In this document: piece by piece, positions 1-64,000 of the stretch
How the letters are laid out: each line of letters begins with the position of its first letter
How positions within the stretch are numbered: the first letter of the stretch is position 1
Source: Haliclona indistincta
Taxonomy: Eukaryota; Porifera; Demospongiae; Haplosclerida; Chalinidae
Direction of reading: 5' to 3'
Length of the DNA: 64,000 nt
NCBI GenBank assembly: GCA_964017065.1
Contig: OZ024785.1
Location: 7,625,672-7,689,671 of the forward strand
Program-made: the position numbers and the translations under genes
The notes under the pieces: model-generated
What the model was told of the DNA's origin: nothing
Seen by the model: the letters and a program-made list of their open reading frames with translations, nothing else
The model's database searches: none

Positions 1-130
1 TTGTCGTTCTCCCTCTTCTCTCTCTCTCTCATTGTCTTTGTTTTAGTCCCTCTCAATGTTTCCATCTCTGTATTTTCATCTGTCTCTACTCTATAGCTTT
101 CATCTGTCTACCGTTCATCTCTTTCACTAC

Positions 131-948
131 TCAGGACTCATTCTGGTAACTATACTCCACGATAGGCACCACTGAAGCAGGCAACTCCACTGGTTAGATG
201 TGTTAGGTAAGTAATTCCAAACATTGTTCAAGTAGAATGCCATGTCTGGTAGCTCCACCAGCAGCTCCTCCAGCAGCTCCTCCAGCAGCTCCTCCAGCAG
301 GCATTCAAGGATCTAGTGAAGTGTTTGCTGCATGTATGAGGAATGAATACCACCATTACAGTATTCACTGATAATATATGTGAAGGGAAACTCCATCCCT
401 AACTCCACATGGACAAGGAACGGTAGTCCACTGGTTAGTGGTATGATGTATGGTACAGACAGCACAGGAGTGCTGATGATATCCAATGTCATGCTAGCAG
501 ACAGTGGTAACTACACCAACACACTCCACAACATGTTCAACAATCAATCATTCACCAACAATCACACCATTTCACTACAAGTACTTCGTGAGTCAACAAA
601 ATGTCAACAGACACCATTCAATTTCTTTGCTCACAAGTACAGATCCTGCCAGTATGGCACAAAGTCTTAGTGTCTTAATCATCACTTCAAGTGCTGTTGT
701 CTTGAGGTGGCTAAATCCTATTAACAGTGGAGTGCACAGATTCTCAATCGAGTTTGCACAGTGTGTCAGTGCTGTGTCATTGTTGTATTTCTATCATCAG
801 CTCCTACGCCCAATCCTGTGGCTCTGCAACACTTTCAGTCAGTAGAGAATGAGTGTTATGGAGTACTGGGAGGAGGTGTTCCTCAGTCTATTGAACTGAA
901 GGACAACGCTATCATCAAGCATGATCATCGTAATCTGATGCATCTGAA
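131..948 (+). pseudogene. Ig-FN3 receptor relic with large internal deletion
   Basis: This is a decayed plus-strand copy of the Ig/FN3 receptor family. A damaged Ig2 exon end (131-206) lacks about 10 nt and contains a stop. A degenerate Ig3 exon follows (about 300-590), with the recognisable block NSTWTRNGSPL and ADSGNYTNTLHN, then the start of FN3-1 (about 648-752). At about 752 the sequence jumps from the FN3 motif DRFSIEF straight into the cytoplasmic tail (QHFQSVENECYGVLGGG), so the rest of FN3-1, both other FN3 exons and the TM exon are missing. The tail ends early at 948. The 12-bp unit AGCAGCTCCTCC is expanded at about 250-300, at the start of the Ig3 exon. It cannot make a membrane receptor and is judged a pseudogene. 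Confidence 0.85.
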
Positions 949-1554
949 TTAGAAAATATTTGTTAATTATTTCATGACTGTATGTGTTTATCTACCTCTC
1001 GGCATGGCATTAAACTAAAATTACTTGATTTAAATATTATTGTTTGTTTTTGGAAACACAATAAGCAATACATGTTCACAAAAGCATAAAACGAATCAAT
1101 TTTCTCTGTTTTAGATAAAATTAATGATGCAATCGACATCACCAAATAGTTTTGACAAACTCTTATAGAACCGAGAGAACTTAGAATAGGCATTTCTGAG
1201 ACTAAAGATCATATCCAGTATTTGAATGAAGGATACTCACATCAGACGCCATGAAGACTGTGTCAACAATTGCACTTAATTTTCATCATTGACACATCTA
1301 TTCAGGTGTATACAGTATAATGAATGTGGAGAACGTAACTAATCTAGACACAATGAGAGAGATAGAAAGTTTAATAGGGTGTCTGAAATTCAGAAAACTG
1401 CTCTTATAACATAGCATCCACATGTTTATATTACTGTATTTGAATGATTGTACTTCGAGATGAAATAAGGAAACTAGCTAAAGTCAGTGATTTAAAGTAT
1501 TACCCTCAATTTCTATATTATTTTGATTTATATATCACTAGCAACTAGGAAAGA
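949..1554. other. Duplicated receptor 3' flank, no gene
   Basis: This stretch shows no supportable gene. It resembles the flank downstream of the plus-strand receptor at 24657-27317 (compare 27530-27995). The block from about 1190 (CATTTCTGAGACTAAAGA) recurs at about 4747, 8338 and 27755. It is a noncoding part of the duplicated receptor unit. Confidence 0.6.
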
Positions 1555-4221
1555 TTAATTCATATAATAATCATGATAAGAAGGGTCAGTTTTCTCTGTA
1601 GTTGTTCTATAAGCTACATTATCATTCACTGCAATGGACTGGCTATGAGGAGCTGACTGTGTCTGCAGTACTGAGGAATAGGCAGCATTGTCCTTCAGTT
1701 CAATAGACTGAGGAACACCTCCTCCCAGTACTCCATAACTCTCATTCTCTACTGACTGGAAGTGTTGCAGAGCCACAGGATTGGGAGTAGGAGCTGATGA
1801 TAGAAATACAACAATGACACAGTACTGACACACTGTGCAAACTGTCTTCTCACTTTTCTTAGTTTCCTTTCCTCTCTTATTAATGCAGCAACAGATGATC
1901 ACAGTGACTAGCACACTCACTGCTAGTATCACAATCACCACACTGCAGACACTCACTCCAACAATAATGGGAAGAGTTGATGCTACATTGAATTATTATA
2001 GTAAACCAATAACCATCATGCAGTAGCTCTGGTTCACCTTCACTGATAGCTGCTCCTGCAGTGAGCTCACTCTCTGGTGAGCTGCCATACCTGTTACCAG
2101 CAGTAGCTGAGAACTGGTATGAGCCAGGTTGAAGAGACAACTCATGACTCAGAGAAGCTGTAGTTCCAAAGAAATTGATCAGTGATGGATTCAAACGAAT
2201 CTGGAACAACAATTCTCTTGTGGTATTGTAGACTGAGATATTGATGTGTAGGCTAGTGTCTCCTGCTGGCACTCCAGTATAAGCAGTGGTAATCAGTAGC
2301 CTCACCATCAGACCAGTAAAAGACACTAGTGATATCTGTGGAGTGGATGGGATACCTGCAGAAGGAATACAATAATGCAGTCATGATCATTTCCATTGTT
2401 TCACCTGTTAATGCAATGTCTGCATTGGTATCTGATGTTGTGCTACCGAGTACATTGGAGGCAGCCACAGTACATGTGTAGTTGTTGCCAGCTTCAACAG
2501 GTCCTAATCTAGTGCTACCATCTCCTGTGCCACATGTGCTAATACTGCACAATGACATGTTGCTGAGTCTATTGTCTCCACTGCATGTCACTGATATTGA
2601 GAGTAGGGGCAGTCCTCCAGTGTGTCTCAATGTCCATCTCACCTCCAGCATTCCATCAATGTTCTCTAGACTAGTTTGTTCAAACTGTGTAACTATACAG
2701 GAGTAATAGTGTGCTATCATAGCTGGTTATTCTTGGCACACTCACTTGAAACATTGGTTGTGATAACTTGAGTGATGCTATCACTTGTCAGTTCAGTCTC
2801 GCCTACAGCAGAGTGGCTTGACACAGCCCTGATACTGACAGTGTAGTTGGTATTGGGTTCCAGTCCAGTCACAGTCAAGGTGTTGGTGTAGGATGGATCA
2901 ATATTGTTCACTGCATTAACAGACATGCTTAAAATCTTTGATGTTGTAGTTAATTCGATTGAGAATCTGTCAAAGGCTGGCACTCCACTGTTAATAGGAT
3001 TTAGCCACTTCAAGACAACAGTACTTGAAGTGATGTTTATAACACTAAGACTTTGTGGCATACTGGCAGACTCTGCATGTGAGCAAAGAAATTGAATGGT
3101 GTTTGTTGACATTTTGTTGACTCACGGAGTACTTGTAGTGAAATGGTGTGATTGTTGGTGAATGATTGATTGTTGAACATGTTGTGGAGTGTGTTGGTGT
3201 AGTTACCACTGTCTGCTAGCATGACATTGGATATCATCAGCACTCCTGTGCTGTCTGTACCATACATCATACCACTAGCCAGTGGACTACCGTTCCTTGT
3301 CCATGTGGAGTTAGGGGTGGGGTTCCCTGTCACATCAGTGAATGCTGTAATGGTGGTATCCATTCCTGACACAGCAAACACTTGATCTTTGAATGCCTGC
3401 TGGAGGAGCTGCATTATGGAGACATGGCATGCTACTTGAATAATGCTGGGAATTACTTACCTAACACATCTAATATGAAGTAACCAGTGGAGTTGTCTGC
3501 TTCAGTGGTGGCTATCATGGAGTAGTTACCAGAATGAGTCCTCAGTAGTGGATTGAACACAATCTGAGGGTAGTCAGACACATTGGGGTTAATACTGGTG
3601 TGTGTGTCGATGGGTACTCCATCGTGGTACCACTGGTAGGATGGCACTAGAGGGAATCCTGCTGACTGCTCTATGTCAAAGGAATACATACTGTTCTCTA
3701 CAACAGTTGTTGCTACAGTCTCTCTTCTCAATACTGGTGGTTCTATAGATCAGTAAGCACTATGAGGGACAAAACATTACTACACTTTACTCACTAATAA
3801 TTCTGAGTTGAAATGTTCCATTTACAGCAACATCATTACCCACTCCACAGGTTATGTTTGCCATATCAAATGACTGGTTGAATACACGTATCGTCAGATT
3901 CGATGGTACAGGAAACCCTTCACTAAATGTTTGATAGCCAAAATGAAAGTTTTCTGCCCCGTCTATTCCTTCACCAGTGGTTAAATTAAGTCTCAGCTCA
4001 GTTGTTTCAGAATCTCTAGTTAATCTCCATAAATTAAATCTAGTCCCGACACCTTCTCTGACTACGTGGCAGTAGAGTGTGACATTAGTTGTGTTTTCAG
4101 GCTCAGCAATGACAGCAGGGTTTGTATCAGTTGTAGGCGGATCAGTGACATTAGCGAAGGCAAGTTGACTGGCAGCGCCCTCGAGACACACAGTTAATAC
4201 TAGAAGAACAGTGACGGACAT
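1555..4221 (-). CDS. Ig-FN3 transmembrane receptor, copy A (probably frameshifted)
   Basis: This is a minus-strand receptor of eight exons: 3795-4221 (signal peptide plus Ig1), 3461-3742 (Ig2), 3126-3408 (Ig3), 2746-3072 (FN3-1), 2405-2692 (FN3-2), 2038-2355 (FN3-3), 1854-1982 (TM) and 1555-1793 (tail). The start is the ATG at 4221, because a hydrophobic signal sequence (MSVTVLLVLTVCLEG) follows directly. Exon 3 is 283 nt instead of the 288 nt of every other copy. A 5-nt deletion near 3380-3390 throws the frame out unless the alternative acceptor a few bases downstream (TTCAAAG/ATCAAG) is used, which would restore it. The gene lies in a near-exact 3.59-kb tandem duplication with copy B. Its likely role is a cell-surface recognition receptor, inferred from architecture only. 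Confidence 0.75.
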
Positions 4222-4239
4222 TGTTACTTGTCGCTGAGG

Positions 4240-5147
4240 TCTTAGGAGCAGCCACCGACCAAAATACTGCAACAAGTGTTTGCAAGACAAGCACCGTAGC
4301 TAGCCCCGCCTTGTTGGGCGTGTTCTCTTGCAGATGGGTGGGGCTGCTACGGACAACTTACTGCTCTGAGGTGAGGCTACTGATTACCACTGGCCATACT
4401 GAAGTCCCAGCAAGAGACACTAGCCTGCACATCAATATCTCAGTCTACAATACTGCAAAAGATTCATCACATGATTTTTTTTAGGAATTTCATCATTTCT
4501 GAGTTATGTGTTGTCTCTTCAACCTGGCTCATACCAGTTCTCAGCTACTGCTGGTAACAGGTATGGCAGCTCACCAGAGAGTGAGCTCACTGCAGTAGCA
4601 GCTGTCAGTGTTGGAGAAGGTGAGCCAGAGCTACTGAATGATGGTTATTGGTTTACTATAATTCAATGTAGCATCAACTCTTCCCATTATTGTTGGAGTA
4701 AAATTAATTTTGACAAACTCTTACAGAGTTGAGAGAACTTGAGAGTAGGCATTTCTGAGACTAAAGAGCATATCCAGTATTTGAATGAAGGAGGCAGCTC
4801 ACATCAGACGCCCTTGAGACTAAGTAATCAATTGCACATGAGTACTTTAATTTCAACATTGTCATCGGCACACATCTATTCAGGTGTATACGGTATAATG
4901 AATGTGGAGAACCAAGCTAATCTACACACCATGATTGAGATAGAAAGGTTAATAGGATGTCTGAAATTCAGACAACTGCATGATGTGGCTGTTATAACAT
5001 AGTGTCTGCATTTCAGAGGTTTATGTTAGTGTATTTGAATGATAATACTTCAAGGTAAAATAAGGGCACTAACAAAAGTCATTGATTTAAAGTTTTACCC
5101 TCAATATCAATATTATTTGATATACTTATTACTAGCAACAGGAAAGA
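4240..5147 (+). pseudogene. Orphan FN3-3 exon fragment and flank, first copy
   Basis: Upstream of copy A, on the opposite strand, lies an isolated fragment of the third FN3 exon. The segment 4371-4485 reads RLLITTGHTEVPARDTSLHI and then hits a stop after SSHDFF. The segment 4508-4635 resumes with LSLQPGSYQFSATAGNRYGS. No TM or tail exon follows; the sequence runs into the noncoding receptor flank. A nearly identical copy lies at 7836-8739, so this relic predates the A/B tandem duplication. It is not expected to be translated. Confidence 0.75.
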
Positions 5148-7817
5148 TCAATTCAAATAATATTCACGATAAGATGGATCAGTTTTCTCTGTAGTTGTTC
5201 TATAAGCTACATTATCATTCACTGCAATGGACTGGCTATGAGGAGCTGACTGTGTCTGCAGTACTGAGGAATAGGCAGCATTGTCCTTTAGTTCAATAGA
5301 CTGAGGAACACCTCCTCCCAGTACTCCATAACACTCATTCTCTACTGACTGGAAGTGTTGCAGAGTCACATGATTGGGAGCAGGAGCTGATGATAGAAAT
5401 ACAACAAAGACACAGTACTGACATACTGTGCAAACTGTCTTCTCACCTTTCTTAGTTTCCTTTCCTCTCTTATTGATGCAGCAACAGATGATCACAGTGA
5501 CTAGCACACTCACTGCTAGTATCACAATCACCACACTGCAGACACTCACTCCAACAATAATGGGAAGAGTTGATGCTACATTGGATTATAGTAAACCAAT
5601 AACCATCATGCAGTAGCTCTGGCTCACCTTCTCCAACACTGACAGCTGCTCTTGCAGTGAGGTCACTCTCTGGTGAGCTGCCATACCTGTTACCAGCAGT
5701 AGCTGAGAACTGGTATGAGCCAGGTTGAAGAGACAACTTATGACTCACAGTTCCTAAAAAGTTGATCACTGATGAATTCAAGCGTAACTGATGTAATAAT
5801 TCTCTTGTGGTATTGTAGACTGAGATATTGATGTGCAGGCTAGTGTCTCCTGCTGGTACTCCAGTATAAGCAGTGGTAATCAGTAGCCTCACCATCAGAC
5901 CAGTAATAGACAGTACTGACATCTGTGGAGTGGATGGGATACCTGCAGAAGCAATACAATAATGCAGTCATTATCATTTCCATTGTTTCACCTGTTAATG
6001 CAATGACTGCATTGGTATCTGATGGTGTGCTACCGAGTACATTGGAGGCAGTCACAGTACATGTGTAGTTGTTGCCAGCTTCAACAGGTCCTAATCTAGT
6101 GCTACCATCTCTTGTGCCACATGTGCCAACACTGCACAATGACATGTTGCTGAGTCTATTGTCTCCATTGCATGTCACTGATATTGAGAGTAGGGGCAGT
6201 CCTCCAGTGTGTCTCAATGTCCATCTCACCTCCAGCATTCCATCAATGTTCTCTAGATTAGTTTGTTCAAACTGTGCAACTATACAGGAGTAATAGTGTG
6301 CTATCATAGCTGGATATTCTTGGCACACTCACTTGAAACATTGGTTGTGATAACTTGAGTGATGCTATCACTTGTCAGTTCAGTCTCACCTACAGCAGAG
6401 TGGCTTGACACAGCCCTGATACTGACAGTGTAGTTGGTATTGGGTTCCAGTCCAGTCACAGTCAAGGTGTTGGTGTAGGATGGATCAGTATTGTTCACTG
6501 CATTAACAGACATGCTTAAAATCTTTGATGTTGTAGTTAATTCGATTGAGAATCTGTCAAAGGATGGCACTCCACTGTTAATAGGATTTAGCCACCTCAA
6601 GACAACAGCACTTGAAGTGATGTTTATAACACTAAGACTTTGTGGCATACTGGCAGACTCTGCATGTGAGCAAAGAAATTGAATGGTGTCTGTTCACATT
6701 TTGTTGACTCACGGAGTACTTGTAGTGAAATGGTGTGATTGTTGGTGAATGATTGATTGTTGAACATGTTGTGGAGTGTGTTGGTGTAGTTACCACTGTC
6801 TGCTAGCATGACATTGGATATCATCAGCACTCCTGTGCTGTCTGTACCATACATCATACCACTAGCCAGTGGACTACCGTTCCTTGTCCATGTGGAGTTA
6901 GGGGTGGGGTTCCCTGTCACATCAGTGAATGCTGTAATGGTGGTATCCATTCCTGATACAGCAAACACTTCACTAGATCCTTGAATGCCTGCTGGAGGAG
7001 CTGCATTATGGAGACATGGCAAGCTATTTGAATAATGCTGGGAATTACTTACCTAACACATCTAATAAGAAGTAACCAGTGGAGTTGCCTGCTTCAGTGA
7101 TGGCTATCATGGAGTAGTTACCAGAATCACTTCTCATCACTGAACTAAACACAATCTGAGGGTAGTCAGACACATTGGGGTTGATACTGGTGTTTGTGTC
7201 GATGGGTACTCCATCATGGTACCACTGGTAGGATGGCACTAGAGGGAATCCTGCTGACTGCTCTATGTCAAAGGAATACATACGGTTCTCTACAACAGTT
7301 GTTGCTACAGTCTCTCTTCTCAATACTGGTGGTTCTATAGATCAGTAAGCAGTACTATGAATGGACAAAACATTACTACACTTTACTCACTAATAATTCT
7401 GAGTTGGAATGTTCCATTTACAGCAACATCATTACCCACTCCACATGTTATGTTTGCCATATCAAATGACTGGTTCAATACACGTATCGTCAGATTCGAT
7501 GGTACAGGAAACCCTTCACTAAATGTTTCATAGCCAAAATGAAAGTTTTCTGCCCCGTCTATTCCTTCACCAGTGGTTAAATTAAGTCTCAGCTCAGTTG
7601 TTTCAGAATCTCTAGTTAATCTCCATAAATTAAATCTAGTCCCGAACCCTTCTCTGACTACGTGGCAGAAGAGTGTGACATTAGTTGTGTTTTCAGGCTC
7701 AGCAATGACAGCAGGGTTTGCATCAGTCGTAGGCGGATCAGTGACATTAGCGAAGGCAAGTTGACTGGCAGCGCCCTCGAGACACACAGTTAATACTAGA
7801 AGAACAGTGACGGACAT
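5148..7817 (-). CDS. Ig-FN3 transmembrane receptor, copy B (intact)
   Basis: Eight exons close in frame to 764 aa: 7391-7817, 7053-7334, 6713-7000, 6333-6659, 5992-6279, 5628-5942, 5447-5575 and 5148-5386. Residues 1-20 form a signal peptide. Ig1 (about 25-142) has the Cys-Trp-Cys pattern. Ig2 (143-236) and Ig3 (237-332) have the W and SGNY features but no Cys pair. FN3-1 spans 333-441 (TVTGLEPNTNYTVSIRAV), the cysteine-rich FN3-2 spans 442-537 and FN3-3 spans 538-642. One TM helix (about 646-670, IIVGVSVCSVVIVILAVSVL) is followed by INKRGKETKK and a tail with YGVL, YSSV and VAYRTT tyrosines. Many N-glycosylation sites are present. The ATG at 7817 is chosen because the signal core follows it. 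A cell-surface recognition or signalling role is inferred; the ligand is unknown. Confidence 0.85.
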
Positions 7818-7835
7818 TGTTACTTGTCGCTGAGG

Positions 7836-8739
7836 TCTTAGGAGCAGCCACGACCAAAATACTGCAACAAGTGTTTGCAAGACAAGCACCGTAGCCCCGC
7901 CTTGTTGGGCGTGTTCTCTTGCAGATGGGTGGGGCTGCTACGGACAACTTACTGCTCTGAGGTGAGGCTACTGATTACCACTGGCCATACTGAAGTGCCA
8001 GCAAGAGACACTAGCCTGCACATCAATATCTCAGTCTACAATACTGCAAAAGATTCATCACATGATTTTTTTTAGGAATTTCATCATTTCTGAGTTATGT
8101 GTTGTCTCTTCAACCTGGCTCATACCAGTTCTCAGCTACTGCTGGTAACAGGTATGGCAGCTCACCAGAGAGTGAGCTCACTGCAGTAGCAGCTGTCAGT
8201 GTTGGAGAAGGTGAGCCAGAGCTACTGAATGATGGTTATTGGTTTACTATAATTCAATGTAGCATCAACTCTTCCCATTATTGTTGGAGTAAAATTAATT
8301 TTGACAAACTCTTACAGAGTTGAGAGAACTTGAGAGTAGGCATTTCTGAGACTAAAGAGCATATCCAGTATTTGAATGAAGGAGGCAGCTCACATCAGAC
8401 GCCCTTGAGACTAAGTAATCAATTGCACATGAGTACTTTAATTTCAACATTGTCATCGGCACACATCTATTCAGGTGTATACGGTATAATGAATGTGGAG
8501 AACCAAGCTAATCTACACACCATGATTGAGATAGAATGGTTAATAGGATGTCTGAAATTCAGACAACTGCATGATGTGGCTGTTATAACATAGTGTCTGC
8601 ATTTCAGAGGTTTATGTTAGTGTATTTGAATGATAATACTTCAAGGTAAAATAAGGGCACTAACAAAAGTCATTGATTTAAAGTTTTACCCTCAATATCA
8701 ATATTATTTTGATATACTTATTACTAGCAACAGGAAAGA
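7836..8739 (+). pseudogene. Orphan FN3-3 exon fragment and flank, second copy
   Basis: This is a near-identical duplicate of the relic at 4240-5147. It has the same premature stop after SSHDFF (about 8075), the same resumption at LSLQPGSYQFSATAG (8099 onward), and the same noncoding tail before the next receptor's 3' end. Only scattered single-base differences are visible. It shows that the tandem unit is receptor plus upstream relic, about 3.59 kb. Confidence 0.75.
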
Positions 8740-11426
8740 TCAATTCAAATAATAATCATGATAAGATGGATCAGTTTTCTCTGCAGTTGTTCTATAAGCT
8801 ACATTATCATTCACTGAAATGGACTGGTTATGAGGAGCTGACTGTGTCTGCAGTACTGAAGAATAGGCAGCATTGTCCTTCAGTTCAATAGACTGAGGAA
8901 CACCTCCTCCCAGTACTCCATAACACTCATTCTCTACTGACTGGAAGTGTTGCAGAGACACAGGATTGGGAGTAGGAGCTGATGATAGAAATACAACAAT
9001 GACACAGCTCTGACACACTGTGCAAACTGTCTTCTCACTTTTCTTAGTTTCCTTTCCTCTCTTATTGATGCAGCAACAGATGATCACAGTGACTAGCACA
9101 CTCACTGCTAGTATCACAATCACCACACTGCAGACACTCACTCCAACAATAATGGGAAGAGTTGAAGCTACATTGGATTATAGTAAACCAATAACCATCA
9201 TGCAGTAGCTCTGGCTCACTTTCACTGACAGCTACTCCTGCAGTGAGCTCACTCTCTGGTGAGCTGCCATACCTGTTACCAGCAGTAGCTGAGAACTGGT
9301 ATGAGCCAGGTTGAAGAGACAACTCATGACTCAGAGATGCTGTGGTACCGAAGAAATTGATCAGTGATGAATTCAAGCGCAACTGATGTAATAATTCTCT
9401 TGTAGTATTATAGACTGAGATATTGATGTGTAGGCTAGTGTCTCCTGCTGGTACTCCAGTATAAGCAGTGGTAATCAGTAGTCTCACCATCAGCCCAGTA
9501 ATAGATAGTACTGATATCTGTGGAGTGGATGGGATACCTGCAGAAGGAATACAATAATGCAGTCATTATCATTTCCATTGTTTCACCTGTTAATGCAATG
9601 ACTGCATTGGTATCTGATGTTGTGCTACCGAGTACATTGGAGGCAGTCACAGTACATGTGTAGTTGTTGCCAGCATTAACAGGTCCTAATCTAGTGCTAC
9701 CATCTCCTGTGCCACATGTGCCAACACTGCACAATGACATGTTGCTGAGTCTATTGTCTCCATTGCATGTCACTGATATTGAGAGTAGGGGCAGTCCTCC
9801 AGTGTGTCTCAATGTCCATCTCACCTCCAGCATTCCATCAATGTTCTCTAGATTAGTTTGTTCAAACTGTGCAACTATACAGGAGTAATAGTGTGCTATC
9901 ATAGCTGGTTATTCTTGGCACACTCACTTGAAACATTGGTTGTGATAACTTGAGTGATGCTATCACTTGTCAGTTCATGCACACCTACAGCAGAGTGGCT
10001 TGACACAGCCCTGATACTGACAGTGTAGTTGGTATTGGGTTCCAGTCCAGTCACAGTCAAGGTGTTGGTGTAGGATGGATCAGTATTGTTCACTGCATTA
10101 ACAGACATGCTTAAAATCTTTGATGTTGTAGTTAATTCGATTGAGAATCTGTCAAAGGCTGGAACTCCACTGTTAATAGGATTTAGCCACCTCAAGACAA
10201 CAGCACTTGAAGTGATGTTTATAACACTAAGACTTTGTGGCATACTGGCAGACTCTGCATGTGAGCAAAGAAATTGAATGGTGTCTGTTGACAATTTTTG
10301 TTGACTCACGGAGTACTTGTAGTGAAATGGTGTGATTGTTGGTGAATGATTGATTGTTGAACATGTTGTGGAGTGTGTTGGTGTAGTTACCACTGTCTGC
10401 TAGCATGACATTGGATATCATCAGCACTCCTGTGCTGTCTGTACCATACATCATACCACTAGCCAGTGGACTACCATTCCTTGTCCATGTGGAGTTAGGG
10501 GTGGGGTTCCCTGTCACATCAGTGAATGCTGTAATGTTGATGTCCATACCTGGCATTGTGTACACTTCACTAGATCCTTGAATGCCTGCTGGAGGAGCTG
10601 CATTGTAGAGACATGACATGCTACTTGAATAATGCTGGGAATTACTTACCTAACACATCTAATATGAAGTAACCAGTGGAGTTGCCTGCTTCAGTGATGG
10701 CTATCATGGAGTAGTTACCAGAATGAGTCCTCAGCAGTGGATTGAACACAATCTGAGGGCAGTCAGTCACATTGGGGTTGATACTGGTGTGTGTGTCGAT
10801 GGGTACTCCATTGAGAAACCACTGATATGTTAGTGTAGCACGTTGACTGTTCTGTGATGGATCAGGAGGGTAGCCTAGTGACTGTGATATGTTGAAGGAG
10901 AATGCACTGTTCTCCACAACTGTCATTACTGCAGACTCTCTCCTCAGTACTGGAGGCTCTGTAGTTGATGGCCCGTCTCCAACATAAAATAGAATTGTAC
11001 TGTAAAAACTAACCAATGAACTTTATCATGAACAATGCGGTTTCAGGAACATTGGTGAACCCGTTTGTACACTCCAACACCATCATGTCAAGACTGTCTC
11101 TACTAAACGACAATAATTATGGTGAGGTTTGATGACATTGTGCCGGCCTCAATCATAAAGTTTGAAAAATCTGGATTACCAAACTCGATCTCTCGCGGCG
11201 TTATACTTCCAGTTCTCAATCGCCAAACCATCTCGACAGGTGTATTTCCACCAAAGGTTACGGCACAGAACACACTGACATTGGTAGCGTTCTCCACTGC
11301 TGGCAAGTCGACCGTTTCTCCGTTAGTTGTCACAGGCGGGTCAGTGGATGGTATAGTGACCTGACATGAACAGCTATAGTACAAAGAGGACAGGAGCAAC
11401 AACAGACACGGCAAACTCGTGCCCAT
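8740..11426 (-). pseudogene. Ig-FN3 transmembrane receptor, copy C with exon-1 frameshift
   Basis: Exons are 11014-11426, 10650-10958, 10310-10597, 9928-10254, 9587-9874, 9220-9537, 9039-9167 and 8740-8978. Exons 3-8 match the family. Exon 1 encodes a different signal peptide (MGTSLPCLLLLLSSLYYSCS) and a different Ig1. Exon 2 is 309 nt rather than 282, with an insert before the YQWFLNGVPIDT block. Exon 1 is 413 nt, whereas intact copies are 1 modulo 3. The frame breaks near 11103-11112, just before the conserved D-x-x-x-LEC motif, and meets TAG stops. The FN3-3 donor is GAAA/GTGAGC where siblings have GAAG/GTGAGC. It is either a recent pseudogene or an assembly error; everything downstream of the break is still open. 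Confidence 0.75.
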
Positions 11427-11945
11427 TGTGCTATGGTGCTCGCAAGCGGGCTCCGTTAGGGTAATTTAGCCACACCCGTGTGTGGGCGTTGAATTAAGGG
11501 TGATAATCAAATTTTTGTGGAATATTAAAAATTCTGTATTATCAACTGCAGAACCTCCAGTACTTGATCAGGATATTGAGAAAAGCGTCACTATGATCAG
11601 AAATCAGGATCGGTCATTTGTACTATGATCTCCATGAATGAAGCACAGTAGCAGGCAGTTCCACTGGGTTGTTTCATTAGATGTACTTGTGATTTTGTTG
11701 AAATAAAGAACACATTTGAAATGAAATCTGCCACAATAATGCAAAATAACAATAAGTTAACTCCTGCCAACCTAATTTAGCTCGAATCTGTTATTATAAT
11801 CATGCGGAGAAAAGCGCTGCTTACTTCTGAAGTAAATACGATATTGTTACAGCAACTTAAAATTAATGATGGGAAATGACTCAAATCATGGATGATAGAT
11901 GAAATGTGCTAAAATAATTATTATAATGCATGTTCACTAAAATAT
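11427..11945 (+). other. Intergenic, with degenerate Ig2-exon remnant
   Basis: No intact gene is visible. Around 11548-11690 there are faint plus-strand traces of a receptor Ig2 exon: a CAGAACCTCCAGTACTTGAT start and a GCAGGCAGTTCCACTGG end, with the middle lost. The segment upstream of copy C contains GTGGGCGTTG (about 11482), similar to the GGGCGTG seen upstream of other copies. Confidence 0.45.
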
Positions 11946-12734
11946 TAAGAACATCAATCATTTTCTGTCAGTTTAACCCAGGCATACGTAAATTCTTGTT
12001 ATACTTGATATCTTGTCGTCAGAAAGACATCAGTAAATTCCATGTTCAGTTAGCCGTGTCACTGATGCTCATGTTGATAGTGTTTGTGGCTGGTATTGAT
12101 CGTACTAAGAACAGAGCTGGTTGTATCACTGTGGGTGTGCTCCTTCACTGCCTCATCCTAGTAGCCTGGATGTGGATGGGTGCTGGCTAAAGCATTGAAA
12201 AGTTTGTGATTGTGTTAAAAAAATCCACTAGACTATTTCGATCAGTTGTATGCTGGGGTAAGCATCATAAATTATTTACACTTTTTATTTTATCCTTAAA
12301 TTAATAGCTTGTTCTCTGCTGCCAGTTGTGATATCTGTTAGCATCAATCCTGACTACTACATCACACAGTCCAACACAACTAGGGGATTGTTAGTCAATA
12401 GCATAGTGAATGTACATATTAATTTTTGTTATTTTACATTATTATTGTGTATCATAGTTGCTTCATCAGTGATATTGGTGTGTTCTTTGAGGCATTTCTC
12501 GTTCCAATTTTTCTTATTCAATGTCTGTATATTCATCTCATCAAGTTATGTGGTTATTAAGCTCAAAATCAATCAACAGAAGAGAAATCAACCACTTTTG
12601 AACGAGAATAAAGTCCCAATGTCATCAAAGAATGCTTGCAAGCTACTAGCATTACTAGCAGGGTTCATGTTACTACTGGGCCTCTCATGGATTATTTTAT
12701 CATTGGAGCTGATACTACTAGGCACCAAAGGTGC

Positions 12735-13608
12735 TTATGCCTCGGTGGAATGTTATGCATACATGCCTGTCTGACTAAATATGCTGAACTGAAATACACA
12801 AGCAGTAATGAAAGTCTGCTGTTGCTAGTTGAACACTATGTTAGTGGCTGACAACTTATAAAATCATTACAAAGTTCACAAATTAAAGTTTATCATGCTT
12901 AATTTTGCACCTCATGCGAGAGACATTAAGTCTGACATGGTATTCAATAATGGCAAGGATTATTTTACATAATTATACTACTAGTGAGATGTAAGGAGTA
13001 GAGAAAAGAAAATAAACATACACAGTAAAGTTAAACTGCAGCTGTTGTACCTTCTTTCTGTACAGCAATCACAATGCAGTATAATAGTTATGCAATCAGA
13101 AGCCAATCAGTGCTGACCACTAATTCAACTGGGCGTGTCTATATTGTTCAGGGCACAGCACGTACAACGAGCGAGATAGCGTCCATAGCTTGCTTACACA
13201 ATTTCTTTAGACATACGATGTAACCTATCAGCTTCTAGGCAGTCAACTGTGGATAGTTTTGTCTACGGAGAACTCTAGATCGCCAGCAACGGCCATCGAT
13301 CGCGAGGTAAGCAAAGCTACGCCATAACTCTAGAACGCAGCTTCATATGCAAGTCTGCCGTGCTGTTCTGAAGTAAAGGCGAACTCACTAGCTGTAAGGC
13401 AGCCAGCAATAGACAATTTTGTCTTTACATCAGCAACTAGATCGCCAGCCGGCGATCGCGAGGTAAGCAATCACGCTATAACTCACGAACAGAGCCTTAT
13501 AACCAAAATCCTTACAATTCATTTTCAAGCAAATATCGACTTTAGCTTGTGTTGCACGTTTCAGCGCTTAGTTTTCAGCGAGCGACGAGAAATCCTGCCG
13601 ACAGACAG

Positions 13609-13641
<33 letters not shown>

Positions 13642-13693
13642 GATACACAACACGACTACTGTATGCCCCGTGGCTCCGCCCACCGAGGCATAA
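12735..13693. mobile_element. TIR DNA element inserted in GPCR relic
   Basis: A perfect 14-bp inverted repeat (TTATGCCTCGGTGG at 12735-12748 and its complement at 13680-13693) bounds 959 bp that are absent from homologous GPCR copies. It contains no transposase ORF and includes a CA microsatellite. No target duplication is certain. The superfamily was not recognised. Confidence 0.6.
13610..13637. repeat. (CA)n microsatellite
   Basis: An uninterrupted CA dinucleotide run of about 14 units lies inside the TIR element. Confidence 0.95.
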
Positions 13694-14705
13694 ATATCTA
13701 TGGTGCCTTTGCTGTTCAATGGCTGTTTGTGTCTTTGATTCTCTTCAAGGTTTCTTCCTCTTCATGTTCTTTGTAGCCTTGAATCACAATGCTCGGATTT
13801 TGTGGCTTGTGTGGTTTCATTCTTGGTGTATTAGACCTCTAAACAAGTTCAATAAAATTATTCAGCGGAAAAAACTGCAAGTACAAAACTGGATGAGTAC
13901 AGTCATAATAATGTGAAGGGAAAAGCCACTTCTGTGACTGGTGATCATGTAATTACTAACAGTGATGACGACACATCAGCTGAGATGAAACCTCGAATTC
14001 AAATAAAACATTGCTCAGCTATTAGGGAGGCACGGTAGTGCCTCCCTATGTAGGGTTGAACGAGAAAACAAGATGGCGGCTACATACAATGTATTAGCGT
14101 TCAAACGCTGATATTTCGCCTGGTCATGAATTGTATACGTCAAAAGACACTTAAATCTGCTCTCTGGCGTTGCCCCATCTTACAGTAGCAAGGAGATTGC
14201 TCGAAGTTGTTACTAAAGTGACGAACCTGGAAACGGTGAAAATCGAGTTTCGTCATCTTCGTTTTCTTCTTCTTTCTTTCTTCAGCGCGCCTAGCGCCTT
14301 TACGCGAGCAATGCCGAGACCAAAACACCCATGAACAGTCATGAAATTCTCCTGGCAGGTGCCTTTTGAACTTAGTTTTTAGCGAAACGTCGATATAAAT
14401 TCCGCGATTTTTCGATCGTGATCCATTGTCAGCTAAGTGCCATTGATGTTATTGCGCAATACGCACGTGACCAAGCAGTGGTTAGCGCACGTGACCAAAC
14501 ACTAGCTTGAGTATCGCCGCGCGCCTTATGGATCACGGAGAACACATACATGTACATGTATTTGTCTGGAGTCTTCGAAGAACGGTAAGCTCGTATAGGA
14601 TCACCATTCTGCGCTTGCCAGATAATTACAACCGCCGTACATGTCTACAAACAATTGTGGGCGGGGCTCGTATCCACTGCATGCATGTGTGGGCGAGCTG
14701 ATATA

Positions 14706-16058
14706 CCGTATAGCCGGTTATTTTCGATGGTCAAATATTTCGTTAGTAAAATTTTAGATTGGATCTAATTTTCGATACTCACTCGCCGTTCGAAAATAAA
14801 ATCCAGGCTAAAATTTATTACCCTTCGCCTCATCTCAAACTCTATGGCGTATACGAGTCGGGCGTCGATTTGTTGGAGAACTGTATATAGTCGTTAAGGT
14901 GGCGGAATACCGTTACGCGAATAATGACATTCACGACATTAGTAATGATATTCATGTTCCCTAGCAATCATCGGCGTTTGGGGTAATGGATGCTGCCACC
15001 ATTCACCAAAAATAAAATCCCAGGTGCCTTTTTAAAGCTATTTGACGAGCGGTGCACTTTCTAAAATAACTAACGGAGGGCGGCTCGAAGAGTTTTTATT
15101 AAGATGGATAACCGTTACTTTTTTATGGCTGTAAACGCTCGTGCCAAACCATGCTGGACGCCATGAAATCTTGTTGATTAGTGATTTTTGGAAAAAGATA
15201 TCGATTCTGTCCAGAAAACTCTTCGAGTCGCCCTCGGGTAAGTCGTTTTTAAGTGGAAATTGGCTTCAGCTAACGGTGTAGACGTTTCCTTCGTCTGATT
15301 TTTGGTGAATAAAACTGCCGTTTTTGGTTTTGCATTTCTCTGCGATTGTTCAAGGTATGCCTAAACTTTTAACGCTCTGCTCTTTGTATACCTTCGTACT
15401 TCATGTGTGGCAGCTCTGTTTCGTTTAGCTCGCCCTCGTTGTCCAGCCTGCGAGCTGTGTTCTAACTGACTGTAGCCACACCCATCGGTATACCGCCACC
15501 TTAAACCACCGTCCAGCCACGTTTTATGATTGTTAAATGGAACCATAGAGTCGAAGACAAGTTGCTGTACCGCGGTGTCCGCCTTTTCGCTTATCGTGCG
15601 AGTAGTCTCTCGCGTGCAGCAGTGCGCATGGCAGACATTTCTCTAACAGAGGCGCTTGGCGTTCAGTTTTACTGCTATCGCTGCTCGCTGCTACCGTCAG
15701 ATTCTGGTAAGAAGCGTTGGAAGTGGGCTCTAGCCTCGATCTGTTCGCATGTGTACAGTTGTTTGCGAAGATCTTGCATAACGGAAGCGAAAGCGGAAGT
15801 GTGACGCTGGCCAATCAAATTCACTTTTTGTCACGTGTACAGCTTCAGTTAGTCACGCCTACGCGCGTTTGATTGGCCACCGTCATACTTCCGCTTTCGC
15901 TTCCGTTATGCAAGATCTTCGCAAACAACTGTATGCACGACTGAGAAAATTTTTGGTGTTCAAAATTTTTGGTATGGTTCATATTTTCGTGGATTTAATT
16001 TTCGAACGGCAGTCGGTGATCGAAAATTAAATCCAGTCGAAAATAACCGGCTATACGG
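14706..16058. mobile_element. TIR element with TATA target duplication
   Basis: About 22-bp perfect terminal inverted repeats (starting CCGTATAGCCGGTTATTTTC) flank 1353 bp, with TATA on both sides (14702-14705 and 16059-16062). The related repeat copy near 38840 has the unfilled sequence here (TGATATGTACAGCATAAC in the matching orientation), supporting insertion with a TA or TATA duplication. The short reading frames inside resemble no known protein. A palindromic MITE (15754-15933) is nested within. Confidence 0.7.
15754..15933. mobile_element. 180-bp palindromic MITE, copy 1
   Basis: This is an almost complete palindrome with arms starting TACAGTTGTTTGCGAAGATC. Copies of the same 180-bp length occur at 32549-32728 and 50529-50708. 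It is flanked by TA, compatible with a mariner-like TA target. It has no coding capacity. Confidence 0.8.
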
Positions 16059-16409
16059 TATACAGCATAACAATTATTATTAGCTACAAGTTTAAAATTC
16101 TTAATAATAAAGAAAAGCCGCCAACAACAGGAAAACTAAACCAATGGTGGAAACAAAGACAGCTCAGTATGTGCATGATATTGAACTGCACTTCGCTGAA
16201 AAAGAAAAAAGGACACAAACAAGAAATTAAAAAGATTTCTATCGAAATCAAAAGGATGTAGGGTTGTGAAATCTACCACTGGTCCACAATGTAAACTAAC
16301 AAGGAACAAGCATGGAATGGTAACACGATTGACTTGCTAACAGACCATAGATCCCTACATCAGTGGCTGTACATAAGATCAATATTTTGTCACAAGCTGA
16401 ATGCACGTT

Positions 16410-16796
16410 CAGTGGCGGATCCAGGGGGGGGGAATCGGGGGCCAATTCCCCCCCCTTCGCGAGCACGTTTAATTAATTCATAGACTATTTTATTGATTGC
16501 CACGCCTCTCGATCGTTAACACGCGCACGAGCTCATACATATACACGACGAGCAGCTAGCTGGGGACTACTAGTACTGTAGTATCAAGTCTATAACCATG
16601 TTTCGCGGTCTGTCTTGCTCTCCAACAGCTACAGGCTACCGCGAACGCAGTTTAAAACGACGTATTCTAATGAATATTAATTAGCTATTTTTCAAAAAAA
16701 ATCGCGCGCGCGCAAGCGCGCGCATTAAGTGCCTCCCCCAAACATTTCCCTCCACTGTTTGGCCCCCCCCTTTTTCGAATCCTGTATCCGCCCCTG
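16410..16796. mobile_element. hAT-like non-autonomous element with ACGTT target duplication
   Basis: This 387-bp element has imperfect TIRs (CAGTGGCGGATCCAGG / CCTGTATCCGCCCCTG) and G/C homopolymer runs just inside. It is flanked by the direct repeat ACGTT (16405-16409 and 16797-16801). Removing it plus one ACGTT restores a sequence like the composite repeat at about 38500-38520. The TIR sequence suggests the hAT superfamily; the 5-bp duplication is shorter than the usual 8. Confidence 0.75.
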
Positions 16797-17032
16797 ACGT
16801 TAGGTGTCAGTCAACAGCAACTTATGGTGGCCGTTCTCGGCCACCATAGCAACTAGCTGAACTAGCTATAACCAACCACAGCAGCCACTGATGTAGGGAT
16901 CTATGGTCTGTTAGCAAGTCAATCGTGTTACCATTCCATGCTTGTTCCTTGTTAGTTTACATTGTGGGCCAGTGGTAGATTTCACAACCCTACATCCTTT
17001 TGATTTCGATAGAAATCTTTTTAATTTCTTGT

Positions 17033-17455
17033 AGAAAGACACATGATGTTGAAACAGCTGAGATTTTCTTCACTGATGAAAATCAATGTAGACAACAGAA
17101 AGCAGTACCATGTAGTTTCAGTAGTAGCATTTATTGACTGCACCGTTGATTCACAAAATAATTATTGTGACAACTATATATATTGAACACAAATAGTACT
17201 GTACAGATCTGGAAGCTTTGACATAAAGTATTAGGAGACTGCTGGGCATTCATGAGTGAATTTATTTTTGCATAGACCATCAGCTTTGGCAGGTAACTCT
17301 GCATGCATTGCCATTTGAGGATACCACTTAAATTTAAGCTGCAGAAACTGACAACAATCTCTACACCAACAGCATAGATTTAGAACTATAAAACTGAATA
17401 ACAAATGGTAGCATATGGCCTCTCATAGGACTGACTGATCAAATTTATGAGTAAC
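17033..17455. other. Intergenic, no feature seen
   Basis: This AT-rich sequence lies between the composite repeat and the 3' end of receptor copy D. No gene or repeat is supported here. Confidence 0.5.
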
Positions 17456-20112
17456 TTAAACATAATCATAAGATGGATCAGTTTTCTCTGTAGTTGTTCT
17501 ATAAGCTATATTATCATTCACTGCAATGGACTGGCTATGAGGAGCTGACTGTGTCTGCAGTACTGAGGAATAGGCAGCATTGTCCTTCAGTTCAATAGAC
17601 TGAGGAACACCTCCTCCCAGTACTCCATAACACTCATTTTCTACTGACTGGAAGTGTTGCAGAGCCACAGGATTGGGAGTAGGAGCTGATGATAGAAATA
17701 CAACAATGACACAGTACTGACACACTGTGCAAACTGTCTTCTCACTTTTCTTAGTTTCCTTTCCTCTCTTATTGATGCAGCAACAGATGATCACAGTGAC
17801 TAGCACACTCACTGCTAGTATCACAATCACCACACTGAAAACACTCACTCCAACAATAATGGGAAGAGTTGATGCTACATTGGATTACAGTAAACCAATA
17901 ACCATCATGCAGTAGCTCTGGCTCACCTTCACTGACAGCTGCTCCTGCAGTGAGCCCACTCTCTGGTGAGCTGCCATACCTGTTACCAGCAGTAGCTGAG
18001 AACTGGTATGAGCCAGGTTGAAGAGACAACTCATCATTTAGAGATGCTGTAGTCCCAAAGAAATTGATCAGTGATGGATTCGAACGAATCTGATACAATA
18101 ATTCTCTTGTGGTATTGTAGACTGAGATATTGATGTGCAGGCTAGTGTCTCCTGCTGGTACTCCAGTATAAGCAGTGGTAATCAGTAGCCTCACCATCAG
18201 ACCAGTAATAGACAGTACTGATATCTGTGGAGTGGATGGGATACCTGCAGAAGGAATACAATAATGCACTCATTATCATTGCCATTGTTTCACCTGAGAA
18301 AGCAATGTCTGCATTGGTATCTGATGTTGTGCTACCGAGTACATTGGAGGCAGTCACAGTACATGTGTAGTTGTTGCCAGCTTCAACAGGTCCTAATCTA
18401 GTGCTACCATCTCCTGTGCCACATGTGCCAACACTGCACAATGACATGTTGCTGAGTCTATTGTCTCCATTGCATGTCACTGATATTGAGAGTAGGGGCA
18501 GTCCTCCAGTGTGTCTCAATGTCCATCTCACCTCCAGCATTCCATCAATGTTCTCTAGATTAGTTTGTTCAAACTGTGCAACTATACAGGAGTAATAGTG
18601 TACTATCATAGCTGGTTATTCTTGGCACACTCACTTGAAACATTGGTTGTGATAACTTGAGTAATGCTATCACTTGTCAGTTCAGTCTCACCTACAGCAG
18701 AGTGGCTTGACACAGCCCTGATACCGACAGTGTAGTTGGTATTGGGTTCCAGTCCAGTCACAGTCAAGGTGTTGGTGTAGGATGGATCAGTATTGTTCAC
18801 TGCATTAACAGACATGCTTAAAATCTTTGATGTTGTAGTTAATTCGATTGAGAATCTGTCAAAGGCTGGCACTCCACTGTTAATAGGATTTAGCCACCTC
18901 AAGACAACAGCACTTGAAGTGATGTTTATAACACTTAGACTTTGTGGCATACTGGCAGACTCTGCATGTGAGCAAAGAAATTGAATGGTGTCTGTTCACA
19001 TTTTGTTGACTCACGGAGTACTTGTAGTGAAATAGTGTGATTGTTGGTGAATGATTGATTGTTGAACATGTTGTGGAGTGTGTTGGTGTAGTTACCACTG
19101 TCTGCTAGCATGACATTGGATATCATCAGCACTCCTGTGCTGTCCGTACCATACATCATACCACTAGCCAGTAGACTACCATTCCTTGTCCATGTGGAGT
19201 TAGGGGTGGGGTTCCCTGTCACATCAGTGAATGCTGTAATGATAGTATTCATTCCTGATGCAGCAAACACTTTACTAGATCCTTGAATGCCTGCTGGAGG
19301 AGCTGCATTATGAAGACATGGTATGCTACTTGAATAATGCTGGGAATTACTTACCTAACACATCTAATATGAAGTAACCAGTGGAGTTGCCTGCTTCAGT
19401 GGTGGCTATCATGGAGTAGTTACCAGAATGAGTCCTCAGTAGTGGATTGAACACAATCTGAGGGTAGTCAGACACATTGGGGTTGATACTGGTGTGTGTG
19501 TCGATGGGTACTCCATTGATAAACCACTGGTAGGATGGCACTAGAGGGAATCCTGCTGACTGCTGTATGTCAAAGGAGTACACACTGTTCTCTACAACAG
19601 TTATTGGTACAGTCTCTCTTCTCAATACTGGTGGTTCTATAGATCAGTAAGCACTATGAGGGACAAAACTTTACTACTCTATACTCACTAATAATTCTGA
19701 GTTGGAATGTTCCATTTACAGCAACATCATTACCTGATCCACAGGTTATGTTTGCCATATCAAATGACTGGTTAAAAACACGTATTATCATATTTGCTGG
19801 TACTCGAATCCCACCGAGTGTTTGAAATGTAAAAAGAAAGTTTTCTGCCCCGTGTCTTCCTTCACCAGTGGTTGAATTAAAAAACAAAAAAAATGTTTCA
19901 GAACCTCTTGTTAATCTCCACACATTAAATCTAGTCCCGAACCCTTCTCTGATTACGTGGCAAAAGAGTGTGACATTAGTTGCATTTTCAGGCTCAGCAA
20001 TGACAGCAGGGTTTGCATCAGTTGTAGGCGGATCAGTGACATTAGCAAAGGCAAGTTGACTAGCAGCGCCCTCGAGACACACAATCAATACTAGAAGAAC
20101 AGCGACGGACAT
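17456..20112 (-). CDS. Ig-FN3 transmembrane receptor, copy D (intact)
   Basis: Eight exons close in frame to 761 aa: 19689-20112, 19355-19636, 19015-19302, 18635-18961, 18294-18581, 17927-18244, 17746-17874 and 17456-17685. Architecture is as in copy B. Exon 1 is of the A/B type (MSVAVLLVLIVCLEGAASQ) but carries a dense block of amino-acid changes in the middle of Ig1 (ETFFLFFNSTTGEGRHGAEN where A/B have ETTELRLNLTTGEGIDGAEN) and VPANMIIRVF for VPSNLTIRVF. Exon 2 has YQWFINGVPIDT where B has YQWYHDGVPIDT. The tail ends TEKTDPSYDYV, the short form shared with copy E. It is divergently oriented with copy E across 171 bp. Confidence 0.85.
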
Positions 20113-20283
20113 TGTTACTTGTTGCAGAGTTCTTTGGAGCAGCCGGGAGCAGCCACGACTGCAACAAGTGTTTGCAAAACAAGCACCGTAGCCCCGCCTT
20201 GTTGGGCGTGTTCTCACAAGACTCTTGCGAATTGCAGAGACATGGGGCGTGAACCGTTGTCAAACGCAAACTTACCAACCATC
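20113..20283. promoter_or_regulatory. Shared divergent promoter region between copies D and E
   Basis: Only 171 bp separate the chosen start codons of two head-to-head receptor genes. It contains GGGCGTG at 20204-20210 and 20245-20251 and a GCCCCGCC box near 20191. GGGCGT-type motifs also occur upstream of copies A (about 4317), B (about 7908), C (about 11483) and F (about 24590 and 24623). A common promoter element is inferred. No TATA box is evident. Confidence 0.45.
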
Positions 20284-22957
20284 ATGGCTATTCTGCCGGA
20301 GATCGCAACTTTCTTCTGTTTTACAATAATATTGACGTCTTCGACGTTTGCTACTGGACTATCCACAATACCATTTGTGGAGAATGGAGGAACTGTCGTA
20401 TTTGCAAGAAGAGAGAACGAATCAAATGTATCTATCTTCTGTCGTGTTTCTAATAACGGCAGTGCATTCGATACAGCCTGGTACTTGACTAGACTTGGTG
20501 AAATGGAGCAGTTTATAACGTTCGGTGCTCAGTTTCCTACACCTAACTTTGTACTCTCAGGCGTTACATCGAACTTTACAATCGAAACGTTCAGTTGTGA
20601 TCTCGACAGGGCAATTGTGCGCTGCACAAATCAGGCGCCGGGTGATTTACTCGAGAATGTAATGTTTCAACTTAGAATAATTGGTTAGTTACACTGTTGA
20701 ATTGAGCAGTCGGCAGTACTCACTGCCCGCTGCAGTAGTTGAACTATAATATATTCTGTATAACTTGCAGAACCACCAGTACTGAGGACAGAGTCTACAG
20801 CAACGCCAGCTGCAGAGAACAGTGTTTTTTCTTTTAACATAGAGCAGTCAACAGGATTCCCTCTAGTGCCATACTACCAGTGGTACCATGATGGAGTACC
20901 CATCGACACAAACACCAGTATCAACCCCAATGTGTCTGACTACCCTCAGATTGTGTTCAATCCACTACTGAGGACTCATTCTGGTAACTACTCCATGATA
21001 GCCACCACTGAAGCAGGCAACTCCACTGGTTACTTCATATTAGATGTGTTAGGTAAGTAATTCCCAGCATTATTCAAGTATCATGCTATGTCTCCATAAT
21101 GCAGCTCCTCCAGCAGGCGTTCAAGGATCTAGTGAAGTGTATGCTGTATCAGGAATGGATACCACCATTACAGCATTCACTGATGTGACAGGGAACCCCA
21201 CCCCTAACTCCACATGGACAAGGAACGGTAGTCCACTGGCTAGTGGTATGATGTATGGTACAGACAGCACAGGAGTGCTGATGATATCCAATGTCATGCT
21301 AGCAGACAGTGGTAACTACACCAACACACTCCACAACATGTTCAACAATCAATCATTCACCAACAATCACACCATTTCACTACAAGTACTCCGTGAGTCA
21401 ACAAAATGTGAACAGACACCATTCAATTTCTTTGCTCACATGCAGAGTCTGCCAGTATGCCACAAAGTCTTAGTGTTATAAACATCACTTCAAGTGCTGT
21501 TGTCTTGAGGTGGCTAAATCCTATTAACAGTGGAGTGCCAGTCTTTGACAGATTCTCAATCGAATTTACTACAACATCAAAGATTATAAGCATGTCTGTT
21601 AATGCAGTGAACAATACTGATCCATCGTACACCAACACCTTGACTGTGACTGGACTGGAACCCAATACCAACTACACTGTCAGTATCAGGGCTGTGTCAA
21701 GCCACTCTGCTGTAGGTGAGCATGAACTGACAAGTGATAGCATCACTCAAGTTATCACAACCAATGTTTCAAGTGAGTGTGCCAAGAATAACCAGCTATG
21801 ATAGTACACTATTACTCCTGTATAGTTGCACAGTTTGAACAAGCTAGTCTAGAGAACATTGATGGAATGCTGGAGGTGAGATGGGCATTGAGACACACTG
21901 GAGGACTGCCCCTACTCTCAATATCAGTGACATGTAATGGAGACAATAGACTCAGCAACATGTCATTGTGCAGTGTTGGCACATGTGGCACAAGAGATGG
22001 TAGCACTAGATTAGGACCTGTTGAAGCTGGCAACAACTACACATGTACTGTGACTGCCTCCAATGTACTCGGTAGCACAACATTGGATACCAATGCAGAC
22101 ATTGCATTAACAGGTGAAACAATGGAAATGATAATGACTGCATTATTGTATTCCTTCTGCAGGTATCCCATCCACTCCACAGATATCAGTACTGTCTATT
22201 ACTGGTCTTATAGTGAGGCTACTGATTACCACTGCTTATACTGGAGTACCAGCAGGAGACACTAGCCTACACATCAATATCTCAGTATACAATAGCACAA
22301 ACGAATTATTGTATCAGATCCCTTTGAATTTCTCACTTATTAATTTGTTAGGAACCTCAGCATCTCTGAGTCATGAGTTGTCTCTTCAACCTGGCTCATA
22401 CCAGTTCTCAGCTACTGCTGGTAACAGGTATGGCAGCTCACCAGAGAGTGAGCTCACTGCAGGAGTAGCTGTCAGTGTTGGAGAAGGTGAGCCAGAGCTA
22501 CTGAATGATGGTTACTGGTTTACTATAATCCAATGTAGCATCAACTCTTCCCATTATTGTTGGAGTGAGTGTTTTCAGTGTAGTGATTGTGATAGTAGCA
22601 GTGAGTGTGCTAGTCACTGTGATCATCTGTTGCTGCATCAATAAGAGAGGAAAGGAAACTAAGAAAAGTGAGAAGACAGTTTGCACAGTGTGTCAGTACT
22701 GTGTCATTGTTGTATTTCTATCATCAGCTCCTACTCCCAATCCTGTGGCTCTGCAACACTTCCAGTCAGTAGAGAATGAGAGTTATGGAGTACTGGGAGG
22801 AGGTGTTCCTCAGTCTATTGAACTGAAGGACAATGCTGCCTATTCCTCAGTACTGCAGACACAGTCAGCTCCTCATAGCCAGTCCATTGCAGTGAATGAT
22901 AATGTAGCTTATAGAACAACTACAGAGAAAACTGATCCATCTTATGATTATGTTTAA
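20284..22957 (+). CDS. Ig-FN3 transmembrane receptor, copy E (intact)
   Basis: Eight exons close in frame to 755 aa: 20284-20683, 20771-21052, 21105-21392, 21446-21772, 21826-22113, 22163-22486, 22539-22667 and 22728-22957. The signal peptide is MAILPEIATFFCFTIILTSS. Ig1 is a third type (NVSIFCRVSNNGSAFDTAWY ... RAIVRCTNQ), with Cys, Trp and Cys present. Ig2 to tail follow the family, with TM IIVGVSVFSVVIVIVAVSVL. I chose the ATG at 20284 because the signal core follows it; an in-frame ATG at 20242 would add 14 residues. All exon junctions are phase 1. The 60-nt intron before the last exon is itself open and in frame. The gene is paired tail-to-tail with a decayed 7TM gene at 22990-23640. Confidence 0.87.
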
Positions 22958-22989
22958 AATGGCTCAAGTAAAAGCATGTGTTTGTGATT

Positions 22990-23640
22990 AATTACTATGA
23001 CTAATCAAAATATCAGTACATTCATCATCGATATTAGCTATAACAGTACTATCTATTGTTTCATCATAGTTCTATGTTCTATGATCTATGGTTTCATGCT
23101 GGTTAGTATTTCTCAATCTGTGTTGTTGGTTGATTTACTTCTATACTTCATCTGCATCATAGTTGTTAGAACTTTCTGCAATATCTTTCATGTCAAAAGT
23201 GTTATTAGCAATGCAAAGTGAGTTGTCAAAGGTTCGTATTTACATTGGTGTTAATTTTGCGTTGTTTTTCTGATGTCAGTTTTGTACTAGCTAGAAGTAT
23301 TTCCAGTGCTAGAGTTTTTTTTACAAAAGCTGGTCTGACTTCAATACGAAGGCAAGAAGAAAGCACACAAGCCACAACTTCCGAGCATCGCGCAATTGAA
23401 AACTACAAAGGAAGAAACCTTGAAAAGAATTGAAGGACGCAAATAGCAATTGAAAAGCAAAGGCAGAATAGATGTTAGTATCAGCTCTGATTTTTGTGAA
23501 CATAAGAATGATCCATGAGAGGCCCAGTAGAAACTTGAACCCTGAACCAACAGAAATATCAGTGATCTTGGAACACCTGACAACACACACACACAGAATA
23601 TGACTCTGAAGTGATCATACAGTCTCACTTACTCACCTGA
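22990..23640 (-). pseudogene. Adhesion-GPCR 7TM relic downstream of copy E
   Basis: On the minus strand, frames around 23321-23590 retain TM6 (FLLGLSWIILMF), the loop RADTNIYSAFAFQLLFA and TM7 plus start of tail (FNSFQGFFL ... RDARKLWLV), with small insertions and deletions splitting the frame. The lower-coordinate part (about 22990-23310) matches the C-terminal tail and 3' region of the genes at 29102 and 47052. The N-terminal and TM1-5 portions are missing; the composite repeat fragment starts soon after. It is a decayed partner of receptor copy E. Confidence 0.75.
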
Positions 23641-23674
23641 TGTAGCCAATATATAGTTGGCGGTTTGTCGTTCA

Positions 23675-24320
23675 CTATTAGGGAGGCAAGGTAGTGCCTC
23701 CCTATGTAGGGATGCCGGAAAAAAGATGGCGGCTACATATAATGTATTTTTTATAGGAATAATAACGCTCAATAGCCAGGGCCTAATATAGAGAGCAAAA
23801 TTAAATAGCAATAAAATACGAATAATTATTTGTATGGTAGACAGTAATTAGTTATTTTTAGTGTGGTGGAGTGGGTTTATACTAGAGACTAAAAACTGGA
23901 CTGAGAGAGATTGAAGACTTAATAGAAGAATCTAAAGAGTTCTACAGAAGAATGGTAGAGGAGAAAAAAGGTTTAGAGAAGGAACTGGAAGGGAAAATAT
24001 AGGAAGGAAGTTGTTGGGGTCATAGGAATGAATGTGGTAGGGAGGATGGGGGTATTTGGTAAGGATGGAAAAGAAAGAGTTTCTAGATATTTTGATGAGA
24101 GTTTAATTCAGTCCACATAGGCTTTGTGACGAGAGACATGTGATGAACCAATTAAGGATCAAATGCTGATATTTTACCTGGTAATGAATTATATATGTCC
24201 AAAGACACTTAGATCTGCTCTCTGGCGTTGCCCCATCTAACATTAGCAACTGAAGGAGATTGCTCGAATTCGTTACACGGGCTATAGTGATCGTACCTGG
24301 AAACGGTGAATCGCTCAGCA
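23675..24320. mobile_element. Partial copy of the composite palindromic repeat
   Basis: The hairpin end (ATTAGGGAGGCAAGGTAGTG) and following block match 14021 onward. They are then interrupted by unrelated sequence (about 23755-24150) before homology resumes (TCTGCTCTCTGGCGTTGCCC, about 24212-24231). Inside the interruption, 23905-24000 reads as a short charged coiled-coil peptide (EIEDLIEESKEFYRRMVEEK) ending in a stop, possibly a retrotransposon fragment. Confidence 0.6.
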
Positions 24321-24656
24321 TGCTCAGCTGTATATAATATCGAGCTCAAGTGTGCATTTTTACACTCCAGATCAAGGCAAGTAATATTCCAGAACAATCT
24401 ACTGAAAATAGACAAGTTAGTGTGCGGACAACATTTGTGCGCATATTGCAGCCAGAGTTTGTACGCCAGCCCACAACCGCAATTTCTTTATATTGTCCTC
24501 TAAAGACGTAGCAGACCAGGAAAGTCGCAATGTACTTTGGTTTTGCCGACGTGCAGCAACGTCGGCAGAATAAATTAGCTTGTCAATGTGGGCGTTTCCT
24601 ACAATTCATGAACAATTCACATGGGCGTGAACCGTTGTGAAGCCATTCCGACCATC
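24321..24656. other. Upstream region of copy F
   Basis: No coding exon is visible. GTGGGCGTTTCC (about 24589) and GGGCGTG (about 24623) resemble motifs upstream of the other receptors. This is probably promoter and 5' UTR. Confidence 0.4.
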
Positions 24657-27317
24657 ATGGGTTTTCTGCCGGAGATCGCAGCTTTCTTCTGTTTTACAAT
24701 AATATTGACGTCTTCGACGTTTGCTACTGGACTATCCACAATACCATTTGTGGAGAATGGAGGGACTGTCGTATTTGCAAGAAGAGAGAACGAATCAAAT
24801 GTATCTATCTTCTGTCGTGTTACTAACAACGGCAGTGTATTCGAAACAGCGTGGTACTTGACTAGACTTGGTGAAATGGAGCTTCCAATAACGTTTGGTT
24901 CAGTTCCCACACCTAACTTTGTACTGCTCTCAGGTGTTACACCCAACCTTACAATCGAAACGTTTAGTCGTGATCTCGACAGGGGAATTTTGCGCTGCTC
25001 AAATACGGCGCCGGGTGAGATAAGCGAGAACGCCATGTTTCAACTTAGAATAATTGGTTAGTTACACTGTTGAATTGAGCAGTCAGCAGTAGTTGAACTA
25101 TATTCTGTATAACTTGCAGAACCACCAGTACTGAGGACAGAGTCAACAGCAACGCCAGCGGCAGAGAACAGTGTGTTTTCTTTTAACATAGAGCAGTCAG
25201 CAGGATTCCCTCTAGTGCCATCCTACCAGTGGTACCATGATGGAGTACCCATAGACACAAACACCAGTATCAACCCCAATGTGTCTGACTACCCTCAGAT
25301 TGTGTTCAATCCACTACTGAGGACTCATTCTGGTAACTACTCCATGATAGCCACCACTGAAGCAGGCAACTCCACTGGTTACTTCATATTAGATGTGTTA
25401 GGTAAGTAATTCCCAGCATTATTCAAGTAGCATGCCATGTCTCCATAATGCAGCTCCTCCAGCAGGCATTCAAAGATCTAGTGAAGTGTTTGCTGTGTCA
25501 GGAATGGATACCACCATTACAGCATTCACTGATGTGACAGGGAACCCCACCCCTAACTCCACATGGACAAGGAACGGTAGTCCACTGGCTAGTGGTATGA
25601 TGTATGGTACAGACAGCACAGGAGTGCTGATGATATCCAATGTCATGCTGGCAGACAGTGGTAACTACACCAACACACTCCACAACATGTTCAACAATCA
25701 ATCATTCACCAACAATCACACTATTTCACTACAAGTACTCCGTGAGTCAACAAAATGTCAACAGACACCATTAAATTTCTTTGCTCACGTGCAGAGTCTG
25801 CCAGTATGCCACAAAGTCTTAGTGTTATAAACATCACTTCAAGTGCTGTTGTCTTCAGGTGGCTAAATCCTATTAACAGTGGAGTGCCAGCCTTTGACAG
25901 ATTCTCAATCGAATTAACTACAACATCAAAGATATTAAGCATGTCTGTTAATGCAGTGAACAATACTGATCCATCCTACACCAACACCTTGACTGTGACT
26001 GGACTGGAACCCAATACCAACTACACTGTCAGTATCAGGGCTGTGTCAAGCCACTCTGCTGTAGGTGAGCATAAACTGACAAGTGATAGCATCACTCAAG
26101 TTATCACAACCAATGTTTCAAGTGAGTGTGCCAAGAATAACCAGCTATGATAGCACACTATTACTCCTGTATAGTTGCACAGTTTGAACAAACTAGTCTA
26201 GAGAACATTGATGGAATGCTGGAGGTGAGATGGACATTGAGACACACTGGAGGACTGGCCCTACTCTCAATATCAGTGACATGCAATGGAGACAATAGAC
26301 TCAGCAACATGTCATTGTGCAGTGTTGGCACATGTGGCACAAGAGATGGTAGCACTAGATTAGGACCTGTTGAAGCTGGGAACAACTACACATGTACTGT
26401 GACTGCCTCCAATGTACTCGGTAGCACAACATCAGATACCAATGCAGTCATTGCATTAACAGGTGAAACAATGGAAATGATAATGACTGCATTATTGTAT
26501 TCCTTCTGCAGGTATCCCATCCACTCCACAGATATCAGTACTATCTATTACTGGTCTGATGGTGAGGCTACTGATTACCACTGCTTATACTGGAGTGCCA
26601 GCAGGAGACACTAGCCTACACATCAATATCTCAGTCTACAATACCACAAGAGAATTATTGTATCAGATTCGTTCGAATTCATCACTGATCAATTTCTTTG
26701 GCACTACAGCATCTCTGAGTCATGAGTTATCTCTTCGACCTGGCTCATACCAGTTCTCAGCTACTGCTGGTAACAGGTATGGCAGCTCACCAGAGAGTGA
26801 GCTCTCTTCAGGAGCAGCTGTCAGTGTTGTAGAAGGTGAGCCAGAGCTATACTGTGCAATGGTTATTCGTGAACTATAATCCAACGTAGCATCAACTCTT
26901 CCCATTATTGTTGGAGTGAGTGTCTGCAGTGTGGTGATTGCGATACTAGCAGTGAGTGTGCTAGTCACTGTGATCATCTGTTACTGCATCAATAAGAGAG
27001 GAAAGGAAACTAAGAAAAGTGAGAAGACAGTTTGCACAGTGTGTCAGTGCTGTGTCATTGTTGTATTTCTATCATCAGCTCCTACTCCCAATCCTGTGGC
27101 TCTGCAACACTTCCAGTCAGTAGAGAATGAGTGTTATGGAGTACTGGGAGGAGGTGTTCCTCAGTCTATTGAACTAAAGGACAATGCTGCCTATTCCTCA
27201 GTACTGCAGACACAGTCAGCTCCTCATAGCCAGTCCATTGCAGTGAATGATAATGTAGCTTATAGAACAACTACAGAGAAAGCTGATCCGTCTTATCATG
27301 AATATTATATGAATTGA
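24657..27317 (+). CDS. Ig-FN3 transmembrane receptor, copy F (intact)
   Basis: Eight exons close in frame to 758 aa: 24657-25056, 25120-25401, 25454-25741, 25795-26121, 26175-26462, 26512-26835, 26890-27018 and 27079-27317. Exon 1 is of the E type (signal MGFLPEIAAFFCFTIILTSS) with substitutions scattered through Ig1. Ig2 starts EPPVLRTESTATPAAENSVF. Ig3, the three FN3 exons, the TM and the tail are near-identical to the other copies. The tail has the long ending DPSYHEYYMN, like copies A-C. An in-frame upstream ATG at 24621 would add 12 residues. The acceptor before the TM exon is AACGTAG rather than AATGTAG, still a valid AG. Confidence 0.86.
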
Positions 27318-28000
27318 TTTTTTCTATTAGCTAGTGAATAAATCGAAATAATATTATATAATTATTTATAAATTATTATCAATATTATCAATAATATTTA
27401 TTGTTAATATTATAATAATATCAATTATTTATATAAATCGAAACAATTGAGGGAAAATTTGTTATTATTATGTAACCCCCTTATTATTTCTGTATGTGTT
27501 CAACTAAAAAAAGCCCACGATTAAAAGTATTGTTTGAGTTAAATATTGTTTGTTTTATTAAGCAACACTTTTGAACTATACATGTACACAAAGCATAAAA
27601 CATCATTTTTCTCTGATTTTGATAAAATTGATGTGCACTATCTATGCTTGCAATTAGATGAGAGTGCATGTTGAGTACCATGCAATCAACATCACCAAAG
27701 AATAAAGTTAGAATCTGACAAACACTTCAAGAGCTGAGAGAATTTAATAGGCATTAATGAGACTAAAGAGCATATCCTGTATTTCAATGAAGGATGCTCA
27801 CTTCATAAGACGCCCTAGAGACTACATAGTCATCGGCACACATCTATTCAGGTGTATACAGTATAATGAATGTGGAGAACTTAACTAATCTAGACACCAT
27901 GATTGAGATAGAAAGTTCAATAGGGTGTCTCAAAATCTGACAACTGCATGTTATAACACCGTGTCCGCATTTCAGAGGTATATTTTAATGTGTTTGGATG
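27318..28000. other. AT-rich tract and duplicated receptor 3' flank
   Basis: About 27330-27445 is an AT-rich low-complexity tract with short ATT/AAT palindromes. From about 27530 to 28000 the sequence matches the receptor flank seen at 949-1554. No gene is seen. Confidence 0.55.
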
Positions 28001-28200
28001 NNNNNNNNNNNNNNNNNNNNNNNNNNNNNNNNNNNNNNNNNNNNNNNNNNNNNNNNNNNNNNNNNNNNNNNNNNNNNNNNNNNNNNNNNNNNNNNNNNNN
28101 NNNNNNNNNNNNNNNNNNNNNNNNNNNNNNNNNNNNNNNNNNNNNNNNNNNNNNNNNNNNNNNNNNNNNNNNNNNNNNNNNNNNNNNNNNNNNNNNNNNN
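28001..28200. other. Assembly gap (200 N)
   Basis: Exactly 200 unknown bases. The sequence leaves a receptor 3' flank and re-enters at the acceptor of a receptor FN3-3 exon, so five upstream exons of the next receptor are missing and the true gap is probably longer than 200 bp. Confidence 0.98.
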
Positions 28201-28212
28201 TTCCTTCTGCAG

Positions 28213-29000
28213 GTATCCCATTCACTCCACAGATATCAGTACTATCTATTACTGGTCTGATGGTGAGGCTACTGATTACCACTGCTTATACTGGAGTACC
28301 AGCAGGAGACACTAGCCTGCACATCAATATCTCAGTATACAATACTACAAGAAAATTATTGTATCGGGTTCGTTTGAATTCATCACTGATCAACTTTTTA
28401 GGAACTGTGAGTCATGAGTTGTCCTTTCAACCTGGCACATACCAGTTCTCAGCTACTGCTGGTAACAGGTATGGCAGCTCACCAGAGAGTGAGCTCACTG
28501 CAGGAGTAGCTGTCAGTGTTGGAGAAGGTGAGCCAGAGCTACTGCATGATGGTTATTGGTTTATACTACATTCCTATGTAGCATCAACTCTTTTCATTAT
28601 TGTTGGAGTGAGTGTCTGCAGTGTGGTGATTGTGATACTAGCAGTGAGTGTGCTAGTCACTGTGATCATCTGTTGCTGTATCAATAAGAGAGGAAAAGAA
28701 ACTAAGAAAAGTGAGAAGACAGTTTGTACAGTGTGTCAGTGCTGTGTCATTGTTGTATTTCTATCATCAGCTCCTACTCCCAATCCTGTGGCTCTGCAAC
28801 ACTTCCAGTCAGTCGAGAATGAGTGTTATGGAGTACTGGGAGGAGGTGTCCCTCAGTCTATTGAACTAAAGGACAATGCTGCCTATTCCTCAGTACTGCA
28901 GACACAGTCAGCTCCTCATAGCCAGTCCATTGCAGTGAATGATAATGTAGCTTATAGAACAACTACAGAGAAAACTGATCCATCTTATGACTACATTTAA
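28213..29000 (+). CDS. Ig-FN3 transmembrane receptor, copy G (5' part lost in gap)
   Basis: Only the last three exons are present: FN3-3 (28213-28527), TM (28582-28710) and tail (28771-29000), all open and ending TEKTDPSYDYI. The intron between FN3-3 and TM is 54 nt with no stop, so the stretch also reads straight through; splicing as in the siblings is the better model. The 5' exons should lie in or beyond the gap. The gene is paired tail-to-tail with the GPCR at 29102 and matches copy H, as part of an approximately 8-kb duplication. Confidence 0.8.
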
Positions 29001-29101
29001 AATGACTCAAGTAAAATGTATTTGTTTACTACTAATCAAATATTGCTACGTTTCATGCAATTCAGTATTTTTCAATCTGCATGTTGCTTTTTGATGTACT
29101 T

Positions 29102-31842
29102 CTATGCTTCATTCTCATCAGTGTCTGCATCACAACTTTCTGCAATATCTTTCATGTCAATAGTGTTATTATCAATGCAAAGTGAGTCATCAAAGGTCTT
29201 CGTATTTAAACTTGTGTTAATTTCGTGTTGTTTTTCTGATTTCAGTTTTGTACTAGAAGTATTTCCAGTGGTAGAGAACGTTTTTACAAAAGCTGCTCTG
29301 ACTTCAATACGAAGGCAAGAAGAAAACCACACAAGCCACAACTTCCGAGCATCGCGATTCAGAACTACAAAGAACAAGAAGAGGAAGAAGCCTTGAAGAG
29401 AATTGAAGAACACAAACAGCCATTGAACAGCAAAGGCACCGTAGATGCTAGTATCTGCTCCGATTATTGTGAACATTAGAATAATCCATGAGAGGCCCAG
29501 TAGAAACATGAACCCTGCTAGTAATGCTAGTAGTTTGCAAGCATCCTTTGATGACATTGGCACTTTATTCTTATTCGAAAGTGCTTGATTTCTCTTCTGT
29601 TGATTGATTTTGAGCTTAATAACGACATAACTTGAAGAGATGAAGATACAAACATTGAAGATAATGATGAGAAAAATTGGAACGAGAAATGCCCCAAAGA
29701 ACACACCAATATCACTGATGAAGCAACTATGAGAGACAATAAATAAGATAATGAGCACATTCACTATGCTATTGACTCACAATCCTCTAGTTGTGTTGGA
29801 CTGTGTGATGTAGTAGTCAGGATTGATGCTAACAGATATCACAACTGGCAGCAGAGGACAAGCTGGAAATAAAACAAAATATTATACTAAATTTTAGTTT
29901 AATTACTTACCCCAGCATATAATCGAAATAATCACAATGTGTAGCGTAGTGGATTTTTTGAACACAATCACAAGTTTTTGAAACAGTAAGACAGCTTCAG
30001 CACCCATCCACATCCAGGCTACCAGGATGAGATAATGGAGGAGCACACCCACAGTGATACAACCAGCTCTGTTCTCAGTACGATCAATACCAGCCACAAA
30101 CACTATCAACATGAGCATCAGTGACACGGCTAACTGAACATGGAATTTACTGATGTCTTTCTGACGAAAATCCCTATCAAGTACAGAACAGCATCTTATG
30201 TGTTTTCTACATACTTGGGTTAAACTTACTTGAAGACCAGATATGTTAACAAAAGTAATATCAAGCTAGCCCATGAGAGAACAGAATACACCAACATATG
30301 TAGTGATATCCAATGCTAAAATGTATTCCTTTGGTAGCCCAGGACTATCACCATGCACCCTAGTAGATATGTCCTACAAAAGAACAGGGACGATAGTGTG
30401 TGCATGTGTGTGTACCATACTTACCACTAGGCAGGCAAAATTTGTGAGATGGGTGCACTGGCAGCCTACTACATTAGTGGATTCATTGAATGTAGTGAGT
30501 GTACAACCATCAGTATTCCAGTCACCATTACCATCTATTATTCAGTGTGATACATTGTAATTTGATACTGTACAAATAGTAGACTTACTAGCTGCACTGA
30601 AATCCCAGAAGGCACATCTTCTACTAGCAACAAACTTATTCATACCAGAACTAGGTGTATTTGTCAGTCGCAATAAGAATGCTACTGGTTTGGTGAGTCT
30701 TGTTCTATCAACAATACCTCCAACTTGCACTGACACTACTTGACTGCCTACCACAGTATTGGACACTGTTGTACTCTGTGATACATTCCTTACAGGGAAT
30801 AGTGCTGGTGAGTTGTACACTACAAATGCTATAGACACATTGCGTTCTTGTGGAATATCAATTAATATTTCTTGTGGGAGGAAGAATGCTGCAGAATTAT
30901 CATTTTGAGGCAACTCTCCTGACAGATCATTATCTGATGTCAATAGTTGTAATTCTTGAGAGTCTACGGAATTAACTGAAACGTGATTATATGAAAATTT
31001 TGGGACAATGTATAAATACCTGATCGGCACACTGACAGTGATCCTCCTTGAAATTCTATTCTTTTGATCTTAATAACAAAGAAATAATTAATTTTGAACA
31101 AACCATTATTGCAACTCACTCTTTCTCCTCTTAGTGCTAAGTCCCTTCTAACTACAGAAATGTTAGTAAAGTTTGTCTGCTCAATCACAACATCTACAAT
31201 GTTGTTGAATGCTTGTACAATCCTGTTTCAATAACATCATCTCATAACTGTGAAGACATTCAAATACCTATTACTCTGTTGTTGCAATATTTCCATAGGC
31301 CACTCTTCTATATTGTCTAGTATATCAATAGTATTGGTTGTAACCTTGAAGCAAGAGGGAGAATATATGTTTTGGATGCAAGTTCAATATTCACCTGATT
31401 GACCACTTCTAATGACACATTTTGTGTCAATATTATATCAACAGATTGCATGAGTACATCTGAAATCACTCTCAGATTATCACTGCTCTGATCTGATGTT
31501 TCATTAGCTGTTGTTATTATTTCAGTTATATTACTGATAACTTGATTCACATTTTCAGCACTGACATTCACCTGCAATAATAAATAATATGAGCCATTAA
31601 GTGTAGTTCAACTTACTCTCATAAATTAACCTGTTTAAAACTGTTAAATCGTTCACTGACTATAGTTTTACACTGATCAACAACAGGAGTTGCCCAAGTG
31701 TTACTAAACACACATTGTCTTGTTGCTACTACACCATCAGGTCCATAGAAGCAGTCAGTAACAGCTGTAGCATTCACTTCAGTCTTGTTCCAATAGAATG
31801 TTCCTCTCATTCCTTCATCAGTGGTTTCATAGTTACAATAGT
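29102..31842 (-). pseudogene. Adhesion GPCR (HRM-GAIN-GPS-7TM), broken in TM1
   Basis: Eleven exons are visible on the minus strand: 31631-31842 (hormone-receptor-like Cys domain), 31395-31571, 31268-31344, 31120-31222, 31020-31068 and 30589-30975 (GAIN), 30425-30534 (GPS, GCQCTHLTNFACLV), 30230-30373 (TM1), 29911-30173 (TM2-4), 29781-29862 and 29102-29726 (TM5-7 and tail). The TM1 exon is 144 nt against 140 in the intact copy at 47052. A 4-nt insertion (CTAG, about 30266-30269) creates a TAG and a frameshift in FCSLMG*. The tail is the long form, ending DTDENEA. A signal-peptide exon was not found. Unless the insertion is an assembly error, this copy could make at most a truncated ectodomain. 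Confidence 0.85.
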
Positions 31843-32548
31843 CTATAAGATCAAAGTAATTAGCCATATGGTGGAGCAAACACTCTCTCTGTGTCTATTT
31901 TATTGTGCGCTGCTCTCAACATAAAGACAAGCTTTCACTTTCATTGATTATCAAGAATGGTTACATTCTGTTTACCATATCACCATAGCATTGTCAGTCA
32001 CATCAACAGCACAGGCACAACATATTAACATATACTGTCATTGTGGGATTAAATAAGCCCTTGATACAGATTACAGGCATCAGATCAATTGCTTAACCCT
32101 TTAGTTACTGACTTATTTCGTCGGAAATTTGACTTGCTCTAAACTGGCAGTTTGTTTTGCAATTTTCTGCAAAATGCAGTACGCTAGCTATTCCAAACTA
32201 GCACCATTTTCTCCTGGCATGTCAAAGTTTATGACCATGTACTAAACTCCAAGCTGGCCACTCCCACTTCGGAACTGACACAAAAGGTTCTTCATTAGAT
32301 TAGGCCAATACCATCACGAATCTCCCACGATGAGTCAGACGTTGCATCAGAATCGGCCACAGAAATAAAAGTCGCTGTCCCCACTGATGTTGAAGATGGA
32401 GTAGAGAATAGTTCACGATAGTTACAATACTGTTACTGGCGACACTACTGCTAGTAGCACTAGCAAGCTAGCTGTTGCATGCGAACGTATGAGTGGTTAA
32501 TTTCTAAATTACTCATCCTATTTATCCATTTATTCAAACATTGGCGGG
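31843..32548. other. Intergenic spacer of duplicated block
   Basis: This should hold the missing 5' exon and promoter of the GPCR, but no signal-peptide exon could be identified. The sequence is shared with 49665-50528, apart from a segment near 32279 that is absent here. Confidence 0.4.
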
Positions 32549-32728
32549 TACAGTTGTTTGCGAAGATCTTGCATAACGGAATCGAAAGCGGAAGTGTGAC
32601 GCTGGCCAATCAAAATCACTTTTCGTCACGTGTACAGCTTCAGTTAGTCTCGCTTACGTGCGTTTGATTGGCCATCGTCATACTTCCGCTTTCGCTTTCG
32701 TTATGCAAGATCTTCGCAAACAACTGTA
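32549..32728. mobile_element. 180-bp palindromic MITE, copy 2
   Basis: It has the same palindrome and length as 15754-15933, with arms TACAGTTGTTTGCGAAGATC. It is inserted within a larger TIR element, in the same place as the copy at 50529-50708, so it predates the segmental duplication. Confidence 0.8.
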
Positions 32729-33036
32729 CATGTAGTTAATTTAGCAAAAATAGGTCAATCGTAGCCTCGTTCCCAGGCTCTTTTTCAGAAAAGGGCCTGG
32801 TACAGACTGTCTGCGCATGCTCCATTTTCCCCACTTTTCTTGGAATATGGATATTCTTGTTACACGTCCGTGACATGCAAGTACTTTCTTTGGTGCGATC
32901 ATAAACGTTCAGCAAGCATTGCATTGTTTGCTAGCGCTTCTTCACACTTGCAAACGTCAAGGAATGCATGCAAGAGCTTTCTGAGCAGTAGTTTGCGAGA
33001 ACAAAATCTCGTGAGTAATGTCTCGCCGCCCCTTAA

Positions 33037-33614
33037 GGGACTACACGTCGAACATCAGAATGACGAAAATTTCAGTTTCTTCGGGCAAACAAAGCGTGGT
33101 CAAAGACAGTTATCATCAAAGAAACTCACAAATCTGCTTGTGGGCGGAGCAAACACTGTAGAAAGAGTAAAAATTTTATTCAATGAGCGGACAAGCCACG
33201 CCCACCAAAATGGATTTGTGAACTGAATGGCTCGTGGTGAGCAAACGTATGCATGCGTTTTTGCGTAAAGTGTTCAGTCTGTCAGTCACAAGGCCGCGAA
33301 TATTTAATTAGTTTCGTGGTTTGCACAAGAATTGAGCTACAGAGGTCAGCTAAGAACGCAGCAAGGTCATTTGTGGCGCCAGAGGTAGGCAAGGTGCACC
33401 CGCTCCGCTTGCCCGCCCTCCCCCCTCCCACCCACCCTGGTTGCTACCTTTAAATTAAAGAAAAACTATGTCGTAAAACATTTGGGTCCCTCGGCCCTCT
33501 AGCTCCACCCTAGGACCGCCCAGCAGTTGGTAAGGTCGCTGTGAAGTACTAGATGGTGAGCCAGAAAAAACAGCACGCAAATCGAGCCGTTTCTATAGTT
33601 CGCCGTGTAGTCCC
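33037..33614. mobile_element. TTAA-flanked TIR element (piggyBac/Kolobok-type, non-autonomous)
   Basis: This 578-bp insertion has terminal repeats GGGACTACACG(T/G)CGAAC in inverted orientation and TTAA on each side (33033-33036 and 33615-33618). The duplicated block at about 51199 has a single TTAA and no element, so it preserves the empty site. No transposase ORF is present. A TTAA target is typical of the piggyBac and Kolobok superfamilies; which one applies is not determined. Confidence 0.85.
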
Positions 33615-33618
33615 TTAA

Positions 33619-33795
33619 TCATCTCACCCACGTTATCAGGTTTTTTATTGTCACTTAAAATTATTAATATGCACGCGTGCGTAGACAGTCTGTACCAAGC
33701 CCTTTTTAAAGAAAGAGACTGGGTACGAGGCTAAGGTCAATCGCTAAAATTCGCTAAATTAAGTACCCGCTAACAATAGTTGCCTTAAGGTAAGT
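33619..33795. mobile_element. Right end of TIR element (left end deleted in this copy)
   Basis: The segment ending CCTTAAGGTAAGT at 33795 is the right terminal repeat of the element that is complete at 50105-51384. The matching left terminus is missing from this copy of the duplication, where sequence jumps near 32279. Confidence 0.65.
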
Positions 33796-35532
33796 GTTGC
33801 AGGTGAGCAAACAGGACAGTTTAGACAATATTCTATGCCAAAGTATGCATTACCGGGCACCCTGAAGCCCTAAAAAGCCGAAAGTGGCAAGGGGCTCTGC
33901 CCCTTCGAACCCCGGGTTAACGGGGATACCCCTTTAAAATCCCCTCATGCTATATGTTTTAGTGGGGAGGGCGCGCCGAAAAACTTTAGGTAAAGTCTTT
34001 GCTTTATGACGGTGACAGTATATATGACGTAGACAATGACGTATGAATCATAGAGATTTTATACGGGATTTTATACGGGTATTGTATCCGTATAATTTGA
34101 CGTACGTCATTTTCTACGTCATAGATATAGCAAAGACGATCAGAAACGGCGAGTGCTGCTACTATCAGGTTGCCGCATTCGAGTACAGTGTAAGCTACTA
34201 TCACGATTGAAACGCTGAGGTTAGTAAAGTCATATGGCTACCTGCTTGTAAGTGCTTTTTCTTAACTTTCGAAGATGCGCATTATTGAGCCTAAAAACTT
34301 TCTCACCTGTGGATTTTTATATAATTTCGGCCTTGTTTAGGACCGCACTGTAGTTTGCATGAACATCAAGCGCCCGCTTTACAGTAGTGGCCCGCGAGAC
34401 TAGCTTTACAGTACTGTATATGATAGATAAACTAGTTACTCAACTGTTTGCCAAGTCTTTTTTCTTAACTAACACTATAGCAATAAATGATAATCGGTGT
34501 TTCCAACAACTGCGACTGAACTGCTGATATCTTCGAGATAGAATAACATATGTTCCTAACTAACAAAATTTTCGTGTGTTAAAATTTTGTGTTAAAATAT
34601 TTCCGTGGGTCGACCTGCCCCACGAAAATATTTTAACATAGAAAATTCAACGTGTAAGCGAGCGTACACAGTTTCAGTGAGTTTCTAGATAACACTGCAA
34701 GACTGTCGCTGCTGAAAGCTGTAACAATGCTTGTATTCGTGATTATGGCATATACAAGAGTGAATGCCATTTGTTGCCATTTGCTGAATGCCATTTGAAT
34801 GCCATTTGTTCACCAGACCAGGAACTGGCGTCTGGCGATTGTCAGAGACACTCGATCAGAGATGCTTCTGACAGCAAAGTAGAAGCACAGTCGCTGGCTG
34901 AAAAGTAACTCCAGACAGACAGTATTTCAGCTGTAGCCAGCTCTTAGGCATAAACTTACAGCATACAACTCGCAACTCGGCATACATGTGTTTACAAATT
35001 TTCGTTGTTAAAAAATTTCGTGTGTTTCATTTTCGTGGTTGATCCTAACCACGAAACTATTTTAACAACAAAAATTTCCCGATTTACGGTATACACACAT
35101 ACTCTAGATGGATGTATCAACTCTCTCACTAAATCATATAACTGTGACATCTATAGGTTAGTTTTTATGAGCAAAAACATTTCATGTAGGTGAAATGTGG
35201 TAAATTGGAATGTTTAGACTGGAAGCACTGTATTACTTCAAGAAAAAATTAATGATAGTCTATGAATATTAATCAGTAAAGAGCGTAACGATGTACCACT
35301 TATTACGATAGAATCACCGAATATCAAAGACTCAAGGTATAACAGATAAGTACTGTATTGCTGTGAAGAAAACTGTCTGCTGAACACGCTGGTCTTTGTT
35401 ATAATCTTGTATGCGATACTATTTCTAAACTGTAAGTGGTAGAAGAAAATAAGCCCAGCGGTCAATTGAAATTGCATTCCAATGGTTTGGTATGTGTTTC
35501 TGAAATAGCCCCGAGTTACTGTACTATCTTAC
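33796..35532. other. Repeat-rich intergenic region
   Basis: No gene is supported. The segment 33840-33990 is a GC-rich repeat (GGGGCTCTGCCCCTTCGAAC) that recurs inverted at about 39940-40090 and in the duplicate at about 51450-51580. Inverted TGACGT-rich arms lie near 34020-34045 and 34100-34130. Short foldbacks occur near 34565-34645 (AAAATTTTCGTG / CACGAAAATATTTT) and 34990-35090, the latter ending TTTCCCGATTTACGGTA. They look like miniature transposons. Confidence 0.5.
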
Positions 35533-37191
35533 TAAGTGCTGCAGCAGTTGGTGTGGTAGTAGCTGCAGGTGGACCAGTGCTTGGAGTTGCTGAATAACAG
35601 AATAGCACATTTCGTCACAATACCATTCAATCACAACCTACTTGGTGACATTGCTACTGACACTTGATATGTGACAGTAGTAGTTGCTCTTGTATTATCA
35701 GCTCTGCACACATATGTGTAGGTCCCTGCTTGGTTTTGACTGGAGTATCGAATTGGATTTGCAGTGACATCTGGCATAGTAATTCCTGTTCCAGTCAATG
35801 TGATGGTAGGATTTAGTGGATAGGACTCATTGACACGACAATTGATAGAGAAGTTTTGTCCAGCTATTACACTGATTGGTATAACACCACTGCCTGCTTC
35901 AAATGTTGGAGGGCCTTGAGATTGAAAAGACATAATTTTATGTGTACTTAATGTAATAAATTTTCTTGGTGTAATTTAACTTACATATTACTGTCAATCT
36001 GAAAGAGACATGATCTGAACCCAGAGGGTTGGTAGCTGTGACATTGTAAAGTCCATTGTCACTGCATTCTGCTGATGTAATGGATATTGATGTAGCAGTT
36101 ATAGCTATGTTGCTGCTACTAGTAAATGGTACTCCATTCTTTTTGTCCAAGTATAGGTAAAGTTATCACCCATGATGGGTTGTGCTTCAAAGTTGAAAAT
36201 GACAGAGAAAGCATTACCTCTGCTGATTTCCTGATCACCAGTAGAATTTATATAATTTGGTGGAACTAGAAAAGAAGAATTATAGTCAGCCCTGTCACAT
36301 CCAATCTGAATGCTATCTTAGATGCACAATGTGCGAGAGTAACAATGGCGCTTGCAAGTTCTTAGGAAACGGCGGCATTCCTTTGAAGTTCAGCAAGGCT
36401 TGCCATAGTTTGCTTCAGTAAGTATGCCGAACAGCCCATGCAGGCTGTCATGTCATACTCAAGATTACTGTTCTAATTGCACCTATGCTACGAAGTACGC
36501 AACAGCGGCACTGTAACCAGGAAGCCGGCTTTGTAAAGTAAATTAGTGGAGAACAAAATCACACAGTACATGCAACCGCCACATAAACGTTGTAACACGA
36601 TTCTAACGAAATTTAGATTTGCATGCTGCTATAGGTTAGCAGAAGCTGGCTACCTAAAACAACTAGTACTTGATTCAGACAGTTTAAACATTTTAGTGCA
36701 CATTGCTACCTAATTAAAGTTCACATTGCTGAAATCATCTATTCTATGTAACTGGTACACCAGTAAAACAAAATTAGAATTATGGTGGTACAAATTAGTA
36801 GGAAGGAGGGTCTGTAACTGCTTTTTCTTACATAACACTTCCAATGTAATAGTTACGATTACGTCACCATCTTCACAGGAAAATTTACGTCCATTATCAC
36901 TACTGGTCAGGTTGGTTACAGTAAATTCTACTGTAGGCCCGCCAGTGGGTGGATCTGAAATCAGACGGTCGGACGGATCAAAAATCACATCATCTCCAGG
37001 AATATCAGTTGTACAAGTGAAAGTAAAGTTTTGTCCAATGGATCGAGTAGTACCGTTAGCAGGAGTGATAGTCACGACACCTAATAAAATTTATTATTAT
37101 AATTGTAATACTTGAGTCAATGTTCGCATAGCTTACCTTCTGAAAAACGCCAACATAAACATAATAAAAGAATCGTTCTAGGTAGCTTCAT
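35533..37191 (-). CDS. Small Ig-domain protein with signal peptide (frameshifted in exon 3)
   Basis: Exons are 37137-37191 (signal peptide MKLPRTILLLCLCWRFSEG), 36832-37080 (Ig, FTFTCTTD ... SSDNGRKFSCED), 35985-36265 (Ig, FTYTWTK ... ECSDNGLYNVTATNPLG), 35642-35914 (Ig, FSINCRVNE ... GTYTYVCRADN) and 35533-35589 (Ser/Thr/Pro linker PSTGPPAATTTPTAA). The third exon is 281 nt against 279 in the duplicate. Two extra A's in a homopolymer at about 36140-36144 shift the frame after YTWTK, so the gene is either broken or has an assembly error. Exons 3' of the linker could not be resolved and no TM helix was found. It is a likely secreted or surface Ig protein of unknown function. Confidence 0.65.
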
Positions 37192-38308
37192 TTCAGCGTT
37201 ACCAAGCTAGCGAGCAAAACCTTACACTACTTATTATTAAAATCAGTTACATGTCCGTGCACATTCATGTTACAGAATGTGCGTAACGCGGAAGTAGGGA
37301 GTATCTTACATTCCGTGGCAAACATTCCAGCACAGAATGTGTACATGCCTGTTTATACAGGCACTGGTTACAGGGCGGTTCAGAGTGGCTACAAGCTGGC
37401 ATGCTGCTGCCTTACTATTGGCTTTTTTGCTAGTTTCACTATTTTTCTACTACTATAAACTAGCAATAATTTATTATCAACAATTGTATTTTAAGAACCA
37501 TGATACAATAACGACAATAAAGTAAGAAAACAATAATACAAAGTGATGATCTTTCAGTACCAGATAAAGTAACAGTCTCAAGCATGTGTACCGCAGTCTT
37601 TCTTTAGTCTTTAACTCATTGAGCGATCTGCCAACACGTGTATCCATTGCAGTGCAGAGAAACAAGTCAAGCAAAACACATGATCCTAGTGGATAATACA
37701 AATCACTCACACTATTGTCTGTGAAATATAAGCATTAACTTGTGGCAGGAGTAAAGTAGATGTGGTGCCTTGCACGTGTTGAAGAATAAATCTGTCTTGT
37801 ACATAACTGAAGCAACATAGTTATGGGTGAAGAATACACAAATCAATACATTAAGTGTTAGAAGCACAATCAACAAACCTGCAGCAAGGGTTGAGTCAAA
37901 ATCCTACCAAGAGCAAATTAACCTATACAAAAATTTAAATAAAATGCTTGGGTGTTCAATTATTGTACAATTACAACAAACCTAGCCAACACATGTGTAG
38001 AGAAGAGACGCAACATACTCGGTCCTAGTGGATAATACAAATCACTCACACTGTTGTCAGTTGCAGTGAAATTACCTTATGGTATATGGAAAGAGTAAAG
38101 CAGATGTGATTCTTTGCACATTATGATTATAATAATACAGTTACAAACCTTGTTTGTAAGATTATACTGCTCGTTGCATTTAGACAGTCTTCACACAAGT
38201 TATCTGTATGTAACACATGAAAGCGAGTATGAAAAGACACGTCGAGATATAGGAAACATGTACATTGCATTACTTACCAATTCTGCACCACCTTCACATT
38301 TTAATACA
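37192..38308. other. Intergenic with a spaced direct repeat
   Basis: No gene is supported; short open frames here have no recognisable domain. A direct repeat of about 60 bp (core CCTAGTGGATAATACAAATC) occurs near 37683-37740 and 38023-38080, about 340 bp apart. Confidence 0.5.
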
Positions 38309-39570
38309 AGAAAATAAAAAGATTTCTATCGAAATCAATAGGATGTAGGGTTGTGAAATCTACCACTGGTCCACAATGTAAACTAACAAGGAACAAGCAT
38401 GGAATAGTAACACGATTGACTTGCTAACAGACCATAGATCCCTACATCAGTGGCTGCTGTGGTTGACTATAGCTACTACAGCTATAGTTACTGTTGACTG
38501 ACACCAGATGTGCATTCAGCTTGTGACAAAATATTGAACTTATGTACAGCCACTGATGTAGGGATCTATGGTCTGTTAGCAAGTCAATCGTGTTACTATT
38601 CCATGCTTGTTCCTTGTTAGTTTACATTGTGGACCAGTGGTAGATTTCACAACCCTACATCCTATTGATTTCGATAGAAATCTTTTTATTTTCTTGTTTG
38701 TGTCCATTTTTCTTTTTAAGTAATGTGCAGTTCAATATCATGCAAGTACCGAGCCGTCTTTGTTTCCACCATTGGTTTAGTTTTCCTGTTGTTGATGGCT
38801 TTTCTTTATTATTAACTATTTTAAACTTGTAACTAAAAAGAATTGTTATGCTGTACATATCAGGTCGCCTACGCATGCATGAATGCATGCATGCGTGCAT
38901 ACGAGCCCCGCCCACACTTGTTTGTAGACCTGTACGGCGGTTATAATTATCTGGCAAGTGCAGAATGGTGATCCTATACGAGCTTACCGTTCTTCGAAGA
39001 CTCCAGACAATTTATGTGTTCTCCGTGAACCATACGGCGCGTCGGCGCGCCGATACTAAAGCTAGTGCTTGGTCACGTGCGCTGACCACTGCTTGGTCAC
39101 GTGCGTATTGCGCAATCACAATAATGGCGTCTAACACTTAGCTGACAATGGATCACGATCGAGAAATCGCGGAATTTATATCGCCGTTGCGCTAAAAACA
39201 AAGTTCAAAAGGCACCTGCCAGGAGAATTTCACGACTGTTCGTGGGTGCTTTGGTCTCGGCACTGCTCGCGTAAAGGCGCTAGGCGCGCTGAAGAAAGAA
39301 GAAAGAAGAAAGAAGAAAGAAGAAGACGAAGATGACGAAACTCGATTTTCACCGTTTCCAGGTTCGTCACTTTAGCAACAATTTCGAGCGATCTCCTTGC
39401 TATTGTAAGATGGGGCAACGCCAGAGAGCAGATCTAAGTGTATTTGAACGTATAAAATTCATCACTAGACGAAATATCAGCGTTTGAACGCTAATACATT
39501 GTATGTAGCCGCCATCTTGTTTTCTCGTTCAACCCTACATAGGGAGACACTACCGTGTCTCCCTAATAGA
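38309..39570. mobile_element. Composite palindromic repeat, copy 2
   Basis: This uninterrupted copy is inverted relative to 14021-17032. The foldback (38309-38696, ends AAAGATTTCTATCGAAATC) is followed by the core and the terminal hairpin (GGGAGACACtaccGTGTCTCCC, about 39541-39562). A GAAGAAAGAA run lies near 39292-39325. It lacks both nested elements of copy 1, so it serves as an empty-site reference. Confidence 0.8.
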
Positions 39571-39609
39571 CTCTTGGTGCCCTGTTATGTCTGCTTACAA
39601 CTAAAAATA

Positions 39610-39673
39610 CAGCAGCTAGGAATAGACTATGTAGTACTACATAGACTATGTAGTACTCTATTCCTAGCTGCTG
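39610..39673. repeat. Short perfect-stem hairpin
   Basis: CAGCAGCTAGGAATAGA (39610-39626) is the inverted complement of TCTATTCCTAGCTGCTG (39657-39673). The loop contains two further CTATGTAGTAC repeats. Confidence 0.8.
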
Positions 39674-40373
39674 CACACCCAATATGCACAATAGGCGTTA
39701 CTAGCACACTGATAGAACTATGTCCAAATTGTGATTTCGTTAAAAACAGCACCAGGTATCTTCCAGAAGAAAGATTAGGAGATTACCTAGTTGCTTTTGG
39801 ACATTGGCAATGCTTAACCCTTTAACCCCTAATGACACCTTTAGGCGTCATAATTGACTCCACCTACTCTAGACGTCATAAATAGTGTGAAAAGTGCTCT
39901 AGAAAGGTCAAATCAAGTTTAATTGCAAAAGATGACTTTACCTAAAAAACACTGTTTTTTGGCACGCCCTCCCCACTAAAACGTACAGCACGGGGGAATT
40001 TTTAAAGAGGGTATCCCCTGGGGTTCGAAGGGGCAGAGCCCCTCGCCACTTTCAGCATTTTTAAGGCAATGGTCTAAACTATGCTGTTTGCTCACCTGGA
40101 CACTAACATGTTATGTATTGTTGATTATATGGTTTGAAAGATTATGATAGGTCCACTGGGAGTAGATATGACTACTACTCAGCCTCCATTGAACCAACCC
40201 CCAGTTATTTTGCATGCAAAATTCCTATTAATGCTATAGCAGTAGGAGTAAACTTATTGAGCACATGATGATGAGCTGCATAAACGTTATTGTTCTTGTT
40301 TGCTATATATTAAGTTCTGGATAAATATTCTATGCCTGTATTGCTATGATGTACAAACTCGCCAAAGCATGAT
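39674..40373. other. Intergenic with GC-rich repeat
   Basis: The segment about 39940-40090 is an inverted copy of the GGGGCTCTGCCCC repeat found near 33840-33990 and 51450-51580. No gene is seen in the rest. Confidence 0.5.
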
Positions 40374-43300
40374 CTATGTATGGACAGGAACATCATAAAC
40401 ATGGTCTGCTTTTACTGTCACATATGCAACATTGTCCTCCATTGCTATGGACTGGTTGTGAGGAGCAGATACTGAGGAATAGGCAGCATTGTCCTTCAGT
40501 TCAATAGACTGAGGAACACCTCCTCCCAGTACTCCATAACACTCATTCTTTACTGACTGGATTTTATCAGGTTTACCTATCATAATGTAAAAATGTTGTG
40601 ATTGTAAAAGAAGAAAACTTGCTAATAAACATACACAAATTTGTTGTTCTTCCCAAACATGATGTTATTGTGTTTTCATTAGAATGTTTTCATACTCTCT
40701 ACTATAAACACGTACTATGCTCAATGATGCAGCAACTGAGTGTATTTAACAGCTATAGCACAATTTACTTATACTAAGTTGGTTACCATACTAAGCCACA
40801 CAATAATGCTATACATAATTTTTATTTACTAATAGCGGTGACTGGTAGCTATCATAGTTACCACAACCCACATACATAGCTATCATACTACATACATAGC
40901 TATCATAATCCATTCACAACACACACAACACAAACCAACACAGCAGAGCTCAAGGTCACCTAACATCCACAAGACACTACTACTACAAACCTTTGTTCTT
41001 GTATAAGATGAATCCTACAACTATTGCAATCACTAATATTATCAAGATAATCGCTACCAGAACAACGACAATAGCTGCAACAACTCCAGTTGAGAGACCA
41101 CTTGACACTGAGTGAGATAGAGAGAGATCGGAGTGAATACAGTACCATTGATGGATTATCTGTCTCACCTGGTGGTGGTACAGGTGTGACTGTAGAGGTT
41201 GGTTGTGTGACAGAGGTACTGGTAGCACTAGGAACAGCACGTGTTGATGACGGCATTATCACTAGAGAGATGGAAAACCATTTAATAGTTACCACTTGCT
41301 AACATTTCCCTATTTCAGTAACACAGCCATTATCAGCTGTACCTTCAAGTCCATCCATATCCATAGGAGGGAAGAGATCGGACTCTGAAGCACTTCTACC
41401 AAATGGATTACTAGCACTGACTGTAAACCGATGTCGTCCTGATTGAGTGAAGGGAACAACAATCGTATAGCTCATTGGACCTGATGGGACACCAGTCTGT
41501 GTGTCTGATAATACTGTTATAGAGCCAGTTTGTTCATTCATCACAGTTACATTGAAATACAGTGAAGTATGTCCAGCAGACACTCTCACTGTCACTGTGA
41601 ATAGCTGTATACCCACAGTAACATCAGTGATCATTGGTACTGATGGAACACCTGAGAACACACACACACAGAGAATGTCACTTATAGACAGATAAGGAAT
41701 CATTACTCACCAGATATAGCTAACACATAGTTGGTAGTTTGCTGTACATCATCAAACTTGTTAGTAGCAGTGATAGTACAGGAGTAGTTCATTCCAGCAG
41801 TCACATTCTCTGGTCCAGTTGGTATCACAGCCATACCATCACCACACGTGTCAGTACTACAGCTCATGTCACTGGCTAGTCCACTACCACTACCCTCTTC
41901 CTCACTGCGACACGACACTACTAATCTTGTCAGTGGTACTCCACCATTGTGCTTGAAACCATATGTTACATTGAGTTTACCATTGATATTTTCCAGACGA
42001 GTAAAGGCAAATTCAGGCTCTATACAAATGCAAGTATGAGTAATGTGAGAATGAAACATCTCCCTTACCTCCCAGCATTGTCATGAAGGTGATATTACTA
42101 CTCTGTGTTCCAACAATATCACCCACAGCAGGATGGTTAGATACAGCCCTCACTCTAGCAGTGTAGCTAGTGTTGGGCTGTAGCCTTTCTACTCTGAACA
42201 CATTGACGAATGATGGATCAGTGTTATTAACTGAAGCATTACTAGTCATCACAGACGATGGATCTGCTGTTGGTACCACCTCAACTATCAACACTGAGAA
42301 GGGAGGCATTCCACTATCTGATGGGTTAGTCCAACTAAGAGTAACACAATCAGAACCAGTCTCTGTTGCATTGAGATCGGTAGGTTCATTAGGCCGAGCT
42401 ATGGAAATATGATAAATGCACTGGTCAAAATATTGTGTGCATACTCACTCAATACTTGTAGCTGTACAGTAGTGGATATTGATCTGTTGCTGCCATCATT
42501 GAGTGTGTTAGTGAGAGTGTTGGTATAGCTACCATTGTCAGTAGTGGTAATATTAGTGATGGTCAGTTGTCCTCTCACAGTAGTGTCACCTCGTGCCGGA
42601 GTTCCACTGAATGCCCACATTGAATCAGGAGCAGGATTACCAGCAATGTTAACATATGCTACCAGAGTAACTGTATCACCAACTACTCCATAGAATAACT
42701 GATTAGCGTTTTCAACAGCTTCAACAAGGACTAAAAGAAATATACATTATATTATTTTGTTTGGAAAACAACCGGCTTACAATGTACACTCATAATGAAG
42801 TATCCAGTAGTGTCTCCACCAAATGTACTAACAGTGATAGTGTAGTTACCACTCTGATCCCTAGTCACTGGATTGAACACAATCTGAGGGTAGTCAGACA
42901 CATTGGGGTTGATACTGGTGTCTGTGTCAATGAGCATTTCATCATGGCGCCACTGGTATGAAGACACTGGAGGGTCATTAGCTGATTGTGATATATTAAA
43001 GGAGAATGTTGTGTTCTCTACTGCTACTACTGGAGTGGACTCTGTCCTGAGAACTGATGATTAGTACAGTAAATAGTAGAATTACAGAGCTATCATACTC
43101 ACTAACCAATAGTCCTCAACAGAAAGAAAACTGTCTGAGTGTTGGGATCTAGTAAATTATTAGTGCACTCCAATGTCGCCATATCTAGATCAGCACCAAA
43201 CGAGACTATAGTCAAGTTCGACTGAAGAACACCACTGTTAAGCATTGTCAAAGTCGACTGGAGACCACTAATTTGAGAGGTGCCATTGATGAAGGTTATA

Positions 43301-43530
43301 CGTTCTCTTACTCCGTTGTTCAGTGTTATGAACCAAGCTGAAACGAACAAACCACCGCCATCTCCAAACGTTACCTCACAGAAGACAGAGACGTTTGACG
43401 CGTTCTCTGGCGCAACCAAGATGACGTTGCCGAAGTTTTCTACAGATGGATTCGTTCTGAGTCCATTGGACTCTCCGATCAACAATATTAGAGAAAGAGC
43501 AAGGACAGTAACTGCTGTTGCCATTTCCAT
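40374..43530 (-). CDS. Divergent Ig-FN3 transmembrane receptor, copy K (intact)
   Basis: Nine exons close in frame to 779 aa: 43107-43530 (signal peptide MEMATAVTVLALSLILLIG plus Ig1 with NVSVFCEV ... ATLECTN), 42781-43053 (Ig2), 42449-42730 (Ig3), 42069-42398 (FN3-1), 41711-42019 (FN3-2, cysteine-rich), 41343-41651 (FN3-3), 41169-41261 (Ser/Thr/Pro stalk), 40991-41107 (TM, VVAAIVVVLVAIILIILVIA) and 40374-40576 (tail). It is clearly the same family, because Ig2 shares SINPNVSDYPQIVFNP and the tail shares ENECYGVLGGGVPQSIELKD-like sequence, but it is diverged throughout. It has an extra stalk exon and a tail with more tyrosine motifs (YVTV, VYDVPV). Its distinctness argues that it escaped the sequence exchange that homogenises the others. 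Confidence 0.87.
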
Positions 43531-43649
43531 TTGCCAGTCAGGGACTGCAGCAATTATTTTGCGGGTGCAGAATAGGAAATCGGTTTAATTATAAATATTC
43601 GCAACGCTAATGATATTCAAAGACATTCGTATTATGGAAGGAAGCCCAC

Positions 43650-44870
43650 ACTAAAGTAAATTAAAAAGATTTCTATTGAAATCAAAAGGATGTAGTGATG
43701 AAGAAATCTACCACTGGTTCACAATGTAAACCAACAAGGAACAAGCATGGATTGGTAACACGATTGACTTGCTAACAGACCATAGATCCCTACATCAGTG
43801 GCTGCTGTGGCCTGACTATAGCTAGTTCAGCTAGTTACTGTTGACTGACACCTGACATGCATTGAATTGAATTCAGCTGTTTGTGACAAAATATTGATCA
43901 TAGTCTTATGTACAGCCACTGATGTAGGGATCTATGGTCTGTTAGCAAGTCAATCGTGTTACCAATCCATGCTTGTTCCTTGTTGGTTTACATTGTGAAC
44001 CAGTGGTAGATTTCTTCATCACTACATCCTTTTGATTTCGATAGAAATCTTTTTAATTTACTTGTTTGTGTCCTTTTTTTCTTTTTCAGTGAAGTACAGT
44101 TCAATATCATGCATGTACTGAGAAGTCTTTGTTTCCACCATTAGTTTAGTATTGCTGTTGTTGATGGCTTTTCTTAAACTTGTAGCTAAAATTGACATAT
44201 CAGCTCTGCCTAGTCGCCTACGCATGCATGCATTGCATACGAGCCCCGCCCACCCTTGCTTGTAGAGCGGTTATTATTATCTGGCAAGCGCAGAATGGCG
44301 ATCCTACACGAGCTTACCGTTCTTCGAAGACTCCAGACAAATGCCGGGTATGTGTTCTCCGTGATATTGATCCATACGGTGCGGCGATACGGCTCTAGCT
44401 GCTTGGTCACGTGCGTATTGCGCAATCACAATAATGGCGTCTAACACTAAGCTGACAATGGTGAATGGATCACGATCGAGAAATCGCTGAATTTATATCG
44501 CCGTTACGCTAAAAACAAAGTTCAAAAGGCACATGCCAGGAGAATTTCACGACTGTTCGTGGGTGTTTTGGTCTCGGCACTGCTCGCGTAAAGGCGCTAG
44601 GCGAGTTGAAGAAAGAGGAAAGAAGAAAACGAAGATGACGAAACTCGATTTTCACCGTTTCCAGGTTCGTCACTTTAGTAACAATTTCGAGCAATCTCCT
44701 TGCTACTGTAAGATGGGGCAACGCCAGATAGCAGATCTAAGTGTCTATGGACGTATAAAATTCATCACCAGGCGAAATATCAGCGTTTGAACGCTAATAC
44801 ATTGTATGTAGCCGCCATCTTGTTTTCTCGTTCATCCCTACATAGGGAGTCACTACCGTGCCTCCCTAAT
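43650..44870. mobile_element. Composite palindromic repeat, copy 3
   Basis: It has the same orientation and layout as copy 2: foldback to about 44062, core with TCTTCGAAGA, and the terminal hairpin ending CCTCCCTAAT near 44868. There is no transposase and no nested elements. Confidence 0.78.
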
Positions 44871-44989
44871 AACCTCGCTGCACTGGCCGCTGTAAATTCG
44901 ACGTCAACGGTTCTGGTGGTTGAATCACTCAGAATAGATTCCTCTATACACTGGTACCAGACTCGGTGGAACTATAAAAATACAAACAC

Positions 44990-45164
44990 AACTTGACTCC
45001 TTTTAGTTCTGCTTCATCATATTTCTTATTCTTTGCTAGACAGCCAATTGAAGCAAAGCAAGCAACACCAAGACAGCAGCAGATCAGTAGAGGAACCAGG
45101 ATACTGATAACACAGGCCAATACACTCACTCCAACAACAACACCGATGATGATACCAATTGAAT
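44990..45164 (-). pseudogene. Orphan TM-plus-juxtamembrane exon of another receptor
   Basis: A clear acceptor (TTTTACAG before 45164) opens a frame encoding a hydrophobic helix (GIIIGVVVGVSVLACVISIL), a cysteine cluster (LLICCCLGVACFASIGCLA) and a basic/acidic juxtamembrane KNKKYDEAELKG. Phase 1 entry matches the TM exons of the Ig-FN3 family, but the sequence differs from both the common type and copy K. No ectodomain exon is found upstream and no tail downstream, where the composite repeat begins. It is probably a remnant of a third receptor subtype. Confidence 0.5.
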
Positions 45165-45460
45165 CTGTAAAACACACAACAGGTTATTGAATATAATATT
45201 AATTTTATGCACACAATATCAGCAACAAACTAGCAATGCAAGTAAAACTTGATATTCTTTTGCCTTTGAACATGTGAAAGTCATACAGATATTAAAAAGA
45301 TTGATGACGCTATTTTGCATTGTGCTGACTTTTGTTTTTTGCAACTGAGAAAGTATATTGCCCACACGAGTTGCAAACAGGTGATTCTATCTATCAAAAC
45401 AGTCAGCAAAGTAGAGACAGTGACAACTACCCGAGTTTTACTTGATTTTACTGGTACTCG

Positions 45461-46845
45461 AATTAACTACAACATCAAAGATTATAAGCATGTCTGTTAA
45501 TGCAGTGAACAATACTGATCCATCCTACACCAACACCTTGACTGTGACTGGACTGGAACCCAATACAAACTACACTGTCAGTATCAGGGCTGTGTCAAGC
45601 CACTCTGCTGTAGGCGAGACTGAACTGACAAGTGATAGCATCACTCAAGTTACCACAACCAATGTTTCAAATGAGTGTGCCAAGAATAACCAGCTATGAT
45701 AGCACACTATTACTCCTGTATATAGTTGCACAGTTTGAACAAACTAATCTAGAGAACATTGATGGAATGCTGGAGGTGAGATGGACATTGAGACACACTG
45801 GAGGACTGCCCCTACTCTCAATATCAGTGACATGCAATGGAGACAATATACTCAGCAACATGTCATTGTGCAGTGTTGGCACATGTGGCACAGGAGATGG
45901 TAGCACTAGATTAGGACCTGTTGAAGCTGGCAACAACTACACATGTACTGTTACTGCCTCCAATGTACTCGGTAGCACAACATCAGATACCAATGCAGTC
46001 ATTGCATTAACAGGTGAAACAATGGAAATGATAATGACTGCATTATTGTATTCCTTCTGCAGGTATCCCATCCACTCCACAGGTATCAGTACTGTCTATT
46101 ACTGGTCTGATGGTGAGGCTACTGATTACCACTGCTTATACTGGAGTGCCAGCAGGAGACACTAGCCTGCACATCAATATCTCAGTCTACAATACCACAA
46201 GAGAATTATTTCATCAGATACACTTGAATTCAGCACTGATCAACTTTTTAGGAACTGTGAGTCATGAGTTGTCTCTTCAACCTGGCACATACCAGTTCTC
46301 AGCTACTGCTGGTAACAGGTATGGCAGCTCACCAGAGAGTGAGCTCACTGCAGGAACAGCTGTCAGTGGAGAAGGTGAGCGAGAGCTACTGCATGATGGT
46401 TATTGGTTTACTATAATCCATTGTAGCTTCAACTCTTCCCATTATTGTTGGAGTGAGTGTCTGCAGTGTGGTGATTATGATACTAGCAGTGAGTGTGCTA
46501 GTCTCTGTGATCATCTGTTGCTGCATCAATAAGAGAGGAAAGGAAACTAAGAAAAGTGAGAAGACAGTTTGCACAGTGTGTCAGTGCTGTGTCATTGTTG
46601 TATTTCTATCATCAGCTCCTACTCCCAATCCTGTGGCTCTACAACACTTCCAGTCAGTAGAGAATGAGTGTTATGGAGTACTGGGAGGAGGTGTTCCTCA
46701 GTCTATTGAACTGAAGGACAATGCTGCCTATTCCTCAGTATTGCAGACACAGTCAGCTCCTCATAGCCAGTCCATTGCAGTGAATGATAATGTAGCTTAT
46801 AGAACAACTACAGAGAAAACTGATCCATCTTATGATTACATTTAA
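45461..46845 (+). pseudogene. Ig-FN3 receptor, copy H (5'-truncated, lost splice donor)
   Basis: Homology to the family starts abruptly inside FN3-1 at about 45461 (ELTTTSKIISMSVNAVNN). The remaining exons are the rest of FN3-1 (to 45670), 45726-46013, 46063-46374, 46427-46555 and 46616-46845. All are open and end TEKTDPSYDYI like copy G. The donor after FN3-1 reads TTTCAA/ATGAGTG, where every other copy has TTTCAA/GTGAGTG, so the invariant GT is lost at 45671. No signal peptide or Ig exons precede it. It is a pseudogene, though its TM and tail exons remain usable. Confidence 0.8.
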
Positions 46846-47051
46846 AATGACTCAAGTAAAATGTATTTGTTTATACTACTAATCAAATATTGCTACGTTT
46901 CATGCAATTCAGTATTTCTCAATCTGCATGTTGTTTTTGATGTACTTCTATGCTTCATTTTCATCAGCTTCTGCATCACAACTTTCTGCAATGTCTTTCA
47001 TGTCAATAGTGTTATTATCAATGCAAAGTGAGTCATCAAAGGTCTTCGTAT

Positions 47052-49664
47052 TTAAACTTGTGTTAATTTTTCTGATTTCAGTTTTGTACTAGAAGTATTT
47101 CCAGTGGTAGAGAACGTTTTTACAAAAGCTGCTCTGACTTTAATACGAAGGCAAGATGAAAAGCACACAAACCACAACTTCCGAGCATCGCGATTCAGGA
47201 CTACAAAGAACACGAAGAGGAAGAAGCCTTGAAGAGAATTGAAGAACACAAATAGCCATTGAACAGCAAAGGCACCATAGATGTTAGTATCTACTCCAAC
47301 TATTGTGAACATTAGAATAATCCATGAGAGGCCCAGTAGAAACATGAACCCTGCTAGTAATGCTAGTAGCTTGCAAGCATCCTTTGATGACATTGGCACT
47401 TTATTCTTATTCGAAAGTGCTTGATTTCTCTTCTGTTGATTGATTTTGAGCTTAATAACAACATAACTTGAAGAGATGAAGATGCAAACATTGAAGATAG
47501 TGATGAGAAAAATAGGAACAAGAAATGCTCCAAAGAACACACCAATATCACTGATGAAGCAACTATGAGAGACAATAAATAAGATAATGAGCACATTAAC
47601 TGTATTGACTCACAATCCTCTAGTTGTGTTGGACTGTGTGATGTAGTAGTCAGGATTGATGCTAACAGATATCACAACTGGCAGCAAAGGACAAGCTGGA
47701 AATAAAACAAAAAAGATTATTTTTATTTTAGTTCCATTACTTACCCCAGCATATAATCGAAATAATCATAATGTATAGTGAAGTGGATTTTTTGAACACA
47801 ATCACAAGTTTTTGAAAGAGTAAGACAGCTTCAGCACCCATCCACATCCAGGCTACCAGGATGAGGTAGTGGAGGAGCACACCCACAGTGATACAACCAG
47901 CTCTGTTCTCAGTACGATCAATACCAGCCACAAACACTATCAACATGAGCATCAGTGACACGGCTAACTGAACATGGAATTTACTGATGTCTTTCTGACG
48001 AAAATCCCTATCAAGTATAGAACAGCATCTCATGTATTTTCTGCATATACATGGGTTAAACTTACTTGAAGACCAGATATGTTAACAAAAGTAATATCAA
48101 GCCCATGAGAGAACAGAATACACCAACATATGTAGTGATATCCAATGCCAAAATGTATTCCTTTGGTAGCCAAGGACTATCACCATGCACTCTAGTAGAT
48201 ATGTCCTACAAGGAACAGGGAAGATAATGCATTGTGTATGTGTGTGTACCATGCTTACCACTAGGCAGGCAAAATTTGTGAGATGGGTGCACTGGCAGCC
48301 TACTACATTAGTGGATTCATTGAAGGTAGTGAGTGTACAACCATCAGTATTCCAGTCACCATTACCATCTATTAGTCATTGTAATTTGATACTGTACAAA
48401 TAGTAGACTTACTAGCTGCACTGAAATCCCAGAAGGCACATCTTCTACTAGCAACAAACTCATTCGTACCAGAACTAGGTGTATTTGTCAGACGCAATAA
48501 GAATGCTACTGGTTTGGTAAGTCTTGTTCCATCAGCAATACCTCCAACTTGCACTGACACTACCTGACTGCCTACCACAGTATTGGACACTGTTGTATTC
48601 TGTGATGCATTCCTTACAGGGAATAGTGCTGGTGAGTTGTAGACTACAAATGCTATAGACACATTGTGTTCTTGTGGAATATCAGTTAAAATGTCTTGCG
48701 GAAGGAAGAATGCTGCAGATTTATCATTTTGAGGCAACTCTCCTGACAGATCATTATCTGATGTCAATAGTTGTAATTCTTGAGAGGCTACAGAATTAAC
48801 TGAAACGTGATTATATGAATGTTGGGACAATGTCTAAATACCTGATTGACTCACTGACAGTGATCTTCCTTGAAATTCAATTCTTTTGATCTTAATAACA
48901 AAAAAAGAAATAATTTTGAACAAACCATTATTGCAACTCACTCTTTCTCCTCTCAACGCTAAGTCTCTTCTAACTACAGAGATATTAGTGAAGTTTGTCT
49001 GCTCAATCACAACATCTACAATGTTGTTGAATGCTTGTACAATCCTGTTTCAATAACATCATCTCATAACTGTGAAGACATTCAAATACCTATTACTCTG
49101 TTGTTGCAATATTTCCATAGGCCACTCTTCTAAATTGTCTAGTATATCTATAGTATTGGTTGTAACCTTGAAGCAAGAGGGAGAATATATGTTTTGGATG
49201 CAAGTTCAATATTCACCTGATTGACCACTTCTAATGACACATTTTGTGTCAATATTATATCAACAGATTGCATGAGTACATCAGAAATCACTCTCAGATT
49301 ATCACTGCTCTGATCTGATGTTTCATTAGCTGTTGTTATTATTTCAGTTATATTACTGATAACTTGATTCACATTTTCAGCACTGACATTCACCTGCAGT
49401 AATAAATAATATGAGCCATTAAGTGTAGTTCAACTTACTCTCATAAATTAACCTGTTTAAAACTGTTAAATCGTTCACTGACTATAGTTTTACACTGATC
49501 AACAACAGGAGTTCCCCAAGTGTTACTAAACACACATTGTCTTGTTGCTACTACACCATCAGGTCCATAGAAGCAGTCAGTAACAGCTGTAGCATTCACT
49601 TCAGTCTTGTTCCAATAGAATGTTCCTCTCATACCTTCATCAGTGGTTTCATAGTTACAATAGT
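47052..49664 (-). CDS. Adhesion GPCR (HRM-GAIN-GPS-7TM), reading frame intact
   Basis: Eleven exons join in frame (at least 703 aa): 49453-49664 (Cys domain, CNYETTDEGMRGTFYWNKTE ... VVDQC, hormone-receptor-like), 49217-49393, 49090-49166, 48942-49044, 48842-48890 and 48413-48799 (GAIN), 48259-48368 (GPS, CAFW from the preceding exon then GDWNTDGC ... GCQCTHLTNFA, predicted HL/T autocleavage), 48066-48205 (TM1), 47745-48007 (TM2-4), 47614-47695 (loop) and 47052-47562 (TM5-7 and tail). Phases agree at every junction. The tail ends early (KLKSEKLTQV) because of a 10-nt deletion relative to the 29102 copy, losing about 38 residues. No signal-peptide exon was located; at least one 5' exon is missing from this model. 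The gene is convergent with receptor H. Confidence 0.85.
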
Positions 49665-50104
49665 CTATAAGATCAAAGTAATTAGCCATATGGTGGAGCA
49701 AACACTCTCTCTCTGTTTGTTTTATTGTGCACTGCTCTCAACATAAAGACAAACTTTCACTTTCATTGATTATCAAGAATGGTTAGATTCTGTTTACCAT
49801 ATCACCATAGCATTGTCAGTCACATCAACATTGAAGGCACTACATATTGACATATACTGTCATTGTGGGATTAAATAAGCCCTCGATACAGATTACAGGC
49901 ATCAGATCAATTGCTTAACCCTTTAGTTACTGACTTATTTCGTCGGAAATTTGACTTGCTCTAAACTGGCAGTTTGTTTTGCAATTTTCTGCAAAATGCA
50001 GTACACTAGCTATTCCAAACTAGCACCATTTTCTCCTGGCATGTCAAAGTTTATGACCATGTACTAAACTCCAAGCTGGCCACTCCCACTTCGGAACTGA
50101 ACCC
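49665..50104. other. Intergenic spacer of duplicated block
   Basis: It matches the spacer at 31843-32280. The expected first exon of the GPCR was not identified. Confidence 0.4.
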
Positions 50105-51384
50105 ACTTACCTTAAGGTGACTATTATTGGCGGGTACAAAATTTAGCGGTTTTTGAAAATAATGAATATAGCAGGTATTAATTTTAGCGTTTTGGTCTTC
50201 AAGTGATTAACAAACATTAAGTAATCAACACCATCAATTGAATTATTGTGCAACACAAAAAGGTTCTTCATTAGATTAGGCCAATACCATCACGAATCTC
50301 CAACGATGAGTCAGACGTTGCATCAGAATCGGCCACAGAAATAAAAGTCGCTGTCCCCACTGATGTTGAAGATGGAGTCAGTAGAGAATAGTTCACGATA
50401 GTTACAATACTGTTACTGGCGACACTACTGCTAGTAGCACCAGCAGGCTAGCTGTTGCATGCGAACGTATGAGTGGTTAATTTCTAAATTACTCATCCTA
50501 TTTATCCATTTATTCAAACATTGGCGGGTACAGTTGTTTGTGAAGATCTTGCATAACGGAAGCGAAAGCTGAAGTGTGACGCTGGCTAATCAAAATCACT
50601 TTTCGTCACGTGTACAGCTTCAGTTAGTCTCGCTTACGTGCGTTTGATTGGCCATCGTCATACTTCCGCTTTCGCTTTCGTTATGCAAGATCTTCGCAAA
50701 CAACTGTACCCGCCAATGTTTGAATAAATGTAGTTAATTTAGCAAAAATAGTTAATTTAGTTAATTTAGCGAATTTTCAGTAGCGATTGACCTTAGCCTC
50801 GTACCCAGTCTCTTTCTTTAAAAAAGGGCTTGGTACAGACTGTCTACGCACGCGTGCATATTAATAATTTTAAGTGCATATTAATAATTTTAATTTTAAG
50901 ACTTAATTTAGCAAAAATAGGTCAATTGTAGCCTCGTTCCCAGGCTCTTTCTCAGAAAAGGGCCTGGTACAGACTGTCTGCGCATGCTCCATTTTCCCAC
51001 TTTTCTTGGGATATGGATATTCTTGTTACACGTCCGTGACATGCAAGTACTTTCTTTGGTGCGATCATAAACGTTCAGCAAGCATTGCATTGTTTGCTAG
51101 CGCTTCTTCACACTTGCAAACGTCAAGGAATGCGTGCAAGAGCTTTCTGAGCAGTAGTTTGCGAGAACAAAATCTCGTGAGTAATGTCTCGCCGCCCCTT
51201 AATCATCTCATCCACGTTATCACGTTTTTTATTGTCACTTAAAATTATTAATATGCACGCGTGCGTAGACAGTCTGTACCAAGCCCTTTTTTAAAGAAAG
51301 AGACTGGGTACGAGGCTAAGGTCAATCGCTACTGAAAATTCGCTAAATTAAGTACCCGCTAACAATAGTTGCCTTAAGGTAAGT
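50105..51384. mobile_element. TIR element, about 1.28 kb, with nested MITE
   Basis: About 33-bp inverted termini (ACTTACCTTAAGG...ACTATT...GCGGGTAC) bound the segment with four mismatches. A second, longer inverted pair inside (about 50750-50880 and 51238-51362, with CCTCGTACCCAGTCTCTTTC) and an internal MITE make a nested structure. The left copy of the segmental duplication retains only part, so the element was present before duplication. No recognisable transposase. Confidence 0.65.
50529..50708. mobile_element. 180-bp palindromic MITE, copy 3
   Basis: It has the same length and sequence as the copies at 15754 and 32549, and is inserted at a TA within GGCGGGTAC of the surrounding TIR element. 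Confidence 0.8.
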
Positions 51385-53091
51385 GTTGCAGGTGAGCAAA
51401 CAGGACAGTTTAGACAATATTCTATGCCAAAGTATGCATTACCGGGCACCCTGAAGCCCTAAAAATCCGAAAGTGGCAAGGGGCTCTGCCCCTTCGAACC
51501 CCGGGTTAACTGGGATACCCCTTTAAAATCCCCTCATGCTATATGTTTTAGTGGGGAGGGCGCGCCGAAAAACTTTAGGTAAAGTCTTTGCTTTATGACG
51601 GTGACAGTATATATGACGTAGACAATGACGTATGAATCATAGAGATTTTATACGGGATTTTATACGGGTATTGTATCCGTATAATTTGACGTACGTCATT
51701 TTCTACGTCATATAGATATAGCAAAGACGATCAGAAACGGCGAGTGCTGCTACTATCAGGTTGCCGCATTCGAGTACAGTGTAAGCTACTATCACGATTG
51801 AAACGCTGAGGTTAGTAAAGTCATATGGCTACCTGCTTGCAAGTGCTTTTCTTAACTTTCGAAGATGCGCATTATTGAGCCTAAAACTTTCTCACCTGTG
51901 GATTTTTATATAATTTCGGCCTTGTTTAAGACCGCACTGTAGTTTGCATGAACATCAAGCGCCCGCTTTACAGTAGTGGCCCGCGAGACTAGCTTTACAG
52001 TATATGATAGATGAACTAGTTACTCAACTGTTTGCCAAGTCTTTTTTCTTAACTAACACTATAGCAATAAATGATAATCGGTGTTTCCAACAACTGCCAC
52101 TGAACTGCTGATGTCTTCGAGATAGAATAAGACAAAACATATGTTCCTAACTAACAAAATTTTCGTGTGTTAAAATTTTGTGTTAAAATATTTCCGTGGG
52201 TCGACCTGCCCCACGAAAATATTTTAACATAGAAAATTCAACGTGTAAGCGAGTGTACACAGTTTCAGTGAGTTTCTAAATAACACTGCAAGACTGTCGC
52301 TGCTGAAAGCTGTAACAATGCTTGTATTCGTGGTTATGGCATATACAAGAGTGTATAGGAGCCAGCTGAATGAAAGAATCCTACCATTTGTTCACCAGAC
52401 CAGGAACTGGCGTCTGGCGATTGTCAGAGACACTCGATCAGAGATGTTTCTGACAGCAAAGTAGAAGCACAGTCGCTGGCTGAAAAGCAACTCCAGACAG
52501 ACAGTATTTCAGCTGTAGCCAGCTCTTAGGCATAAACTTACAGCATACAACTCGCAACTCGGCATACATGTGTTTACAAATTTTCGTTGTTAAAAAATTT
52601 CGTGTGTTTCATTTTCGTGGTTGATCCTAACAACAATAATTTCCCGATTTACGGTATACACACATACTCTAGATGGATGTATCAACTCTCTCACTAAATC
52701 ATATAACTGTGACATCTATAGGTTAGTTTTTATGAGCAAAAACATTTCATGTAGGTGAAATGTGGTAAATTGGAATGTTTAGACTGGAAGCACTGTATTA
52801 CTTCAAGAAAATGATAGTCTATGAATATTAATCAGTAACGAGCGTAACGATGTACCACTTATTACGATAGAATCACCGAATATCAAAGACTCAAGGTATA
52901 ACAGATAAGTACTGTACTGCTGTGAAGAAAACTGTCTGCTGAACACGCTGGTCTTTGTTATAATCTTGTATGCGATGCTGTTTCTAAACTGTAAGTGGTA
53001 GAAGAAAATAAGCCCAGCGGTCAATTGAAATTGCATTCCAATGGTTTGGTATATGTTTCTGAAATAGCCCCGAGTTACTGTACTATCTTAC
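51385..53091. other. Repeat-rich intergenic region, duplicate of 33796-35532
   Basis: It is colinear with the left block. It differs by small indels, for example loss of part of the foldback near 52630 and a replaced stretch near 52350-52385. No gene is supported. Confidence 0.5.
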
Positions 53092-53822
53092 TAAGTGCTG
53101 CAGCAGTTGGTGTGGTAGTAGCTGCAGGTGGACCAGTGCTTGGAGTTGCTGAATAACAGAATAGCACATTTCGTCACAATACCATTCAATCACAACCTAC
53201 TTGGTGACATTGCTACTGACACTTGATATGTGACAGTAGTAGTTGCTCTTGTATTATCAGCTCTGCACACATATGTGTAGGTCCCTGCTTGGTTTTGACT
53301 GGAGTATCGAATTGGATTTGCAGTGACATCTGGAATAGTAATTCCTGTTCCAGTCAATGTGATGGTAGGATTTAGTGGATAGGACTCATTGACACGACAA
53401 TTGATAGAGAAGTTTTGTCCAGCTATTACACTGATTGGTATAACACCACTGCCTGCTTCAAATGTTGGAGGGCCTTGAGATTGAAAAGACATAATTTTAT
53501 GTGTACTTAATGTAATAAATTTTCTTGGTGTAATTTAACTTACATATTACTGTCAATCTGAAAGAGACATGATCTGAACCCAGAGGGTTGGTAGCTGTGA
53601 CATTGTAAAGTCCATTGTCACTGCATTCTGCTGATGTAATGGATATTGATGTAGCAGTTATAGCTATGTTGCTGCTACTAGTAAATGGTACTCCATTCTT
53701 TGTCCAAGTATAGGTAAAGTTATCACCCATGATGGGTTGTGCTTCAAAGTTGAAAATGACAGAGAAAGCATTACTTATGCAGATTTCCTGATCACCAGTA
53801 GAATTTATATAATTTGGTGGAA
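53092..53822 (-). pseudogene. 5'-truncated copy of the small Ig gene
   Basis: Exons equivalent to 3-5 are present and in frame: 53544-53822 (Ig; YTWTKNGVPFTSSSNI, without the frameshift of the left copy), 53201-53473 (Ig, FSINCRVNE ... YTYVCRADN) and 53092-53148 (Ser/Thr/Pro linker). The signal-peptide and first Ig exons lie outside the duplicated block, which ends at 53928. It therefore has no promoter or start and is probably silent unless joined to new upstream exons. Confidence 0.7.
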
Positions 53823-53969
53823 CTAGAAAAGAAGAATTATAGTTAGCCCTGTCACATCCAATCTGAATGCTATCTTAGATGTACAATGTGCGAGAGTAAC
53901 AATGGCGCTTGCAAGTTCTTAGGAAACGATAACATGCAGCATTTGCGAAGGAGTTTCCAAAAATGTTTA

Positions 53970-55415
53970 ATTTGTGAGCACTCACGTGAGCATTTATTTA
54001 CATGCAGTGAACAGCTGCACAATTACCGATCACTGGTCACAATCTCATGAAATGTTAACACTCACAAAATTACGAAGCACTCACAATCTTAAGAAATTCT
54101 CACAATCTCACAAAATGCTCAGGCTCATGAAAGGCTCACAATCGAAATGTTCACTATCTCACAAAATATGCTCACAATAATTATCATGAAAGCCGGCTCA
54201 CAGTGTCGAAAGGCTCACAATCTCATGAAATGCTCACAATCTCATGAAACGTTCACAATCTCATGAAATGTTCGCACTCACGTACAACATTACAAAGCAT
54301 GTACTCACAATCTTGACAAATGCTCACAATCTCACGAAACGCTCACAGTCTCATAAAAGGCTCACAATCTCATGAAACACTAGCTCACAATCTCATGAAA
54401 CACTCACAATCTCATGAAACGCTCACAATCTCATGAAATGCTCACAATCTCGACATGAAACGCTCACAATCTCACAAAAGACTCACAATCTCATGAAATG
54501 CTCACAATCTCATGAAAGGCTCACAATCTCATGAAACGATCACAATGTCATGAAATGCTCACAATCTCGACATGAAACGCTCACAATCTCACAAAAGACT
54601 CACAATCTCATGAAACGCTCACAATCTCATGAAAGGCTCACAATCTCATGAAACGATCACAATGTCATGAAATGCTCACAATGAAACACTCACAATCTCA
54701 TGAAATGCTCACAATCTAATGAAACGCTCACAAAGTCACAAAAGACTCACAATGTCATGAAACGCTCACAATGTCACAAAAGACTCACAATGTCAAGAAA
54801 CGCTCACAATGTCATGAAACGCTCACAATTAATCTCATGAAACACTCACAATCTCATGAAATGCTCACAATCTCACGAAACGCTCACAGTCTCATAAAAG
54901 GCTCACAATCTCATGAAACACTAGCTCACAATCTCATGAAACACTCACAATCTCATGAAACGCTCACAGAAACGCTCACAATCTCATGAAATGCTCACAA
55001 TCTTGACATGAAACGCTCACAATCTCACAAAATACTCACAATCTCATGAAACAATCACAATGTCATGAAACGCTCACAATCTCATGAAACAATCACAATG
55101 TCATGAAACGCTCACAATCTCATGAAACGATCACAATGTCATGAAACGCTCACAATCTCATGAAACGATCACAATGTCATGAAACGCTCACAATGAAACA
55201 CTCCCAATCTCATGAAATGCTCACAATGTCATGAAACTCTCACAATGTCACAAAAGGCTCACAATGTCATGAAACGCTCACAATGTCACAAAAGGCTCAC
55301 ACTGTCAAGAAACGCTCACAATGTCATGAAACGCTCACAATTAATCTCATGAAACACTCACAATCTCATGAAATGCTCACAATCTCACGAAATGCTCACA
55401 ATAAAAAATAATGCT
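53970..55415. repeat. 19-bp minisatellite array
   Basis: About 1.4 kb of imperfect tandem copies of TCACAATCTCATGAAATGC and variants (AAACG, ACAAAAGGC). There are roughly 70 units, with higher-order duplication visible (about 54300-54500 resembles 54860-55030). It directly adjoins the end of the segmental duplication and lies 3' of the PHD-finger gene. Confidence 0.95.
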
Positions 55416-55515
55416 TACAATTGCCTTTAAACGCGATAACGCTGCATATCCTTACTAAATATTAATAAGTAATAAAATAATTATTACTTATAAAATTACT
55501 ATTATAGTTCAAATG

Positions 55516-58500
55516 TCATGCACAGGCTGGGCATTTGACTGCATCCTCTTCAGCGGGTAGGCTGCTATATCCAAGGCAGCGGTAGTGATACCACCGCCAA
55601 CAGTGGTCACAGCCTACCCACATTTTCTCGCTTCTTTTATTGTACCGGCCACCACATTCCTGGCAGTTATTTTTACCTGTGGCTATGAAGATTTTTGAAA
55701 AAAAAAACATAAATTATTCATCTATCATCTGTATCACACCTTACCCTGAGTAGATGCATTTGGCTTTTAACCAGGTCGATTCATCTTTGACTGTTGAGAC
55801 CCTATTACAAATTAGTCATTATTGCAGATGTAATTATTACAGCTTAAGGCTTACCCCGAGTAGCTGCACCTGAACGAGTCTTTTGAGACCCTATTACATG
55901 TACAGTAATTAAAAGCAAAACAATTGTTTAATTTAAGGCTTACCCCGAGTAGCTGCATGTGGCTTTTTGCTTGTTGTCTTCGGCTGTTGTTGAGACCCTA
56001 TTCAAGCAAGTTAGTCAATTAGTCAATTGTAGTTTATATTACAGCTCAATGCCTACCCTGAGTAGAATCAAGAGCCTTTCTGGACCGAGTGGTCATCTTT
56101 GACTGTTGAGACCCTATTACATTAAATCAAGTACGTTTTAAGTGTGAGAAGTTTATTGCACAGAACCTTGGCTCTGCTTAAACTTCTTCTCAAATTCTTC
56201 AGTATCTAAAACATTACATAAAAATTATGAAGATAGCACAAATATTTATGACCGTAACTCTTGGTTGCCAAAGAAATCTTTGGTACCTGTGCAGTGCGTG
56301 AAACTGGAGATTGTCTGTAATATTGACGGGCAAAAGAAGATTAACGTTTACAATGTTAGAGGGTTACCTTAACTCTGAAGAACTGCCTGACAGACTGACT
56401 GGTGCATCTATCACCGGAGATTGTCTGTATTGATGGGCAAAGTAGGATTAATGTTTACAATGTTAGAGGGTTACCTTAACTCTGAAGAACTGCCTGACAG
56501 ACTGACTGGTGCATCTATCACCGGAGATTGTCTGTATTGACGGGCAAAATAAGATTAACGTTTACAATGTTAGAGGGTTACCTTAACTCTGAAGAACTGC
56601 CTGACAGACTGACTGGTGCATCTACCATTGGAGATTGTCTGTATTGATGGGCAAAGTAGGATTAATGTTTACAATGTTAGAGGGTTACCTTAACTCTGAA
56701 GAACTGCCTGACAGACTGACTGGTGCATCTATCACCGGAGATTGTCTGTATTGACGGGCAAAATAAGATTAACGTTTACAATGTTAGAGGGTTACCTTAA
56801 CTCTGAAGAACTGCCTGACAGACTGACTGGTGCATCTACCATTGGAGATTGTCTGTATTGATGGGCAAAGTAGGATTAATGTTTACAATGTTAGAGGGTT
56901 ACCTTAACTCTGAAGAACTGCCTGACAGACTGACTGGTGCATCTATCACCGGAGATTGTCTGTATTGACGGGCAAAATAAGATTAACGTTTACAATGTTA
57001 GAGGGTTACCTTAACTCTGAAGAACTGCCTGACAGACTGACTGGTGCATCTATCACCGGAGATTGTCTGTATTGACGGGCAAAATAAGATTAACGTTTAC
57101 AATGTTAGAGGGTTACCTTAACTCTGAAGAACTGCCTGACAGACTGACTGGTGCATCTATCACCGGAGATTGTCTGTATTGACGGGAAAAATAAGATTAA
57201 CGTTTACAATGTTAGAGGGTTACCTTAACTCTGAAGAACTGCCTGACAGACTGACTGGTGCATCTATCACCGGAGATTGTCTGTATTGACGGGCAAAATA
57301 AGATTAACGTTTACAATGTTAGAGGGTTACCTTAACTCTGAAGAACTGCCTGACAGACTGACTGGTGCATCTACCATTGGAGATCGTCTGTATTGATGGG
57401 CAAAGTAGGATTAATGTTTACAATGTTAGAGGGTTACCTTAACTCTGAAGAACTGCCTGACAGACTGACTGGTGCATCTACCATCGGAGATTGTCTGTAT
57501 TGATGGGCAAAATAAGATTAATGTTTACAATGTTAGAGGGTTACCTTAACTCTGAAGAACTGCCTGACAGACTGACTGGTGCATCTACCATCGGAGATTG
57601 TCTGTATTGATGGGCAAAATAAGATTAATGTTTACAATGTTAGAGGATTACCTTAACTCTGAAGAACTGCTGAAATCTTCACTATCTGTTTGTCCAGAAA
57701 TACCATTGTGGCTGGAATCTGCATCATGTAGAATAACGATGTCATTAAAAATATTTTCACTAACCTTCGGTGAAACAATCATGAAGGCAATCTGGCAAAC
57801 AAGTGTTTGCAATACAAACACATGTTTTGCACAGAGTAGTTCCATGAAGTGATCTTTGGATCCTAACAAGATCCAAATTATCCTTCAAAAAGTGCTGCTT
57901 CATGTGTGAGCAGCACAACTCATTGGATCGAATCCACTTTCGTATGGCCTTTTCGCTGTCGTGGGTGATGTCATACTTGTCTAGCTTAGCTAGAAAGTCC
58001 TTCAACCGAACTGCTACTCCCTTAACTTGTATAGATTCAGTTGCACTTTTAATGTGATACATTATTTCGGGATTAATCACAGTAAGAACCTGCGGTAATG
58101 TAAATAATCACAGTAAGAACCTGCAGTAATGTAAATTAGAACTTATCAAATTTAATTAACTGCTAAATTTCAGCAAAGGTCAATCACATCTCTATTATAT
58201 TCATCAAAATGTTGCATTTGAGTACATCAATCATGGTACCACCCATACTTTAACATTCAATAACTTTCATACAGCACAAATGCCAGAAACACAGGTCACA
58301 CAATCGCATCACAACTTTGAGGCCATGCATGCACCCTCAATTCAAGGCACAATAATGGTGAATTAGTTTAGGCATGATGATAAGGGACTGTCACTCAGTG
58401 CAATTAGTTATTTATTTTATGGTATAGTCGGACATGGAGTCCACCCAACTTCTATGTGACAAACGGTATATACGGACAGGGCTGTATGTAGGCTGTTATA

Positions 58501-60271
58501 TAGCAGATGCATAAAGTGCACTCGTATGTACCTCTGATCTTGGAGCAGCTTCAACAAATTGAGTTAATAGTTGACCAAATCCATTCTTTTGTTGTACTTG
58601 ACGAAGCTGGTTAATCTGGCGACTCCGAATTTCTGGTACTATAATCTCTCTAAAATGAGCCCAGATCGCATCAATTGATTCCTGCACCTGGCTACCAGAT
58701 GCATGAATTAACTATGAAGTGGATGGAAAACTATTTTTGTAATGAGATCGACAACGTACCTGTTCTGCACAAAATATTGTTAAACAGTACTGTGTGCAAA
58801 GTCTTGAATCGATCTTCTCCTCAACTATTTCAGCCAATTTCTTTTGTAATCCTCCTAAACAGTCAGGAGACATCTCTTCCAGCTTTTTTCCTACTCCCAA
58901 TAGTGAGGGGAATGCTGCTGGGGCATCTTCTATTACACGCGAAAGTACATGTAGCTCTACTTGGGGAGGTTCAAAGACGAACGGGTTGAGTACAGCCCTG
59001 CCAAGATACCTATAGTAATAAAGCAGCTATAGTGGTAACAAAACATGTATTAAAGGGTATGTCGTCCGTCACCTTGGGTCTACTTCAGTGAGTTCATCGA
59101 CAGCAAAAGTATTGGCTGTAATGATTGGGACACAGCGTGCACTGAAATGACTACGCTGAGTAGCCATTTCAGCACCTCCGAATGCATTGATTAGAATCTG
59201 CTTAAGAATGGTATTGTTGCTTGGATCATCAAGTACAAATGGGAGCGCTCCACTGAGGTGCTGTCGAGCAACGCTGTCGCTTAAGTAAGTTTGAAACCCA
59301 TGCTGTAAATTACACGCAGCTGCCAATGCAATCTTAGCAGCATTGCTCTTTCCTCTACTAATCTCTCCAAAAGCTATTTGGACAGCAACACTACCACAAT
59401 TGGTTAGCACACTCTCATAGAATAGAGAAATTACAGCAGCACCTACACATGTAAAATTGATAATTAATGTAATTTGTGATGATTTACTGTACACACACCT
59501 AAAACAAGCACAGCACTTGGCCAGTTGTTTCCCATCAGTGTAAGTATGCCTCTCATTAATTTCTCCATGGGTTGTGCAACAGTTGGCAGAGAAGACAAAG
59601 GATGAACTATATGGCTAATCTTGAGTTTCTTGAATACCCGAGGAACCCAAACAAACTCCTGTTGCTGTGGTGCAATGCTTGTGCCGTCACTACAGAACTG
59701 TAAATTCGGGCCTAGTACAAATACATTGGAGCCAGGCTGTCTTCCTGTGCAAACTACTGGCTTGCAGGCCTGGGGCTCGTAATCCACTGGCTCATCCTCG
59801 CAATCGCTACAGGTTAAGGTCTATCATTATAAGCGAGCACATGCTTATGATGACTTACTTAAAATCCTTCCAAAGATCCATCATGAATGCCTTTATGTCT
59901 TGGGATTCTAAATTGCAAACCAAAGCTCCGCCAGGTAATGCGTCACCGAGAAACTTCCTAAGTTGATCGCTGTTGTTCACCTCGTACCATGGCAAGAAGC
60001 ATTCGCTACATGTCATGATAATAGTGCGGGTAAATCAGTATTCAACTACACATAGTATACAGCAGTACCCTTTGACTATGCCACGTCGCCTGACTTCTTG
60101 CGACACTTCAACAATGAATCCACTGTACTCAGGGAAGTCCGGTGGAGCTTGCACAAATTTGACCAAACTCAGACCGAAATTAGTCAGCTCCACGAACTCC
60201 CCTTTATTCTTCGTCCAATACCCGATCTTACTTCCATTCTGTTCCACTTTGCGAGGCCGATTCCTTCCCAT
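55516..60271 (-). CDS. P-loop ATPase with repeat region and C-terminal PHD finger
   Basis: Exons on the minus strand: 60069-60271, 59859-60005, 59499-59806, 59073-59442, 58760-59009, 58532-58687, 57765-58089, 57652-57718, then twelve 57-nt exons (57545-57601 down to 56368-56424, every 107 bp), 56253-56314, 56167-56205, 56057-56113, 55944-55997, 55855-55890 and 55516-55676. Omitting a stop-containing exon at 55745-55801, the coding length is 2919 nt (972 aa), exactly in frame. Exon 4 has a Walker A-like GEISRGKS, a Walker B-like PFVLDDPS and a sensor-like PIITANTF. Twelve copies of RQSPVIDAPVSLSGSSSEL follow, then short Ser/Lys-rich exons. A PHD finger (CQEC, CDHC, H-YR-C, CPAC; 55516-55676) ends the protein. 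The start at 60271 is tentative. It is possibly chromatin- or transposon-associated; the exact family is not recognised. Confidence 0.75.
55745..55801 (-). other. Candidate stop-containing (poison) exon
   Basis: It has the same splice framing (AATAG/GGTCTCAACAGTCAAAGATG ... ACTCAGG/GTAAGG) and phase as its neighbours at 56057-56113, 55944-55997 and 55855-55890, but reads S-Q-Q-S-K-M-N-R-P-G-stop. Skipping it joins the preceding exon to the PHD exon in frame. Including it would end the protein before the PHD finger. Confidence 0.5.
56364..57647 (-). repeat. Tandem array of a 107-bp exon-plus-intron unit
   Basis: There are twelve head-to-tail units of exactly 107 bp (donor sites at 56364 + 107n). 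Each holds a 57-nt exon, from an ATACAG acceptor to a GAGTTAAG/GTAACC donor, and a 50-nt intron. Entry and exit are phase 2, so each unit adds 19 residues. Because 107 is not a multiple of three and the intron starts with an in-frame TAA, the array can only be translated if spliced. Variation is mainly conservative (PVIDAP or PMVDAP; RQSP or RRSP). Confidence 0.9.
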
Positions 60272-60419
60272 GATGGTGGTGCACGTAGCTGCAGTGTTGT
60301 ACGCAGAATTCACGGTGAGACTACAAGCACGTGCTCGTGATCAATGCACAATAAACGTATTTATTATTCATAAATGATTATTGAAAAGATTAATTATTAG
60401 TTACAGTATCAAAGGAAAC

Positions 60420-63400
60420 TTATTGTGAATCAGCAGCTTTGCTTTTAGGGAGCATAGGCTTTCTTCCATTGATGTAGCATTTGCTAGTATATGAGTTTCT
60501 ACGCAATACCATGCGGTGCAAATAAAATAAATGGTGTGTCTTGTTCATTGCACACACAATGTGTTTGTATCTAGCAATCCATGAAAAGGTTTGTTCTGCT
60601 ACTTGTGTATTGAAGTCAGGATTGTCTGCCTTCAGCTTTGCAGGTGAGAATAGTTCTTTGCACACTGGACTGATGTGATTTCTGAAGTGAAAAACATCAA
60701 TCACTTTGTTTATACTCATCCACAGACGATCGTACGGGCTTGGGAGAAAGAGTGGATTCTGGGCAACACGAAGCCGTTGTAGGTTACACATATTATCATA
60801 TGCCAGAGTAATGTTTGGTGGTATATCTGTTTTTCGAGTCAGAGACAGTAGCCACTGCACAAGAATCAAGAAAACTTGTGAGGGTGATTCAGATCTACAG
60901 GAAAACCACAAAAAATGAATTGAACGTATTTCTATGACAAAATTCTATGCTAATACATTTACAGTACAAGCACGTACACTCAACTCACATTATCTGAAGT
61001 ACTCTCGAATAATTATACTAACTGACACAATGACTCACTTATAAAGTGGCTGCCAACTGTCGATATGTCCTCCTCCCCTAATGACAAACTGGTGACCCCT
61101 AGACCATTTTCTCAGCTTTGTGCTATTCCCAGTGTCTTTATGGCACATATTATCATTAATGGTTGTACCATCAGCAACACTGGGGTGCTGCTGAATAAGA
61201 TCAGCTGTACCTGAGTAAGTGATGGTATTTTAGGAATGCAGACAGAATGCCGTCATGATAAATTTACAGAAGTAGTATTGACAATAGTTATTTTACAACA
61301 AGGCGACAATCTCATTAGCAAAATGTGTGATAGACATGTTAATATTCCATAGGTAGTACCAGCTCTATTCAGCAGATGGTTTTTGATGTCATGGGTAGAA
61401 CAAATTAATGTGCAAAAAATATTATGCTTAAAAAAGCCACAAATTCTCAAGGGCAAATAATTGATATTTTTCCTTCCTCTGCCAAGACTCACTTTCAAGA
61501 ATCACAGATACATGTGACCGTTGAGAAATCAGGATTAAACATTTTTGAAATTTTGTGTCAAAAGTCAAGAATATGAGCGATTATTGGGGAATCTATCAAA
61601 AGTGTTACAAACACGTCTTTAAAATATTAATGAATAATGATGATCAACTAAAACATAATCCATATCTGCAGTAGTTTTACTTATAATAAGCATCGGTAAA
61701 ATCGGAATAACAACAAATTTGCATTTTGGTGCAATTATCAAATGAACCAGTCGACTAACTGCACGTTATAACAGGCAACTATTGTACCTTGAGAATGAAC
61801 TGCATCAACACCTGCAGAAGATAGCCGAGGCAATTCTTTCACTGCACTCTCTACTTTGTCAGAGCAGACATTGCTGTCAGATATAGGTCCACTTTCTGCC
61901 AAGAAATGATTTAAAGTTGCAAATCAAAGAATAAGCTCGCAAATACATACTGCAGTGGGACCCTCTCATTTGGATCCCTTGAGACTCACAATAGTGTCTA
62001 ATTAGAGAGGGTTGTTGAACATTTTAAAATGCCTACATTTAGAATATTAGCGGCCCATTTACACTGATATGCTTGTACAGAACAACTTTTCCATCATAAT
62101 GCCGCTTATCGAACTACTATAATATTATAGTTCTCATTTGGGCGTCTGTTTACACTAATCTGATAACTTGTATCCACAAGCATGTACATTATGTATAATT
62201 GACAGCTATACAGCCAAAAATTGCTGTGCTAAAGTTTGCCGGCTCTAGAATATTATTTCTCAATAATTAGAATCGTTTCTGACAGTCGACTATGTGCTTG
62301 AAGCATCAAGCATAGATTCTAGAGACCCATCTTAGTTCACAGTCAAGTCCATTGGGTGTACATTCCCTCCCAAACACAAAGCAGTAACATAAAGCTCACC
62401 ATCTTTCAAAGCTCCAGCATGTTTGAGAAAGTCACGAAGTCCAGTTGGTATATGAGGTGCCCGGGAGTTTAAAAGCTGACAATGATCCTGACAAAATGCC
62501 TTGTTATGCAGTGGAGAATTTGTGCATACATCAGGTAATTTTAGATTTGGGATTCCCTCAACAGATATCTGAGAAAAATACATCACACAAAGTAGCAAAT
62601 GGCATTATTGCCACAGTATAGTGTATACAATATTATGTGCAGCTTGTCTGGTAATAAAGGTCACCAGACAAGTCAACAGCTCAAGGGGTCTTCCTTCAAC
62701 AGCTTAGTTACAGGTTAATTCGGTTCGCTCCACCTGAACTTCTGGTGCCCCAGAAGAATACCAGGTACATGTACAGATGAACAATGCTCTGGGATTTGAG
62801 CTAGTGTCCATTCTCTGGGCCAGAAGGACCAGATCACACCATTCCACTCAATCACTCACAAACACGCTTTCTCTATGCCATACTTTCTTAACAAAACTTT
62901 TTGGAAATTTGTGCAATTTTGAAATTGAGCAGGCAGTTTGTATTTGTAAATTGCTCAGGAGATTCTACGCAATTTGGAAACTAGTCTTGTTTTCATGTCA
63001 GCTGCTTCACTGTATGAAGACTACACTCCGCAGTCGTTGCCAATAGCGTTCACATATTAGCAGTGTACCGTTCAGAAACAAGTCTGCTGATTGTGAATGA
63101 GGAGAAAACAGCCAGTTTGAAAAAATTATTGAGAAAGTAAATTCCGTGCACGCCCACATTACACACAAAGAAAAAATTTTATTGTTAATGTGCATTATTT
63201 TGCTCAATTCTCAATGAAGACGTTATGTCGCTATGTAGCTCTCTGGTTAAGAAAACAGCAATTTGCTATACTCGTACAAATTGCTCAATAATACTGTTGA
63301 CACCTTACAAATACTATAATTATGAGTATGACTAACTTCAACATGGTAGAGGCAATGGGGAAATGACAATTTCCACATACCATCAGTGACCCAGAGAGTA

Positions 63401-63928
63401 CCACACCCTGCAAATGTTTAAAATTAATACTAAATTAAACCATTGCTAGTCTTGCATACCTCTAGCCTTGCAATCACTGGAGCATTCAGATGGTGGGTGA
63501 GGATAGATAGTCTCCTTGCGCAAACTCTCCACTAGCTCCATGTGATTTTCTCGATCACGGTCTGAAAAAAATGGTGTGTTTTCTTTGCCTAGTCGCCTAA
63601 GCTCTGCCTCCAGTTCACCGTTGTAAAATGCTTCCGCTGCATTCTTAGCTGTCATTTCTAATGCACAGTTAGATAATGAATGCTGTTGGTAGATTCATTA
63701 ACAACCTTTTCTTTTTGGGACACTAAAAGCGTCATTATAGGACTCAGAGAAAGCTTCAAATGATACCCAACCATGATTACTAAAAAGATAACGATAATAC
63801 TTAGTGTATAAATAATCTTTTTAAACTTACGCAAGAGAGCACTGGAATTCAAGCAACTGTCTTTCAAAATACACTGTGTCTGTCACTTCCACAGCTTCTC
63901 TAGCCAATCTGTAGTACTTGAATCCCAC
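60420..63928 (-). CDS. KDZ/CxC-type transposase-like protein (5' end outside model)
   Basis: Eight exons join in frame to 454 codons: 63831-63928, 63706-63779 (HGWVSFEAFSESYNDAF), 63460-63657, 63337-63407 (TLWVTDGMWKLSFPHC), 62400-62568 (Cys/His cluster CTNSPLHNKAFCQDHC), 61788-61895, 61039-61210 (INDNMCHKDTG ... RGGGHIDSWQPLYK) and 60420-60894 (LAYDNMCNLQRLRVAQ, VIDVFHFRNHISPVCKELFS, DFNTQVAEQTFSWIARYKHI). The DG-x-WKL, YDNMC and NTQ-AEQ-FSW signatures are those of KDZ (Kyakuja-Dileera-Zisupton) transposases and the CxC-domain proteins derived from them. The first Asp (VTDG) and AYDN are candidate catalytic residues. The N-terminus continues to the right, and exons beyond 63928 were not assigned. 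It is followed after 148 bp by the ATPase/PHD gene in the same orientation. Confidence 0.75.
62569..63336 (-). other. Long intron of the transposase-like gene
   Basis: The 768-bp interval between the DG-x-WKL exon and the Cys/His exon joins phase 0 to phase 0. No additional exon or recognisable element is seen in it. Confidence 0.5.
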
Positions 63929-64000
63929 CTGCCAAATTAGAAGCCTATAATGAGCATAGCAAACAAATAAACATTTGCGTGTACCTCGTGCTTATTGCCA

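Follow-up and report, generated by a model that had tools for sequence, protein, structure and literature searches.

A tandem array of exon-plus-intron units, probably coding, in the second gene of a putative KDZ-like DNA transposon of Haliclona indistincta

We studied a minisatellite in a stretch of 64,000 nucleotides of Haliclona indistincta DNA (the window) and asked whether its unit is a complete exon with its own intron, which kind of gene would hold such an array, and whether the design occurs more than once in the genome. The analysis indicates that the array is real and probably coding, that it belongs to a transposon gene and that it recurs among relatives of that gene, the principle itself being already known (see below). 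TRF reported a 107-bp period with 12.7 copies and 95% matches at 56306-57670, in the minus strand, and together with its flanking exons the array spans 57718 to 56253 in the same strand. The gene model around it, here called gene 2, has the following parts:

57765..60271, minus strand: gene 2 exons 1-7, the ATPase part, with invariant GxxxxGK, DDP and N (model and 7-sequence alignment)
57652..57718, minus strand: exon 8, 67 nt, entering in phase 1 and leaving in phase 2, unit-like in its 3' part (gene model)
56368..57601, minus strand: array, predicted exons 9-20 (12 x 57 nt, near-identical 50-nt introns; TRF, unit parse and gene model)
56253..56314, minus strand: exon 21, 62 nt, phase 2 to 1, with a unit-like start (gene model)
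55772..56113, minus strand: second short exon repeat, exons 23-26 (57, 54, 36 and 30 nt), phase 1-1 (model)
55516..55682, minus strand: last exon, with a PHD finger and the stop (Pfam PHD, 26.6 bits, cut-off 24)

The original prediction described twelve 107-bp units, each made of an exon and an intron, and the unit parse confirmed it: there are 12 exons of exactly 57 nt, all of phase 2-2, with 13 donors and 13 acceptors, and of the 13 introns all but the last (53 nt) measure 50 nt. The predicted splice sites of the array are GAGTTAAG/GTAACC (donor) and ATACAG/ACAATC (acceptor), and the unspliced unit has stop codons in all three frames. The donor of exon 21, ACG/GTCATA, is weak (score -2.6). 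Both flanking exons that had been proposed to be framed for the array, at 57652-57718 and 56253-56314, fit the 27-exon model, with 67 and 62 nt. Because every array exon is a multiple of three nucleotides (3n) and of phase 2-2, the frame would be kept when units are gained or lost; the idea that copy number could change without breaking the protein is supported, the phases permitting any unit number. A comparison of substitutions between units, proposed earlier as a check, found 4 of 57 exon columns variable (3 nonsynonymous and 1 synonymous) against 6 of 50 intron columns, proportions that do not differ significantly (Fisher p = 0.51) and so do not tell the two apart.

In a whole-genome search the window array was a single locus (3 candidates, 3 scored), the other two matches covering just 41-43 bases of the exon after the array. 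A plasmid search in near mode with the array as query gave no match. Introner elements are intron copies inserted at many unrelated genes; an introner insertion was rejected here, as the array lies at one locus and its unit includes its exon.

Gene 2 was modelled with 27 exons and 984 open codons, ending with the PHD finger. In the ATPase part, residues G25, G30, K31, D71, D72, P73 and N110 were invariant in 7/7 aligned rows (about four of them distinct), and they may represent the Walker A and Walker B motifs and a sensor residue. No Pfam P-loop family matched the ATPase part and no PDB sequence matched the ATPase exon, whose predicted structure had a pLDDT of 39, too low for use. A protein search with an early, imperfect join of the gene 2 exons gave 0 of 7994 scored candidates at E <= 0.001, and viral contigs searched with one ATPase exon contained no relative. 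A 31-bp tandem duplication at 58074-58136 covers the acceptor of exon 7, giving two candidate acceptors. The protein encoded by the array region would have 251 residues with 47% S+T+P+G and a net charge of -15, a composition that suggests a disordered spacer between the ATPase and the basic/PHD end. Exons 23-26 each begin with GGTCTCAA and form a diverged run encoding a K/R-rich stretch; exon 26 is open only via a weak donor or if it is skipped, the longer form having an in-frame stop.

The original prediction missed the setting of this gene, which is a DNA transposon:

53928..64000, minus strand: DNA transposon, in-window part (empty site, TSD and TIRs)
53920..53927, no strand: target-site duplication (TSD) GTTTCCTA, 8 bp, bordering the element on its 3' side (second copy: 65913-65920 in extended coordinates)
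60438..64000, minus strand: gene 1, putative KDZ-type transposase gene, which runs past the window (Pfam KDZ; exon match to copy A, see below)
54208..55402, no strand: 19-bp tandem repeat near the 3' end of the element (TRF)

The element totals 11,985 bp and its left end lies 1,912 bases beyond the window, at extended coordinate 65912. An empty site was found inside the window at 36363-36370, where GTTTCCTA is present once: the flanking sequence at 52501-53928 has a 97.5% match at 34919-36371 in the window, and beyond the insertion this match continues, with extended coordinate 65913 facing 36363. The TIRs are imperfect, with 16/23 positions matching in the window element and in copy A alike. 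Gene 1 of the window scored 20.9 bits (E=3.2e-4) against Pfam KDZ, below the curated cut-off of 26.6, and aligns exon by exon with gene 1 of copy A, in which CxC5 (a CxC cysteine cluster associated with KDZ) was found at 32.0 bits (cut-off 26.9); the window exon matching the CxC5 exon of copy A is 53% identical to it over 58 residues. Judged by these matches, the carrier would be a KDZ-like DNA transposon with a transposase gene and an ATPase/PHD gene.

Several other observations concern the element and its surroundings. The 19-bp repeat has related counterparts in copies A, B and C, there too 3' of the PHD exon, and the exact word GATTGTGAGC has 26 occurrences in the window, 20 in L012, 4 in L013 and 18 in L014. 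L010 and L011 are shortened derivatives in which the left end (extended 65732-65912) is joined to window 55831-56295, without the array. Some kb beyond the left end of the element there is a TTTC microsatellite of ~190 copies (L009:4871-5636). The window regions at ~300-29000 and ~30000-53500 contain near-identical genes of Ig/fibronectin-like membrane proteins, named by eye from open frames, and duplicated receptor-like segments; the transposon is inserted into one duplicate.

Three related copies were compared with the window element. Copy A (C1) has the two genes in the same order, and long stretches of copies B (C1) and C (C6) are ~89-98% matches to A. Target duplications of 8 bp flank copy A (TCATTAGA) and copy B (TGCACCAG); none was seen for copy C, whose left end differs. 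The linker of copy A, the one copy of this third lineage that was parsed (by eye), has 8/8 exons of 3n length and phase 1-1, and 9 of the 28 exon pairs were alike at z > 3, the best at 11.9. The linker of copy A would thus appear to be an older, decayed form of an exon array of the window type.

That the element is dead, its array surviving as a neutral remnant in a gene that has ceased to be expressed, is, in our judgement, unlikely. Such a fate would agree with the genome search in which the right end of the element matched only itself, with the in-frame stop in the longer form of exon 26, and with array exon changes that show no visible constraint, three of four being nonsynonymous. The 984 stop-free codons across 27 exons argue against it, however, and so do the exact copies of the TSD and the still recognisable empty site.

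A genome search that took the ATPase exon as query yielded 10 candidates, 9 of which were matches: the window, copies A, B and C, a short fragment at C6:10529845, C4:11183715 and three distant matches (C1:805234, C2:8041955 and C6:11343268), for which the downstream DNA was read. The first two of these, D1 (C1:805234) and D2 (C2:8041955), are 26% identical to the window ATPase exon, and each is followed by 28 exon+intron units (D1 at L061:2285-4407, D2 in L064). The D exons measure 27 nt in 56/56 units and their introns 45, 51 or 53 nt, which differ by 2, 6 or 8 nt; length changes that are not multiples of three are therefore limited to predicted introns. In both copies the reading frame stays open across the array and on into a basic tail, reaching a stop in the D1 stretch, in which no PHD finger was seen; the D2 stretch that was read ends upstream of the stop. 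D1 and D2 are known here as ATPase relatives, and their membership in a KDZ element would be an assumption. No exon+intron array was present in the DNA downstream of C6:11343268. Note that L063, which adjoins the match at C6:10529845, has 137-bp and 81-bp tandem repeats (L063:515-1438) without a consensus-like exon/intron split (see below).

The two D arrays differ far more than their flanks. The 5' flanks have 1 mismatch in 2200 positions and the 3' flanks 0 mismatches in 606 with one gap, whereas the arrays have 27 mismatches and 7 gaps in 2162 aligned positions; unit order differs while unit number is equal. This rearranged array, with changes of non-3n length confined to the predicted introns, adds support from a sister gene to the proposed frame-safe units. 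The observed intron and exon scores between window and D units were reached by 62 and 205 of 1000 shuffles, respectively, and the two kinds of unit are not demonstrably homologous. In L066 and L067 (C4) a D-like exon occurs singly, flanked by intron sequence, and perhaps corresponds to the unit before its expansion.

How far the sequence itself argues for exons was evaluated with shuffled units. A bare GT..AG intron (45-60 nt) with an open 3n exon was obtained in 1832/2000 shuffles of the window unit and 992/2000 of the D unit, so that a split of this kind is nearly free by chance. When consensus-like sites were required, under a rule ([ACG]AG/GTRR and YAG) fixed post hoc, after the unit was seen, the counts fell to 35/2000 and 16/2000, respectively. 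A splice-site model trained on a small set, the 12 other introns of gene 2, gave good scores to the array donors (6.4% of 329 GTs score as high, the array donors counted in) and poor ones to the acceptors (their scores are reached by 53% of the gene's 354 AGs); acceptors are not discriminating in this model and their scores are no help to the exon reading. As a background for tandem repeats we took the 9 TRF rows with a period of at least 60 and at least 2.5 copies in 197,900 bases of selected sequence with some overlap, in which two row pairs describe one array each. The consensus-like split was found in 4/9 rows, all of them window or D arrays, and in none of the other five. Since neither the site scores nor the substitutions are decisive, the case for exons rests on the frame and the relatives.

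We regard as quite unlikely the alternative in which a single large intron contains the whole array as a non-coding minisatellite, exon 7 being joined to a downstream exon of phase 1. Skipping the array would keep the frame, since phase 1 is both the end phase of exon 7 and the start phase of exons 22-27; exons 8-21 can be skipped as a block, and the array could thus be spliced out whole. The low scores of the array acceptors and of the exon 21 donor also fit a non-coding array. On the other hand, the consensus-like split is rare in shuffles of both the window and the D unit, the D frame continues into the basic tail, length changes that would break a frame are confined to predicted introns, and copy A has symmetric exons at the same place. 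That the length or order of the array is in part an assembly artefact is highly improbable: near-identical units are hard to assemble, which affects the D1/D2 comparison too, but the window array is just 1.4 kb with distinct unit variants, in a 16.5-Mb contig of a 46-contig assembly.

The explanation we favour, and hold to be quite likely, is that the array codes for an extendable, probably disordered linker of the second protein of a KDZ-like transposon, multiplied across introns, and recurrently so. The array would consist of symmetric exons in succession, every one paired with a short intron, and the S/T/P/G-rich linker would sit between the ATPase part and the basic/PHD tail. Unequal exchange or slippage spanning an intron may multiply units at the DNA level, and each gain or loss would add or remove a protein module without a frameshift. 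The same multiplication would have acted more than once among the relatives of gene 2, as a related gene pair with a different array of the same design points to recurring linker lengthening and not to a one-off oddity. The borders of the element, its gene order, the frames, the recurrence and the rearranged D array are seen directly in the sequence; RNA splicing of the units and the disorder and spacer function of their product are predictions from it. Splice-isoform and length diversity, which the original prediction expected of the array, is only a possibility, and unit skipping could possibly generate ladders of isoforms. A broader conjecture, which we find doubtful, is that a transposon lineage remodels the linker of its accessory ATPase by exon+intron minisatellites, with branch-specific units, fast turnover and skipping that would produce a length ladder.

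The array design is present in more than one relative within one genome, and in the D1/D2 pair array change can be viewed directly, next to flanks that hardly differ. These loci form a natural test case for the pairing and splicing of near-identical introns and for the question whether introns make the expansion of coding repeats safe. Among the matches listed in a search of part of the literature there was no exon+intron array inside a DNA transposon; one may nevertheless have been described elsewhere.

The design itself, which the original prediction held to be unusual, has precedents. One is CNN00420 of Cryptococcus neoformans, described in 2008, whose ~107-nt repeat, like the window unit, contains a whole intron: it consists of exon ends and a full-length intron, the introns are identical, splicing is supported by ESTs and repeat number varies among strains (PMC2395259). 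Unlike the window array, CNN00420 is a single-copy yeast gene with six introns in all, and the accessible portion of that paper mentions no transposon (PMC2395259). In the Schistosoma mansoni SmPoMuc genes, the 27-bp exon 2 and its flanking introns are tandemly repeated and homogenised, and repeat number varies between individuals and among transcripts; unlike the window array, their unit is ~1 kb and they are mucin genes of a parasite (PMC2576457). The same authors point to SOWgp of Coccidioides, in which repeated exons and introns are nearly identical, evolve in concert and are polymorphic in number, as summarised there; unlike the window gene, SOWgp encodes a fungal cell-surface protein (via PMC2576457). 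In Argiope MaSp2, highly homogenised repetitive introns mark the coding repeat units, some alternating two types; unlike the window array, these are large coding ensembles of structural silk proteins (PMC9779670). As to the carrier, Zisupton is reported to make 8-bp TSDs, and Zisupton, Dileera and Kyakuja resemble the window element in carrying an extra gene and, if gene 1 is rightly assigned, in having a KDZ-type transposase; unlike in the window element, that extra gene is a TET/JBP dioxygenase, and no exon arrays are seen in the part of the account at hand (PMC12730594). A mobile element would now join the few mucin, silk and fungal genes in which exon+intron minisatellites are known.
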